Source: Novosphingobium silvae (GTDB lineage: Bacteria; Pseudomonadota; Alphaproteobacteria; Sphingomonadales; Sphingomonadaceae). From it: a DNA stretch of 64,000 nucleotides. Positions 1 through 64,000 of this stretch are shown one piece after another (within the stretch, counting starts at the first letter, position 1; each line of letters begins with the position of its first letter). The translations under genes were made by a program, and so were the position numbers. The notes under the pieces were generated by a model. It was not told where the DNA came from and did not search any database. It saw nothing but the letters and a program-made list of their open reading frames with translations. The DNA lies in NCBI RefSeq assembly GCF_009856825.1, contig NZ_WVTD01000006.1, positions 1-64,000 on the forward strand. Direction: 5' to 3'.

Positions 1-86
1 AAAACGCGCTGATCTTCGCCCTCGTCGGCCAAGTCGCAGCCGAAGCCGGCGTGCTGCTGATCATCATGTCTGCGGGGCCGGGCTGA
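1..86 (+). CDS. C-terminal fragment of an unknown, probably membrane, protein
   Basis: An open frame runs in from the left edge and stops with TGA at 84-86. The 27 visible residues are hydrophobic (ALIFALV, GVLLIIMSAG) and look like a final membrane segment with a very short tail. Most of the gene lies outside the window, so no family can be assigned. It faces the convergent cysS gene across about 200 bases in which I see no further gene. Confidence 0.4.
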   Translation, partial: NALIFALVGQVAAEAGVLLIIMSAGPG

Positions 87-289
87 GCGCCGTCCCGAAA
101 AATCGACTTCGGCAGCGGGCTGTTAAGGGCCGATGATCGACAGCTGGAACAAGCGTGACAAGAGCCGGAATCGCATGCTCAGTTGCCGTTCTGTCACTCG
201 GGAACTGCTGAGCCGTGCGTGTCCCCGATTGGGCGAGGCGTGGTTGCACCCTTGTCGCAGCAGCGCTATATATGTCCCTCCGGGCAGCG

Positions 290-1741
290 TCAGCCGAGCT
301 TCCACTCCCACCCGAGCGAATCGCCGTCCATCACCTCCACGCCCTTGCCCGCAAGCTCGTCCCGCAGGTGATCCGATGTGGCGAAGTCCTTGTCGGCTCT
401 TGCCTGCCGGCGCCGCGCGAGCACGTCCTCGATCTCGCGTTCTTGCACACTCGCAGTGGTGGGACGCAGGCGCAAGTCGGCCCGGGAGGTTCCGAAAAGA
501 TCGAGCCCCAACACCGCGTCCATCGCCTCGACAGCCGCCCGTTTCGCCGCCGGGTCCACTTTCTTGGCCCCCAGCACGTCTTCCAGCGCCGTAAGCGCGA
601 TGGCCGTGTTCAGATCGTCGCCGATCGCCTTCTCGAATGTTTCGAGCATGGGCGCCAGCTTAGGATGCGCCGGGTCCCCGGGTTCCACGTCCTGAAGACG
701 TTCGGCCACGATGATCATCCGCTTGAGGCGCACCAGCGCGGCCGCCAGGCCTTCCCAGCTGAATTCCAGCTCGCTGCGGTAATGCGCCTGCAGGCACATC
801 ATGCGATAGCCCAGCGGATGATACCCCCTGTCGATCAGGAGCTGAAGGCGCAGGAACTCACCCGAGGACTTGCTCATCTTGCCCGAGCGCTCGACAAGAA
901 AGTTGTTGTGCATCCATATCTTAGCGCCGGAATTTGCGGGCGCATCGAGGCCGTTGGTGCAGCAGAACGCCTGGTTCTGCGCAATCTCGTTGGGGTGATG
1001 GATTTCCCGGTGATCGATGCCGCCGGTATGGATGTCGAAGGGGAAGCCGAGGAGATCCCCGGACATCACCGAACATTCAAGATGCCATCCCGGAGCGCCC
1101 CTTCCCCATGGCGAATCCCACTCCATCTGCCGCGTCTCGCCCGCGGGGGTCTTTCGCCAGATTGCAAAGTCCGCAGCGTTGCGCTTGCCTTCCACCGCTT
1201 CGATCCGGCCCTCGCCCTCCTCTGTCACGGCACGCGCAAGGCGCCCGTAGTCCGAGACGGTGGAGACATCGAAGTATAGGCCGCTTTCCAGTTCGTAGCA
1301 GTGCCGGGCGGCGATCTTCTCGGCGAACGCGATCATCTGCGGCACGTAATCGGTGGCGATCGACCATCTGGCGGGCTGGCGGATGTTAAGCGCCTTGATA
1401 TCCGCCCAGTAGGCGTGCGTGTAATGCGCGGCGATGTCCCAGATGGATTGCGCCTGCGCCCTCGCCATCTTCTCCATCTTGTCCTCGCCCGCATCGGCAT
1501 CGTCGGTCAGATGGCCGACATCGGTGATGTTGATGACGTGGGTGAGCTTGTAGCCCTTGTGGCTCAGCGTGCGGCCGAGGACATCGGCGAAGACATAGGC
1601 ACGCATATTGCCGATATGCGGGTAGTTGTAGACCGTCGGCCCGCACGTATAGACCCGCGCCTCGCCGGGATGGACCGGCTCGAACGGTTCGAGCCGGCGA
1701 GTGAGGCTGTTGAAAAGCGTGAGATGCGGTGCGTCGGTCAT
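290..1741 (-). CDS. cysS: Cysteine--tRNA ligase
   Basis: Cytoplasmic class I aminoacyl-tRNA synthetase that charges tRNA-Cys with cysteine. At 483 residues it is slightly longer than the E. coli enzyme. The HIGN signature is at residues 42-45 and KMSKS at 288-292. The zinc ligands that give cysteine specificity are visible as Cys33 (TCGPTVYN), Cys223 (WHLECS), His248 and Glu252 (HHPNE). The ATG lies 58 bases downstream of the cobT stop on the same strand, so the two may be co-transcribed, although their functions are unrelated. No T-box or other leader is apparent. Confidence 0.98.
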   Translation of the reverse strand: MTDAPHLTLFNSLTRRLEPFEPVHPGEARVYTCGPTVYNYPHIGNMRAYVFADVLGRTLSHKGYKLTHVINITDVGHLTDDADAGEDKMEKMARAQAQSIWDIAAHYTHAYWADIKALNIRQPARWSIATDYVPQMIAFAEKIAARHCYELESGLYFDVSTVSDYGRLARAVTEEGEGRIEAVEGKRNAADFAIWRKTPAGETRQMEWDSPWGRGAPGWHLECSVMSGDLLGFPFDIHTGGIDHREIHHPNEIAQNQAFCCTNGLDAPANSGAKIWMHNNFLVERSGKMSKSSGEFLRLQLLIDRGYHPLGYRMMCLQAHYRSELEFSWEGLAAALVRLKRMIIVAERLQDVEPGDPAHPKLAPMLETFEKAIGDDLNTAIALTALEDVLGAKKVDPAAKRAAVEAMDAVLGLDLFGTSRADLRLRPTTASVQEREIEDVLARRRQARADKDFATSDHLRDELAGKGVEVMDGDSLGWEWKLG

Positions 1742-1799
1742 GGGCTGCGGAATAGGCGGCGGACTGCGGCAGTCAAGCCGCGCCGCGCCGCGCCTCGAC

Positions 1800-3614
1800 T
1801 CACTCTTCCTCGAACAGACCTGCCAGTTGCTCGATCATCGTGCCGCCAAGCTGCTCCGCGTCCATGATCGTGACGGCACGGCGGTAGTAGCGTGTGACAT
1901 CGTGACCGATGCCGATGGCGACAAGCTGGACCGGCGACTTGCTTTCGATCCACTCGATCACGCGGCGAAGATGTGCCTCCAGGTAGCCTGCGGAGTTCAC
2001 CGAGAGGGTCGAATCGTCCACCGGTGCACCGTCCGAGATGACCATGAGGATACGCCGGTCCTCGGGACGCGCCAGCATCCGCTGGTGTGCCCACATCAGC
2101 GCTTCGCCGTCGATGTTCTCCTTGAGAAGCCCTTCGCGCATCATCAGGCCCAGGTTCTTGCGAGCGCGCCGCCAGGGTTCGTCTGCCTTCTTGTAGATGA
2201 TGTGGCGAAGATCGTTGAGGCGGCCCGGATGCTGCGGTTTCCCGCTTGCAAGCCATGCCTCCCGGCTCTGCCCGCCCTTCCAGGCCCGCGTGGTGAAGCC
2301 CAGGATCTCAACCTTGACCCCGCACCGCTCGAGCGTGCGCGCAAGAACGTCTGCGCTGATCGCCGCGATGGAAATTGGCCGCCCGCGCATGGAACCGGAG
2401 TTATCGAGAAGGAGCGTGACGACGGTGTCCTTGAACTCGACATCCCGCTCGACCTTGTAGGACAGCGACTGCCCGGGCGAGACGACCACGCGGGCAAGCC
2501 TCGCCGCATCGAGGAGGCCCTCTTCCTGGTCGAAGTCCCATGACCGGTTCTGCTGCGCCATCAGCCGGCGCTGCAACCGATTGGCGAGACGCGTCACCAC
2601 GCCCTGCAGCCCTTTCAGCTGCGCGTCGAGATAGGCGCGAAGGCGCGTGAGTTCCTCCTCGTCGCACAGTTCCGAAGCGACCACGACTTCGTCGAACGTC
2701 TCGGTGAAGACCTTGTAGTCGAAGCTGTCGGGGATGTCGGTCCAAGGGCGGTTCGGACGGACCGGGAGCATGCCCTCGTCCCCTTCCTGGCCCTCCTCGC
2801 CTTCCTCCATGTCGTCGGAGGTCTCGCCTTCGGCTTCGCTCTCGCCTTCGTCGTCGCCCTGCGCAGGCTCCGCCGCCATTTCGGCAGGCTGCTGGTCCTG
2901 CCCTTCGTCGCCGCCTTCCTCCTGCTCCTCGGTTTCCTCGTCGCCGTCCATGTCATCGGCGTCGTTGGGTTCCTGCGGCATTTCCTCGGCACGGGTAAGT
3001 TCGAGGTGCTGCAGCATGTCGAGCGAAAGCGACTGGAAGGCCTGCTGATCGTCCAGCGAAGTCGCCAGCGCGTCGAAGTCGGCACCGGCCTTGCGTTCAA
3101 TCCACTGACGGACCAGCTCGACACCGGGCAGCGCAACATCGGGGATCGGTTGCCCGGTCAGCCGTTCACGCAGCAGCAGCGCGAGCGCGGCCGGGATTGG
3201 AACGGCGTCGGGTGTATCGGCGCGGGAGATCGGGTCGGATGCGATGCGCGCCATGAGCGCCGCATCCAGGTTTGCCGCCATTCCCGAATAGGCGTTGGCC
3301 CCCAGCGCCTCGTAGCGCACCGCCTCTACGGCGTCGTAGGCCGCGCGTGCAGACGGTTCGGAAGGAGCCTTGCGCATGTGCAGGCGATCGTCGTGGTGGC
3401 GCAGCTTGAGCGCGAAGCTATCGGCGTAACCGCGCGCCTGCATGGCAGCGGCATGAGGCAGGCTGCGGCCCGGCATCGGCACACGGAAGGTCCCGCCGGT
3501 GGAACTGGGCGCATCGGCGGTCCAGTTGACCTCGATCTCCCTTTCCTGCGCGATCGCGCGCGAGGCGCCGGCCAGGACGGACTTGAAGCGATCTGCAGGG
3601 GATTCGTCGGACAT
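1800..3614 (-). CDS. cobT: Aerobic cobaltochelatase subunit CobT
   Basis: Large VWA-domain subunit of the ATP-dependent CobN-CobS-CobT complex that inserts cobalt into hydrogenobyrinic acid diamide in aerobic cobalamin synthesis. The 604-residue protein has the family's layout: an N-terminal helical region, a long acidic Glu/Asp-rich linker around residues 220-295 (runs such as [16 protein letters not shown]), and a C-terminal von Willebrand A domain with the MIDAS motif DNSGSMRG. Its usual partner cobS is not in this window. The ATG at 3614 gives a sensible start, [10 protein letters not shown]. cysS follows on the same strand. Confidence 0.96.
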
Positions 3615-3726
3615 GCTCTCCGCCTAGCGCATCGGCGGGACATGCTCAAATAGGCTATGGCGCGGAAAAACCGTGCTCGCCCCTGCCCCCTCCCCTACAG
3701 CGGGAGGAGGCGGAGGCTTTCCCGGA

Positions 3727-4377
3727 TCAGATCGACTGGCCGGTCTTCGCCCAGTCGGCCATGAAGCCTTCGATGCCCTTTTCGGTAAGGACGTGCTTGA
3801 ACAGGCCCTTGATGACGGCGGGAGGCGCGGTCATCACGTCGGCACCGATTTTTGCGGCCTGCAGGACGTGCACACCATGACGGATCGAAGCCGCCAGGAT
3901 TTCCGTCTCGAATGCATAGTTGTCGTAGATCAGACGAATGTCGCTGATCAGGTCCATGCCATCGAGGCCATTGTCGTCGTGCCGGCCGATGAAGGGTGAC
4001 ACGAAGGTCGCGCCGGCCTTGGCGGCAAGCAGGGCCTGATTGGCGGAGAAGCATAGCGTCACGTTGACCATCGTGCCCTCGCCGGAGAGCGCCTTGCAGG
4101 TCTTCAGACCGTCGATGGTGAGCGGCACCTTTATGCAGACGTTATCGGCGATCCTGCGCAGGATTTCAGCCTCGCGCATCATGCCGGCGTGATCGAGCGC
4201 CACCACTTCGGCGCTGACCGGCCCATCGACGATCCCGCAGATCTCGCGAGTCACTTCCATGAAGTCGCGGCCGGATTTGGCGATGAGCGAAGGATTGGTG
4301 GTGACACCGTCGAGCAGGCCCGTTTCGGCGAGCTCGCGGATGTCGGCGATTTCTGCGGTGTCGACGAAGAACTTCAT
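3727..4377 (-). CDS. fsa: Transaldolase / fructose-6-phosphate aldolase family protein
   Basis: Small TIM-barrel transaldolase of the Fsa/TalC type, acting in the pentose phosphate pathway or cleaving fructose 6-phosphate. From the chosen ATG ([10 protein letters not shown]) it is 216 residues, close to the usual family length. The Schiff-base lysine is in NVCIKVPLT, and [27 protein letters not shown] and FVSPFIGR are hallmark segments. A GTG or ATG six codons upstream (4395) is possible, but MKFFVDTA is the conventional N-terminus. Sequence alone does not separate transaldolase from aldolase activity, so the symbol is tentative. Confidence 0.93.
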
Positions 4378-4470
4378 GGCGATATGATCCTGCAATACCG
4401 GCTCGCCCGGCGATTCTGGCCGCCCCTATAGGGAAGGCGCAGCGCCGGGGCCAGCACGCGTTTCTCCGCG

Positions 4471-5175
4471 TTAGAGAGCCTTGAGCGCTCCGATCAGCAT
4501 GGGATCGTTGGTGGACTCCGGGTTTCTCCGGATTTCACCTTCCTGCGCTCCGATCTCGTACCAGATGGCATTGTCCGCGGCGAGCGCGAGAGCATGTGCG
4601 GCATCGCCGATGTTCACGCCGGCAAGCGCGGATATTGCCTGATTGAGCAAGGGATCTTCCGTGGCCTGCATGACCCGGCCGAGCTCCGGGATCATGGCAT
4701 TGACGAGCGATGCGCCCATCGACTGGCGCAGGAAAGTCGTCGCAGCCGTATCGCCGCCGCGCAGGATAGCAAGCGCGTCCGAGACGGTCATCCCGCGAAC
4801 GGCGTCGTAGACCAGCGGAGCGGCGACACGGGCGCCGTCCTCGGCAATGGTGTTGAGTTCGTGCTGCAGCCTTTCCCGGAAGAGGGGTGACTTGAGCACT
4901 TTGGCCACGCGCGACCCCGGCTTGCCGAACAGCACGGGCAGGTCGATCCGGGCGACGGTGCTGTCCCAGAAGCCGTCCGGTTGCGTCAGGCGGGCAAAGG
5001 CGCGCTGCGTGGAAACGAGCATGAGGCGTTCGATGACGTCGGTTTCGCTCGGGCGACCCAGCGTTGCGCAACCAGGCAGCGCAAGCGCGGCGGAAGCCAT
5101 GATTCCCCCCAGGAACGTGCGGCGCCCCAACCCGCTCTTGAAAGCTTCATCCACGCACGATCCCCAATTGCCCAT
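4471..5175 (-). CDS. DUF4197 family lipoprotein with twin-arginine-like signal
   Basis: The start is the ATG at 5175, not the in-frame GTG at 5190, because AAGGAG sits six bases before the ATG. The N-terminus carries RRTFLGG at residues 18-24, a hydrophobic stretch and the lipobox LPGC with Cys36, suggesting Tat-type export and lipidation. The rest (about 200 residues, with FWDSTVARIDLP, SPLFRERLQHELN and GMTVSDALAILRGGDTAATTFLR) matches my recollection of DUF4197, a family of unknown function. It is transcribed away from priA, with only about 47 bases between the two starts. Confidence 0.8.
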   Translation of the reverse strand: MGNWGSCVDEAFKSGLGRRTFLGGIMASAALALPGCATLGRPSETDVIERLMLVSTQRAFARLTQPDGFWDSTVARIDLPVLFGKPGSRVAKVLKSPLFRERLQHELNTIAEDGARVAAPLVYDAVRGMTVSDALAILRGGDTAATTFLRQSMGASLVNAMIPELGRVMQATEDPLLNQAISALAGVNIGDAAHALALAADNAIWYEIGAQEGEIRRNPESTNDPMLIGALKAL

Positions 5176-5222
5176 CTCGAACTCCTTCACGAGCCATTCC
5201 GCCAGTGCCTATATGGCGCCAG

Positions 5223-7388
5223 ATGAACCGCGTCCGACTCCTCGTCTTCAACGCCGCCCTTGGCGTCCTCGACTATCGCGTGCCACCGGGAATGACGATT
5301 GAATTCGGATCGATCGTCATGGCCCCGCTCGGCCCGCGACAGGTGCTGGGCATTGTCTGGGAGCCTGAACGCCTCAATGCGCAGGAAGTGCCTGAATCGA
5401 AACTGCGAGCCCTGCTCGACGTCATGCCGGTCCCTTCCATCCCGGAACGCCTGCGACGGCTGATCGAATGGACGGCGGATTACTACTGCGCGCCGCTCTC
5501 GGCAGTGGCTCGCATGGCGCTGGGGAGCATGGCCGCCCTCCGGGGCGGCGGCACCACTACCGAGTACCGCCTTACGGGCGCGGAGCCTGCCCGCATGACG
5601 CCGCGGCGCGCTGCGGCGCTGGATGCGCTTCAAGGCGAGCAGGCATCCATCCGCGAACTGGCGGAGCTTGCCAGCGTTTCCGAAGGCGTTCTGCGCGGCA
5701 TGGTGGGAGCAGGGCTGCTGGAGCCGGTGACGGTGGACCTTGATCGGCCCTACCCTGCCGCCTGGGCCGACTTTGCCGCTCCTGACCTGAGCGCCGAGCA
5801 ACGCGCGGCCGCGGACACTTTCGTGACGGCTGTCCGCGATGGGGAATTCGCGCCGTTCCTCCTCGATGGCGTCACCGGCTCGGGAAAGACGGAGTGCTAT
5901 TTCGAAGCGGTTGCCGAAGCGCTTCAGCTGGAACGGCAGATACTTGTTCTCCTTCCCGAGATCGCGCTCACCGAGAACTTCCTTAGGCGTTTCGAGCATC
6001 GATTCGGCGTTCCCCCGCTTCTTTGGCACTCATCGCTCAAGTCGAGCGAAAGGCGGCGGGCGTGGCGTGCGATCGTCCGCGGAGAAGCGCAGGTGGTCGT
6101 GGGCGCACGTTCCGCGCTGTTCCTGCCATACGCAAGGCTCGGCCTCATAGTCGTCGACGAGGCCCACGAAGTCTCGTTCAAGCAGGACGACGGCGTGCGC
6201 TACAACGCGCGCGACGTGGCGGTGATGCGAGCCAAGTTCGAGAGCATCCCTGTGATCCTCGCGAGCGCCACTCCCGCCCTCGAATCGATGCAGCTTGCCG
6301 AGGCCGGAGTGTACCGGAAGCTGGAACTGCCGAGCCGTTTCGGCGGCGCCCAGCTGCCCGATATTCAGATACTCGACTTGCGCAGCGAAGCGCCGGAACG
6401 AGGACGGTGGCTGGCTCCGCGACTTGTCGAGCAGATGAAGGACCGGCTCGCCAAGGGAGAGCAGTCCCTGCTGTTCCTGAATCGGAGAGGCTATGCCCCG
6501 CTCACGCTCTGCCGGCATTGCGGCTATCGCTTCCAGTGCCCCAACTGCACGGCCTGGCTCGTCGAGCACAGGTTCAGCAAGCGCCTGGCCTGCCACCATT
6601 GCGGCCACGAGGTCCCTGTGCCCGAGGCATGCCCCGAATGCGGCACCGGAGACTGTCTCGTCGCCTGCGGCCCCGGCGTGGAGCGCATCGCCGACGAGGT
6701 GGCGGAAATCCTGCCTGAAGCGCGCACCGCGCTGGTGACTTCCGATACCATGAACACGCCCGAGGCGATCGGCGATTTCGTCGCCATGGCGGAAGGGCGT
6801 GCCATCGACGTGATCATCGGCACCCAGTTGGTGACGAAAGGTTATCACTTTCCGGAACTGACTCTGGTCGGCGTGGTCGACGCGGACCTGGGTCTTGAGG
6901 GTGGCGACCTGAGAGCCGCCGAGCGGACCTACCAGCAGGTCGCGCAGGTCGCAGGGCGAGCCGGGCGCGGCGAGAAGCCGGGAGTCGTCCTGATCCAGAC
7001 CCGGCACCCCGAGGCCGCTGTCATCGAAGCGCTGGCGAACGGCGACCGTGATGCCTTCTACGCGGCGGAGACAGAGGCTCGCCGGGATGCCGGTGCGCCT
7101 CCCTTCGGGCGTTGGGCCGCCATAATCGTCAGCTCGGAAGACCAGGCGGAAGCCCTTGCCGCCGCGCGAGCGATCGGCGGAACCGCGCCCAACCTGCCGG
7201 ACATGATGGTGCTGGGCCCGGCCCCTGCCCCGCTATCCCTGCTGCGTGGACGTCACCGCTTCCGGCTGCTCATCAATGCCCGCCGCTCCGCGGAATTGCA
7301 GAAGACGCTGCGCGAGTGGCTGGCCCCGCTCGAGTTCCCTCGCGGCGTAAGGGTCAACATCGACATCGATCCCTATTCATTCGTCTAG
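5223..7388 (+). CDS. priA: Primosomal protein N' (replication restart helicase PriA)
   Basis: Superfamily 2 3'-to-5' DNA helicase that recognises stalled forks and reloads the replisome. The 721-residue protein has the Walker A motif GVTGSGKTE, the DEAH box (VVDEAHE), and the cysteine-rich zinc insert with CRHCGYRFQCPNC, CHHCG and CPECGTGDC. Later helicase motifs (IGTQLVTKGYHFP, QVAGRAGRG) are intact. The ATG at 5223 gives the typical MNRVRLLVFNAAL start; an in-frame GTG at 5205 is the alternative. The 3' end overlaps the convergent ada-like gene by 12 bases. Confidence 0.97.
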   Translation: MNRVRLLVFNAALGVLDYRVPPGMTIEFGSIVMAPLGPRQVLGIVWEPERLNAQEVPESKLRALLDVMPVPSIPERLRRLIEWTADYYCAPLSAVARMALGSMAALRGGGTTTEYRLTGAEPARMTPRRAAALDALQGEQASIRELAELASVSEGVLRGMVGAGLLEPVTVDLDRPYPAAWADFAAPDLSAEQRAAADTFVTAVRDGEFAPFLLDGVTGSGKTECYFEAVAEALQLERQILVLLPEIALTENFLRRFEHRFGVPPLLWHSSLKSSERRRAWRAIVRGEAQVVVGARSALFLPYARLGLIVVDEAHEVSFKQDDGVRYNARDVAVMRAKFESIPVILASATPALESMQLAEAGVYRKLELPSRFGGAQLPDIQILDLRSEAPERGRWLAPRLVEQMKDRLAKGEQSLLFLNRRGYAPLTLCRHCGYRFQCPNCTAWLVEHRFSKRLACHHCGHEVPVPEACPECGTGDCLVACGPGVERIADEVAEILPEARTALVTSDTMNTPEAIGDFVAMAEGRAIDVIIGTQLVTKGYHFPELTLVGVVDADLGLEGGDLRAAERTYQQVAQVAGRAGRGEKPGVVLIQTRHPEAAVIEALANGDRDAFYAAETEARRDAGAPPFGRWAAIIVSSEDQAEALAAARAIGGTAPNLPDMMVLGPAPAPLSLLRGRHRFRLLINARRSAELQKTLREWLAPLEFPRGVRVNIDIDPYSFV

Positions 7389-8438
7389 CCGCGACCGGTC
7401 GCCCCCCTGCTCCCGGCGCAGGAGGTCGCGCTTGAGCGCCTCTCCATAAGCATAGCCGCCAAGGGTGCCGTCGGAGCGCACGACCCTGTGACAGGGGATC
7501 AGGACCGCCACGTTGTTGGCCGCGTTCGCCGAGCCTGCGGCGCGCACCGCACCCGGGCGTCCCACTGCAGCGGCCAGCTGCGCATAGCTGCGGGTCTCGC
7601 CCGCAGGAATGCGCTGCAGTTCGCGCCAGATCGCTTCCTGGAAGACGGTCCCCTGCACGTCGAGAGGTATGGTCCGTGAACATCCGGGCTGCTCCACCGC
7701 GCTCACGACGTCCTGCAGCAAGCCCTCGAAGGCCTCGCCTCCTTCGACGAGATCGGCCCGGGGAAAGCGCGCGCGCAGATGGTCCGGCTCCTCCGAGAAC
7801 GACAGGCGACAGATCCCCTTCTCCGTCGCGGCGACGAGCATCCTGCCAAGAGTGGTCTCGACGACCGCCCATCGGATAGTGACGCCCGAACCGCCGTCGC
7901 GCCATGCAGAGGGCGTCATGCCCAGCCTGTCTCGGCTGTTCTCGTAGAAACGGGACGGTGCGCCAAAACCCGCTTCGTAGATCGCTTTCGTCACGCTGTT
8001 ACCGCCACTGAGGACCTCGCCCGCCCGCGCCATGCGCTGCGTGCGGACATATTGTGCGGGAGTGACCCCGACCGCGCGCTTGAACACTCGCTGGAAGTGC
8101 GCCGGGCTGTAACCCACCTCGCTGGAAAGCTGCGCCAGCGTCGGCGCGTCTGAGCCATCGCCAATGCGCGCGAGCGCCCGGGCCACCGCTTCTTCCTCGC
8201 GGGAGACACTGCGGGGAGAGCAGCGAAGGCAGGCGCGCAGTCTCGCCTCTTCCGCAGCATCCGGCCCCGCAAAGAAGCGCACGTTCTCTCGCCGGGGGTG
8301 GCGCGCCGCGCACGAGGGGCGACAGTATATGCCCGTGGAAAGCACTCCGGTGACGAACCGCCCGTCGAACGTTCCGTCACGCGCGAGCACAGCCTGCCAG
8401 GCTGCTTCCTCGGACACCTGCTCATCAGACATCATCAT
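7377..8438 (-). CDS. ada: Ada-type transcriptional regulator / O6-methylguanine-DNA methyltransferase
   Basis: Bifunctional adaptive-response protein of about 353 residues. The N-terminal Ada zinc domain has the four cysteines in GIYCRPSC and ACLRC; the first is the methylphosphotriester acceptor. An AraC-type helix-turn-helix follows ([21 protein letters not shown] ending VTPAQYVR). The C-terminal methyltransferase has the suicide cysteine in IPCHRVV and the usual GGYAYG segment. The start lies in three consecutive ATG codons (8438, 8435, 8432); longer upstream frames lack Ada similarity. Self-methylation should make it an activator of its own promoter in the gap to atpH, but I do not see a clear Ada box. 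Confidence 0.94.
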
Positions 8439-8723
8439 TTTCGCCCTTCCCGATTGCTGGCAGCACGATCCCTGTCCTGTTTCCTCGAGTATCGTTGCCG
8501 TCGTCTCGGCCCGGCCGGACGGATTGGTCTTTTCGAAGCGCTGCCACATATCGCGTCTGCGCTACGTGGCTACGTGGCTCGGTTTCTGCAAACACCTATC
8601 TTGGGGCACCTGTTTTCACCGCTCCGGAAAGTACCCGGCTTCATATTTCACCACCCTCGAGACCAAGGCCCAGCGCGGCAGGACCGTTCATCCGGCGAAG
8701 TTCCCGCCCTCAGGACAACGGCA

Positions 8724-8738
8724 TGGCACTGCCCTTGC
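8724..8738 (+). promoter_or_regulatory. Sigma-54-like -24/-12 element
   Basis: TGGCAC, five bases, then TTGC, which matches the core sigma-54 promoter consensus TGGCAC-N5-TTGC. It lies about 180 bases upstream of atpH, in an intergenic region. Ten fixed positions can occur by chance in 64 kb of two-strand sequence, so this remains a candidate only. Confidence 0.3.
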
Positions 8739-8807
8739 CCGGGCGCTTCCCGCATCTTGCGGTCAAACCAAATACCGGCCCTTTACCCCGGATCACCAAG
8801 CCGCACC

Positions 8808-8836
8808 TTGCATCGTAACAGTATCGTCGCTATGCG
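8808..8836 (+). promoter_or_regulatory. Candidate sigma-70 promoter of the atp operon
   Basis: TTGCAT and TATGCG separated by 17 bases, ending about 83 bases before the atpH start. The match to consensus is moderate (TTGnAn and TATnnn). The position upstream of the first gene of a housekeeping operon supports it. Confidence 0.3.
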
Positions 8837-8919
8837 CGCCCCGTCTGCGGGCCGGGGGAGCGCGCTGTCGCGTCGTACCCCCAGTGCCTCAGCCCACCCG
8901 ATGTAAGGATAGGACGCGC

Positions 8920-11016
<2,097 letters not shown>

Positions 11017-11017
<1 letters not shown>

Positions 11018-11310
11018 TGAGCTATACGGTGTTCGCAACCATCCCGGTCAAGCCCGAGCATCTCGACGATGCCCGGGACGCCGTCGCCGCAATCGTGCCG
11101 CAAACGCGCGACGAGGCAGGTTGCGAGCACTTCGAGCCCTATCGGGCGGCTGATGGAACGTCGAACCTCTACATCTTCGAACGCTGGGCCGATCGCGCGG
11201 CGTTCGATTTCCACCACGCCCAAGACTACACCAAGGCCGTGTTCGCTCAGTACGAAGACTGGCTGCGAGATGCTCCCACGCTGGTGGAAGTGAAGGAATT
11301 GAAGGACTGA
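11017..11310 (+). CDS. Antibiotic biosynthesis monooxygenase (ABM) domain protein within the atp operon
   Basis: A 97-residue single-domain protein with the ABM/YgiN-like ferredoxin-like fold signature: an N-terminal strand [12 protein letters not shown], the [12 protein letters not shown] segment, and [16 protein letters not shown]. Family members act as small cofactor-free quinol monooxygenases or haem-degrading enzymes, usually as dimers. Its ATG shares a base with the atpA stop (TGATG), and atpG begins two bases after its stop, so it is firmly inside the F1 operon. Why a monooxygenase-like protein is co-produced with ATP synthase is unknown. It could act on quinones near the membrane, but that is inference. 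Codon use looks like its neighbours. Confidence 0.85.
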
Positions 11311-11311
11311 C

Positions 11312-12187
11312 ATGGCCAGCCTTAAAGAACTCAAGGGCCGCATCAACTCGGTCAAGTCGACCCAGAAGATCACCAAGGCCAAGCAGATGGTCGCCGCGGC
11401 CAAGCTGCGCAAGGCGCAGGCCGCCGCCGAGGCCGCGCGCCCTTACGCCGCACGTCTCGCCGAAGTGATGGGCTCGCTCGCCTCGAAGATCACCGTCTCC
11501 GAGAACAGCCCGAGGCTGCTCGCAGGGACCGGCAGCGACAAGGTTCACCTCCTCGTCGTCGCCAACTCGGACAAGGGCCTGGCCGGCGCGTTCAACTCGA
11601 ACATCGTCAAGGCCGCCCGCGTCAAGGCGCAGGAACTGGAAGCGCAGGGCAAGACCGTCCTGTTCTACCTGATCGGCCGCAAGGGCCGCGCGGTGATCCG
11701 CCGCGAGTACCCCAGCCAGATCGCCCACATGTTCGACACCACCGATGTGCGCGATCCCGGCTTCAACGAGGCTGAGCGCATCGCTGACGAACTCGTCGCC
11801 ATGTACGAGGCGGGCAAGTTCGACGTGGCGCACCTGTTCTACTCGAAGTTCCGCTCTGCGCTTCTGCAGGAACCCACGGACCAGCAGATCATCCCGGTTC
11901 CGGCTCCCAAGGCTGCTGCACCGGTCGCCGATGCCGTCACCGAGTACGAGCCGGACGAGGAGGAAATCCTCGCTGCGCTGCTGCCGCGCTACCTGAAGAC
12001 GCAGATCTTCGGCGCACTGCTCGAGAACGCCGCGTCCGAACAGGGCGCATCGATGACGGCGATGGACAACGCCACGCGCAACGCTGGCGACCTGATCCGC
12101 AAGCTGACCATCGTCTACAACCGCACCCGTCAGGCTGCGATCACCACCGAACTCGTCGAAATCATCGCGGGCGCGGAAGCGCTCTAA
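11312..12187 (+). CDS. atpG: F1 ATP synthase subunit gamma
   Basis: Central rotor shaft of F1. The 291-residue protein has the expected N-terminal coiled-coil helix ([20 protein letters not shown]) and the C-terminal block [17 protein letters not shown], followed by [20 protein letters not shown]. The start follows the ABM gene by one base and has a GAAGGACTGAC ribosome binding site that lies inside the end of that gene, so their translation is probably linked. atpD follows after 24 bases. Confidence 0.98.
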
Positions 12188-13669
<1,482 letters not shown>

Positions 13670-13672
13670 TCC

Positions 13673-13930
13673 ATGCCGCTGCACTTCGAACTCGTCACGC
13701 CTGCGAAGCTGGTCCGTTCCGAGGATGTCCACATGGTGGTCGTCCCCGGCACGGAAGGCGAGTTCGGCGTGCTCGCGGGCCATGCGCCTTTCATGTCGAC
13801 CATCGCCGACGGTGCGCTGAAGGTCTATCGAACCGAAAACGGCGCGCCTGAGGAAATCCGCATCACCGGCGGCTTCGCCGAAGTGGGCGATGCGGGCCTC
13901 ACCGTTCTGGCCGAGCACGTAGAGGGCTGA
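13673..13930 (+). CDS. atpC: F1 ATP synthase subunit epsilon
   Basis: An 85-residue epsilon subunit with the beta-sandwich signature ([19 protein letters not shown] and ITGGFAEV). It is short: the C-terminal helical hairpin of the roughly 135-residue enterobacterial protein is missing, as in many alphaproteobacteria, where epsilon alone is a weak inhibitor of ATP hydrolysis. It closes the F1 operon and is followed about 45 bases later by an intrinsic terminator. Confidence 0.96.
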
Positions 13931-13976
13931 TCGGCAGGCCCGCCGGGCTGATGGTCCGATGCGGCCTGGAAGATCG

Positions 13977-14012
13977 AAAGAGCGTCACCGGGAGACCGGC
14001 GGCGCTCTTTTC
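13977..14012 (+). terminator. Intrinsic terminator after the atp operon
   Basis: AAAGAGCG at 13977-13984 pairs with CGCTCTTT at 14003-14010, giving an 8-bp stem whose 3' arm ends in a T run. The loop contains a further CCGG/CCGG pairing. It lies 46 bases after the atpC stop. Confidence 0.8.
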
Positions 14013-14107
14013 ATGTCCGCCGCTGGCCCCCATCCCGATCGTTCGCAATGCCGTTCGCCCGATCGTAACACCTGCTGACTTAGCGTGCGGACCGTCTGGA
14101 GGTCGTG

Positions 14108-15580
14108 ATGAAGGTACTGCTGGCGGATGACAGGCGGGACCGCCTTGCGCAGATCATCGCGCTTCTCGCCTTTGCGACTCTCATCCGCAGCCCGGCTTTC
14201 GGCGAGTGGAATTTCGGCATCGACGATCAGTTCTACGCGCTCGTGGGTGATCGCCTGCGTGGCGGCGATCTTCTTTACGTCGATATATGGGATCGCAAGG
14301 GTCCCCTCCTCTACCTGATCTTTGCGGGTATTGGGATGGTCTGGCCGTCCATGCTGGCCTACCAGCTCGCAGCGACGGTTTCGGCGGGACTTGGTGCTTA
14401 TGGCGTCAGCCGCATCGCCCGCAGGATCGCCGATCCTGTTCCTGCCTTTCTGGCCGGGATCGTCTATCTCGCGCTCCTCGACCGCTTCGAGGGCGGCAAT
14501 CTCGAGGCAGGCGTCTTCTTCAACTCGCTGACGATCGGCGCTGCGGCGCTGATAATCGCGCGCTTCGATCTGCTGCGCAGTGGCCGGATCGATGCCGGCC
14601 TGGTCCTGGCCTTCTTCTGTGCCGGACTGGCGATAGCCATCAAGCAGACGGCGGCATTCGAAGGCATCCTGTTCGGCTCGACGGCTCTCGTGCTGCTGTG
14701 CCGGTCACCCCTGCCCGCTTCCGGCGTGGCGTGGAGAGCGATGCTGCTTGCCCTTGCCGGTATGCTGCCGATGATCGCGACAGGGGGATTCTACTGGCTG
14801 CACGGGCACTTCGCCGAACTGTGGAACGCCATGGTCACTTCCAACTTCAGCCGCAGCTATGCCGATCCCGAAATTCGCGGCAGGCGCGTGCTGATCATGG
14901 CAGGCATGATGGCCATTCCGCTGATCTTTGCAGCGATGGGATGGCACACGCTGCGCAACGACGCACCCGAACGAGGCCCCATCCTGCGTTTCCTGGTCCT
15001 GTGGGCGGCAGTCGCGCTGGCTCTTCTCTTCCTGTTCCCGAACATCTTCGTGCACTATGCGCAGGCGGCCCTGCCTCCGCTCGCGATCCTGTGCACCGGG
15101 TACTTTGCGGGCCGTCGCAGGATCCTTCCGGGACTCGTCGCGCTCGTCGCATTGAGCCTGCTGCTGTCCGGAAGCTTTCATCTGCAGGACAGATGGCGTG
15201 CACGGCCGGCCGCGCAGGCTCTGCTCGACCATGTCCGCGAAGTGACGCCATCGCGCAGGCTCCTTGTCTGGGGCGCACCGAGCTACCTCTACTCTCTCGT
15301 CGGTGCCGAGCCGGTCACTCCCCTCGCCTTCGCTCCGCACCTGTACGAATCGCGTGAGTGGACCGGCTTCGATCCGGTGACGGAGGTGCGCCGCGTGCTC
15401 GCCTCCCGCCCCGAAAGCGTGATCGTTCAGGTTCCGCTTCCGTCTTCTCCGTTGAACCCGGCAACCGTACGCATGGTGGACGAATATGTGAGCGCGTGTG
15501 GACGCAAGCGCGGCTTCACCATCTACGACCACAATGGGCCCCAGCGTCAGCTTGTGTTCAGCGCATGTGCTCCTGATTGA
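14108..15580 (+). CDS. Multi-pass membrane protein, GT-C (family 39-like) glycosyltransferase
   Basis: A membrane protein of 490 residues with about ten hydrophobic segments. After the first short helix comes a loop with GIDDQFYALVGDRLRGGDLLY and DIWDRKGP; the acidic first loop and DRKGP resemble GT-C enzymes that use polyprenyl-phosphate sugars. The C-terminal 120 residues form a soluble domain (RRLLVWGAPSYLYSLVGAEP). The start is the ATG at 14108 with GGAGG five bases before it; an overlapping GTG at 14105 is less likely. The acceptor and sugar are unknown. It is monocistronic or leads into the I78 gene. Confidence 0.7.
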   Translation: MKVLLADDRRDRLAQIIALLAFATLIRSPAFGEWNFGIDDQFYALVGDRLRGGDLLYVDIWDRKGPLLYLIFAGIGMVWPSMLAYQLAATVSAGLGAYGVSRIARRIADPVPAFLAGIVYLALLDRFEGGNLEAGVFFNSLTIGAAALIIARFDLLRSGRIDAGLVLAFFCAGLAIAIKQTAAFEGILFGSTALVLLCRSPLPASGVAWRAMLLALAGMLPMIATGGFYWLHGHFAELWNAMVTSNFSRSYADPEIRGRRVLIMAGMMAIPLIFAAMGWHTLRNDAPERGPILRFLVLWAAVALALLFLFPNIFVHYAQAALPPLAILCTGYFAGRRRILPGLVALVALSLLLSGSFHLQDRWRARPAAQALLDHVREVTPSRRLLVWGAPSYLYSLVGAEPVTPLAFAPHLYESREWTGFDPVTEVRRVLASRPESVIVQVPLPSSPLNPATVRMVDEYVSACGRKRGFTIYDHNGPQRQLVFSACAPD

Positions 15581-15643
15581 GGCGAACCGTCCTGTTGCGT
15601 CTGCAGCAGGCAACGCTAGGTTGGCGGTTCAGCACTGGAGACC

Positions 15644-15961
15644 ATGATGACTCTTCCCGCAAAGTCCTTCGTCGCCTCTTCCCTGTTGGCCATGGCGCTT
15701 GGCGCTTGCACGGGTGCGCAGCCCGAGGCGTCTCTGCCGGCTCCGCCGATGGAAGAGCCCGCCTGCGGCGCAGATCAGCTTGGCTCCTACCTTGGCCGGA
15801 AAGCCACCGATGAGGTCATCGCCGCCATCCAGGCGTGGCGCGGTAAAAGCCCGGTCCGGGTCCTGAAGCCCGGCTCTGTCATGACGATGGACTATCGACC
15901 CGATCGGCTGAACATCGAGGTCGATGCACAGGGGACCATCACCCGCTTCCGCTGCACGTGA
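15644..15961 (+). CDS. I78 family peptidase inhibitor lipoprotein
   Basis: A small exported protein of 105 residues with a lipobox (MALGAC) and a C-terminal inhibitor I78 domain: CGADQLGSYLGRKATDEV, then VRVLKPGSVMTMDYRPDRLN and a closing IEVD..GTITRFRC. Family members inhibit serine peptidases of the subtilisin and chymotrypsin type and are common in alphaproteobacterial periplasms. ATG codons at 15644 and 15647 are both possible; GGAGACC lies just upstream and the second gives better spacing. Confidence 0.9.
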   Translation: MMTLPAKSFVASSLLAMALGACTGAQPEASLPAPPMEEPACGADQLGSYLGRKATDEVIAAIQAWRGKSPVRVLKPGSVMTMDYRPDRLNIEVDAQGTITRFRCT

Positions 15962-16182
15962 AGACCGATCAGGGCAGGTGGGGCCTCCGCTAAGGTCTGG
16001 CCCCGCCAGAACCGAAGGTCTTCGTCTTGCGAACCCTGCACCTGAGTAGAGCGGATCGGCCGGACCTGGCTGATCCGTCTCTGGCCTTCGGACTGCCTTT
16101 GCGCCCAGGGCCGCCCTGCAAGGTGCAAGCGCTCCCGATTGTCTCTTTACAAGCTCGCCGCCGGTGACCATACGCTGGCCCC

Positions 16183-16233
16183 ATGAAGCTCCTTCTCGGC
16201 CTTGCTCTGCGACTTACCCGCCCTTGGGCGTGA
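16183..16233 (+). CDS. Leucine-rich leader peptide upstream of leuA (putative attenuator)
   Basis: A 16-codon frame from ATG at 16183 to TGA at 16231-16233 encodes MKLLLGLALRLTRPWA, with six leucines in sixteen residues. It ends 107 bases before leuA. This is the classical arrangement of a leucine-responsive transcription attenuator in which ribosome stalling at leucine codons selects between RNA folds. GC-rich inverted repeats follow or overlap its end (CGCCCTTGGGCG around 16219-16230; GGCCG-TTG-CGGCC around 16292-16304). I see no U-rich terminator, so the exact switch is unresolved. Confidence 0.6.
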   Translation: MKLLLGLALRLTRPWA

Positions 16234-16340
16234 GGTGACGCGTCGGCCTGCGGCGCGCTCGGCGCTCAAGGGGACCTGACCTGAAGCATCCGGCCGTTGC
16301 GGCCTGTCACGCAGACACCATACCGAGCGAGTTTCCCTTC

Positions 16341-18008
16341 ATGACCATGCTGAAAGACCCTTCGGTCAAGTACCGCCCTTTCCCGCAGATCCGGCTGCAG
16401 GATCGCCAATGGCCCTCGCGCGTCATCACCAAGGCGCCGCGCTGGCTTTCCACCGATCTTCGTGACGGGAACCAGGCGCTGATCGATCCGATGGGCGCTG
16501 AGAAGAAGAGTCGGTTCTTCGACCTGCTGGTGAAAGTGGGCCTGAAGGAAATCGAGGTCGGTTTTCCCAGCGCCGGTGCAACCGAGTTCGACTTCATCCG
16601 CGGCCTTGTCGATCAGGGCCGCATTCCCGAAGACGTCCTCGTGCAGGTACTGACCCAGTCGCGACAGGACCTGATCGAGCGCTCGTTCGAGAGCCTGGCG
16701 GGGGTGCATGCGGCCATCGTCCACTTGTACAACGCGGTCTCGCCGCTGTGGCGCACGGTGGTGTTCGGCATGGAACAGCACGAGATCCGCGCTATTGCCG
16801 AGAACGGCGCGAAAGTCCTGCGCGACCAGGCCGCGCGTTACCCGCAGACCAAGTGGCATTTCGAATATTCGCCGGAGACCTTCTCCACCGCCGAGCTCGA
16901 TTTCTCGATCGAGTGCTGCGAAGCGGTAATGAATATCCTCCAGCCCACGCCCGAGCATCCGATCATCCTCAACCTGCCGGCCACCGTGGAAGCGGCAACG
17001 CCCAACATCTACGCCGACCAGATCGAGTACTTCTGCCGCAACCTGCCCAATCGCGCCTCGGCAGTGATCTCGCTGCACACCCACAACGACCGCGGAACGG
17101 GCGTGGCGGCGGCCGAGCTGGGCTTGATGGCCGGAGCCGATCGCGTGGAAGGCTGCCTCTTCGGCAATGGCGAACGCACCGGCAACTGCTGCCTGGTGAC
17201 CGTGGCACTCAACATGTACACGCAAGGCGTGGACCCCGAGCTAGACTTCTCCGACATCGACGAAGTCATCCAGACGGTGGAATACTGCAACCAGCTGAAG
17301 GTGCCTGAACGCCACCCCTACGGCGGCGAGCTGGTCTTCACCGCATTCTCGGGTTCGCATCAGGACGCCATCAAGAAGGGCTTCGCGGCGCAGGAAAAGC
17401 GCAACGACGAGCTCTGGGCCGTGCCTTACCTGCCGATCGATCCCGCCGATCTTGGACGCGACTACGAAGCCGTGATCCGGGTCAACTCGCAGTCCGGCAA
17501 GGGCGGCTTTGCCTGGGTAATTGAACAGGACCAGGGCCTGAAGCTGCCCAAGCGCATGCAGGCACACTTCTCCAAGCATGTCCAGGAACTGGCCGACGAA
17601 CTCGGCCGCGAGTTGCAGGCGACGGACATTTGGGACGTGTTCCAGAAGGCCTATCGCCTGAACGCGGGCCAGCGTTTCCAGCTGATCGACTGGGACGAGG
17701 CCAAGGGTCCGGACGGCACGCGTGTCTTCGCCGGCAAGATCGGCGTCGATGGCAAGGAACAGTCCGTATCCGGGCGGGGCAACGGCCTCATCTCCTCGGT
17801 TACAGCAACGCTGGCGGAGAGCTTCGGCGTCAATCTCGACGTGCGTGATTATGCGGAGCACTCGATGGGCAAGAGCAGCGATGCGCAGGCCGCCGCCTAT
17901 GTGGAGTGCGTCCTTCCTGATGGCCGCACGGTCTGGGGCGTGGGTATCGACGAGGACGTCGCCACTGCCAGCGTCCGGGCCGTGCTGAGCGCCGCGAACG
18001 CAGCCTGA
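16341..18008 (+). CDS. leuA: 2-isopropylmalate synthase
   Basis: Condenses acetyl-CoA with 2-oxoisovalerate, the first committed step of leucine synthesis. At 555 residues it is the long form with a C-terminal regulatory domain that binds leucine. It has the DLRDGNQALIDPM active-site segment, VGFPSAGATEFDF, and the metal-binding SLHTHNDRGTG with GCLFGNGERTGN. The start is ATG at 16341 (another ATG is two codons in). It is preceded by a leucine-rich leader peptide and followed by a strong terminator, so it is probably monocistronic and controlled by leucine supply. Confidence 0.98.
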   Translation: MTMLKDPSVKYRPFPQIRLQDRQWPSRVITKAPRWLSTDLRDGNQALIDPMGAEKKSRFFDLLVKVGLKEIEVGFPSAGATEFDFIRGLVDQGRIPEDVLVQVLTQSRQDLIERSFESLAGVHAAIVHLYNAVSPLWRTVVFGMEQHEIRAIAENGAKVLRDQAARYPQTKWHFEYSPETFSTAELDFSIECCEAVMNILQPTPEHPIILNLPATVEAATPNIYADQIEYFCRNLPNRASAVISLHTHNDRGTGVAAAELGLMAGADRVEGCLFGNGERTGNCCLVTVALNMYTQGVDPELDFSDIDEVIQTVEYCNQLKVPERHPYGGELVFTAFSGSHQDAIKKGFAAQEKRNDELWAVPYLPIDPADLGRDYEAVIRVNSQSGKGGFAWVIEQDQGLKLPKRMQAHFSKHVQELADELGRELQATDIWDVFQKAYRLNAGQRFQLIDWDEAKGPDGTRVFAGKIGVDGKEQSVSGRGNGLISSVTATLAESFGVNLDVRDYAEHSMGKSSDAQAAAYVECVLPDGRTVWGVGIDEDVATASVRAVLSAANAA

Positions 18009-18028
18009 GCCGGAGCGCGAAACAAGCG

Positions 18029-18057
18029 AAAGGGCGGTCCGCTGGGCCGCCCTTTTT
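18029..18057 (+). terminator. Intrinsic terminator after leuA
   Basis: AAAGGGCGG pairs with CCGCCCTTT across a short loop and is followed by further T residues. It lies about 20 bases after the leuA stop. Confidence 0.85.
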
Positions 18058-18161
18058 CATTCGTGCAAACACCAGTCGGTAGCCGGCGGAGGCAACCGCA
18101 TCGGCTTCGGCACGTTCCTGATCGCTGCGGCCTGCAGCATTGGGGAGCTTCCGAAGTGACG

Positions 18162-19808
18162 ATGACGACGGCAAAGAGCCATCTTGGAAGGCTGAGCCTT
18201 CTCGCCTCCAGCCTCGCCATCGCTCTGCTGTCGACAGGTGCGGAGAGCAAGGAACCCTCATCCAGCGTTGCGAGCAGGATTGCGGCGGATACGCCGGCGG
18301 ACCTGTTTGGTGAATTGTTCGTCGCGGTACAGCAATCGCGCATTTTCGATGACGGCAAGACTTTCGTCGATGCCGTGCCGAGGCGTGATCCAGCCGTCAT
18401 CATGGCCGATTATCGCCGCACTCGCCCCGCGACGCCAGATGCGCTGAGAAACTTCGTGCTGGCGAGCTTCGTCGTTCCCGGCGTCAACGACACAGATCCG
18501 GGTTCCCTGCGCGCCCATATCCGCAAACTCTGGCCGACACTGGCCCGCGATGGCGACGGTGAGCCAACGGCGCCGGGATCACGCATCACCCTGCCCCGAC
18601 CCTATGTCGTACCGGGCGGGCGGTTCCGGGAAATCTACTACTGGGATTCGTACTTCACGATGCTGGGCCTGGTGGCGGACGGCCGCGACGATCTCGTCGA
18701 AGGCATGATCGACGATTTCGTCAGCCTGATCGAACGCTTCGGCCACATACCAAACGGCACCCGGACATACTACCTCAGCCGCTCGCAGCCGCCCTTCTTC
18801 GCATTGATGCTCGACCTGTCGAAAACGACGGAACCTGCTGTGCACGCCCGGCGACTGGCGGCACTCCGGCGCGAACATGCATTCTGGATGGCGGGCGAGC
18901 GCTGCGCAGGCGCCGCATTCGCGTGCGAGCGAATCGTGCGCATGCCCGATGGAAGCCTGCTCAACCGCTACTGGGACGGGCGCGACACGCCTCGCGATGA
19001 ATCGTTCGCGGAGGATCGGGCCACCGCCGAAAAGGTCTCGTCCCGCCCACCCGCCGAGGTTTACCGCGATCTTCGCGCCGGAGCCGAAAGCGGCTGGGAT
19101 TTCAGTTCGCGCTGGCTTTCCAATCCCCAGGACCTCGGCTCCATCCAGACGGGCAATGTCGTGCCCGTCGATCTCAACGCACTTATGTGGGCGATGGAGC
19201 GTCGCATCGAAACAGGCTGCAGAAAGGCGCAGGACCTTGCCTGCGAGCGGGAGTTCGCGGGTCGCGCAAAGGCCCGGCATAGCGCGATGGATCGTTACAT
19301 GTGGGTCGCCCGGGAACGTCGCTTTGCAGACTGGCTCCTGCGCGAAGGCCGACCCGGCCCGGTGCTTTCGAGCGCCACGCTCTACCCGCTGTTCGTCGGC
19401 ATGGCGAACTCGGCGCAGGCGCGAGCGGTGGCGGGAACGACGCGCCAGAACCTTGTCGCGCGCGGCGGCCTGCGCACCACCACCTTACGCACCGGTCAGC
19501 AATGGGACGCGCCCAACGGCTGGGCGCCGCTCCAGTGGGTCGGGATCGCGGGCCTGCGTCGCTATGGCGAGCACGCGCTTTCCCGTGAGGTCGCGTCGCG
19601 CTGGCTGAACACGGTCCATCGCACTTACCTTGAAACCGGAAAGATGCTGGAGAAGTACGACGTGGAGGACGTGCGGCCGGGAGGTGGAGGAGAATATCCG
19701 CTGCAGGATGGCTTCGGTTGGACCAACGGCGTCACGAGCGCCATCCTCGAGCAGTATACGCAGCTGATCGAGCGTTCAAACGGGCCCGGAACCGTCACCA
19801 CACCTTAG
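18162..19808 (+). CDS. treA: Periplasmic trehalase (GH37)
   Basis: Hydrolyses trehalose to two glucoses in the periplasm. An N-terminal signal peptide (LSLLASSLAIALLSTGAES) is followed by a full GH37 domain. Both trehalase signatures are present, PGGRFREIYYWDSYF and QWDAPNGWAP, as are ESGWDFSSRW with the likely general-acid aspartate and the GGGGEYPLQDGFGWTNGV block with the general-base glutamate. The start is ATG 18162 or GTG 18156; GGGGAG lies about eight bases before the GTG. The protein has about 548 residues, the usual size. The terminator hairpin begins inside the stop codon. Confidence 0.93.
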   Translation: MTTAKSHLGRLSLLASSLAIALLSTGAESKEPSSSVASRIAADTPADLFGELFVAVQQSRIFDDGKTFVDAVPRRDPAVIMADYRRTRPATPDALRNFVLASFVVPGVNDTDPGSLRAHIRKLWPTLARDGDGEPTAPGSRITLPRPYVVPGGRFREIYYWDSYFTMLGLVADGRDDLVEGMIDDFVSLIERFGHIPNGTRTYYLSRSQPPFFALMLDLSKTTEPAVHARRLAALRREHAFWMAGERCAGAAFACERIVRMPDGSLLNRYWDGRDTPRDESFAEDRATAEKVSSRPPAEVYRDLRAGAESGWDFSSRWLSNPQDLGSIQTGNVVPVDLNALMWAMERRIETGCRKAQDLACEREFAGRAKARHSAMDRYMWVARERRFADWLLREGRPGPVLSSATLYPLFVGMANSAQARAVAGTTRQNLVARGGLRTTTLRTGQQWDAPNGWAPLQWVGIAGLRRYGEHALSREVASRWLNTVHRTYLETGKMLEKYDVEDVRPGGGGEYPLQDGFGWTNGVTSAILEQYTQLIERSNGPGTVTTP

Positions 19809-19844
19809 CGCGAGGGAGGCCCTACAGAGCCTCCCTCGCGCTTT
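19807..19844 (+). terminator. Strong terminator hairpin after trehalase
   Basis: A perfect 14-bp stem: positions 19807-19820 (AGCGCGAGGGAGGC) pair with 19829-19842, with an eight-base loop, followed by TTTC. The 5' arm includes the last two bases of the trehalase TAG. It sits between two convergent genes and could stop transcription from both sides. Confidence 0.85.
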
Positions 19845-19855
19845 CTACCGTGTCA

Positions 19856-21043
19856 TCAGGCCGGCTTTTTGGGCAGTTCGACTTCCGCCACGCCAAGGCA
19901 CATCTTAACACCCTTCTGGTTCTCCATTAGATGCTTGACTTGAACGAGATGGCGGCCACCAGCGTCGACCATCTTGTCGACCACTTCCGCGGACTGAATG
20001 GTGACGTCACCTGAAAGCGCCGGGCCGCGGTAGTTTGCGGTGGAATGCACGACCATCCCCCACTCGCCTGCCCAGCCCGCTAGATAGTCCGTCACCCAGG
20101 CACCCATCGATGCCCCGTACCCATAGGCGCGCGGCATGCCGATCTTGCGGGCGTAGCGGGGGAACAGATGCCCGCGAGACGGCCCGAAGTAAGCCCCATC
20201 CGTCAGCTCGGGGTTGATACGCTCCATATGGGGATCGTTCTCGTGGCCTGCCATTTCCCTTGTGAAGCCCAGCGCTTCAAGGTCCAGCTCGCGCCGGTCC
20301 AGCGTTCCCCAGGTCGTGAACAGGAACGAGCGCCACTCGGTGGTGAAACTCGCTACGGTGTGCGGCCCGAAGACCCGCTCCGGCAGTTGGTCTCCCACAG
20401 TCACATCGTCCCACCAGCGCTCGCCATGGCCGAGATCGTGAAGCATCTGAATCCAGGTGAACTTGCGTTCCTCCAGGCGCTCCAGCTCTGCATCGGTCCA
20501 TTCCGGCTCCTCGAACTCGGCGGTGTTCACGGTGTCGCCGCCCGCCGATGCGCGATACCGGATCGCGGTCGAGCGCTGTTTGGCGATGAGTTCCCCGTTC
20601 TGGTTACGGTAGTAGTTGTCTCCGCGCTGGAAGCAGGTAGGGCCGAAACCGGTCTGCTTGACGACGTAATCGAAAGGCACGCGCTCGTTCGTCACCGTGT
20701 CGCCGCCGAAAATGCGCGGCCCATAGTGCCAGAACTCGTCCCCGCCGAAGAGCAGGTGCGAATTCTCGATCCTGCCGACGCATGAGGGCGCGGTGCCATG
20801 GCCGTCATCCATCACGATCGGAAAGCTCTGCGGCGCCACCAGCTTACCCCAGCGCCCGGCTGCGGCGTAGGCAGGATCGAAATGCGCGAGATTGGGATAG
20901 TGCATCGCTTGCACCCAGCGGCGGATGTCGTTGTTCCCCAACGGCTCACGCAAAGGCGATGAGTCGATCACGTTGCCCAGATATTGATCGATGTCCGAAC
21001 AATCGAACGATTCCACCGCCTGATCGGGGGCCGCTTGTGACAT
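19856..21043 (-). CDS. FAS1-like / MaoC-type acyl dehydratase
   Basis: A 395-residue double hot-dog protein. The N-terminal half (MHYPNLAHFDPAYAAAG, FGGDEFWHYGPRIFGGDTVT, TCFQRGDNYYRNQNGELIA) resembles the FAS1-like dehydratase domain. The C-terminal half has a hydratase-like hot dog with YGYGASMGAWVTDYLAGW. Such proteins hydrate or dehydrate acyl-CoA thioesters in fatty-acid, steroid or aromatic catabolism. The start is well supported by AGAGGATC before the ATG. It diverges from the nitronate monooxygenase-like gene, with operator-like palindromes in between, so the two are probably co-regulated. The substrate is unknown. Confidence 0.85.
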   Translation of the reverse strand: MSQAAPDQAVESFDCSDIDQYLGNVIDSSPLREPLGNNDIRRWVQAMHYPNLAHFDPAYAAAGRWGKLVAPQSFPIVMDDGHGTAPSCVGRIENSHLLFGGDEFWHYGPRIFGGDTVTNERVPFDYVVKQTGFGPTCFQRGDNYYRNQNGELIAKQRSTAIRYRASAGGDTVNTAEFEEPEWTDAELERLEERKFTWIQMLHDLGHGERWWDDVTVGDQLPERVFGPHTVASFTTEWRSFLFTTWGTLDRRELDLEALGFTREMAGHENDPHMERINPELTDGAYFGPSRGHLFPRYARKIGMPRAYGYGASMGAWVTDYLAGWAGEWGMVVHSTANYRGPALSGDVTIQSAEVVDKMVDAGGRHLVQVKHLMENQKGVKMCLGVAEVELPKKPA

Positions 21044-21080
21044 GGATTGATCCTCTTCCCGAAGGACGCTACCGCCCTAT

Positions 21081-21104
21081 TTAATCGACAGTGATGTCTA
21101 TTAA
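21081..21104. promoter_or_regulatory. Inverted repeat in the divergent dehydratase/monooxygenase promoter
   Basis: TTAATCGAC, six bases, GTCTATTAA: nine-base arms with one mismatch. It lies 38 bases upstream of the dehydratase start. Its half site TTAATCG is repeated in the perfect palindrome at 21209-21226, suggesting one regulator binds both. Confidence 0.5.
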
Positions 21105-21208
21105 GGGGAAGTCGAGACGTCACGTTCAATCGCCGTACTCGATAACATCAACGCTCCAGCGCTATGCTCCCCTGCTCGACAGCCTTGCTTCGGAAGACTA
21201 TGCGAGCC

Positions 21209-21226
21209 TTTAATCGTACGATTAAA
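21209..21226. promoter_or_regulatory. Perfect 18-bp palindrome before the monooxygenase gene
   Basis: TTTAATCGTACGATTAAA is identical to its reverse complement. It ends ten bases before the ATG of the downstream gene, overlapping where a ribosome binding site or transcription start would be, a typical repressor operator position. No regulator gene is adjacent. Confidence 0.55.
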
Positions 21227-21236
21227 TGGAGCCGTG

Positions 21237-22187
21237 ATGCCACTCCCCACGCTATTCTCCTCGCTGCGACTGCCGGTGATCGCAGCACCGATGTTCATCG
21301 TCTCGAACCCGGAACTGGTGATCGCGCAGGTGCGCGCCGGGATCGTGGGCAGCTTTCCGGCGCTCAACGCCCGGCCTGCCAGCCAGCTGGACGAATGGCT
21401 CGCCCGAATCACCGAGGAGACCCGCGGCTGCGGCGCACCCTTCGCAGTCAACATGATCGTCCACCGCACCAACGCGAGGCTGGAAGAGGACCTCGCCATT
21501 CTGGAGAAATGGAAAGTCCCGCTGGTCATCACCTCACTGGGCGCAAACACCGAGGTGAACGACGCTGTCCATTCCTGGGGCGGCATCGTGTTGCACGACG
21601 TCATCGACGATGCATTCGCCCGCAAGGCTGTCGACAAGGGAGCGGACGGGCTGATCGCCGTCGCGGCGGGAGCAGGAGGTCATGCCGGCCAACAATCCCC
21701 CTTCGCGCTCATGCAGGAAGTCCGGAGTTGGTTCGATGGCCCGGTCGCGCTTTCGGGCGCCATCGCGAGCGGTCGCTCGATCCTGGCGGCGCAGGCCATG
21801 GGCGCCGATTTCGCCTATATCGGCACTCCCTGGATCGCGACCGCAGAGGCGAACGCCGTCGAGGCCTACAAGCAGGCGATCGTGGAGAGTCGCGCGGCCG
21901 ACATCGTCAATTCCAGTCTCTTCACCGGAATCCACGGCAATTACCTGCGCGCATCGATCATTGCGGCCGGCATGGACCCCGACAGCCTTCCGGAAGGCGA
22001 CAAGAGCCAGATGAACTTCGGCTCGGGCGGGAACATGGACGCGAAAGCCTGGAAAGACATCTGGGGAGCCGGACAAGGTATCGGCGCGATCGAGACGGTC
22101 GAACCGGTCGAAAGCCGCGTGGCAACGCTGCTGGCGCAGTATCAGTCAGCCAGGAACGAACTGCTGCGCCGCACCGGCATGGGCTGA
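21237..22187 (+). CDS. Nitronate monooxygenase / NPD-like FMN protein
   Basis: A TIM-barrel flavoprotein of 316 residues in the 2-nitropropane dioxygenase family. Seen: the N-terminal RLPVIAAPMFIVSNPELV, the FMN-phosphate region GLIAVAAGAGGHAGQQSPF with a histidine in GGHAG, and ALSGAIASGRSILAAQAMGADFAYIGTPW. Such proteins oxidise nitronates or act as related flavin enzymes in catabolism. The start is ATG 21237 (GTG 21234 is alternative) with TGGAG close upstream. It is divergent from the dehydratase gene. The last 46 bases overlap the convergent AHH-domain gene. Confidence 0.87.
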   Translation: MPLPTLFSSLRLPVIAAPMFIVSNPELVIAQVRAGIVGSFPALNARPASQLDEWLARITEETRGCGAPFAVNMIVHRTNARLEEDLAILEKWKVPLVITSLGANTEVNDAVHSWGGIVLHDVIDDAFARKAVDKGADGLIAVAAGAGGHAGQQSPFALMQEVRSWFDGPVALSGAIASGRSILAAQAMGADFAYIGTPWIATAEANAVEAYKQAIVESRAADIVNSSLFTGIHGNYLRASIIAAGMDPDSLPEGDKSQMNFGSGGNMDAKAWKDIWGAGQGIGAIETVEPVESRVATLLAQYQSARNELLRRTGMG

Positions 22188-22801
22188 AGCGAGGGCGGCA
22201 TGGGCCCAGCAGGAGCCGTGGCGCTCCACAGACCGTCCGCCACTTCGTCAAGCGCGGCGAAGCTTGCCGGCGCAAGGAACGGATCGTTGCGGTTGAGCCG
22301 CATGTTCCGTCGCTCCGCTGCAAGAAGATACCGCTTCAGGGCACGCTGCAGCAGGTCGAGCCGCATGTGCGCGGCTACTGCCGCAGCGCCGGCGTCATGG
22401 CGGCGTGCCCGCGCCCAGGCCGCCTCGATCTGACCCACGCGCTCCATGACGAGCTTGGTGTAGAGCGGGTGCGGCCCGCGATGGAGCGGCAGCGCCATGC
22501 GCAAGGCCGCCGCCTCGTCGCATGGCAGCAGCAGGCCGTTCTCGCGGAAGTCCTCGAACCGGGTGCGCTCGCGCCCGAGGCTCGAGAACATGCGTGCGAA
22601 GGCGGTATGGCCCAGCAACTGGCGCGGCAGGACATGGTGCCGCTGCAACCCCGGATCATACCCGGGCAGACCATTGCGGTTGACTGCGCGAAACGGCAGC
22701 CTGCTGCGCGCCTGCCGTTCCTCCGCAGCACTCAGCCGCCGCGCCAGACCAGCACCAGCTTGCCTACCTTTGAAGGCTCGAGAAGCAGCGCGTCGGACCA
22801 C
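22142..22801 (-). CDS. AHH-domain (HNH/EndoVII-like) nuclease-family protein
   Basis: A 219-residue protein with the HH motif of the AHH nuclease family in GLQRHHVLPRQLLGH, then NGLLLPCDEAAALRMALPLH and GPHPLYTKLVMERV, which supply the later conserved histidine and helical part. AHH domains are known mainly as toxin tips of secreted polymorphic toxins and as stand-alone bacterial proteins of unknown role. There is no signal peptide. The ATG at 22801 overlaps the upstream gene by about 70 bases; I found no better start in frame. The low-complexity C-terminus overlaps the convergent monooxygenase gene. Confidence 0.7.
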   Translation of the reverse strand: MVRRAASRAFKGRQAGAGLARRLSAAEERQARSRLPFRAVNRNGLPGYDPGLQRHHVLPRQLLGHTAFARMFSSLGRERTRFEDFRENGLLLPCDEAAALRMALPLHRGPHPLYTKLVMERVGQIEAAWARARRHDAGAAAVAAHMRLDLLQRALKRYLLAAERRNMRLNRNDPFLAPASFAALDEVADGLWSATAPAGPMPPSLQPMPVRRSSSFLAD

Positions 22802-23526
22802 TGCCCGATCGTCTGCGCCTGCGCGATGCCGCCATGTCGCACCAGATGGTCGATCACCCGCACGGCCAGCCTGGCGGTATCGCTGTCGCTCTCGTGCAGG
22901 CTCGCCTCCAGCTGCATCTCCTGGCCTGTGAAGTGGGCAAGTCCGCGCGTGCCGATGCTTCCGTCCGGCGCCCGGGAGAATGCCGTCAGCCCCAGCGAAG
23001 GAAAGGCCCCGCCCGCAAGCCAGTTCAGCATCAGGCGCGAGAAGTAGCGCGGCTCCATCAGCGTCTGTGCCGCACCCCAGTGAACTGCCGCCACCGGCAG
23101 GTGCAGCACCAGGTTCGCGGCCAGGCCCATCATGGTACGCATGACCGGCAGCAGCCCCGCTCCGGACAGGATGTGCCCCGAGGGAACGAGTTGCACCGCC
23201 TCCAGCTCCGCCACGGCACAGGGCCGGTCGAACCCGAACGCCTGGTAAACCTCCACCGCAGGAGCGGGCCCGAGCGGAGACAGGCCCGCGAGATCGAAGG
23301 TCAGTCCGCTGGCGAGGAGTTCAAGCCATCCGGCGGCCGGATCGGGTCGATAGCTCACGCTGGCGACGAGGCCGCCCTCGCGCGCGGTTTCGACCGTGCG
23401 GGCAATCGCCTCGGCTTCCGGCCGCTCCCCTTTGCGGAACAGCAGCGAGAGACAAGCACCCGAACTCGTGCCGCTTCCTACATGCACATCGTCGTGCTGG
23501 CCGGCAGCGCCGGGTTCTTGGTCCAC
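22732..23526 (-). CDS. Conserved-looking protein of unknown function
   Basis: I do not recognise this 264-residue protein with certainty. It is cytosolic, without a signal peptide or membrane span. Notable segments are LEAVQLVPSGHILSGAGLLP, MEPRYFSRLMLNWLAGGAFP and GLAHFTGQEMQLEA. The chosen start is GTG at 23526, with GGGGGT about eight bases upstream and located just after the stop of the flavodoxin-like gene; a longer frame from 23583 would overlap that gene. The 3' end overlaps the AHH gene start. A DUF4261-like relationship is possible but unproven. Confidence 0.6.
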   Translation of the reverse strand: MDQEPGAAGQHDDVHVGSGTSSGACLSLLFRKGERPEAEAIARTVETAREGGLVASVSYRPDPAAGWLELLASGLTFDLAGLSPLGPAPAVEVYQAFGFDRPCAVAELEAVQLVPSGHILSGAGLLPVMRTMMGLAANLVLHLPVAAVHWGAAQTLMEPRYFSRLMLNWLAGGAFPSLGLTAFSRAPDGSIGTRGLAHFTGQEMQLEASLHESDSDTARLAVRVIDHLVRHGGIAQAQTIGQWSDALLLEPSKVGKLVLVWRGG

Positions 23527-23528
23527 GC

Positions 23529-24026
23529 TCAGAATACCCCCAGCTCCAGACCTTCCGCAAAGGTCGCACCCAGATCCCTGCATGCCAGAATTTGAGGCGC
23601 CGGGACATGCTTTTCGCCAAGGATGGCCTCGGCCGTCTGTGCGCCGGTGTTCACGATCAGCGGCTCCGCCACGCGCCTCAGCCGCCAGCCTGCTGCGATG
23701 CGATCGATTTGCGCCTGCGCTCCCCGGCCATCTGATCCCGCGGCGATCGCCGTTGCATATGGGCGTCCTTCAAGGCGCCCGAGAAGCGGATAATACAACA
23801 GGTCGAACATCTCCTTCATCATGCCCGTCATCGTGCCGAGGTTTTCCGGGCACACGAAGACATACCCTTGCGCCGCGAGCAGATCGGGCGGAAGCGCATA
23901 GGCCGCGCGGATGAGGCGTGCGCGGCGCTCGCCGGCGCCGGCATGGACCGCCTCTGCCATGGCCCGGGCCGCGCCTGTGCGGCTGTGCCACAGGACTGCC
24001 AGCGAGACACCCTTCTCCTCAAGCAA
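23529..24026 (-). CDS. Flavodoxin-fold NAD(P)H-dependent reductase
   Basis: A protein of about 165 residues with a flavodoxin fold: the phosphate-binding loop WHSRTGAARAMAEAVHAGA near the N-terminus and the CPENLGTMTGMMKEMFDLLYYP segment typical of FMN-dependent reductases. The start is uncertain. TTG at 24026 has GGAGGT seven bases upstream, a good site; GTG at 24044 is the longer alternative. It is the first gene of an overlapping trio with the unknown protein and the AHH protein. It diverges from recJ. Confidence 0.75.
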   Translation of the reverse strand: MLEEKGVSLAVLWHSRTGAARAMAEAVHAGAGERRARLIRAAYALPPDLLAAQGYVFVCPENLGTMTGMMKEMFDLLYYPLLGRLEGRPYATAIAAGSDGRGAQAQIDRIAAGWRLRRVAEPLIVNTGAQTAEAILGEKHVPAPQILACRDLGATFAEGLELGVF

Positions 24027-24139
24027 GAACCTGACCTCCACCACGATCTCCGATGAGCGCCAGCGCGCCTGCCGTGCTCGGGCTCGTACGGGAGACAGCC
24101 CTTTCCGTCGCAGTACGCCTCGGGTATCGAGCTTGAATT

Positions 24140-25927
24140 ATGGAATCACGATCCGCAAACGTCTTCGGGATCGATCGCTCGCTCACCGGCAAGGCCTGGC
24201 GCTGGCGCGGTGGCAACATGGACCTCAGCGATGGTCCGGGCGGCCTTGAAGACGACATCATCACCCAGTTGCTCCTCTCGCGCGGCGTTCGTCGCGACGA
24301 TCTGGAACGCCACCGTAACCCGAGCCTGCGGGCCTTCCTTCCCGATCCCTCCGCCTTCCGGGACATGGACGTCGCGGCAGACCGGCTCGCGCAGGCCATC
24401 ATGACCGACGAGACGATCACCGTCTACGGCGACTACGACGTGGATGGCGCCACCAGCGCGGCCCTGCTGATCCTGCTGGTTCGCGCGCTCGGCCATGATG
24501 CCCGCTACTACATCCCCGACCGCCTGCTCGAAGGCTACGGCCCATCGGGTGAGGCGCTCGTCAGGATCGCCGGTGAAGGCTCCAGCCTGATCGTCACCGT
24601 CGATTGCGGCGCAATGGCCCACGAGGCGCTGGACATGGCGCACCAGGCGGGCGTGGACGTCATCGTGGTGGACCACCACAAGTGCTCGCCCGAACTTCCG
24701 CGCGCGGCCGCGCTGGTCAACCCGAACCGCCTTGACGAGGACGTCATCGCCGCAGGCCACGGCCATCTGGCGGCGGTGGGCGTTGCCTTCCTGCTGGCGG
24801 TGGCGACCGTGCGGACCTTGCGCCGGCGCGGCTATTTCGAAACCCGGCGCGAGCCAGACCTGTTCGCCCTTCTCGACCTCGTGGCACTTGGCACAGTGGC
24901 CGATGTCGCAGCGCTGCACGGCCTCAACCGTGCCCTGGTGGCGCAGGGGCTGAAGGTCATGGCTCGGCGTGAGAACATCGGCATGTCGGCCCTGATCGAC
25001 GCAAGCCGCCTTGGCCGTGCGCCCACCTGCAGCGACCTCGGCTTTGCTCTTGGCCCCCGGATCAACGCTGGCGGACGCGTGGGCGAATCGACGCTGGGCG
25101 TGCGCCTCCTCACCACCACCGACGCCGACGAGGCGCGGGAGATCGCCGCCCAGCTTTCGCGCCTCAACGACGAGCGGCGTGCGATCGAGCAGGCCGTGCA
25201 GGAGATGGCGGAAGCGCAGATCGAACGGCAGCACAACCGCTCCGTGATCGTGGCGGCGGGAGCCGGGTGGCACCCGGGCGTAATCGGCATCGTCGCCGGT
25301 CGCCTCAAGGAAAAGACCGGGAAGCCCACTCTCGTCATTGCGCTGGATGCCGACGATGCGGGCCATGGCAAGGGCTCCGGGCGGTCGATCTCCGGCGTCG
25401 ACCTGGGCGCGGCGATCATCGCGGCGCGCGAGAACGGGCTTCTGGTGGCGGGCGGCGGTCATGCCATGGCGGCTGGCCTGACGATCGCACCGGGCAAGCT
25501 GGACGCGCTTTCGGACTGGCTGGATTCGCATCTCGCTGCGGACGTCACGCGCGCCAGTGCGAGCCAGTCTATGCAACTCGACCTGGCGCTTTCTCCCGGA
25601 GGGCTGACGCCCGGCCTTGTCGAGACGCTGGAAAGCGCCGGACCTTATGGAATGGGCTGGCCGGGCCCCCGCGTCGCTGTCGGGCCTGTAAGGATCGTGA
25701 AGGCAGATGTCGTGGGAGCGGATCACCTGCGCCTGATCGTCAGCGGACCCGATGGCGGCCGCTTCAAGGCCATGGCGTTCCGGTCGGCCGAGACGGAGAT
25801 GGGCCAAGCCCTGCTCCACGCCAGCCAGGGCCGCCGCCTGTGGCTTGCAGGACGCGCTCGCATCGATGACTGGGGCAGCCGCCCGCAGGCGGAACTGCAC
25901 CTGGACGATGCCGCTTTCTGCGATTGA
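24140..25927 (+). CDS. recJ: Single-stranded-DNA-specific exonuclease RecJ
   Basis: 5'-to-3' single-strand exonuclease for recombination and mismatch repair. The 595-residue protein has the DHH-domain motifs: VYGDYDVDGATSAALLI, VDCGAMAHEAL, and VVDHHKC with the DHH triad. The DHHA1 part follows, with GRSISGVDLGAAI and GGGHAMAAGL, then the OB-fold C-terminus. The start is ATG 24140 with only a weak ribosome binding site. It is monocistronic. A short hairpin with a T run follows the stop. Confidence 0.97.
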   Translation: MESRSANVFGIDRSLTGKAWRWRGGNMDLSDGPGGLEDDIITQLLLSRGVRRDDLERHRNPSLRAFLPDPSAFRDMDVAADRLAQAIMTDETITVYGDYDVDGATSAALLILLVRALGHDARYYIPDRLLEGYGPSGEALVRIAGEGSSLIVTVDCGAMAHEALDMAHQAGVDVIVVDHHKCSPELPRAAALVNPNRLDEDVIAAGHGHLAAVGVAFLLAVATVRTLRRRGYFETRREPDLFALLDLVALGTVADVAALHGLNRALVAQGLKVMARRENIGMSALIDASRLGRAPTCSDLGFALGPRINAGGRVGESTLGVRLLTTTDADEAREIAAQLSRLNDERRAIEQAVQEMAEAQIERQHNRSVIVAAGAGWHPGVIGIVAGRLKEKTGKPTLVIALDADDAGHGKGSGRSISGVDLGAAIIAARENGLLVAGGGHAMAAGLTIAPGKLDALSDWLDSHLAADVTRASASQSMQLDLALSPGGLTPGLVETLESAGPYGMGWPGPRVAVGPVRIVKADVVGADHLRLIVSGPDGGRFKAMAFRSAETEMGQALLHASQGRRLWLAGRARIDDWGSRPQAELHLDDAAFCD

Positions 25928-25935
25928 ATCTTCGA

Positions 25936-25960
25936 GTGAAAAAGGATTTTCATTTTTTCT
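25936..25960 (+). terminator. Weak hairpin and T run after recJ
   Basis: TGAAAA and TTTTCA form a short A/T-rich stem just after the recJ stop and are followed by six T residues. The stem is weak, so termination may be inefficient. Confidence 0.35.
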
Positions 25961-25971
25961 CGTTCGAGGGG

Positions 25972-26000
25972 TTGACCCCCCTGCGGACCACCGCTAGAGG
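25972..26000 (+). promoter_or_regulatory. Candidate promoter for the tRNA-Glu pair
   Basis: TTGACC, 17 bases, TAGAGG, ending 30 bases before the first tRNA. The -35 element is near consensus. The A/T-rich stretch upstream (25935-25960) could act as an UP element. Confidence 0.45.
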
Positions 26001-26030
26001 GCCGGTCCTGCCTCCGGCGCAACCCGGTAC

Positions 26031-26105
26031 GGCCCCTTCGTCTAGCGGTTAGGACGCGGCCCTTTCACGGCTGAAACACGGGTTCGATTCCCGTAGGGGT
26101 CACCA
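26031..26105 (+). tRNA. tRNA-Glu (anticodon TTC)
   Basis: Cloverleaf read directly: acceptor stem GGCCCCT pairs with AGGGGTC, the anticodon loop is CTTTCAC with anticodon TTC, and the T arm is ACGGGTTCGATTCCCGT. The CCA end is encoded. It is 75 bases long including CCA. A second glutamate tRNA follows 37 bases later. Confidence 0.97.
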
Positions 26106-26142
26106 CCGAATGGTTGGTGAGGCACATCTGAAATGGCCTTCT

Positions 26143-26218
26143 GGCCCCTTCGTCTAGCGGTCTAGGACGTCGCCCTCTCACGGCGAAAACACGGGTTCGA
26201 GTCCCGTAGGGGTCACCA
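26143..26218 (+). tRNA. tRNA-Glu (anticodon CTC)
   Basis: The same acceptor and T-arm sequences as the preceding tRNA-Glu, but the anticodon stem is TCGCC/GGCGA with loop CTCTCAC, so it reads GAG codons. The CCA end is encoded. It is probably a duplicate of the first gene that acquired a CTC anticodon, which suits a GAG-rich, high-GC genome. Confidence 0.97.
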
Positions 26219-26249
26219 TTTCCTTCATCCACCAATCGATCTTTGTCGA

Positions 26250-26984
26250 TCAGCGGCATGCCGTCCACCCTCCTGTGCGTCTGGCCTGATCCAGGTGCAG
26301 GTGATCGGCATGGGCGGCGTTGTAGTCGGGTGAGAGCACCGTGGCGAAGGCGGTGCAGGCACTGTCGCGCACCATGTGCAGGAACGCCGACGCGTCCTGC
26401 GCCTCGCCACTTTCACCGGCCCAGTCGCGCCTCACGCTGATCCGCCTGCCGTCCTCCAGCACGAAGCCCGCGATGTCGATGGCATTGCCGGTCGCGTGCT
26501 CACTCCAGTTGCCATCGTCACCCCCGCCGATCCTGCGGCAGTTGGCGGTCCCCAGATGCTCCACGGCGATGACAGGCGATCCGAGCGCCGCCTGTGCGGC
26601 AGGTTGCACGCCGTGGCGCAGCCACCATCCAAGGGCAGCATCGATCCCGCAAGTCCCCTGAGCGCCTTCAGGACGCAGGGAAACATCGAGGCGGGCAGGA
26701 GAGGCCAGAACCTTGCGATCCTCGCGCCTGCAAGCCCCTGCCCCAGTCGGCGTCAGCGCAGTCGCGGAGATGCCGCTGCGATCCAGAAAGGCGCGGCACT
26801 CGGCCGCATTCGCGCGAAGATCCGCCAGCTTGCGCGATGTTGTCCATCCGGGCGGGTCGTCGAGCGCCAGCGGTGTCCAGGGATCGTGCTGGGGATGATC
26901 GCGAAGCCATGCCCTCGCGGACACGAACAGGCACGCCAGGATCAGCAACGTGAGGCCAAGGCGATCAAACGCGGAGAAAACCAT
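26250..26984 (-). CDS. Extensin-like C-terminal domain protein
   Basis: A 244-residue, membrane-anchored or exported protein: one hydrophobic N-terminal segment (LTLLILACLFVSARAW) followed by an extensin-like C-terminal domain. The domain shows CRRIGGG, SEHATGNAIDIAGF and HADHLHLD, whose histidines and aspartates resemble the zinc site of D-Ala-D-Ala/VanY-type peptidases. A cell-wall role is therefore plausible but unproven. The start is ATG 26984; GTG 26999 is the longer alternative. Confidence 0.86.
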   Translation of the reverse strand: MVFSAFDRLGLTLLILACLFVSARAWLRDHPQHDPWTPLALDDPPGWTTSRKLADLRANAAECRAFLDRSGISATALTPTGAGACRREDRKVLASPARLDVSLRPEGAQGTCGIDAALGWWLRHGVQPAAQAALGSPVIAVEHLGTANCRRIGGGDDGNWSEHATGNAIDIAGFVLEDGRRISVRRDWAGESGEAQDASAFLHMVRDSACTAFATVLSPDYNAAHADHLHLDQARRTGGWTACR

Positions 26985-27103
26985 AGAAGGGTAAGCCACG
27001 GCCCCTTTCTTCGTTGCGCGCGGCGGATCAAGGCACCTCTAAGCTTGGTCCGGGAGTGCACAGGTCTGTGGATAAGCCCGGGAGGGCTTGGGGACAGCAC
27101 GTG

Positions 27104-27136
27104 AAAAAGGGGAGCGCCGCGAAGCGCTCCCCTTTG
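27104..27136 (-). terminator. Intrinsic terminator of the amino-acid permease gene
   Basis: Read on the minus strand, AAAGGGGAGCGC (27135-27124) pairs with GCGCTCCCCTTT (27117-27106) and is followed by further T residues. It lies 23 bases after the permease stop. Confidence 0.85.
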
Positions 27137-27158
27137 CATTTTCCGGAACGGAGTAGGG

Positions 27159-28724
27159 TCAGTTGATCGGTGGCACCGGCTGCGGCGGCGCGTCCGGGTC
27201 CTCTTCGTGGACTTCGACGAGGCCCCGTCCAACATGGCTCTGGCGGTATCCATAGGCGAAGTAGAACACGAGCCCGATGGCGCCCCAGATGGGCAGCACC
27301 AGCATGGCTTCCATGGGCAGGTTGAAGAACAGGATAACGCAGCCAAGCGCCGCGATCGGCGCCACGATCCAGACGAGCGGCGTGCGGAACGGACGGACCC
27401 GCTGCGGATCGCGCAGACGCAGGATCATCACCGCCACCGAGACCATGAAGAACGCGAACAGCGTTCCCGAGTTCGAGATGTCGGCGAGCTGGCCCACCGG
27501 CAGCAGCGCGGCGGCGATCGCCACAAACACGCCCGTCATCAAAGTAACGACGTGCGGAGTCTTCCACTTGGGATGGATAGTCGCCAGCTTCTCGGGCAAG
27601 AGGCCGTCACGGGCCATCACGAAGAAGATGCGCGTCTGGCCGTAAAGCATCATCAGGATGACCGAAGGCAGCGCGAGATTGGCGGCCAGGCCGATGAGAT
27701 CTCCCGCCCGTGTGTAGTTGATCGAGCGAAGGACGTGGGCGAGCGCCTCGTTCGAACAGACGAGCGGGGTTTCGCCCTTGGCTGCGAGCGCGGCGCACTG
27801 CGCGGTGAACTCCGCCGAGCCGGGCTGCACGCCCAGCGCCGTCGGCTGCGCGCCGATCGCACCGATCGCGCCGCCTGCCACCAGAAGGTAGAACACGGTG
27901 CACAGGGCAAGGCTGCCGATGAGCCCGATGGGCACGTTGCGCTGCGGGTTCCGTGTTTCCTCCGCTGCGGTCGAAACGGCGTCGAAGCCCACGTAGGCGA
28001 AGAAGATCGAGGATGCCGCGCCGACGATGCCCATGCCGCTCGATCCGGCCGGGCCGAACCAGCCGTTGGGAGCGAATGGCGCGAAATGCTCGCCGTCCAT
28101 TGCAGGCAGGGCGAGCGCGATGAACATCGTGAGCGCCGCGACCTTGATCGCCACCAGAATGGCGTTGAACGTGGCGCTTTCCTTGGTGCCGCGCATCAGC
28201 AGCAGGGTTACCGCGAGCGCCACGACGACGGCGGGCACGTTGATGATCCCGCTCGAGAAATCCACGCCGCTCAGCGACCAGGTCGGGCCTGCGGCCAGCG
28301 CCTGTGGTAATTCGAACCCCGTCAGACTTTTCAGAAGGCCCATGAAGTAGCCGGACCAACCGACCGACACCGCCGATGCGGCAACGGCATACTCGAGGAT
28401 CAGCGCCCAGCCGACCATCCAGGCGAGCAGTTCGCCCACCACGGCGTATGAATAGGTATAGGCAGAACCGGATACCGGCACCATCGACGCCAGTTCCGAG
28501 TAGCACAGGGCCGCCACGGCGCAGACGAAGCCGGCGATGACGAAGCTCCACATCATGCCCGGGCCCGCCTTCTGCGCCGCCGCAGCGGTCAGCACGAAGA
28601 TGCCGGTGCCGATGATGGCCCCGACGCCCAGGAGAGTCAGCTGCACGGGCCCCAGAGATCGGTGAAGAGATTTCTTTTCCGCCGTCGCCAGAATGGCATC
28701 CAGCGGCTTTACGCGTCCGAACAT
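27159..28724 (-). CDS. APC-superfamily amino-acid permease
   Basis: Inner-membrane secondary transporter of 521 residues with about 12 hydrophobic segments. The first carries the APC hallmark [14 protein letters not shown], followed by [20 protein letters not shown] and [18 protein letters not shown]. The overall layout, with the loop [16 protein letters not shown], resembles the cationic amino-acid transporter group. The substrate cannot be read from sequence. It is monocistronic: a terminator follows, and panB diverges 183 bases upstream. Confidence 0.9.
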
Positions 28725-28907
28725 TTGGACCCCCGAATTGCGAATGGACGGACGCTAACGACAGACAAGCGCTTGGCAAGAGCTCTGTGCACCGGATTCC
28801 CCAGGTTCGTAATAAAATTGCCGCTCTGTGATAAGAAAGTCGCGGGTTGGCATGTGAGCGGGAGACGAGAATTGTCTGGCGCCGTCCACGGCGCTAGAAG
28901 GCCCGGC

Positions 28908-29777
<870 letters not shown>

Positions 29778-31741
29778 CCGGGGTGGGACGACGGGGCTTG
29801 TTGATGAAACACAGGCGCTGGAGACGTTCCTTATAGCAATACGGAAGACAGGGGGCGGTCGGCCGAAAAGAACCTGCGCGAACGTAACGTGGCGGGTGGA
29901 TGTAGGAAACGGGCGCTCAACGGGTCTCGCGCGGCATCGGGGGAAGCGGCATCCGCGCCTTGATCGCCCGTACCTTCTCCAGAAGCGCCCGTTCCTGCGC
30001 CAGGTGCCCGCCCGATGCGGCATAGCCGATGGCGAGCGCCTGCGTCGCCACAGGACTGGAGCGCTGCAGACGGTAGGCAGCGCGGGCGGCATCGACCGCC
30101 CTGGCACTGTCGCCGCCATGCGCTTCGAGGATCGCAAGGTCGGAGAGAAGCGCCACGTCGCGGTCTTGTCCGTTGTCGCGCAGCCAGCGCAGGATGGTGC
30201 GTGCGCGCACAGGATCACCGTCTTGGAGCGCCAGCCCGGCGGCTGCGCGCAAGGCGGGTCGGCTGGTCGGGTTCTGCCGCAGATAGCCCTCGACGAGTTC
30301 GCGTGCCCCTTTTGCGTCGCGGGCCATGGCGAAAGCCGCGAGCCGCCGCTCGAACAGGCTTTCCGACAAGCGGATTCGGGAGGCGAGGACATAGTGCTCC
30401 TGGGCCTCGACGGGATGGCCCATCGCCAGCTGGACATCGCCGGCAAGCGCCTGTGCGTCATAAGATCCAAGGTTGGAACGCCTCGCCTCTGCCGACGTCA
30501 CTGGCGCCGCCTCGACTTCCGACTGCCCCTGCTCCAGCATTCGGCCAACAGGCCTCGACCGGCCGAGCGCCCAGAGCGAAGGCTCCGGGGGGCGGGCCGC
30601 GCGGTCGAGCAGTTCGCCCGCGCGCTGGCGGTCTCCGAGCAGTTCCCAGCCCCTTGCCACGGATAGCAGCAGGCCCGGCGACGCCTGTCCGGCGGCGATC
30701 TCTGGCGCAAAGCGCAGCGTGGCGTAGCGATACTGCCCCGCCATCAGGATGGCGCGCGCCAGCAGTTCGCGCGCGGTTTCGTTTTCAGGCCGCAGCCGCA
30801 GCACCGCCTCGAAAGCTTCGGCGGCAGCCGAAGGATTGCGCGCGGCCAGTTCCACCACGCCGCGCACCATCTGCACGCCAGGCAACGCGTCGAGCTTGCC
30901 ACGGGTGCGCTCCAGCAGGCTGCGCGCAAGCGCGTGGTTCCCGGCACGCGCGGCGAGCACCGCCTGCAGGTAGTACGCCTTCGGGTTCGCTGGGCTGAGC
31001 TGCAGGACCCGGCGCGTCACCGTCACGCATTCGCTCGCACGGCCGAGTTCGCCCAGGGTCGCGGCATATTCCAGCAGCACCGGCACGTCCGCAGGATCGT
31101 TGACGATCGCGCGCTCGAACCAGGGCAGCGCCGCAAGCAGACCATACCGGTCGCGCACCAGCTGGCCACGGAACTCCAGCGCCCGTACGCTTGCCGGGTT
31201 GAGCGCCAGGGCATGCTCGGCCGCCTCGATTGCCAGAACGTGCTCGCCGCCTGCATAGCGCAGCCGCCCGATCTCCACCCAGAGCGCCGCATCGCGGGGG
31301 ATGATCGCCAGCGCCCGGTCATAGGCCCGGCCGGACGCGGCAAGGTTGCCGTCCTGCCGCTCCAGCGAGGCCAGCGTGCGCCACCCCATCGCCGCCGTCG
31401 CGGGCGAGAACCGGCCGGTCTGCAGCCATGGCCGCGCGCGGTCGCGCCGGTGCTGGATCATGAGTGCCCTGCCCATGAGCGCGTTGACATCGGTCACCGG
31501 CACTCCGGCATTGAGCGCGGCCCTCAGCTTCACCTCCGCATCGATGCCGTCGCCGCGCGCGAGAGCGCCGCGCGCCTGATCCATCAACGCATCCGGACGC
31601 GCGCTTTCCCCATGTGCCGACTGAGCCCCCAGCGCGGAGAACAGCGCGGCAAGACACAGGACCGGCACGAGCGCGCAGGCCAGCAGCCAAGCCGTCCTGC
31701 TTCCCTCCCCCCTCTCGCGCCCTTCCCGCGACCGGGCCGGA

Positions 31742-33114
<1,373 letters not shown>

Positions 33115-33115
<1 letters not shown>

Positions 33116-35250
33116 CACGCTACCTTCTGGTCGGGGCGGGCTGGTGTGTCGTTGAGTGCCGGGGCGGCGGCGAGCGGCAGGCGCACCACGAAGCGCGAGC
33201 CGAACCCTTCGCGCGATTCGACCTCGAGCCGCCCGCGCATCGCGCGCACCAGTTCGCGTGCCTCGAACGCACCGATGCCGAAGCCGCCGGACTTGGTCGA
33301 GACGAAGGGCTTGAACAGGCGCGTGCGCACGAAGTCAGCGGTCATGCCGCAGCCGGAATCCAGCACGTCGAAGCGCGCGCTTGCCCCCTCCCGCGTGAGC
33401 GAGAGGAAGACCGGCACATCGGGGCGGCTCGCGTCGATGGCGTTCTGGACGAGGTGCATGAGCACCTGCTCCAGCGAATGGCGATGGGCCATGACCGTAA
33501 GATCGCAGCTTTGCGCCACGGTCACTTGCGGGCTCGCGCGGAAGCGCTCCATGACGACCGACAGCACTTGCCCCGCCGGCACCTGCTCCAGCTTCTCCAC
33601 CGCGCCGGTGCCATAGCGCGAGAGACGCTGCAGCAGAGCGTTGAGCTTGTCCGACGAATTGCGCAGCGTCACCAGCATGTCTGCGCGAAAGGCTGGCTTT
33701 TCGGCGTGAAGCTCGGCGTTTCGTGCCAGCAGGCTGAACTGGCTGGCAAGGTTCTTGATGTCGTGCATCACGAAGGCGATGCGACGGTGGAAGTCGTCGA
33801 AGCGCGCGCTTTCGGCAAGCGCCTCCTGGCTGGAGTTCTCGGCCAGGTAGCTGGCAACCTGCTGGCCGATGACGCGCAGGAGATCGAAATCTTCCCAGTC
33901 GAACTTGCGGGCAAGTTGCGGCCGGGCGAGCACGACCATCCCCACCAGCCGTTCGTAGTGGATCAGCGGGATCATCGCCCAGGCGCGCGGATGGTCCAGC
34001 AGCCAGGCGGGCACGTCCTCGCGGTCCATGCCGGGGCCGATGGAGCGGCCGGCCCGCACGTCGTCGAGGTCGGCGATGTAGCCGGAGCGCTCGAAATGAG
34101 CCAGGCTGGGCGCGCCGAGAGCATCGGCGGGAACTTCGATCTCGGGCCAGTTCCACCGGGCGGCGAGCGTCAGCTCACCCTGGTCGCCAGGGGTCAGCAG
34201 CAGGCCGGCGGGACTGTCGAACACGTCGGCCACGGACTGGACGACCCGCTCGGCAAGCGGCGCGGACTGGTCGCCCCCGCTGCCGATCGTGCGGGTGAAG
34301 CGCAGCCACTCCTCGCGGTAGTCATAGCGGTGCTGGAAGAAGTGCTTGGCCAGCGTGACCTTGAGCCAGCCGCGAACGCGCCGCGAAGGCAGGACCACCA
34401 GCGCACCGGCCGTGGCGAGCGTAAGGAAAACCAGCTCGATAAGCCGCGCGAAATTGCCGCCGGCATACGAAAGCCACTGCGCCACCGCGACCATCGAGAC
34501 AAGGTAGACGCCGATCACCAGCAGCGAGAAGGTCTGGAACGTCACCGCCCGCGAAGGGCGCAGGCGCACGTCGTCGCGGTTGCCGAAGGCGCCGATGGCT
34601 ACGCAGGCCGCCAAGGCCCCGCTCGAGAGGCCGCGAAGCGCCGCGATCTCGTGCGGCCAGTTCCCTGCGAGATAGGCGATGGTGTAAAGGTTAAGGTCGA
34701 ACGCCCAAAGCGCGGCCAGCCCTCCGGCAGGCCAGCGCAGCGCCGCCCGCGCCTCGCGAGGGGCGCCCGCGTAGAGGTTGTGGACCAGCACAAGGCCGCC
34801 CACGGTGACCAGCAGGCGGAACATGACGTTGAACTCGAACGCGATCCGCAGGATCTCGCCTTCCATCGTGAGGCGCGACAGGACGTAGTCCACGCCAAGG
34901 TGAAGGACCTCGACGAAGGCGAGTGCAACGATCACGGGGCGGATCGGCGCAAGGCTCGCATGGCGGCCGTCGCTGGCGAACAGGCGGTAGATGACGAAGA
35001 GCCAGCCGAGGTTGCGGGAACTTTCCGCAAGCGATGGAGCGAAGCTGACCGAGGCCGAGGCGGTCGCGGCCGCTTCGGCAAGGCTCCACAGCGCGGTCAC
35101 GAACAGGGCAATGACCACCGCGCCGCCCGCCGTGCCGAAGCGTTCGCGCCGCGGCAGAAGCCACATGGCCACGGTTGCCAGCGCAATGGCTCCGCTCAGG
35201 TCGAGACCGACCCCGACGGTGGTCCAGACCGCAGCCGTGCCCAGCACCAT
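33115..35250 (-). CDS. prsK: XrtA/PEP-CTERM system histidine kinase PrsK
   Basis: A 711-residue membrane sensor kinase. The N-terminal 290 or so residues form multiple membrane helices, a GAF-like domain follows, then a dimerisation domain with the phospho-acceptor histidine in FVMHDIKNLASQ. The HATPase domain shows LVQNAIDAS, DSGCGMT and GGFGIGAFEA. The HDIKN variant and the architecture fit PrsK. The ATG at 35250 overlaps the glycosyltransferase stop as TGATG, and the gene's own TGA overlaps prsR the same way. The signal sensed is unknown. Confidence 0.93.
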
Positions 35251-36635
35251 CAGCGCGCGCCCTCGCTCCACAGCACCACGCGCAGCGTCTGCAGGATGAT
35301 CAGGAAATCGAGGAACGGCGTGTAGTTCTTGGCGTAGTAGAGGTCGTACTCCAGCTTGTGGCGGGCATCCTCGATCGAGGCACCGTAGGGGTAGTTGATC
35401 TGCGCCCAGCCGGTGATCCCCGGCTTCACCATGTGCCGCTCCGCATAGTAGCGCAGCTGCTCCTCAAGGTCGGCCACGAACTCGGGACGTTCGGGACGCG
35501 GGCCCACGAAGCTCATCTCGCCCTTGAGAACGGTCCAGGCCTGGGGCAGCTCGTCGATCCGGACCTTGCGGATGAACCTGCCGACGCGGGTGACGCGCGG
35601 GTCGTCCTTGGTGGCCCACTGGGCCCCTGCGGCCTCGGCGTCGGTGCGCATGGAGCGCAGCTTGATGACGTCGAAGTTCTGCCCGAACAGGCCCACGCGC
35701 GGCTGCCGGTAGAAGGCCGGGCCACGGCTGTCGATCTTCACCAGCAGGGCGAACAGGGCGATCACGGGCGCCATGAAGAGCAGCAGCGTTGCCGCCACCA
35801 CGATGTCGAACAGCCGCTTGGCGGCGCTCGAGAGCGCGCGGCCGGACGAGAACCCGTCGGAAAAGATCAGCCAGCTGGGGTTGACCGTGTCGAGATCGAC
35901 GCGGCCGGTCTCTCGCTCGAGGAAGCTGGAGAACTCGTTGACGTGGACGCCGGCCGTCTTGATGCGCAGAAGGTCCTTCAGCGGCAAGGCGTTGCGCCGC
36001 TCCTCGAGCGCGAGGACGACTTCGCTGACGCCCAGGTTCTCGACATAGCGGGTAAGATTGCTGATGGCCCCGCGCGAGATCGCTTCCTCAACGACGGGCG
36101 TCGCTTCGCTCATGGCGACATAGCCCACGATCGCGAAACCGCTTTCGGGGCGTTCGCCCAGCGTGCGCAGGCGCTGCGCCCGGGCACCGGCGCCGAGCAC
36201 GAGAACCCGCCGGCGAAACGCGTTGGTGCCCAGAAACGCACCCAGCAGCAGCCGGTTTGCGATCAGGAGGACGATGGCAAAGGCCATGGAATAGGCCAGG
36301 GTCGAGCGCCAGAAGTTCTGCCCGCCCACCAGGAAGTCCACGAAGGCCAGCGCGATGATGCCCAGCGATATGGCGACCAGCAGCCGCGCCGCGGCGAAAC
36401 GGTTCGATCGCAGCGCATCGGCGCCGTAGACGCCCACCGAGATCATCGAGAGGGAGATGACGAAGGCGAAGGCCGCATGCGCGCCGAGCCTTTGCCCGAG
36501 CGCGCCGGGGTCGATGCCGATCTGGTCGGCCCGCAGGCGCCACGAGATCTCGTTCGCCAGCGCAAGCAGCGCCACGTCCACCAGCCAGAGCAGGATGACG
36601 GCATGCGGAATGTAGTGCTTGAACAGACGAATCAT
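35250..36635 (-). CDS. TIGR03013-type polyprenyl glycosylphosphotransferase (XrtA locus)
   Basis: Starts exopolysaccharide synthesis by moving a sugar phosphate to undecaprenyl phosphate. The 461-residue protein has about four N-terminal helices, a middle CoA-binding-like domain (RVLVLGAGARAQRL), one further helix (KRLFDIVVAATLLLFMAPVI) and the catalytic domain with KLRSMRTDAEAAGA, RKVRIDELPQ, GPRPERPEFV and KPGITGWAQINYPYG. It heads the prs operon. The sequence resembles the family linked to XrtA exosortases, but no exosortase or other EPS gene lies in this window. Confidence 0.92.
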   Translation of the reverse strand: MIRLFKHYIPHAVILLWLVDVALLALANEISWRLRADQIGIDPGALGQRLGAHAAFAFVISLSMISVGVYGADALRSNRFAAARLLVAISLGIIALAFVDFLVGGQNFWRSTLAYSMAFAIVLLIANRLLLGAFLGTNAFRRRVLVLGAGARAQRLRTLGERPESGFAIVGYVAMSEATPVVEEAISRGAISNLTRYVENLGVSEVVLALEERRNALPLKDLLRIKTAGVHVNEFSSFLERETGRVDLDTVNPSWLIFSDGFSSGRALSSAAKRLFDIVVAATLLLFMAPVIALFALLVKIDSRGPAFYRQPRVGLFGQNFDVIKLRSMRTDAEAAGAQWATKDDPRVTRVGRFIRKVRIDELPQAWTVLKGEMSFVGPRPERPEFVADLEEQLRYYAERHMVKPGITGWAQINYPYGASIEDARHKLEYDLYYAKNYTPFLDFLIILQTLRVVLWSEGAR

Positions 36636-36778
36636 CGTCGTTTACGCCATCCTTCGCAGCCGGGAACCGGCTCTTGGCCGCTGCTTACGGCAAGAGCGTA
36701 AACCGTCGGTTACCTTAACAGTTGTCTGGACGACACGGGAATTTTGGGCGGCCCCGCACTCTGGCAGCCTGTCGCCGC

Positions 36779-36806
36779 CGCTTACAGTCAGGACGCTTAC
36801 AGTCAG
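36779..36806. repeat. Tandem 13-bp direct repeat
   Basis: CGCTTACAGTCAG occurs twice, 15 bases apart, at 36779-36791 and 36794-36806. The second copy covers the stop codon of the M20 hydrolase gene. It may be replication slippage or a binding site upstream of the prs operon. Confidence 0.6.
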
Positions 36807-38116
36807 TGGCGCGGCATCAGGCGCAGGGAGGTCAGCGTCAGGGCCTCGGCGGCGGAGCCTATGACCTTGTCCGCGACCGGTGCCCAGAACGGGCTGTGAA
36901 GCGAAGGCATCGAAGGGCCGCCCGCCTTCGCCTGCGCCAGCTTGGCCGGGTCCGAACCGCCGACCCAGAGGATCAGCGACTTCACGCGATCCTCGTCGGC
37001 ACGGCGAAACTCGCCGAAGTCCTCGCCGCCCATCACCGCCGGCGTGAAGACCACGCCGTCCGATCCCATCTTCGCCTTGAGATCGGCAATCGCCTCTTCG
37101 GTGAAGTCGGGCGTGTTCCAGGTCGCGCGGGTATAGGGTTCCTTGACGCTGACCTGCGGCATCCGGTCCTCCGGGATGTCCGCGGCGATCGCCTCGCCCC
37201 GCGCGATGCGGGCGATGCCTTCGAGCAGGCGTGCGCGAGTCTCGTCCGAATAGCTGCGAACGGTAAGCTCCAGCTTCGCCTCGGCGGGGATGATGTTGTG
37301 CTTGGCGCCTGCGTGAAACGAGCCGACGGTCACGACGGCAGGGTCCTGAGGGTTGTTCTCGCGGCTGACCAGCGTCTGCAGCTTCATCACGATCGCACTC
37401 GCCAGCACGATCGGATCGCGAGTGGTGTGCGGATACGCACCGTGACCCCCGGTGCCCCGCACGAGAAGATCGACGCTGTCTACATTGGCGAGCGCCCAGC
37501 CCTTTGCCGCACCCACGGTTCCCGCCGGCAGTTCGGGCGTGTCATGGAAGGCGAGCGCGTAGTCGGGCTTGGGGAAACGGGTGTAGAGCCCATCGTCCAG
37601 CATCGCCCGGGCGCCAAGACCCAGTTCCTCCGCAGGCTGTCCGATCATCACCAGCGTGCCCGACCATTCGGCCTTTCGCGCGGCCATCAGCCGGGCGGTC
37701 TCGATCCACGCGGTCATGTGGGTATCGTGCCCGCAGGCGTGCATGATCCCGCTTTCGACGCCCGCCGTCGAGGTTCCGCGCCGGGTGGATGCGAACGGCA
37801 GCCCGGTCTGCTCCGTCACCGGCAGGCCATCCATGTCGGCCCGGATGAGGACGGTAGGCCCCTGCCCGTTCTTCAGGACGGCCACCACTCCGGTGCGGCC
37901 CACCTTCTCCGTCACCGTAAAGCCGGCCTTGCGGGCGGCCTCGGCCATGATCCTGGCGCTGCGCACTTCCTGAAAGCTGAGTTCGGGATTTGCATGCAGG
38001 TCGCGGTAGATCTCCATCAGCCCCGGCATGTCGCGGGCGATGACCGAGCGTACCTCCTGCGCATGGACCGGCAGCGGGAACGAGACGAGGGCGAGAGCGG
38101 TGAGAAAGCGGCGCAT
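36803..38116 (-). CDS. Secreted M20 family metallo-amidohydrolase
   Basis: A periplasmic zinc or manganese hydrolase of 437 residues. A signal peptide (MRRFLTALALVSFPLPVHA) is followed by an M20D-type domain: DLHANPELSFQE, IRADMDGLPV, the metal-binding MHACGHDTHMTAW, QPAEELGLGA and MGGEDFGEF. The family includes hippurate hydrolases, indole-acetyl-amino-acid hydrolases and carboxypeptidases, so the natural substrate is unclear. It is transcribed towards the prs promoter region. Confidence 0.9.
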   Translation of the reverse strand: MRRFLTALALVSFPLPVHAQEVRSVIARDMPGLMEIYRDLHANPELSFQEVRSARIMAEAARKAGFTVTEKVGRTGVVAVLKNGQGPTVLIRADMDGLPVTEQTGLPFASTRRGTSTAGVESGIMHACGHDTHMTAWIETARLMAARKAEWSGTLVMIGQPAEELGLGARAMLDDGLYTRFPKPDYALAFHDTPELPAGTVGAAKGWALANVDSVDLLVRGTGGHGAYPHTTRDPIVLASAIVMKLQTLVSRENNPQDPAVVTVGSFHAGAKHNIIPAEAKLELTVRSYSDETRARLLEGIARIARGEAIAADIPEDRMPQVSVKEPYTRATWNTPDFTEEAIADLKAKMGSDGVVFTPAVMGGEDFGEFRRADEDRVKSLILWVGGSDPAKLAQAKAGGPSMPSLHSPFWAPVADKVIGSAAEALTLTSLRLMPRH

Positions 38117-38392
38117 GTCCGCAGGCTACGCGAAGGAAATGCGCCCGGCAATCGCATGCTTGCAAGGCGAGCCGGGCCTTTCTCCGTACGGTGAAGTTTT
38201 TCTCGCCCGCCGGATAGTATCGCCTGTGTGGACATTCTCTACTCGGTACGTAGATTGTCTATCGAGCGAAGGGTTCGCCTCTCGCTCCGCGGCATTTGAT
38301 GGCTGTCAGCTTGCTCCGCGTCACCAACCGCTAAAGCGCACGAAACCCAGGCGACAACGCCGGCTTCGTGCCTCCCGTCATGGAGATACGAA
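38117..38392. other. Intergenic region upstream of the M20 hydrolase gene
   Basis: About 276 bases between the M20 start and a small candidate ORF. I see only a short inverted repeat, TCTAC-N7-GTAGA around 38236-38252, and no RNA gene or clear promoter. Confidence 0.5.
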
Positions 38393-38578
38393 ATGCTCGA
38401 TACCCTTCCCACCGACAGGTCCGCTCCACAGACACGCTCGAAAGTCCTGCGCGCCCATTCCGCGCCGGGAACGCGCCTTGCGCATCCATCCTGGCGCGCC
38501 GGCTTCGGGCCGCTCCCGGCCGATGGAAGCACCGCGATCCGCAGTGCAGGAGACTTCTGGTCCCGCCTCGGGCTGTAA
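38393..38578 (+). CDS. Possible small protein of 61 residues
   Basis: The ATG at 38393 is preceded at seven bases by GGAG, an ideal ribosome binding site, in a stretch of about 550 bases that otherwise lacks a gene. The product is basic and begins MLDTLPTDRSAPQTRSKVLR; it has no signal peptide and I recognise no family. The frame could equally be chance in high-GC DNA. Confidence 0.3.
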   Translation: MLDTLPTDRSAPQTRSKVLRAHSAPGTRLAHPSWRAGFGPLPADGSTAIRSAGDFWSRLGL

Positions 38579-38666
38579 CCATGCCGCCGCCCGGTTCGAA
38601 GGCGCACGCTTTGCCGCCAGCGCCTTCGAACTCCACCGTTCAGACAGTTTGTGCCAGACAGGATTC

Positions 38667-39362
38667 GTGAAGACCGCTCTCATCATCCGCCACGTTCCCC
38701 ACGAAGGGGTCGCCGGCTATCGCAAGCCTATCGAAGATGCAGGCTACCGTGTCTCGCGCATCGACGTGACGGACCCGCAGTTCTCGAGCCTCGACCTACG
38801 CGAGCCGGACCTGCTCATCATGATGGGCGGCCCGATGGGCGTCTACGAACAGGACCGCCACCCCTGGATCGCCTGTCAGCTCCGCCGCCTCGCCCTCAGG
38901 CTGGAGGCCGACCGTCCGACGCTGGGGGTATGCTTCGGGGCGCAGATGATTGCCGGGGCGCTTGGCGCCGAGGTTTACGCCGGACCGGCCAAGGAAGTCG
39001 GCTTCCATCCTGTCGAGATCCACGACCATGCCGCGCAAGGACCGCTGCGTCACTTGCGCGGCGTGCCCGTGCTCCACTGGCACGGCGATACCTTCACCCG
39101 CCCCGAAGGCGTGGAGATGCTGGCGTCCAGTGCACTTTACGCCCATCAGGCATTTCGACGCGGCAGGAACCTTCTCGCCGTCCAGTTCCATGCGGAGATG
39201 GGAGAGGACCCGCGCTTCGAGGCATGGATGGAGCAATGGCCCGAGGCCGTCCGCGAGGCGGGAGGCTGCCCCCAAGCTCTTCGGGAGGCGCACGACCGGC
39301 TGGGCCCGGGCGCCGTCGCCGCAGGACGAGCGATGATCGCGGACTGGCTCTCCGCCCTTTAG
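38667..39362 (+). CDS. Class I glutamine amidotransferase domain protein
   Basis: A 231-residue stand-alone GATase resembling the glutaminase domain of GMP synthase. The catalytic triad is visible: Cys89 in GVCFGAQ, His175 in QFHAEM and Glu177. The oxyanion segment MMGGPMGVYEQD is present. The start is GTG at 38667; the longer upstream frame has no homology. Members of this family hydrolyse glutamine or gamma-glutamyl compounds; the acceptor is unknown. It has no obvious operon partner. Confidence 0.85.
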   Translation: MKTALIIRHVPHEGVAGYRKPIEDAGYRVSRIDVTDPQFSSLDLREPDLLIMMGGPMGVYEQDRHPWIACQLRRLALRLEADRPTLGVCFGAQMIAGALGAEVYAGPAKEVGFHPVEIHDHAAQGPLRHLRGVPVLHWHGDTFTRPEGVEMLASSALYAHQAFRRGRNLLAVQFHAEMGEDPRFEAWMEQWPEAVREAGGCPQALREAHDRLGPGAVAAGRAMIADWLSAL

Positions 39363-39404
39363 CGAGCACAGTAGCCGGGCCGGAGAAGCGCTCTTCCAGC
39401 TGCT

Positions 39405-40013
39405 TCAATCCCGGCGGATAGCCTCGCGGCGAAGGTCGTGGATCCGGCCGTCGCGATGCGCGATCACCGGCGTATCGTCGACCGGTTCGTTGACGAGATC
39501 GTCGAACAGCGTGCGATAATGGATCATCGCCTGGCGCAGTTCCTCGGTTCGTACCTCGCCGCGGGCATGACTCTCGGCGATGGCGTGAGCCGTGCGGTAA
39601 TGCGCGACGACCTCGCCGTGATCGACCGAGAGATACTCATAGCGCTGCTCGAACTGCGCCATCGGGTAGCCGCGCGCCAGCATGACATCGGTCAGCAGGA
39701 CGTCGGCGCGTGCGACCGCTCCTGCCGGATCGATGACGAAGAGCGCCTGCACGTCCAGCCAGTGATCGATGAAGTCATGGCGCTGCGCCGGGACCAGTGG
39801 ATGAATGTCGAAGGCGGCGACCTGCTTTTCGCGCTCGCGCAGTTGCCGCTCCGCCTTGTGAGTGTCGCCGGCGCGCGCGACGGTGCGGGAGTATTCCGCT
39901 CGGTACCTGCCTTTGAGGCCCGCGCTGCGACGATTGCGCCGGAACGTGATCGCCGCGCCGACGAGTACGGCCACAAGCAGGAGGACGATAGTGACGATCG
40001 CGAGTGGACCCAT
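39405..40013 (-). CDS. Small membrane-anchored protein of unknown function
   Basis: From ATG 40013 the product is about 202 residues: one N-terminal membrane helix (MGPLAIVTIVLLLVAVLVGAA), a basic stretch (RRNRRSAGLKGRYRAEYSRT), a likely coiled-coil (KAERQLREREKQVAAF) and a soluble helical domain. The segment RHDFIDHWLDVQALFVIDPAGAV reads like a conserved hypothetical family seen in many bacteria. The function is unknown. Longer upstream starts (to 40127) would put residues before the helix that look non-coding. Confidence 0.7.
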   Translation of the reverse strand: MGPLAIVTIVLLLVAVLVGAAITFRRNRRSAGLKGRYRAEYSRTVARAGDTHKAERQLREREKQVAAFDIHPLVPAQRHDFIDHWLDVQALFVIDPAGAVARADVLLTDVMLARGYPMAQFEQRYEYLSVDHGEVVAHYRTAHAIAESHARGEVRTEELRQAMIHYRTLFDDLVNEPVDDTPVIAHRDGRIHDLRREAIRRD

Positions 40014-40163
40014 GTCGTTCAAGATGCTTCTCCCGCACGTTGTCGCAGTGTTCGTGAGAGACAACCGGTGGTGACTTCCAGGGTTTCGCATGCCCGAACC
40101 GTCCGCCGCATCTGCCGCAACACTCACCTTTCGCCTCGGGTGGACGACCTGCGGGCGCGGATC

Positions 40164-42107
40164 CTACCCGCGCGGGTGATAGAAGTCGTAGATCGTCTGC
40201 GCGACCGTGCCGCTCACCCCCGGTGCCCGCTGGAGATCCTCCAGACTGGCCGCGCGCACCTTGCCCGCAGTCCCGAAATGCAGCAGCAGCGCCCGCTTGC
40301 GAGCGGGGCCGATGCCGGGGATCTCGTCAAGCGGGCTGGCGCTGATCGCCCGACTGCGCTTGGCCCGGTGTGCTCCGATTGCAAAGCGGTGGACCTCGTC
40401 GCGCAGGCGCTGGAGATAGAACAGCAGGGGTGAGTTGACGGGCAGCATCTTTTCCCGGCCGTCCGGGAAGTGGAACACCTCGCGCCCCTCGCGCCCGTGG
40501 TGCGGGCCCTTGGCGATAGCGATCAGCGGTACGTCCTCGATGCCCAGTTCCTCGAGCGCATCCTTCACCGCGCTCATCTGCCCCTTGCCGCCGTCGATCA
40601 GCACAAGGTCGGGCCACGTGCCGCCGGTACGCTCGGGGTCTTCCTCCTGCACCCGCCCGAAGCGGCGCGTCATCACCTCGCGCATCATCGCGAAATCGTC
40701 GTCAGTTTGCGCGGTCTTGATGTTGAACTTGCGGTACTGGTTCTTGATGAAGCCTTCGGGCCCCGCGACCACCATAGCGCCAAGCGCCTTGGTGCCCTGG
40801 ATGTGGCTGTTGTCGTAGACCTCGATGCGCTGGGGCACGTCCGCCAGTTCCAGAAAGTCGGTCAACTCGCGAAGCGTCTTCGCCTGCGTTCCGCGCTCGG
40901 CGAGGCGACGGTCGAGCGCCTCCACGGCGTTGCGGGTGGCCTGCGCGATCAGGCGCCTGCGACTGCCGCGCTGGGGCACCGAAATCTCGACCTTGCCGCC
41001 CGCGCCTTCGCGCAGAGCCTCGGAAATCAGCTCGGCTTCGGGCAGCGCGCGGTCCACCAGGATGCAGCGGGCGGGCGGCACTTCCTCGTAGAACTGGGCA
41101 AGGAAGCTTTGCATCACCTCCTCTTCGCTCAGGCCCTCGGTGTGGGTCGGGAAGAAGGCCCGGTGCCCCCAGTTCTGTCCCCCGCGGATGAAGAACGCCT
41201 GCACGCCGATCTGCCCGCCCTTGCTCGCCATCGCGAAGATGTCGGCATTGTCGAGCCCTTCGGAGTTGATCGCCTGGCTACCCTGGATGAACGTCGCCGC
41301 ACGCAGACGGTCGCGCAGCATGGCCGCCCGCTCGAAATCGAGGTTCTGCGCCGCCTGCGCCATCTGCGCCTCGATCTTGCGTTGGACCGCGCTCGACCGG
41401 CCGCCCAGAAAGTCCTTCGCCTCCTGCACGAGTTCGGCATACCCCGCCTCGTCGATACGCCCGACGCACGGCGCCGAGCAGCGCTTGATCTGGTAGAGGA
41501 GGCAAGGCCGGTCGCGCCGCGCGAAGAAGCTGTCGGTGCAGCTGCGCAGCAGGAACAGCTTCTGCAGCGCGTTGACGGTCGTGTTGACCGAGCCCGCACT
41601 GGCGAAGGGGCCATAGTAGTTGCCCTTGGCCTTGCGCGCGCCCCGGTGCTTCATGATGCGCGGGAAATCATGGTCGGCGCGCAGCAGGATGAAGGGGAAC
41701 GACTTATCGTCGCGCAGCAGCACATTGTACGGCGGGCGGAATCGCTTGATCAGCTGCGCTTCCAGCAGCAGCGCCTCTGCCTCGGAATTGGTGGTGACGA
41801 TGGTCATCGAGCGCGTCTGGCTGACCATCCTCTGCAGCCTTCCGGGCAGGCGCTCCCACTGTGTGTAGTTGGCGACGCGGTTCTTCAGCGCGCGCGCCTT
41901 GCCCACGTAGAGCACGTCGCCGCGCGCATCCTGCATCCGGTAGACGCCCGGCTTGGGCGGCAGCGTACGCACGGTGTCGCGGATCACCTGCACCCCGGCC
42001 TGGAGATCCGGCTGTTCGGAGCCGCGCATGGTCTGGGTCGCCCGATCCTCGAGGAATCGCTCGTTGCCCTGTGGATTGTCGGGAGTGCCGGCAGGAGTTC
42101 GCGCCAT
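40164..42107 (-). CDS. uvrC: UvrABC excinuclease subunit C
   Basis: Nuclease that makes both incisions in nucleotide excision repair. The 647-residue protein has the GIY-YIG domain (KPGVYRMQDARGDVLYVGKA), the cysteine-containing CLLYQIKRCSAPC region, the UvrB-binding helical pair, the RNase H-like 5'-incision domain (EVYDNSHIQGTKALGAMVV, LVLIDGGKGQ) and C-terminal helix-hairpin-helix motifs (LDEIPGIGPARKRALLLHFG). It lies 57 bases downstream of the TonB receptor on the same strand. Confidence 0.98.
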   Translation of the reverse strand: MARTPAGTPDNPQGNERFLEDRATQTMRGSEQPDLQAGVQVIRDTVRTLPPKPGVYRMQDARGDVLYVGKARALKNRVANYTQWERLPGRLQRMVSQTRSMTIVTTNSEAEALLLEAQLIKRFRPPYNVLLRDDKSFPFILLRADHDFPRIMKHRGARKAKGNYYGPFASAGSVNTTVNALQKLFLLRSCTDSFFARRDRPCLLYQIKRCSAPCVGRIDEAGYAELVQEAKDFLGGRSSAVQRKIEAQMAQAAQNLDFERAAMLRDRLRAATFIQGSQAINSEGLDNADIFAMASKGGQIGVQAFFIRGGQNWGHRAFFPTHTEGLSEEEVMQSFLAQFYEEVPPARCILVDRALPEAELISEALREGAGGKVEISVPQRGSRRRLIAQATRNAVEALDRRLAERGTQAKTLRELTDFLELADVPQRIEVYDNSHIQGTKALGAMVVAGPEGFIKNQYRKFNIKTAQTDDDFAMMREVMTRRFGRVQEEDPERTGGTWPDLVLIDGGKGQMSAVKDALEELGIEDVPLIAIAKGPHHGREGREVFHFPDGREKMLPVNSPLLFYLQRLRDEVHRFAIGAHRAKRSRAISASPLDEIPGIGPARKRALLLHFGTAGKVRAASLEDLQRAPGVSGTVAQTIYDFYHPRG

Positions 42108-42164
42108 GCGCCTGCAGATAGGGAATGAAGCGCCGGATCGGTAGCCCCCCGACCCGGCGTATCC

Positions 42165-45100
42165 TCAGAACATCTTGCGGAAGTCTATCCCCAGCACCCG
42201 GCCCTGCGGATTGCGATAGGCCCGCTGGTAGGCGATCGGCGTGGCGCCGGTTCCGTCCGTCACCCTCTGGCGCGAATCGAGGAGGTTGTCGGCGACCAGC
42301 GACAGGCGGGCGCCCTTGAGGAACGGCATCCTGGCGACGAGCGCCTCGTTGCGGCCAAGGTCGGCGAATATGCGCAGCGACACGTCGAACGTGCTGCCGA
42401 AGCGCAGGTCCGAACTTCCCGGCTGGCCCGAACCGTTCACGCGTGCCGGCGCTTCCCATTCGGCCTTCAGGCGAAGGCCATAGCCGTTCTTGAACAGGCC
42501 CCCTTCGGCCTCGATCGCGTGGCGCGGCGTGCCGCCGGCCCCGATCGCGTCGCCGCCGAGCTGGTCGAGCGTCGGTACCCCCGGCGCGATGGTGACCGTG
42601 TCGGAGAACCGCCAGGTATGATAGACCGCAAGGTTCCACCGGCTTCCTCCGGGGCGTCCCCCCGGTCCGCCCGGGCCCATCGGCGGGCCGCCGGCTCCCG
42701 GCCCCATGCCCGGCGCTCCGGGACGGCGTTCGCCTGGACCGGTGCCTTCCGCGCGCGTTCCCCCGGGGCCACTTGCCGGTGCGGTCGCCCCGCCGCCTGC
42801 GAAACGCATCTCGCGCGCAGGGTCGCCGCTTGGCTGCCCGCCCGCGCCGGCACCCGGAGCGGCATCGGCACGGCAGAAGCGCTCGCGCAGGTCCGCAAGC
42901 TTGGCTGGATCGACCTTTCCGTCGGTCCCCATGATGCGCTCGCGCATGCGGTCGGGCAGGCTTGCGACATCAGGCGGCCCGCTGCCGCCCGCGCAAAGTG
43001 CGGTGCGGATGCGCTCGAAACGCTCCGGGTCGAAGCCGCCGCCCGGACCCGCGCCTTGCTGGGGCGACGCGCCCTCGGCGGAACATGCGCGCTGCTTGAA
43101 CTCGGCGAGCTTCGCCGGATCGATCCTGCCATCCGTGCCGGTCATCCGCTGGCGCATGCCTTCGGGCAGCGAAGCGAGGTCCGGTTCGGCGGCGCCGGGC
43201 GCGCAAAGCTTTTCCCGGAGCGCCGCGAAACGCGAAGGATCGAAGCCGCGCCGCGTGGGCTGCCCGTCTGCCGAAGGCGCGCTCCCGGTTCCCGGCATCG
43301 GCCCGTTCGGTCCCGTGACCGGCGCGACGGGAGCGGAAGAACCCTGCGCCGCCCCCGACGAGGACGCACCGGAGCCGCCCCCCGGGGAAGCGGAGGAGGA
43401 GCCGCCAAGGCTGCCGGAGAGGTTCAGGCCCCAGCGAAGCGACGAAGTGCGAACCTCGTCGAAAGTCACCGGGCGACGGTCGATCGCGATGAGATTGCCT
43501 GCATCGTCACGGGTCACGCGCCCGGGGAACGCCGTCTCGATCTGCGGCGTGAGCAGCGGGAACGACTGCGTCACGTCGCTGGAGTGGTTGCGGAAATACT
43601 CGACCACGAGGTTCGAGCGCTGCATGAACGGAAGCTGCCACTGCGCCGAGATCTTCCAGTCACGCTGGGTCTCCTTGCGCAGGTCGGGGTTGCCGCCGCT
43701 CGTGACCGTCACCAACGAGGTCACGGAATTGGTGAAGTCGTAGACGGGCACGTTGTAGGTCACGATGTTCGGCGCGGCGAGCTGGGTGAGCTGCGGCGCC
43801 GCTTCATCGACGATATAGCTGGCCTGCAGCGTCAGCGTGTCGGTCGGAGACCAGGTGAGACCCGCGCTCCTGTCCTTGAGCGTGCCGAAATCCGAAAGAT
43901 GGTCGATCCCGCCGCTGAAGTTCAGCGTGATGTCGCCCACGGCTCCCAGGAAGTCCTCGGCCTTGCTGGTCACCGGAAGCGCCAGGTTCACGCCGCCCAG
44001 AACGTCGCCGCGCTTGAGCGTGATCGAGCCGAGGGACGTGCGCGTATCCTCGCTGATCGAGCGGTCGAAGTCGTAGCCCGCCTTGACCGTCAGGTTCGCC
44101 TCGCCTGCCGGCGTGCGGAACGGCTTGCCCGAAATCGTCGCCAGGTTGCTGATCGTGAACTGGCGCGTGCGCGCCACGTCGACCCCGGCGCCCGGCACGG
44201 CAGGCAGCGCCCCGTCGATCGCCAGCGTTCCCGCTTCTGCGGCGTCGACCAGTGCCGAGGTGTCGCGCTCACGATCGACGCGGGTGTTGCTGTCGACGTA
44301 AGTGGCGTTGGCCGTCGCGCTCAGCTGCCATTCGCCCACCATGGTGCTGTAGCCCAGCCCGCCCTCGAAGGTGTCCGAGACGGCGCGCGTGGTCAGCGGA
44401 TCAGGCAAGGTGCGGATCTCGCTCTCACCCTCCGGATTGGTAAGCGTCAGGGTGTCGAGGCCCGAAAGCGAGGTGGTCTGCGAGCGGGTGTAGCCGCCCG
44501 TCACGGTAATCGAGCCGCCCAGCCCGTTCTCTCCCACGCCCTGCGTCATCGTGCCTTCGAGCGTGAACTCGGAGTCCTTCGCCGCCAGACTGCGGTAACG
44601 TGCGGGATCAGGGTCGCCGGCCACCGTGGGAACACGCGATTCCTGCTGGATGACGTCACGCTCGCTCTCGGTGAGGATGCTCGTCTCGTCGAGCTTGACG
44701 TTGACGTTGTAGCGGCGCGGCCCGGCGATCCGGAAAAGCCCGCCTTCCAGCTCGTAGTTGTCATAGCCGCCATCGGTCGGCCGATTGTATTCACCCGATG
44801 CGGTGACCGCGGCGAACTGGTCCTTGAGGATGATGTTCACCACGCGCTGGTTCGCCGAATAACCGAAGCGCAGGGCCACTTCCTCGGGCAGCACCTCGAG
44901 CTTGCGGATCGCCTCGGGCGGGATGTTGCGCATTTCGCGGAAGCTGCTGATGCGCTGCCCGTTGAGAAGCATCACCGGCCGCCCGTCGCCGCGCCCGCGA
45001 CCGCTGCCGGTCTGCGGGCTGATCGCGTCGAGCAGTTCCTCGATCGAGTTGACGCCATAGGAAGCAATGTCCTCTTCCGAGAACACTTCGATCGGCTTTT

Positions 45101-45272
45101 GCGGTGCGTCGATCTGGCCGATGATCCGGGGCGCGGTGACGATGATCTCGTCTCCTTGCACTTCGAGCGGATCGTCGTTGTCGTCGCTCACGACGATCGC
45201 GGAATCCTGCGCGTATGCGGCCGACGGCAGGGCCAGGCTCGCGACCAGGCTGATCAAGGGTAAGGAACGCAA
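42165..45272 (-). CDS. TonB-dependent receptor with a duplicated cysteine-containing insert
   Basis: Outer-membrane receptor of about 1035 residues with a signal peptide ending SAAYA. The plug has [28 protein letters not shown] and [19 protein letters not shown]; the C-terminus ends in a phenylalanine (GIDFRKMF), as expected for Bam-dependent assembly. Residues about 623-877 are a Gly/Pro/Ser-rich insert between two barrel strands, containing two copies of a 55-60 residue unit. The start is TTG 45272 with GGAG seven bases upstream; ATG 45332 is the longer alternative. The ligand is unknown. Confidence 0.88.
42862..43036 (-). repeat. Second copy of the insert unit in the TonB receptor
   Basis: Codes for a unit beginning [15 protein letters not shown], running through [20 protein letters not shown] and ending [11 protein letters not shown]. 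It aligns without large gaps to the copy at 43080-43247. Both keep two cysteines and a DG[KR][IV]D centre that loosely resembles an EF-hand loop. Confidence 0.7.
43080..43247 (-). repeat. First copy of the insert unit in the TonB receptor
   Basis: Codes for a unit beginning [15 protein letters not shown], running through [20 protein letters not shown] and ending [12 protein letters not shown] Gln/Gly/Pro-rich linker joins it to the second copy. Confidence 0.7.
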
Positions 45273-45483
45273 ATGCAATCTCCGCCTAAAAGCATCAGTG
45301 ACAGACGTGTTGTTCCTTCCCCGAGGCTCCATTGCCCTCCCCGTCGAAGGACGACAAGCCGCACCGAGGTATCATTTTGTCGCAACCGTCTTGCGCGGTC
45401 ATGAACGTCGGAGGCTTCCATTTGTGGCGAGTCGTGGCTATGTCGCGCCGCGACAGCCAACCAGAACATGGGTAAGATCGCCG

Positions 45484-45735
45484 ATGGCGAAGGAAGAACT
45501 TCTTGAGATGCGCGGAAGGGTGGTCGAACTCCTGCCCAACGCGATGTTCCGCGTCGAACTCGAGAACGGCCACGAAATCCTCGGCCACACGGCGGGCAAG
45601 ATGCGCAAGAACCGCATCCGCGTTCTCGTAGGCGACGAAGTCCTCGTGGAACTGACGCCCTACGACCTGACCAAGGGCCGCATCACCTACCGCTTCATGC
45701 CCGGCCGTGGCGGCCCAGGTCAGTTTGGCGGCTGA
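45484..45735 (+). CDS. infA: Translation initiation factor IF-1
   Basis: An 83-residue OB-fold protein, [20 protein letters not shown], ending in the alphaproteobacterial Gly-rich tail [11 protein letters not shown]. It blocks the ribosomal A site during initiation. The start is the ATG at 45484; upstream sequence in frame is not part of the gene. maf overlaps its end, so infA heads a tight cluster of maf, the RNase E/G-like gene and yacG. Confidence 0.97.
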
Positions 45736-46303
45736 TCCCCGGCTCATTCTCGCCTCCGCCAGTCCGCGCCGCCGCGAACTGATCGGACGCTTGAGCATCG
45801 AACCCGCCGCCATCCACGCGGCGGATATCGACGAGACGCCGCATCCGCGCGAGATCCCGCGTGAGTACGCAGCGCGCATGGCCCGCGAAAAGGCGCTGGC
45901 GGTCTCCACCCCGGATGCCCACGTGCTGGCGGGGGACACGGTGGTCGCCTGCGGCCGCCGGATCCTTCCCAAGGCGGAGGACGAGGCAACCGCGCGCGCC
46001 TGCCTTGCGCTGCTGTCCGGCCGGCGACACCGGGTGCTCTCCGCCATCGCCCTGCTTTCCCCCGACGGCACGCTGCGCGAGCGGCTGAGCGAAACCGTCG
46101 TGCGCTTCAAGCAACTCGACCATGACGAGGTGGAGGCCTACATCGCCGGCGGCGAGTGGGCGGGCAAGGCTGGAGGCTATGCCATCCAGGGCAGTGCCGA
46201 AGGGCTGATCGCGTGGATTTCCGGCAGTCACTCGGGCGTGGTGGGGCTTCCCCTGTTCGAGACGCGCGCGCTGCTGCGTTCGGCCGGGTTCGCCCTTGGC
46301 TGA
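45725..46303 (+). CDS. maf: Maf family nucleotide pyrophosphatase
   Basis: Hydrolyses non-canonical or modified nucleoside triphosphates to monophosphates (house-cleaning), the YhdE/YceF group. The protein has the signature [13 protein letters not shown], the catalytic aspartate region [11 protein letters not shown], and [18 protein letters not shown]. Start codons are poor: TTG 45725 gives [14 protein letters not shown] 45707 is the alternative (198 residues). Either overlaps infA. The stop overlaps the TTG start of the next gene. Confidence 0.93.
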
Positions 46304-47270
46304 ATGGCTCGTAGAGGACGGGATTGGCGAGACACGCGCCATCCTCGTCGACAACGGCCGCGTCCTTGCGGCACGTCTGGAATGGCCCGGCGGCCTTGCG
46401 GCGGGGCAGATCGGCGATGCGGTGCTCGTCGCCCGCCGGCCCGGCTCAGCGCGGGGAACCGTCCGCTTCGATACGGGAGAAGAGGCCCTTGTCGACGGGT
46501 TGCCGCTCTCCGCGAGCCAGGGCGCGATGCAGCGCGTCATGGTGACCCGTTCGGCAATGGCGGAAACCGGACGGCTCAAGCGCGCGCAGGTTCGACCAAG
46601 CGAGCTTGACGTCCGCCCCGCGCCCGGCTTGGCGCAGGTCCTTGCAGCCGAGGGTCTTCCGGTTCGAGGCGTCCGCCGCTTTCCCCTCGACCCCTGGCCC
46701 GACATCGTCGCCGAGGCGCTCGACGGGGTTGTAGCCTTTCCCGGCGGCTCGCTGGTGGTGACCCCCACGCCCGCGATGACGCTGATCGACGTGGACGGCG
46801 CGCTCACCCCGGGCGCGCTCGCGCTTGCCGCGGTTCCCGCAATCGCGGAGGTGATCGGCCGGCTCGACCTTGCCGGCTCGATCGGGATCGACTTTCCCTC
46901 GCTGGAAGGCAAGGCCGACAGGCGCGCGGTGGACGAGGCGCTTGCCGCCGCCCTTGGCGACTGGCCGCACCAGCGCACCGCGATGAACGGCTTCGGCTTC
47001 GTCCAGATCGTGTCGCGGCTCGAGCGTCCATCCATCGCGCAGCGGATCCGTTCGGCTCCCGCCGGAGCCTCGGCCCGCCTGCTGCTCCGCCAGGCGGAAG
47101 CGGTCGCAGAGCCGGGCGCGCTGCTGCTCACCGCGCACCCCGCGGTCCATGCGGCAATCGCCGAGGAATGGCTTGCGCAACTGGCGCGGCGCACGGGGCG
47201 CACCATCCGCCTGCATGAGGAGCGGACGCTTGCGCTCTCAGCGGGATTCGCGCAGGCGGTGCCTCTATGA
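46296..47270 (+). CDS. Short ribonuclease E/G-like protein
   Basis: A 324-residue relative of the RNase E/G catalytic core. The DNase I-like part is visible in [24 protein letters not shown] and [22 protein letters not shown]; the aspartates of these motifs would bind the metal. It is shorter than RNase G, with no clear S1 domain and no CPxC zinc-link, so quaternary structure and RNA entry may differ. The start is TTG 46296, eight bases before the maf stop ends; the stop overlaps yacG (ATGA). Widely found in this sphingomonad cluster, in my recollection. Confidence 0.83.
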
Positions 47271-47458
47271 CTTTTTCCGAACGCAAGTGCCCCATCTGCC
47301 GCAAGCCCCGCGTCGCGGAGCATGCGCCCTTCTGCTCCAAGCGCTGCCGCGACCGCGACCTGCTGCAGTGGCTCGATGACGGCTACGCCCTCCCCGGCCA
47401 GCCCCATGATCCTGAGGACTTCGCGGGCGCGCCGCAGAACAATCCACAGGACGATTGA
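47267..47458 (+). CDS. yacG: DNA gyrase inhibitor YacG
   Basis: A 63-residue zinc protein that binds gyrase B and blocks DNA binding. The zinc site is CPIC near residue 8 and CSKRC near 23, followed by [18 protein letters not shown]. The ATG overlaps the stop of the preceding gene by four bases. tRNA-Phe follows about 100 bases later. Confidence 0.96.
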
Positions 47459-47557
47459 AATTTGTTCGTCATTTAGGGGTTGCCAAGGTCTGCGCGCTTC
47501 GCCATAGGCCCGCCCACACCGCTCGCCGGTCTCTTCGCAGACCGCCGCCGATCGGAT

Positions 47558-47633
47558 GCCCGAGTAGCTCAGTTGGTAGAGCATGCGACTGAAAATCGCA
47601 GTGTCGGTGGTTCGAATCCGCCCTCGGGCACCA
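47558..47633 (+). tRNA. tRNA-Phe (anticodon GAA)
   Basis: Acceptor stem GCCCGAG pairs with CTCGGGC; D loop AGCTCAGTTGGTAGAGC; anticodon stem TGCGA/TCGCA with loop CTGAAAA, anticodon GAA; T arm GGTGGTTCGAATCCGCC. The CCA end is encoded. It is 76 bases long. Confidence 0.98.
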
Positions 47634-47889
47634 TCACCTCTCTTGCAGAGCCTGATGCGGTGCTTCTCCGGAAAATAGCTGGTTCTCAACCTTGACCCGC
47701 TCGGGCGGCTTGGATCGCATTTGCGTGCCGAGAGCTGCCTGCTCGCCGCGACCGCTTTTCTCCTTGCCGTCCTGAACCTTGCAGGCCGCTTGTCAGCATG
47801 GTCGCAAATTGTCGCACCTGCGAAATGCGCCCTTGCGAGGCTGCCGTATTGCTCGGATAGGGCAAGGCAGGATCAAGAAGGCGTGCGAA
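47634..47889. promoter_or_regulatory. RND operon upstream region with a TCGCA-CC-TGCGA palindrome
   Basis: A 256-base gap with no convincing gene. TCGCACCTGCGA (47812-47823) is an inverted repeat with five-base arms around CC, and a nearby ATGGTCGCAAATTGTCGCA repeats TCGCA. This looks like an operator for a TetR-type repressor, but none is encoded next to it. The RND ribosome binding site AAGAAGG lies at the end. Confidence 0.4.
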
Positions 47890-49131
47890 TTGAAGATTCT
47901 CCCCCCCAGTGCCCTCCGCCTGCGGCCGCGCAGGTCCTTGCCCTTCGTCCTGATTGCGGCGGCTGCGCTTTCCGCCTGCTCGGGAGAGCCTGACCAGAGC
48001 CAGACCCAACGGCCCGGGGGAACCGTCGGCTACATCGTCGCGCAGACGAGCACCGTACCCGTTGGCGTCACGCTGAGCGGCCGCACGGTGGCGTTCGAAA
48101 CTTCGGAAGTCCGGCCGCAGGTCACCGGCGTCATCCGCAAGCGCCTCTTCACCGAGGGAAGCTATGTGAAGGCCGGGCAGCCGCTCTTCGAGATTGATCC
48201 CAGCCTTTACCGTGCGGCCGTCAACCAGGCCGAGGCCAACCTTGCCAGTGCCCGGGCCACGGCCGAGGCAGCCACGGTGAAGGCGGACCGCTACCGTCCG
48301 CTTGCCGATATGGAGGCAATCGCCCGGCAGGACTATACCGACGCGCTCTCCGAAGCGCGGGTGGCCAAGGCCGCGATCGCGCAGAACGCAGCCACGCTCG
48401 ACACCGCGCGCATCAACCTGAGGTTCACCAGCGTGCCCGCGCCCATCAGTGGCCGGATCGGCCGTTCGCTGGCCACCGTCGGCGCGCTTGCCAGCGCCAC
48501 GCAGGCAGATCCTCTCGCCGTGATCCAGCGCATGGACCCGATCTTCGTCGACATGCAGCAGTCGGCCACCGAGTTGACCGCGCTGCGCCGCAGGCTTGCC
48601 GAGGGAGGCGTGATGCCCGGCAGCACCGCCGTGCGCCTGCAGCTCGACGGCGGCACGACCTATCCGATCACCGGCACCGTGCAGTTCTCGGAAGTGACCG
48701 TGGACCAGACCACGGGTACCGTCACCTTGCGCGCCCGCTTCCTCAATCCGAATGGCGTGCTGCTGCCCGGCATGTTCGTGACGGCCATGTTCGACCAGGC
48801 TTCCGATCCCAACGCGTTCCTGGTTCCCCAGAACGCCGTGCAGCGTGACTTCGACGGTACGGCCTTCCTCATGCTCGTCAGCGCGGATGGAAAGGCGGTC
48901 CGCCGCAAGGTCACCTCTGAGCGGACCTATGGGACCAATGCGGTCGTCACCTCAGGCCTGAAGCGCGGCGACAAGGTTATCGTCCAGGGCCTGAACGGCC
49001 TGCGACAAGGCACGCCGATCAAGGCCGTGCCAAGCACCGCGCCGCAAAAGGTGGTGCCGCCGCGCGAAGATGCCGGCGAAGGTTCGGGCCAAGGTTCCGG
49101 CGGTCGTCCCGGCACGAAGACGGGCGGCTGA
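47890..49131 (+). CDS. RND efflux periplasmic adaptor (membrane fusion) lipoprotein
   Basis: Adaptor linking the RND pump to the outer-membrane channel, 413 residues. The lipobox is LSAC; then come the lipoyl half-motifs (SGRTVAFETSEVRPQVTGVIRK and FTSVPAPISGRIGR), the helical hairpin and the beta-barrel. The start is TTG 47890 with AAGAAGG eight bases upstream; the longer ATG frame at 47779 would put 37 residues before the signal peptide. It heads a three-gene operon with pump and channel, AcrA-MexA type. Confidence 0.95.
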   Translation: MKILPPSALRLRPRRSLPFVLIAAAALSACSGEPDQSQTQRPGGTVGYIVAQTSTVPVGVTLSGRTVAFETSEVRPQVTGVIRKRLFTEGSYVKAGQPLFEIDPSLYRAAVNQAEANLASARATAEAATVKADRYRPLADMEAIARQDYTDALSEARVAKAAIAQNAATLDTARINLRFTSVPAPISGRIGRSLATVGALASATQADPLAVIQRMDPIFVDMQQSATELTALRRRLAEGGVMPGSTAVRLQLDGGTTYPITGTVQFSEVTVDQTTGTVTLRARFLNPNGVLLPGMFVTAMFDQASDPNAFLVPQNAVQRDFDGTAFLMLVSADGKAVRRKVTSERTYGTNAVVTSGLKRGDKVIVQGLNGLRQGTPIKAVPSTAPQKVVPPREDAGEGSGQGSGGRPGTKTGG

Positions 49132-49138
49132 TACACGC

Positions 49139-52100
49139 ATGTCGCGCATCTTCATCGACCGTCCGATCTTCGCCTGGGTCCTTGCGATCATCGTCATGCT
49201 TGCGGGCCTTGGCGCGCTGAACTTCCTGCCGAACGAACAGTACCCGGACATCGCGCCCGCGCAGGTCAACATCCGCGCGACCTACCAGGGCGCCTCGGCA
49301 CAGACGATCGAGAACTCGGTCACGCAGATCATCGAGCAGCAGCTGACCGGCATCGACGGCCTGCTTTATTTCAGCTCCTCGTCCAGCAACCGCGGTCAGG
49401 CGACGATCAGCGCTGTCTTCGCGAAAGGCACCGATCCCGATATTGCCCAGGTGCAGGTCCAGAACAAGGTCCAGTCCGCCCTGCCCCGCCTGCCGCAGAC
49501 GGTGCAGGCGCAGGGCGTGACGGTCACCAAGTCCAACCCCGACCAGCTGCTGCTGGTGGCCGTCTACGACGCGACCGATACGCGATCGAACATGGACGTG
49601 TCGGACTATCTGGCCTCAAACATCCAGGACCCCCTCTCGCGCGTGGAGGGCGTGGGCGAAGTCAACGTGTTCGGCGCGCCGCACGCGATGCGGATCTGGC
49701 TCGATCCGCGCAAGCTGGCAGCCGTGGCGCTCATGCCCGGTGACGTCACTTCGGCCATCCAGGCGCAGAACACCGAAGTTGCGGCCGGCGAAATCGGCGG
49801 CGTGCCCGCGCCCGAGGACCAGGCCATCAACGCCGTCGTCACCGCCGGATCGCGCCTGCAGACGGAGGAGCAGTTCCGCCAGATCGTGGTCAAGACCAAT
49901 CCCGATGGCTCCACCGTCACCATCGGAGACGTCGCACGGGTAGAGATCGGGGCGCAGAGCTACACCACGGTGAGCCGCGTCAACGGCCATCCCGGCGCCG
50001 GTATCTCGATCTCCCTGTCGCCCGGCGCCGACGCGCTGCGCACGGCAGAGGCCGTGAAAGGCAAGATGAAGGAACTTGCGGCCGGAATGCCCGACGGGCT
50101 CGAATACATCTACGGCAGCGATTCGACCGAGTTCATCAAGCTTTCCGTCGAGGAGGTGGAGAAGGCGCTTTTCGAGGCGATCATCCTCGTCGTCATCGTC
50201 ATGTTCGTGTTCCTGCAAAGCTGGCGCGCAACACTCATCCCGGCGATCGCGGTTCCGGTCGTGCTGCTCGGCACGTTCGCGGTGTTCTATGTCGCGGGTT
50301 TCTCGATCAACACGCTGACACTCTTCGGGCTCGTGCTCGCCATCGGCCTGCTTGTCGACGACGCCATCGTCGTGGTCGAGAACGTCGAGCGCCTGCTCGA
50401 GGAAAACCCCGGCATGTCCCCGCGCGAGGCGACGATCCGCTCCATGGAGGAGATCCAGGTCGCGCTCATCGCGATCGCACTCGTCCTTTCGGCCGTGTTC
50501 CTGCCGATGGCTTTCTTCGGCGGTTCCACCGGCGTCATCTATCGCCAGTTCGCGCTGACGATCGTCACGGCCATGGTGCTCTCGGTCTTCGTCGCGCTGG
50601 TCCTCAGCCCGGCGCTGACGGCGACGCTGCTCAAGCCCCGCGTACCCGAGCACGAGCGCCAGCCCACCTGGGTGGAGCGCCGCCTCCCCTGGCTGGCGCG
50701 CCTGTCGCACAAGGCGGCGACGAAGTTCAACAACGGCTTCGAGAAGACCACCCTCGCCTATGAACGGCAGGTCGGCCGCGTGGTCGAGCGCAAGTGGCGC
50801 TGGCTCGCGCTGTTTCTGGTCTGCTGCGCCGGAACTTTCCTGCTGTTCCAGCGCCTACCCACCGGCTTCCTTCCCAACGAGGACCAGGGCAACGTCATGA
50901 TCCAGTGGCGGCTTCCCGCCGGCACTCCGCGGGCGCAGACCGAGGAAGTGCAGAAGCAGGTCGAGACGTACTTCAACACGCACGAGAAGAACAACGTAGC
51001 CGGCATGTTCACGCTCTCGGGCGGCGGCCAGGGAGCGTCCGGCCAGAACAGCGGTCAGGCGTTCATCAACCTGACCGACTGGAAAGAGCGCGAGGAAGAC
51101 AGGGACGGCGCCGAAGGGATTGTCCAGCGCGCGAGCGGCGCATTCCGCAATCTGCGCGACGCCCAGGTCTTCGCGCTGGTCCCCGGCGCCGTTCGCGGGC
51201 TTGGCAGTTCGTCGGGCTTCACTCTCGAACTGCAGAACGCCAACGGCATGAGCGCCGAGGATTTCGCCGCCGCGCGCGACAAGCTGCTTGCTGCGGCCAC
51301 CGCCAATCCGCAACTCGAAGGCGTGCGCCTGAGCAACCTTCCGGACGTGTCCACCCTCAAGATCGACACCGACACGCGCGCCCTCACCGCATTCGGCCTG
51401 AACCCGGGCGACGTGAACTCCACCCTCTCGACGGCGTGGGGCGGCAACTATGTCAACGACTTCATCGAGAAGGGCCGCGTCAAGCGCGTCTACGTGCAGG
51501 GCGATGCGCCGTTCCGCTCGCGTCCAGAGGACCTTGCCCAGTGGTTCGTACGCGGCTCCGACGGGCAGATGTCGCCCTTCTCCGCCTTCTCCACCGTGGG
51601 ATGGTCAACGGCGCCAAGCTCCACCTCGCGGTTCAACGGCCTGCCGGCCTACGAGTTCTCTGGCGAGGCTGCCTCGGGCGTAAGCTCGGGCACCGCGATG
51701 AACGTGATGGAGCAGCTGGCTTCCGAGATCCCCGGCGTCAGTGTGGCGTGGGCCGGCTCCTCCTATCAGGAGCGCCTGTCTTCGGGCCAGGGGCCGGTGC
51801 TTTACGCGCTCTCGCTGCTGGTCGTCTTCCTGTGCCTTGCCGCCCTGTACGAGAGCTGGTCGATCCCGGTCGCCGTGATCCTGGTGATCCCGCTGGGCCT
51901 GCTCGGCGCTATCGCCTTCGTGACGCTGCGCGGGCTGGAGAACGACGTTTACATGCAGATCGGCCTTCTCACCACCATGGGCCTCGCCGCGAAGAACGCC
52001 ATCCTGATGATCGAGTTCGCCGAACAGGCGGAACGGCAAGGCAAGCGCGTGATCGACGCCGCACTCGAAGCCGCGCGCATCCGTCTTCGCCCGATCCTGA

Positions 52101-52339
52101 TGACCAGCTTCGCGTTCATCTTCGGCGTCCTTCCCCTTGCACTGGCAACAGGGGCCGGTGCCAACAGCCGCATCGCCATCGGCACCGCCGTTGTCGGCGG
52201 CATGCTGACGGCAACCCTCCTGGCGATCTTCTATATCCCGCTGTTCTTCGTTCTGGTTCGCCGGGGCGTGCGCGATGGCCTGGCGGCCGCGCGGCAGAAG
52301 CTGCAGAAGCGACGCCAGGCTGCGGGAGACCCGGCATGA
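49139..52339 (+). CDS. RND multidrug efflux pump, HAE1/AcrB type
   Basis: Inner-membrane proton-drug antiporter of 1066 residues. It starts MSRIFIDRPIFAWVLAI and has the large periplasmic loops and 12 helices. The proton-relay aspartates are in AIGLLVDDAIVVVENV, with ALTIVTAMVLSVFVALVLSPALTATLL in the first half and IGLLTTMGLAAKNAILMIEFA in the second. It lies seven bases after the adaptor stop, and its TGA overlaps the ATG of the channel gene. Substrates are not predictable. Confidence 0.97.
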   Translation: MSRIFIDRPIFAWVLAIIVMLAGLGALNFLPNEQYPDIAPAQVNIRATYQGASAQTIENSVTQIIEQQLTGIDGLLYFSSSSSNRGQATISAVFAKGTDPDIAQVQVQNKVQSALPRLPQTVQAQGVTVTKSNPDQLLLVAVYDATDTRSNMDVSDYLASNIQDPLSRVEGVGEVNVFGAPHAMRIWLDPRKLAAVALMPGDVTSAIQAQNTEVAAGEIGGVPAPEDQAINAVVTAGSRLQTEEQFRQIVVKTNPDGSTVTIGDVARVEIGAQSYTTVSRVNGHPGAGISISLSPGADALRTAEAVKGKMKELAAGMPDGLEYIYGSDSTEFIKLSVEEVEKALFEAIILVVIVMFVFLQSWRATLIPAIAVPVVLLGTFAVFYVAGFSINTLTLFGLVLAIGLLVDDAIVVVENVERLLEENPGMSPREATIRSMEEIQVALIAIALVLSAVFLPMAFFGGSTGVIYRQFALTIVTAMVLSVFVALVLSPALTATLLKPRVPEHERQPTWVERRLPWLARLSHKAATKFNNGFEKTTLAYERQVGRVVERKWRWLALFLVCCAGTFLLFQRLPTGFLPNEDQGNVMIQWRLPAGTPRAQTEEVQKQVETYFNTHEKNNVAGMFTLSGGGQGASGQNSGQAFINLTDWKEREEDRDGAEGIVQRASGAFRNLRDAQVFALVPGAVRGLGSSSGFTLELQNANGMSAEDFAAARDKLLAAATANPQLEGVRLSNLPDVSTLKIDTDTRALTAFGLNPGDVNSTLSTAWGGNYVNDFIEKGRVKRVYVQGDAPFRSRPEDLAQWFVRGSDGQMSPFSAFSTVGWSTAPSSTSRFNGLPAYEFSGEAASGVSSGTAMNVMEQLASEIPGVSVAWAGSSYQERLSSGQGPVLYALSLLVVFLCLAALYESWSIPVAVILVIPLGLLGAIAFVTLRGLENDVYMQIGLLTTMGLAAKNAILMIEFAEQAERQGKRVIDAALEAARIRLRPILMTSFAFIFGVLPLALATGAGANSRIAIGTAVVGGMLTATLLAIFYIPLFFVLVRRGVRDGLAAARQKLQKRRQAAGDPA

Positions 52340-53754
52340 AGTGCGGGCGGACAATGGCGCGCCTTGTCGCCGCGGCGCTTCCCGCCGTCGCTCTGGCCGC
52401 CTGTTCGCTGGCACCGAAGTACGTGGCTCCCGCGCCGCCGATGCCGGCCTCCTGGCCTGTTAGCGATGCCTATCTCGCCCGGAGCGAGGCTGCCCTGCCG
52501 CTCGTCAGCTATCGTGAGATATTCCGCGATCCCCGGTTGCAGGCCCTGGTGGAGCAAGCGCTCGACACGAACCGCGACTTGCGCGTGGCCGCTGCAAACC
52601 TCGCGGCGGCCCGGGCGCAGGTCCGCGTGACGCGCGCCAACCAGTTCCCGGCCGTCGACATCGGCGGATCGGCCACCGACAATGAAACCGGAGGCGGCTT
52701 CGGCCGCAACGGGATGCAGTATTCCCTGCAAGGCGGGATCTCGAGCTTCGAGGTCGACCTGTTCGGAAGGCTTGCGAATGCGACCGAGTCCCAGCGCAAC
52801 ACCGCGCTGGCGACGGAGGCGGCGGCCCGAACCGTGCGCCTCGGCCTTGTTGCAGACATCGCTCTCGCATGGGCGACCTACGCGGCGGACCGCGACCTTC
52901 TGAAGATCGCGCAGTCCACCGCGGCCAACGCGCGCGACAGTGTTCGACTGTCGAACGCACGGCTGAAGGGCGGCGTGGCGGCGCGTACGGAACTGCGCCA
53001 GGCCGAACAGGTGCTGGAGACCGCGAACGGCGACGTCGCCTTGCAGACTGCGCTGCTGGCGCAGGATGTCAACCTGCTGCGTCTCCTCGTCGGCGCGGAC
53101 TTCGACCAGGCCCTGCTCCCCGGCGGGATCGACGAGGTCAATGCCAGCCTTGGCGAGGCCCGCGCGGGGCTCGACACGCAGATCCTGCTGCGCCGTCCGG
53201 ACGTGGTCCAGGCGGAGTACCAGCTTCGCGCCGCGAATGCCGACATCGGCGTCGCGCGAGCCCAGCTCTTCCCGACCATATCGCTGAGCGCGCTGGTGGG
53301 TTTCGCCAGCACTTCGCTGTCTTCGCTGTTCGACGGCGCCTCGCGCACGACCACACTTGGCGCGGACGGCAGCTGGTCGATCTTCAATGCCGGCGGTCGC
53401 ACCGCCGCCGTCGAGGTCACCAGGGCCCAGCGCGACGCGGCGCTGGCGACCTACGAAAGCGCGATCCAGACCGCCTTTCGCGAAGTGGCGGATGCGCTTG
53501 CAAACCAGGGCACGATCGGCGAACGGCTGCGCGCCGCCTCGGCGTTCACCGCCTCGGCGCAGGATACCGCGAACCTTACCGAGGCAACGTATCGGCGCGG
53601 CATCACCGGTTCGCTTGAAAATCTCGACGCCCAGCGAAGCCTCTATTCGGCCCGTCAGGCAGAGATCAACGTCCGGCTGCAACAGGCGACGAACCGCGTC
53701 ACGCTCTACCGCGTACTCGGCGGCGACCAGGCGAGCATTCCTGCCGCACATTAG
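52336..53754 (+). CDS. RND outer-membrane channel lipoprotein (OprM/NodT family)
   Basis: TolC-like trimeric outer-membrane factor of 472 residues. The lipobox is LAAC; two repeated outer-membrane efflux domains follow, with the coiled-coil regions (TRANQFPAVDIGGSATDN, RAQLFPTISLSALVGF). It is the last gene of the RND operon (ATGA overlap with the pump gene) and converges on the oxidoreductase gene at 53769. Confidence 0.96.
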   Translation: MKCGRTMARLVAAALPAVALAACSLAPKYVAPAPPMPASWPVSDAYLARSEAALPLVSYREIFRDPRLQALVEQALDTNRDLRVAAANLAAARAQVRVTRANQFPAVDIGGSATDNETGGGFGRNGMQYSLQGGISSFEVDLFGRLANATESQRNTALATEAAARTVRLGLVADIALAWATYAADRDLLKIAQSTAANARDSVRLSNARLKGGVAARTELRQAEQVLETANGDVALQTALLAQDVNLLRLLVGADFDQALLPGGIDEVNASLGEARAGLDTQILLRRPDVVQAEYQLRAANADIGVARAQLFPTISLSALVGFASTSLSSLFDGASRTTTLGADGSWSIFNAGGRTAAVEVTRAQRDAALATYESAIQTAFREVADALANQGTIGERLRAASAFTASAQDTANLTEATYRRGITGSLENLDAQRSLYSARQAEINVRLQQATNRVTLYRVLGGDQASIPAAH

Positions 53755-53768
53755 GTCGGGGGCCGCCT

Positions 53769-54809
53769 TCAGCCGAAAAGCGGCACGACCTGCGGAAGGT
53801 CCACGGTCGTCCGGATCCCGGGTTCGGCAACGCAGACGGCGGGGACCGCATTGATCGGTCGATGCGCCGTCAGACCTGGCGTATAGGCGGCGTAATTCTC
53901 CTCCGAGATCGGGAAGTAGATGTCGAGCTTTACCGGGGTGTCTCCCTCGGTAGAGCTGCGCCAGCCGGATTCGCGCAAGTTCCACTCGTGCTCGATATCG
54001 GGAGTGACGTACCAGTTCGCCCGGAACTGCAGGATGGGCCGGCCCCGGTGCTTGCAGGTGATAGTCGTGCGCATGGCGCCGACGGTGCCTGCCGGAACCC
54101 TGCCCGCGGCGATCTCGACATCGGTCCTTGCAGCGGAGAGTTCTCCCGCGGCCTCGATCTCGTCGGCGGGTAAGCCAATGGCGGCCGCGAGTTGTGCAAG
54201 GGAGCTTCCGAAGTCGCCCTTCAGGTGCTCGGCGCGGCGATGGTCGAAGGGTGCCATGGGCGCGGCGAACCCCATGATCCGGAACAGCATGTCCGGCGAG
54301 TCGCGGCTGGAGACATCGGCGTATTCGTCGATCGTCAGCAGGTCGTGCCGGCGCTGCAGCGAAAGCAGCGGGATCGCAAGCGCCTCGGTGACAAAGCCCG
54401 GGCTGGAACCCGTGGAGTAGATCGAAGTCCCGCCGCGCGCACATGCCTCCTCGATGCGTTCCCGGCGAGCAGGGTCCATCATCGGCGGATGATGGAAGTC
54501 CCCGCGCGTGGTGACCACGTTCTTGCCTGATGCGAGCAGCGCGCAGAGCGCGTCATAGTCGGTGCCTTGCGGCATGTACAACACGCAGTCCGCGTCGAGG
54601 GCGAGGATGGCCTCGATCGCGTTCGTCGCCTTGACGCCGGTGTCGGCGAGCCCGCAAAGCTCACCTGCATCCCTGCCCACCTTGTCCGGCGAGCTCACCC
54701 ACAGACCGACGAGCTCCATGCGCGGATGCTTCGCCACCATCCGCAAGGCGCGGCTGCCAACGTTGCCGGTCGCCCACTGGACGACCTTCCATACCTTGTC
54801 CTGCGCCAT
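53769..54809 (-). CDS. DapB-like NAD(P)-dependent oxidoreductase
   Basis: A 346-residue protein with an N-terminal Rossmann fold (KVVQWATGNVGSRALRMVAKH) like dihydrodipicolinate reductase, followed by an unrelated C-terminal domain. It resembles the amine/diaminopentanoate dehydrogenase-like group often seen in catabolic clusters; no lysine-pathway genes are near. The start is ATG 54809 (MAQDKVW), with GGAGG about nine bases upstream. It is downstream of the TonB receptor on the same strand. Confidence 0.82.
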   Translation of the reverse strand: MAQDKVWKVVQWATGNVGSRALRMVAKHPRMELVGLWVSSPDKVGRDAGELCGLADTGVKATNAIEAILALDADCVLYMPQGTDYDALCALLASGKNVVTTRGDFHHPPMMDPARRERIEEACARGGTSIYSTGSSPGFVTEALAIPLLSLQRRHDLLTIDEYADVSSRDSPDMLFRIMGFAAPMAPFDHRRAEHLKGDFGSSLAQLAAAIGLPADEIEAAGELSAARTDVEIAAGRVPAGTVGAMRTTITCKHRGRPILQFRANWYVTPDIEHEWNLRESGWRSSTEGDTPVKLDIYFPISEENYAAYTPGLTAHRPINAVPAVCVAEPGIRTTVDLPQVVPLFG

Positions 54810-54924
54810 CCTTGTCCCTACCTCCCGTTGCAATCCCTTCCGGCCAGGCTCGCCGACGCAGTGCCTTGATTCATCGGTCCGCCCCGGCATGGCCCGAACA
54901 ACCCCCGGATGGGGACCCGAAGGC

Positions 54925-57159
54925 TCAGAACCGCACGCCCACTTCCAGGCCGTAGGTCGCTGGCTTGCTCCAGTTCGCGCCGATGCCGAAGCTGGAGTAC
55001 TGGGCTTGGGTACGAAAGCGGCTGTCGGTGACGTTGTCGCCGTAGGCTGCGACGTGGAAGCGCTCGTCCGGCGCGGTCCACTGCGCACGCAGGGCCAGGG
55101 TCGCGTAGTCGCCCTGCTCGAACTGAATGCCCGAGGGGCCGAAAAAGAAACGGGACGAGTAGAACAGGTTGCCCGAAAGCGCGACCTGGCCGCCCGCCAA
55201 TTCCGTTTCGTAGCGCCCGCCTAGGAAGCCGGTGAACTCAGGCGTGCGCTGCATCGTCACGTTCTCGAGCGTGGTAGGCACGACCACAAAGGTGACGCCG
55301 TTCGCCGCGCAGTCGGCGGCCGCTGCGCCCCCCAGTTCGGCACAGCGCACGTAGACGGGCGCCTCGTTGAACCGCTTGTACCGCGCATGGACCCACGAGG
55401 CACCGGCGGAAAGCTGGAACTCGGGCGTTATCTCGTAGCGCATCGAACCTTCGAGGCCGTAGATTTCGGACGTCGCTGCGTTGATGATCTCGGCGGTGCC
55501 GGTGCGGAAGATCGATACCTGCAGGTTCTTGTAATCGTAGTAGAACGCCGCAGCCTCGAACGAGAGACCCCGTTCCTCGTACTTGAACCCCACTTCGTAG
55601 GCGTTGATGTCCTCTGGCCTCACGTCGTTGCAGGTATAGTTGGTCAACGCGATCTGGCACGAGCCACCAACGTCGAGCACGGCCGCCTTGTAACCCTTGG
55701 TGAACGAGGCATAGATGCTCGTCCGGTCGGTAGGCTTGTAGCGCAGGACCACGCGGGGTGTCAGCTTATCGTTCGAGATGTCGGGGACCGGCACCTCTAC
55801 CGCGGTAAGCTGGTGGTTCCAGTAGGCATCGACGATCTTGTCCTTCGAATAACGCGCGCCCACCGTGAGGAAGAGCTGCTGCGTGAATTCATAGGTAGCG
55901 TCGAGGAATGCCGCGTAGCTCTTCACCGTCGTGCTCGATCCTCCAAGCCGAACGCGCGAATTCCAGTCGTTGCCGGCATTGTCGAGATAGGTGAGGTAGG
56001 TGTCGGTGTTCTCGAAATAGAACAGCCCCGCCGTCCACTGCAGCCGCGGGCCAGCCTTGGAAGTGAGGAGAAGTTCCTGACTCCAGGTCTCGTTTACGTT
56101 GGGAAGACCGAGTTGGAAGATATCGGCGCCGGAGTAGTCGAGATCCTGCGACATGTCCGACTTTTCGCTGCGGTACTGGCTGTAGGAGGTCAGGTCTGCA
56201 AAGCCGATGTCGGCCCGGATGGTACCCTGCACCACGTCGCTGTTCGAACGGAACACCTCATCGACCGAGCCGGTGGCGATCCTGTTCCTGGCGGTGGTGT
56301 ATGGCCCTGCGAGTCCGCCGAACGGAGCGCCGAGACCGAAGTCGCTTGTGTCGAGCGAGGCAGCCAGCATGGTCGAAGGGTCGTCCGTCTCGCCATGCTT
56401 GTAGCGCACCAGCAGTTCCACGCTGTCGGACAGTTCGGCCATCATGCTCAGGCGGAACGACCAGTTCTCGTAGTCGCCCACCCTTTCGCCGGTGGCGATC
56501 TCGCGCTGCCATCCATCGCCTCGCCGGTACTGCCCCTCGACGCCGAGGGCCACACGGTCCGAAACGACGTAATTCGCGATGGCCTCGGCGCGGGCCTCGT
56601 TATAGCGCCCGTATCTGACGCGTCCCTCGAAGGCGTTGGCGCTGGTCGAAGGCTCACGCGTGGAAACAAGGATCGCGCCACCGGTCGTGTTGCGCCCGAA
56701 GAGCGTTCCCTGGGGCCCTTTCAGGACCTGGATGCTGTCGACGCTGATGAGATCGAAATCGGCGGCCAGCGGATTGGGCGAGTAGAACCCGTCGATGTAG
56801 ATGCCGACATTGCCGCCGCCGCCCGAGGTTGTCACGGCCGTGCCGATGCCCCGGATGGTGGGCTGGAAGAAGCCTCCGGCGAAGTCGAACCGCAGCGCAG
56901 GCGTGACTTTGCCGATGTCGGCGAGTTGCTGGATGCTGGCCGTTTCAAGCGCGGCGCTGGAAAGATTGGTGATCGAGATCGGCACGTCGACCTGGGCCTC
57001 GGCGCGGCGCTGCGCGGTCACGATGATGGCGCCTTCCCCGGCCGCTGCCGAATCCTGCTGGCCGGCAGCCCCATCGACCTGCGCCGCCGCGGGCAAGGAT
57101 GCGAGCGCTGCGGCTCCGGCAAGCGCGAATACGGACGTACGGGTCCTAAGGTTCTTCAC
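54925..57159 (-). CDS. TonB-dependent receptor of the catabolic region
   Basis: Outer-membrane receptor of 744 residues. A signal peptide (SVFALAGAAALASLPAAAQ) is followed by a TonB-box-like EGAIIVTAQRR, the plug (DVPISITNLSS, FQPTIRGIGT, VYIDG-like NVGIYIDGFY, VLKGPQGTLFGRNTTGGAI) and the barrel, ending in VGVRF. Such receptors take up steroids, aromatics or other bulky ligands in sphingomonads. The start is GTG 57159, with GGAGGAG six bases upstream. It lies between the MFS transporter and the oxidoreductase on the same strand. Confidence 0.94.
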   Translation of the reverse strand: MKNLRTRTSVFALAGAAALASLPAAAQVDGAAGQQDSAAAGEGAIIVTAQRRAEAQVDVPISITNLSSAALETASIQQLADIGKVTPALRFDFAGGFFQPTIRGIGTAVTTSGGGGNVGIYIDGFYSPNPLAADFDLISVDSIQVLKGPQGTLFGRNTTGGAILVSTREPSTSANAFEGRVRYGRYNEARAEAIANYVVSDRVALGVEGQYRRGDGWQREIATGERVGDYENWSFRLSMMAELSDSVELLVRYKHGETDDPSTMLAASLDTSDFGLGAPFGGLAGPYTTARNRIATGSVDEVFRSNSDVVQGTIRADIGFADLTSYSQYRSEKSDMSQDLDYSGADIFQLGLPNVNETWSQELLLTSKAGPRLQWTAGLFYFENTDTYLTYLDNAGNDWNSRVRLGGSSTTVKSYAAFLDATYEFTQQLFLTVGARYSKDKIVDAYWNHQLTAVEVPVPDISNDKLTPRVVLRYKPTDRTSIYASFTKGYKAAVLDVGGSCQIALTNYTCNDVRPEDINAYEVGFKYEERGLSFEAAAFYYDYKNLQVSIFRTGTAEIINAATSEIYGLEGSMRYEITPEFQLSAGASWVHARYKRFNEAPVYVRCAELGGAAAADCAANGVTFVVVPTTLENVTMQRTPEFTGFLGGRYETELAGGQVALSGNLFYSSRFFFGPSGIQFEQGDYATLALRAQWTAPDERFHVAAYGDNVTDSRFRTQAQYSSFGIGANWSKPATYGLEVGVRF

Positions 57160-57292
57160 GGCACTCCTCCCCTGGCTTTTGCCCTGTCCTACATCCCGCC
57201 AGACAGGCTGGGCCAGTGCGCCGCCGCATACCCGTCGAGATATCGCGGCGGCAGATTTGCCTTGGGGGAACGTGACGCCAGAAAGCACCAAG

Positions 57293-58978
57293 TCAGGGTG
57301 CGATATAGCCGATCGTCTCCTGACGCGGGTCGTAGGACTCCGCTTTCCAGCGGACCGAGCCGAAAGGCCGCTCCAGCCGGCGGCGCACGCGGCGGCCGTG
57401 ATCACTGCGGTTGAATGCGTCGGCCTGTGCCTGGATGTCGTAGTCGGCCTGGGTGTAGCGGTCGCGCATCCGCAGATAGTCGCCCCATGTGGGGCAGTGG
57501 TATCGCTCGGTCCAGAGCGCGAGGTTCTCGATGTCTCGCGCTATGCTCCAGTCGAACGCGCCGATGCGCTTGCGCACGCGTTGCATGGTCATCATGACGG
57601 CATAGAATTCCCGCGCGAGACCGGGATCGACGTCGTATTCCACTTCCACCACCACCGGCCCCGACCGAAGTGTGAGGGGAAGCGTGGCCTCGGGCTCGTA
57701 GCCGATCTCCACGGTGTCCAGATCGGCGTCGGAGTCTTGTCCGATGGGAAGCAGCACGCCCAGCAGCGAAGTCGCCCCGACTGCGATGCCCGAGGCGACG
57801 AGCGCGAAGGCCACGTCTTGCGCGGAGGCCACCATGCCCCAGGCCCAGGCACCGATCCCGATGCCCGCAGTGATGGCCGAGGAGAAGAGCGAGAGCGCCC
57901 GCGCCGTCACCCACCGGGGAGCCGACATCTGCACCGAGACGTTGAGCATCGCAATCGTCAGGATGTTGCAGGCCCCCACGACGAGGAACGCCGCGCAGGT
58001 GAGCACGAGCGAATGGCTCAGGCCGGTGATCACCAGCGCGATTCCGGTGCCGACGGCAAAGAGGCGCACCGCCCATTCCGTCGGAAGCGCCGCGCGGAGC
58101 TGGCTCACGAACAAGGCGCCCGCCACCGCTCCCACGCCCTGAGCGCCGAGCAGGATGCCGAAGGTCGCCGCGTTGCCTGCCAGCAGGTCCTTGGCGATCA
58201 GGGGGGCGAGCGCGGATGCCGTCGCGGTGGACAGGCCGAAGACCAGCACGCGCAACAGGGCGGTGCGCACAGCCGGCGCATGAAGCGCGTACCGCGCGCC
58301 TGTGAGGATCGCGCGGTCGATCCGCTCGGGCGGCAGGCGGGAGGGAACGTGCCGGCGCTTCCAGAAGAAGAATGCGGCTAGAAGCGGCAGGTAGAGCAGC
58401 GAGGTCATTCCGAACACCGCCTTGACGCCGTAGACCACCACGATCAGGCCACCCAGCGCCGGACCGAAGCTGCGCGCGACGTTGTAGCTGATCGTGCCCA
58501 GCGCCACAGCCGCCGGCAGGTGCGCGCGCGACACCTGTTCCGGGATCGAGGCCTGCCAAGAGGGCGAGAAAAGCGCCACGCCTCCGCCGATCAGCACACA
58601 GAACGCCAGCAGCACCCATGGCGTGGTGAGCCCCAGAAAGGTGATGGCAGCGAGCACCGCGGCACTCACCGCGCTGAATGCGAGCCCGGTCATCGCGATG
58701 CGGCGGCGGTCGAACATGTCGGCGATAGCGCCTGCGGGCAAGGTCACCAGCATGAGCGGGATCATCAACGCGGTCTGTACCAGCGCGACCATGCTGGCCG
58801 AAGTGCTCAGCCGGGTCATTTCCCATTGCGCCCCCACGCCAAGGAACAGCTGGCCGAAGTTCGAGAAAAGGCTGGCTATCCAGATATTGCGGAACGTGGG
58901 CTCCCTCAACGGGGCGAACGATCCGCCGCCGGTGTCCTCCGTCGCCGGCGACTGCCCGCCCCCTGCACTGCCAGCCAT
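57293..58978 (-). CDS. MFS transporter with C-terminal ABM-like domain (MFS_3/EntS type)
   Basis: A 561-residue inner-membrane transporter. It has about 12 helices with the MFS_3 features NIWIASLFSNFGQLFLGVGA, LVTLPAGAIADMFDRRRIAM and SYNVARSFGPALGGLIV. The C-terminal 150 residues form a soluble domain (VVEVEYDVDPGLAREFYAVM, RVRKRIGAFDWSIARD, WTERYHCPTWGDYLR) that resembles the ABM-like tail common in this family. The start is ATG 58978, with AGGA nine bases upstream. It probably heads an operon with the TonB receptor and diverges from the thiolase. Confidence 0.88.
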   Translation of the reverse strand: MAGSAGGGQSPATEDTGGGSFAPLREPTFRNIWIASLFSNFGQLFLGVGAQWEMTRLSTSASMVALVQTALMIPLMLVTLPAGAIADMFDRRRIAMTGLAFSAVSAAVLAAITFLGLTTPWVLLAFCVLIGGGVALFSPSWQASIPEQVSRAHLPAAVALGTISYNVARSFGPALGGLIVVVYGVKAVFGMTSLLYLPLLAAFFFWKRRHVPSRLPPERIDRAILTGARYALHAPAVRTALLRVLVFGLSTATASALAPLIAKDLLAGNAATFGILLGAQGVGAVAGALFVSQLRAALPTEWAVRLFAVGTGIALVITGLSHSLVLTCAAFLVVGACNILTIAMLNVSVQMSAPRWVTARALSLFSSAITAGIGIGAWAWGMVASAQDVAFALVASGIAVGATSLLGVLLPIGQDSDADLDTVEIGYEPEATLPLTLRSGPVVVEVEYDVDPGLAREFYAVMMTMQRVRKRIGAFDWSIARDIENLALWTERYHCPTWGDYLRMRDRYTQADYDIQAQADAFNRSDHGRRVRRRLERPFGSVRWKAESYDPRQETIGYIAP

Positions 58979-59088
58979 GACCATCCGTCCTTTTTTCCTT
59001 GTCAGGCACGATCTTGTCCGCATCGGCCTGGCCGTCAACCCGCCCGTTGCCCACGTGCCCCGCGCAGACCGCGCAGCGCACGCCAATA

Positions 59089-59106
59089 TACTAACCAATA
59101 TTAGCA
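59089..59106. promoter_or_regulatory. TACTAA-N6-TTAGCA operator-like repeat
   Basis: TACTAA, CCAATA, TTAGCA between the divergent MFS and thiolase genes. The same architecture occurs at 61523-61540. CCAATAT is also repeated 12 bases apart (59083, 59095). A likely site for the MarR protein encoded downstream of the thiolase. Confidence 0.5.
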
Positions 59107-59145
59107 ATCGCTAGGGCGATAGCGATCCGCTCTCGATTGCAATCG
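59107..59145. promoter_or_regulatory. Further palindromes in the MFS/thiolase promoter region
   Basis: ATCGCTA-GGGCGA-TAGCGAT (59107-59126) has perfect seven-base arms, and CGATTGCAATCG (59134-59145) is a perfect 12-base palindrome. Together with the adjacent TACTAA repeat this gap of 243 bases holds three operator-like elements, unusual density for intergenic DNA. Confidence 0.5.
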
Positions 59146-59221
59146 CCCGGGTGCCCTAGCATGACCGCCGATGGAGCGACGCCGTTGACGTCGGACCGCC
59201 GCGAAATCAGGGAGATCACGT

Positions 59222-60475
59222 GTGAGCGAAGCCTACATCATCGACGCGGTGCGCACGCCTCGCGGCCTCGGCAAGATGGGCAAGGGCGCGTTGTCGCACA
59301 TGCATCCCGAACATCTCTCCGCATCGGTGCTGGCAGCGCTCAAGGAACGGAACGACTTCGACACGGCAGAAGTGGACGACGTGATCTGGGGCGTTTCCGC
59401 CGCCCTCGGCTTGCAGAGCGGAGATATCGGCCGCATGGCAGCACTGGATGCAGGCTATGACGTGAAAGCGGGGGGCGTCACGCTCAACAGGTTCTGCGGT
59501 TCGAGCATCACCTCCACCAGCCTTGCCGCCGCGATGATCAAATCGGGCATGGCCGACCTTATGGTCGCGGGCGGGATGGACATGCTCTCCTATGCCAACA
59601 TGTACGGCATGAAGATGCGCGAGGCGGGCCTTGGCAGCGCCGGGATGGGCGCGGCCAACGCTCGCCTGCAGGCCCGGCATCCGCAATCGAACCAGGGCAT
59701 CGCGGCCGACGCCATCGCCGCCATGGAGGGCATTACCCGCGAGGAACTCGAGGCGCTGGGGGTAGAGAGCCAGCGCCGGGCAGCCCAAGCCATAGCTGAG
59801 GGTCGCTTCGACAAGTCTACGATCGTGGTGAAGGACGAAGAGGGCAACGTGATCCTCGATCATGAGGAATATCCCCGGCCCGAAACGACGGCGCAAAGCC
59901 TGGCCCAGCTCAAACCCGCGTTCGAGATGTTCTACGACATGCCCTCGGCGCCGGGCGGAAAGACCTATGTGGAGCTGATCAACCAGGTCTATCCCGATGT
60001 GGAGATCAGGCCGGTCCACCATGTCGGCATATCCTCGGGGGTGGTGGACGGCGCCTCCGCCATTCTCCTCGCATCGAAGGAGTACGCCGAGGCCCATGGC
60101 CTGCGGCCCCGCGCCCGCATCGTGGCCATGGCGGAGACCGGCGACTGCCCGACGCTCATGCTCAACGGTCCGGTTCCCGCAGCGCGCAAGGTGCTGGCAA
60201 AAGCAGGCCTTTCGATCGAGGACATAGACGTCTTCGAGGTCAACGAGGCCTTTGCCGTGGTCGTCGAGAAATTCATACGGGATCTTGACCTCGACCGCGC
60301 CAGGGTTAACCCGAATGGAGGTGCGATGGCGCTGGGCCATCCCATCGGAGGGACCGGCGCGATGCTCATCGGAACCGCGCTCGATGAACTCGAACGGACC
60401 GGCGGGCGTTACGGTCTCATCACGATGTGCGCGGCGGGCGGGATGGCCCCGGCCATCATCATCGAGCGCGTCTGA
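59222..60475 (+). CDS. Acetyl-CoA acetyltransferase / 3-ketoacyl-CoA thiolase
   Basis: Thiolase of 417 residues that cleaves 3-ketoacyl-CoA at the end of beta-oxidation-like pathways or condenses acyl-CoAs. The nucleophile Cys is in NRFCGSSITS; the other catalytic residues are in NEAFAVV, GGAMALGHPIGGTGAM and TMCAAGGMAPA. The start is GTG 59222. It is followed by the MarR gene on the same strand, and its promoter region carries several palindromes. The in vivo substrate is unknown. Confidence 0.94.
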   Translation: MSEAYIIDAVRTPRGLGKMGKGALSHMHPEHLSASVLAALKERNDFDTAEVDDVIWGVSAALGLQSGDIGRMAALDAGYDVKAGGVTLNRFCGSSITSTSLAAAMIKSGMADLMVAGGMDMLSYANMYGMKMREAGLGSAGMGAANARLQARHPQSNQGIAADAIAAMEGITREELEALGVESQRRAAQAIAEGRFDKSTIVVKDEEGNVILDHEEYPRPETTAQSLAQLKPAFEMFYDMPSAPGGKTYVELINQVYPDVEIRPVHHVGISSGVVDGASAILLASKEYAEAHGLRPRARIVAMAETGDCPTLMLNGPVPAARKVLAKAGLSIEDIDVFEVNEAFAVVVEKFIRDLDLDRARVNPNGGAMALGHPIGGTGAMLIGTALDELERTGGRYGLITMCAAGGMAPAIIIERV

Positions 60476-60527
60476 CGACGCCCGGCATCATCAGGCGCGC
60501 CCGACCGCGCCCGGCAAGGAGCAATGC

Positions 60528-61016
60528 GTGGCCACCGAGGCGGAAGCGACATCCACGGGCAAGATCACCGACCCCTTCATCATGCGCGACGACACCCCGA
60601 CGCGGCAGGTAGGTCTGCGCATGACCGTTATTGCCCGTCTGCAGCGCAACAACTTCGACCGCAAGGTTGCTGCCCTCAACGTTACGCGCTCGCAATGGGC
60701 GATGATCGCCACGGTCGCCCGCTATCCGGGGTCGACCCAGCGGACGATCGCCGAATACCTCGAGATGTCGGAGGCGTCGGCCGGTCGCCTGATCGATCGT
60801 CTTTGCGCCGACGGTCTGCTGGAGAGGCGCGATCGCCGCGACGACCGCCGGGCCAGAGCCGTCTACCTGACGGAATCCGCCAAGCCCCTCCTCGACCAGC
60901 TCGGCGTGATCGCGTCCGAAAGCGAGAAGCGCATGTTCGCGGGCTTCTCCGACGAGGAAGTGGGGCAGCTCCTCGATTTCATGACCCGTATCTACGATAA
61001 CGTCAGCCGCGGCTGA
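60528..61016 (+). CDS. MarR family transcriptional regulator
   Basis: A 162-residue winged-helix regulator. The DNA-binding part is visible in TQRTIAEYLEMSEASAGRLIDRL and the wing in LLERRDRRDDRRARAVYLT. The start is GTG 60528, with AAGGAG six bases upstream; an overlapping ATG at 60524 is in another frame. Located after the thiolase, it probably represses the thiolase/MFS promoters until a ligand, likely an aromatic or CoA-thioester compound, binds. The candidate operator is TACTAA-N6-TTAGYA. Confidence 0.92.
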   Translation: MATEAEATSTGKITDPFIMRDDTPTRQVGLRMTVIARLQRNNFDRKVAALNVTRSQWAMIATVARYPGSTQRTIAEYLEMSEASAGRLIDRLCADGLLERRDRRDDRRARAVYLTESAKPLLDQLGVIASESEKRMFAGFSDEEVGQLLDFMTRIYDNVSRG

Positions 61017-61115
61017 GACGGCTGGCCGGCTACCCTGCATAGCCGTCCGAAACGCCCGCTTCTACAAGCCGAAACACGACCCCGGGACTGCCCTCTTCAA
61101 CACTGCACGAACGAA

Positions 61116-61146
61116 AAGGGCGACGCCACAGGCGCCGCCCTTCTTC
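61116..61146. terminator. Bidirectional terminator between marR and the small secreted protein
   Basis: AAGGGCG at 61116-61122 pairs with CGCCCTT at 61136-61142. T residues follow on the plus strand (TTCTTCTT) and on the minus strand (CCCTTTTCG). It separates two convergent genes. Confidence 0.7.
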
Positions 61147-61165
61147 TTGAGAGCTCTCGTACGGC

Positions 61166-61474
61166 TTACTTGGCCGCGGCGATTTCCTTCTTTGACAGCG
61201 ACGAAGTCACCTTGCCGGCCACGTCGCTCAGGCTCGAAGCAGGGACGGTGACCAGGCGGCCATTGAGGATGACCTGCGGGTTGCCCTCGGCAGTGACGCG
61301 GTAGATCGGTGCCAGGCGGTGGCCGTCCGCTGCATAGAGCATCTTTCCGGCGTTGAGCGCGAGGGGCGATGCCGCTTGCGCAGTGGCTTCACTAACCTGA
61401 GTCGTCTCGGCGAACGCTCCGGCAGGAACAGCCGCAACGGTTGCGAGAGCTACGAGCGAGGCGAACTTCTTCAT
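61166..61474 (-). CDS. Small secreted protein of unknown function
   Basis: A 102-residue protein with a clear signal peptide (MKKFASLVALATVAAVPAGAFA), giving a mature product of about 80 residues. The region LYAADGHRLAPIYRV with NPQVILNGRLVTVPASSL looks like a short beta-rich domain. No family is recognised. It lies inside the catabolic region, and a TACTAA-N6-TTAGTA palindrome sits 49 bases before its start, over a candidate promoter. Confidence 0.75.
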   Translation of the reverse strand: MKKFASLVALATVAAVPAGAFAETTQVSEATAQAASPLALNAGKMLYAADGHRLAPIYRVTAEGNPQVILNGRLVTVPASSLSDVAGKVTSSLSKKEIAAAK

Positions 61475-61809
61475 CGAGTGTCTCCGGAAAATGCATCAAC
61501 ATGCTGCAGGAGCGCCTGCAATTACTAAGCTGAGTTAGTATTATTTGAACACCCGGTCAATTGCGATTTACGCATCTGATCCCTCCGGTTTGTCAACATC
61601 ATCGCTCGTGCGAAAACGTGTTTGTTACGGCGTCTCTGCCGACGCTGGATCTGCCATGAGAGGCCTGATCGCAGGTCATGATCGTCCGCACGATGGGGTG
61701 GGCAGTTGATCCTCCATCCCTTTGCGCGCACATCGAAGAGCCTCGCGGAAACGGCTGAAACCCGGCCATCGTCCGTACTTCACAAGATAACGGCAGGGAC
61801 TGGCAGCAG
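61475..61809. other. Intergenic region between the secreted protein and the CoA-transferase
   Basis: A 335-base gap between divergent genes. It holds the TACTAA-N6-TTAGTA palindrome and a minus-strand promoter candidate (TTGACC at 61560-61555, 17 bases, TAACTC at 61537-61532). I see no further gene or RNA in the rest. Confidence 0.55.
61523..61540. promoter_or_regulatory. TACTAA-N6-TTAGTA perfect inverted repeat
   Basis: TACTAA, GCTGAG, TTAGTA. It is the same architecture and half site as at 59089-59106. It overlaps the -10 region of a candidate promoter for the small secreted protein. Confidence 0.55.
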
Positions 61810-63039
61810 ATGTCGACAAAGGTCATGGAGGGTGTGCGCGTCCTCGAGGTGGCGCAGTTCACCTTCACTCCGGCCGCGGGCGGAGTACTGGCGGACTGGG
61901 GCGCGGACGTCATCAAGATCGAGCATCCCGTGCGCGGCGACACGCAGCGCGGGTTCCTCAACATGGGCGGCGTCACCCTCGATCCGCTGCGGCACACCCT
62001 GTTCGAACACCCAAACCGCGGCAAGCGCAGCGTCGGGATCGACCTGTCCACCCCCGAGGGCCAGGAAGTCCTGTACGAGATCGCCCGTGAGTGCGACGTG
62101 TTCCTCACCAACTACCTTCCCCAGGTCCGCCAGAAGAACAAGTTCGACATCGAGCATATTCGCGCGGTCAACCCGCGGATCATCTATGCCCGCGGCTCCG
62201 CGCTCGGCAACAAGGGGCCGGAGCGCGAAGTCGGCGGCTTCGACGGCACCTGTTTTTGGTCTCGCAGCGGCATCGCATACTCGATGACGCCCGAGGAACT
62301 GCCGGGCCCGCTCTCCCAAGGCATCCCGGCCTTCGGCGATTCGATCGGCGGGATGTTCATCGCCGGCGGCATCTCGGCAGCGCTCTATCACCGGGAGAAG
62401 ACCGGGGAGGCTACCGAACTGGACGTCTCGCTGCTGAGCACGGCCGCGTGGGCCTCGGGCGCGGTGATCGCGCAGGTTGCCGAGACGGGCGTGCTGACCC
62501 GCAACCCGATGCCGGGCTCCGGCGGCGCGGCGCGCAACCCCTTCATGGGCAACTACGAGGCGAGCGACGGCGGCACGATCAACTTGTGCACGATCTCGCC
62601 GACGGGGCACATCCGCAGCCTGTTCGAGCATGTCGGCGTGCCAGAAGCCGCAGACGACCCGCGCTTTTCCGAACCGCGTGCCCTGTTCGAGAACGCGGGC
62701 GCGGCAAGCGACATCCTGGTGAAGGCTTTCGCCGAAAAGCCGTTCGAATACTGGCGCCAGCATCTCAAGACCTTCTCCGGCCAGTGGGCTCCGATTCAGA
62801 GCTTCCACGACCTGCTTACCGACGGGCAGGCGCTCGCCAACGACATGATCCTCGAGGTCGAGGGGGCCGATGGCGGCGCGCCGCTCAAGCTCGTGCGCGG
62901 CCCCGTGCAATGGAACGGCGAGCCAGTGGAAACCACCCGCTCGCCCCAGGCGTCCGAGCATACCGAAATCGTGCTCATGGAAATGGGTGTCGAGTGGGAC
63001 CGCATCGAGGAGTGGAAGGCAAAGGGCGCGATCGCCTGA
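61810..63039 (+). CDS. CaiB/BaiF family CoA-transferase
   Basis: Class III CoA-transferase of 409 residues that moves CoA between organic acids. Seen: VRVLEVAQFTFTPAAGGVLADWGADVIKIEHP at the N-terminus (in parts), KRSVGIDLSTPEGQE, RGSALGNKGPE, and GIPAFGDSIGGMF with the likely catalytic aspartate. A 409-residue length is usual. The start is ATG 61810. It is followed by a 96-residue protein and an acyl-CoA ligase on the same strand, so the three probably form a substrate-activation operon. Confidence 0.94.
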   Translation: MSTKVMEGVRVLEVAQFTFTPAAGGVLADWGADVIKIEHPVRGDTQRGFLNMGGVTLDPLRHTLFEHPNRGKRSVGIDLSTPEGQEVLYEIARECDVFLTNYLPQVRQKNKFDIEHIRAVNPRIIYARGSALGNKGPEREVGGFDGTCFWSRSGIAYSMTPEELPGPLSQGIPAFGDSIGGMFIAGGISAALYHREKTGEATELDVSLLSTAAWASGAVIAQVAETGVLTRNPMPGSGGAARNPFMGNYEASDGGTINLCTISPTGHIRSLFEHVGVPEAADDPRFSEPRALFENAGAASDILVKAFAEKPFEYWRQHLKTFSGQWAPIQSFHDLLTDGQALANDMILEVEGADGGAPLKLVRGPVQWNGEPVETTRSPQASEHTEIVLMEMGVEWDRIEEWKAKGAIA

Positions 63040-63142
63040 GGCGCTCCGCCACGATCGACGGAAGCCGGCTGCCTCATCACGCGGCGGCTGAACGCAGGTC
63101 GATCCGGAACAACGACGCACACACGAGAGACGAGGACTGACA

Positions 63143-63433
63143 ATGAAGCCTGGAACCCGCCTGAAGAGCGCTGCCTGCGACACCGAAGTCATGGTGATCC
63201 GCGCCGCCGAGGGCTTGATCGAGTGCGGCGGATCGCCCATGGAGGAGGCAAAGCCTACCCAGGCCGCCCCTCTCGCCGCCGATTTCTCCGCCGGAACGCT
63301 GATGGGCAAACGCTACGTCGATGCGGACGGCAGATATGAACTGCTCTGCGTCAAGCCCGGCAAGGGATCGCTCTCGGTCGATGGCATTGCGCTCGTCGTC
63401 AAGGATGCGAAGCCGCTCCCCGCGTCCGACTGA
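63143..63433 (+). CDS. Small conserved-looking protein beside CoA-ligase genes
   Basis: A 96-residue cytosolic protein: MKPGTRLKSAACDTEVMVIR, the ECGGSPM motif, and a C-terminal YELLCVKPGKGSLSVDGIAL. I recall similar short proteins (CDTEV...CGGxPM) next to acyl-CoA ligases in actinobacteria, but no function is known to me. The cysteines in CDTEV and CGG could bind metal. GACGAGGACTGACA gives a fair ribosome binding site. Confidence 0.7.
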   Translation: MKPGTRLKSAACDTEVMVIRAAEGLIECGGSPMEEAKPTQAAPLAADFSAGTLMGKRYVDADGRYELLCVKPGKGSLSVDGIALVVKDAKPLPASD

Positions 63434-63470
63434 GCCCTTCCCTCCTTCCAAAAGGCGTCTTGCCCGAACG

Positions 63471-64000
63471 ATGAATATCGCGCTTCTTCTCGAGATGGCC
63501 GCCGAGGCCGCGCCCGGGCGCACTGCCCTCGTTTGCGATGGCAAGCGCTGGACTTACGGCGACCTCCTCGCCGCCGCGCGCGGCGCTTTCGAGCTGATCC
63601 AGCAAAGCGGCGCCGAGTACGTGGCGCTGCTTGACGAGAGCAGCGAAGCGGCCGTGATCGCTGTCTTCGGCGCGGCCCTTGCAGGCGTGCCCTATTGCCC
63701 GCTCAACTATCGCCTTCCGGACGCTGACCTCGCCGCGCTGCTTGGCCGGATCGCCCCCGCCCTCGTTATCGGTGATGAGGAGCGGGTGCTGCGCATTGCA
63801 GGCGACCAGGACCACACCGTCCTCTCGCGCGAGGATTTTACGCTGAAGGCTCAGGAGACCGTGCCCGCGGACGACGCGCGCGAGTACGATCCCGGAGAGG
63901 GCGTCGCGATCCAGCTCTTCACCAGCGGCACGACGGCGGCGCCCAAAGCGGCGATCCTGCGCCATTCCAACCTGCTAGGCTACATCCTGGGCACCGTCGA
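63471..64000 (+). CDS. AMP-dependent acyl-CoA synthetase/ligase (N-terminal part)
   Basis: Activates a carboxylic acid to its CoA thioester through an acyl-adenylate. The first 176 residues are present, including the P-loop-like LFTSGTTAAPKAAI, with the consensus TSGTT, and the earlier PYCPLNYRLPDADLAALL. The frame runs off the right edge, so the substrate pocket and the C-terminal lysine cannot be seen. The start is ATG 63471, 38 bases after the small protein's stop. Confidence 0.92.
   Translation, partial: MNIALLLEMAAEAAPGRTALVCDGKRWTYGDLLAAARGAFELIQQSGAEYVALLDESSEAAVIAVFGAALAGVPYCPLNYRLPDADLAALLGRIAPALVIGDEERVLRIAGDQDHTVLSREDFTLKAQETVPADDAREYDPGEGVAIQLFTSGTTAAPKAAILRHSNLLGYILGTV

Follow-up and report, generated by a model that had tools for sequence, protein, structure and literature searches.

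In Novosphingobium aromaticivorans, the promoter of Saro_0803 / nov1 carries the inverted repeat GCAATA-6-TATTGC over its predicted -10 box, according to the available text of PMC10046596. For CouR of Rhodococcus jostii, FerC of Sphingobium SYK-6, and CouR of R. palustris, release from DNA by CoA thioesters is described, and CouR has several operators, one of them in a divergent promoter (available portions of PMC4737184 and PMC5487221). HmgS, another MarR, occurs in other orders (available text of PMC5343134). Searches of an open-access literature collection returned neither the operator letters as text, nor a MarR together with a PRC-barrel in sphingomonads, nor a PRC-barrel combined with periplasm and Sphingomonas, and no description of a MarR paired with a secreted PRC-barrel-like protein was found there.

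The locus analysed here lies in 64,000 nucleotides of Novosphingobium silvae DNA (the window). It encodes a MarR-family regulator beside catabolic genes and a small secreted protein, SSP (Table 1).

Table 1. Coordinates of the genes and predicted regulatory elements around marR.
Feature	Position	Strand	Remarks
TonB-dependent receptor	54925..57162	-	start probably GTG near 57159; downstream of the MFS gene
MFS_3 transporter	57293..58978	-	profile match
Candidate -10 box TATACT, thiolase-marR promoter	59087..59092	+	overlaps site 1; inferred from alignment
Operator site 1 (predicted)	59089..59106	+	TACTAACCAATATTAGCA; divergent MFS / thiolase-marR intergenic region
Thiolase (NF004682, acetyl-CoA C-acetyltransferase)	59222..60475	+	profile match
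MarR-family regulator	60528..61016	+	GTG start by eye; tested as 60525-61016; MarR_2 E 6.2e-14
SSP	61166..61474	-	102 aa; Sec-type signal sequence by eye; predicted PRC-barrel-like core
Operator site 2 (predicted)	61523..61540	-	TACTAACTCAGCTTAGTA towards SSP; near-perfect palindrome over SSP promoter
Assumed -10 box TAACTC, SSP promoter	61532..61537	-	inside site 2; placed by 17-bp distance from -35
Predicted -35 box TTGACC, SSP promoter	61555..61560	-	GTCAATTG invariant in 18/18 aligned sequences
CoA-transferase family III	61810..63039	+	faces SSP across site 2
Operator site 3 (predicted)	68614-68631		outside the window; divergent hydratase/IclR promoter

Rarity of the inverted repeat in the genome

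The initial annotation had described two repeats with identical arms and spacing, at 59089 and 61523, with a MarR gene between them and the first in the divergent MFS/thiolase promoter. All of this was borne out: both sequences stand at these positions as perfect matches to TACTAA-N6-TTAGYA and enclose marR. The genome-wide count that it had suggested yielded only these two perfect places in 4,573,238 bases, 2.4 kb apart and flanking marR. Within the window, the same two sites were the only ones found at up to two mismatches (four matches on both strands), and 100 shuffles of the window gave 0.24 matches on average and 3 at most. A genome pattern search with two mismatches found 12 further places, of which the C61 one (68614) was later taken as a third site, on other grounds. 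Another of the 12, a perfect palindrome with other arms at C8:10066, lies in apparent transposase debris (judged by eye) and was left out of the site count. At up to two mismatches, the backward-read control had 105 genome-wide matches against 18 for the motif, which is therefore not enriched across the genome at large.

A relaxed pattern, TRCTAASYN4TNAGYA, written post hoc from the three sites already seen, matches three genome places perfectly, all inside 9.6 kb, and three more at one mismatch (8 matches versus 17 for the backward control). We also trained a weight matrix on SSP promoters from other species (35 sites, 26 distinct), leaving out the window, L075, L091, and sites with three mismatches. 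Over 98 kb of the contig, it ranked 61521 (32.0), 59087 (21.2), and 68612 (15.9) highest, with the next place at 8.2. Among 5000 dinucleotide shuffles of each intergenic region, none reached the observed score of site 2 or site 1, and one exceeded that of site 3. When the whole genome was scanned with a blind profile built without the window, accepting E up to 10, the 61521 site alone was recovered (E 0.11); the 59087 and 68612 sites were not recovered in that scan. Given the window and genome counts, the relaxed pattern, and the shuffle scores, a chance origin of the sites was set aside. Across 397 family genomes, exact TACTAAN6TTAGTA occurs at 11 places, five of them beside a MarR-SSP pair and six not adjoining this MarR. 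Counted by genome, 25 contain the backward control pattern and 9 the motif.

The palindrome at the SSP promoter

Site 61523 is the stronger of the two original sites and reads TACTAAGCTGAGTTAGTA on the forward strand. Its assignment to the SSP promoter held, with the addition that it also faces the previously overlooked CoA-transferase gene and sits between the two divergent genes rather than at SSP alone. At all 42 MarR-SSP loci compared, a palindrome with the consensus TACTAACCTAGGTTAGTA is located at the SSP promoter; the plain window pattern fits 37 of them within two mismatches and the other 5 at three. It was found in none of five MarR loci lacking SSP. SSP is relocated in L092 and L097, both Steroidobacter loci, and the site has moved along with it. 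In eleven loci, mostly from Sphingobium/Sphingomonas, a second copy lies upstream, and its right arm has turned into the -35 hexamer TTGACA.

A second, family-wide search covered L164, L165, and 29 other SSP loci, not counting that of the window. Among the 29, the site was present in 13 of 16 with an adjacent MarR and in 0 of 13 without one (Fisher p 1.1e-5), and in 6 of 9 versus 0 of 13 (p 0.0011) after removal of 7 loci sharing DNA with the matrix training set. These counts use a score cut-off of 12 that we chose; a single MarR-adjacent locus clears it at 12.3, and scores of 10.7 and 10.0 occur at two loci lacking MarR. L164 (30.0) and L165 (13.7) are SSP genes carrying sites with no MarR within the 3-3.5 kb taken, and their genomes encode this MarR elsewhere.

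The SSP promoter alignment comprised 18 sequences selected from 43 available. TTGAC lies 16-17 bp from the assumed -10 box in 30 of the 43 promoters. The window's TAACTC agrees with TATAAT at only 2 of 6 bases, and assumed -10 boxes inside the palindrome, sought at 15-19 bp only, are generally poor (2-3 of 6). The fixed spacing of the palindrome from the TTGAC -35 box makes repression likely.

The window SSP has no match to Pfam PRC (PF05239), which finds weak matches in 3 of 34 SSP members (best E 0.024). In the AlphaFold model of SSP, the core (residues 41-100) has a pLDDT of 90-93, and the best PDB matches include PRC-barrel chains, with Z 7.5 at best (<8) and no Foldseek E <0.001. A PDB sequence search with SSP returned nothing significant. 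In a 289-genome class sample, mostly from other families, SSP occurs in the window genome only. The comparison across loci points to SSP, an unnamed secreted protein family, as the most constant predicted target of this MarR, ahead of any catabolic enzyme.

The MarR protein and its recognition helix

The winged helix-turn-helix of the regulator scores above the curated cut-offs of PF12802 (52.3 bits; cut-off 27) and PF01047 (39.6 bits; cut-off 24.6). Its recognition helix is SEASAGRLIDRL, and the helix pattern [STA][ED][AV][SAT]AG[RQ] is conserved in the MarRs of 46 of 47 loci, aligned without L071 (in-frame stop). The MarRs of the five loci without SSP retain the same recognition helix. In the three of the 16 MarR-SSP pairs that have no site, S or T replaces E/D in this helix. 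L038 combines an acidic helix residue with SSP, yet has no site, and a one-residue specificity rule is therefore too simple.

The marR gene shares its strand with the thiolase gene and starts 52 bp past it, and palindromic sites stand at its linked promoters, site 2 at SSP and site 1 upstream of thiolase-marR, an association based on co-occurrence. Where gene order is altered, similar elements lie ahead of marR (L061, 17.1; L063, 16.0), and L070 has one (17.0) in the thiolase-marR gap. From this co-occurrence and the conservation of the recognition helix, we infer that MarR binds these sites; very probably, the TACTAA-N6-TTAGYA repeat is where the MarR encoded between its two copies docks on DNA.

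Site 1 at the MFS/thiolase-marR promoter

Site 1 is a real yet weaker putative operator, retained in only part of Novosphingobium. Both arms are present in the window species and L051 only, and related Novosphingobium loci have kept the left half better than the right one. Of 36 divergent MFS/thiolase regions, 11 come within three mismatches of site 1; several Novosphingobium regions and all those from Sphingobium/Sphingomonas do not. No clear -35 box was found in the thiolase-marR promoter of the window species. Part of the conservation may be due to the promoter or to another factor's site.

Site 2 could be the MarR operator and site 1 a chance look-alike in which the conserved -10 sequence TATACT stands beside a conserved element of unrelated function (GCAATCGC). 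The right-arm TTAG appears in only 2 of 16 aligned regions, GCAATCGC and the adjoining GCGAT are invariant in all 16, and the site 1 element is missing from most of the 36 regions. However, the site 1 score of 21.2 is well above the shuffle maximum of 10.8, and TRCTRAC, the left half, persists in 14 of these aligned regions, a count that gives no rate as the 16 were picked post hoc from the 36. The elements near marR in L061, L063, and L070 are also consistent with the predicted autoregulation. We consider a look-alike rather unlikely and favour a weaker MarR operator.

Site 3 and the IclR-family regulator

A third site in the divergent hydratase/IclR promoter, missed by the initial annotation, precedes the IclR gene (at 68730) by about 117 bp. 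In genomes with this MarR, the motif is absent from 10 of 13 IclR promoters, a count that excludes L187 and L193 (L090, broken IclR gene), L188, L189, and L194 (30-35% identical), and the second paralogues L190-L192. No site was found at L160 (paralogue, 48% identical).

The position of site 3 allows the reading that the motif is the operator of this IclR-family regulator and MarR a mere neighbour, and an IclR match at E 1e-20 is present in 39 of the 47 genomes with this MarR (19/20 and 20/27). The remaining 8 have none (L061, L063, L071, L078, L092, L095, L096, L097), although some of these are metagenome bins in which IclR absence is uncertain, and the 7 among them that bear SSP retain the SSP site. 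Moreover, a different inverted repeat, AAAACGAG-N5-CTCATTTT-like by eye, is conserved in the IclR promoters themselves, and the IclR consensus in the available text of PMC13273656 is unlike the motif. In family genomes without this MarR, 5 of 5 IclR promoters lack the motif, a point of little weight. On its presence and absence across genomes, IclR was set aside as the cognate regulator, and we regard this reading as very improbable. That the motif is instead a structural feature of the SSP promoter or mRNA that binds no protein fits its fixed position relative to the -35 box, but is hardly credible because it is missing from 13 of 13 SSP loci that have no MarR next to them, and because 11 loci have a second upstream copy, as paired operators would show, and one copy also lies ahead of IclR.

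A predicted MarR regulon

The earlier proposal of a single MarR regulon stands for SSP (42 of 42 loci) and, in part of Novosphingobium, for MFS/thiolase-marR; for the receptor it found no support. The 133-bp gap between the receptor and MFS genes has no operator site, and receptor control would therefore need co-transcription from the MFS promoter. A single regulon likely comprises SSP, MFS/thiolase-marR, and hydratase/IclR; sequence comparison supports SSP well, and MFS/thiolase-marR reasonably in part of Novosphingobium. MarR thus appears mainly to control SSP and, in part of the genus, also pieces of the nearby degradation cluster.

Our model starts from computed features, namely the sites, how rare they are in this genome and how well conserved, their presence alongside this MarR and SSP, and the fixed TTGAC distance; to these it adds binding, the -10 position, repression, and the inducer as inferred parts. 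The 18-bp palindrome would be the operator of a MarR dimer. Without inducer, MarR would sit immediately past the -35 box of the SSP promoter and block RNA polymerase. The same MarR would act on the weaker, half-degenerate site 1, giving autoregulation and control of exporter and thiolase, and on site 3. MarR would then be released by an inducer, for which an acyl-CoA or free-acid intermediate of the cluster substrate is the likeliest candidate. We hold this model as a whole with good confidence. For a sphingomonad MarR group that is so far uncharacterised, it supplies an operator open to testing, along with three target promoters and a candidate position for specificity.

More speculatively, MarR, the secreted PRC-barrel-like protein, and the operator may form a portable two-gene sensing module that predates its catabolic clusters. 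The TACTAACC half-site code and the recognition helix would change together between sub-clades, and SSP would act in the periplasm, carrying or buffering the hydrophobic substrate or inducer. We offer this as a possibility that we doubt more than we believe.

Comparison with known systems

In kind, the system would be an ordinary MarR regulon. The top NCBIfam profile for its regulator is SlyA (NF002926), at 68.1 bits and under the cut-off of 120; the SlyA operator, TTAGCAAGCTAA, differs from the present motif. The predicted beta-barrel core of SSP aligns best with a PRC-barrel chain (e.g., 3htr) and with reaction-centre H chains, which we take to contain a PRC barrel. Unlike PRC-barrel proteins, SSP is short and has a signal sequence, and the window SSP lacks a Pfam PRC match.

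CouR of R. jostii, FerC of Sphingobium SYK-6, and CouR of R. palustris are likewise MarR repressors of catabolic operons, as far as the available portions of PMC4737184 and PMC5487221 describe them. In the same portions, the CouR operator, cATTGA-5-TCAATg, differs and lies over the -35 box, and no secreted protein is mentioned for CouR or FerC. Against the Saro_0803 equivalog (NF053777), the present MarR scores 56.3 bits, below the cut-off of 200. Saro_0803 has its own arms (GCAATA/TATTGC) and belongs to a resveratrol pathway, but the available text of PMC10046596 shows a MarR-like regulator from the same genus, with 6-base arms, a 6-base spacer, overlap with a predicted -10 box, and a catabolic context, as at the present locus.

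Frequency and placement of the inverted repeat

Both copies of the TACTAA-N6-TTAGYA repeat that the initial annotation described, one at the MFS/thiolase promoter (site 1) and one at the promoter of the small secreted protein gene (SSP; site 2), were found where it had placed them, confirming the shared inverted repeat. Each lies within a divergent promoter region. Past the CoA-transferase family III gene come a 96-aa protein, an AMP-binding ligase, a CoA-transferase-like gene and an enoyl-CoA hydratase gene, followed further along the same cluster by the gene for an IclR regulator and one of the acyl-CoA dehydrogenase type. The 96-aa protein has no match to Pfam or NCBIfam; relatives 64-92% identical occur in most of the 47 MarR loci compared below.

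Features of the locus, in order along the window (L, compared locus; C61, the window's contig; of which the window is bases 1-64000; L015, the window organism's own stretch)
Feature	Coordinates	Strand	Position
TonB receptor		-	Leftmost gene of the layout
MFS_3 transporter		-	Between TonB receptor and site 1
Site 1	59089-59106		
GCAATCGC, GCGAT and ATTGC blocks	59104-59145		Just past site 1
ATCGC-N4-GCGAT	59107-59120		
Thiolase		+	Right of site 1
marR	60528-61016	+	Right of thiolase
SSP	61166-61474	-	Right of marR, left of site 2
Site 2	61523-61540		
ATCGT-CCGC-ACGAT	61681-61694		Upstream of CoA-transferase gene
CoA-transferase family III		+	Right of site 2
96-aa protein	63143-63433		Between CoA-transferase and ligase genes
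Site 3	C61:68614-68631 (L015:10615-10632)		4.6 kb past the window end
AAAACGAG-N5-CTCATTTT-like repeat	L015 ~10633-10656		Before IclR gene

A genome-wide motif count, proposed with the initial annotation as a check, found perfect TACTAAN6TTAGYA only at these two places, with 12 others carrying two mismatches (4,573,238 bases, 64 contigs). Since the backward-read control matched more often than the motif itself (105 vs 18), there is no general excess in the genome. The pattern TRCTAASYN4TNAGYA, composed after three sites were already known, has exactly three perfect places, namely sites 1, 2 and 3. Across 397 family genomes, exact TACTAAN6TTAGTA turns up 11 times, in nine genomes, and five of the 11 occurrences adjoin a MarR-SSP pair; its backward control is found in 25 of the 397 (our count from the table), and isolated exact matches are therefore uninformative.

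The SSP promoter carries the most constant site

The comparison set comprised 47 loci with MarR relatives (43-90% identical; the nearest named one, from Novosphingobium sp. AP12, at 90%), whose neighbours were placed by tblastn. SSP is present in 42 of them, and all 42 have a site scoring at least 12 at the SSP promoter, a count that is partly circular because 35 of these sites (26 distinct) were used to train the weight matrix. A first pass with the window pattern TACTAAN6TTAGTA alone found a best match with three mismatches in five of the 42 loci and with at most two in the other 37. Where no SSP was found (five MarR loci), no site of at least 12 was present anywhere in the locus. The consensus at SSP promoters is the 18-bp palindrome TACTAACCTAGGTTAGTA. 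Gene order varies: L061 and L095 have MarR and SSP but no cluster. In two Steroidobacter loci, L092 and L097, SSP is found on the opposite side and strand, with the site still upstream of it.

Read towards SSP, a TTGAC box stands 16-17 bp before a TAAC-type hexamer within the palindrome at 30 of 43 promoters, the window's included, and GTCAATTG is invariant at a fixed distance in 18 aligned SSP promoter sequences. Because the window's -10 hexamer is weak (TAACTC, two of six consensus bases) and was sought only 15-19 bp from the -35 box, we infer the -10 position, whereas the fixed -35 distance is observed. Eleven loci, mostly Sphingobium and Sphingomonas, have two putative operators; the right arm of the upstream one, which reads like TACTAAGCTAGCTTGACA, doubles as the -35 box, as would be required of a repressor that keeps RNA polymerase off the promoter. 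The ATCGT-CCGC-ACGAT repeat, in which ATCGT and CGAT do not vary among the 18 aligned sequences, is probably the site of another regulator.

The site follows MarR rather than IclR

A family-wide SSP search matched 70 of 397 genomes, and 29 of the SSP loci it gave, not counting that of the window, were inspected. The site is present at 13 of 16 loci with an adjacent MarR of this profile and at none of the 13 where no such MarR is adjacent (Fisher p 1.1e-5); when seven loci sharing DNA with the training set are dropped, the counts are 6 of 9 vs 0 of 13 (p 0.0011). The cut-off of 12 was our choice; L124 lies above it (12.3), and L128 (10.7) and L140 (10.0), both without MarR, lie below. In L125, L127 and L131, the three MarR-adjacent loci lacking the site, the recognition helix carries S or T at the position that is E or D in the others. 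Upstream of SSP in L131 (= L040, G057:C1) stands a perfect palindrome of other sequence, GATAGCAAGCTTGCTATC, possibly a specificity switch and, as one case, a lead only. L038, whose MarR helix is further altered but retains an acidic residue, has SSP without the site.

Two loci are exceptions to simple adjacency: L164 (genome and contig G288:C14, site at 1193, score 30.0) and L165 (G325:C36, site at 1512, score 13.7) have SSP but, within the 3-3.5 kb covered, no MarR. Each of the two genomes has a gene for this MarR at another place, which suggests that these SSP genes are targets in trans. Separately, L166 (G031:C19) carries at 2375 an 18-base operator copy identical to the one at that genome's MarR-SSP pair, close to a gene resembling a tetrapyrrole-methylase by eye.

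Site 3 (TGCTAACCCAAGTGAGCA, score 15.9) is ~117 bp ahead of the IclR gene and faces the hydratase, which makes IclR a rival, though an unlikely one, to MarR as the regulator behind the motif. The IclR gene occurs in 19 of 20 first-set genomes, with a site 3-like element at 19 of 19 best IclR matches (scores 12.5-21.2), and five more loci have such elements (L070, L072, L075, L076, L091; 11.3-18.7). However, in eight of the 47 MarR genomes, some of them metagenome bins, no match to IclR was found at E 1e-20, and the seven of these with SSP keep the SSP site. The motif thus tracks MarR and SSP, not IclR. Site 3 is conserved in many Novosphingobium loci and absent in the other MarR-carrying loci compared, mostly Sphingobium/Sphingomonas and also L082, L089 and L094, named Novosphingobium; in the family sample, 3 of the 13 genomes that encode this MarR have it vs 0 of the 5 that do not. 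The AAAACGAG-N5-CTCATTTT-like inverted repeat, seen by eye before IclR genes here and at other loci, is perhaps the IclR protein's own operator.

Site 1 is lineage-limited

Under a matrix whose training set contained neither the window nor any site-1 sequence, site 1 scores 21.2; shuffling the region 5000 times gave 10.8 at best. At most three mismatches are found in 11 of 36 divergent MFS/thiolase regions, the window included; those that exceed three include several from Novosphingobium and every one from Sphingobium and Sphingomonas. Among 16 aligned regions, chosen after the mismatch table of the 36 was known, 14 have the left half TRCTRAC and 14 the right-half AGCA, and right-arm TTAG occurs only in the window and L051. 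Similar elements stand before marR with no thiolase gene between in L061 (17.1) and L063 (16.0), and in the thiolase-marR gap of L070 (17.0). We read site 1 as a lineage-limited, asymmetric putative operator for autoregulation. The blocks just past it are invariant in the 16 regions, and the ATCGC-N4-GCGAT that they form suggests that a second factor may act here.

The regulon and its relation to known systems

The initial proposal of one MarR regulon covering receptor, exporter, thiolase and secreted protein holds in its core, with SSP as constant and MFS/thiolase-marR as lineage-limited target. The make-up is somewhat different: the receptor and the CoA-transferase gene are only possible members, and we regard hydratase/IclR as a further lineage-limited target.

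The SSP protein has the signal sequence MKKFASLVALATVAAVPAGAFA (by eye), and the window's copy has no covering Pfam family. In the predicted structure the core has six strands and ends in a helix, with PRC-barrel chains among the best structural neighbours. As Z is at most 7.5 and no Foldseek E falls below 0.001, a PRC-barrel-like fold is likely rather than proven.

Repression of catabolic operons by MarR proteins is well documented. In the open-access papers searched, neither this operator nor a pairing of MarR with a PRC-barrel protein was found described. The regulators CouR and FerC respond to CoA thioesters (PMC4737184, PMC5487221), and by analogy we favour an acyl-CoA as the inducer here. 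In Novosphingobium aromaticivorans, Saro_0803 binds a promoter that has a GCAATA-6-TATTGC inverted repeat over a -10 box (PMC10046596); the putative MarR operator has the same layout but different sequence letters.
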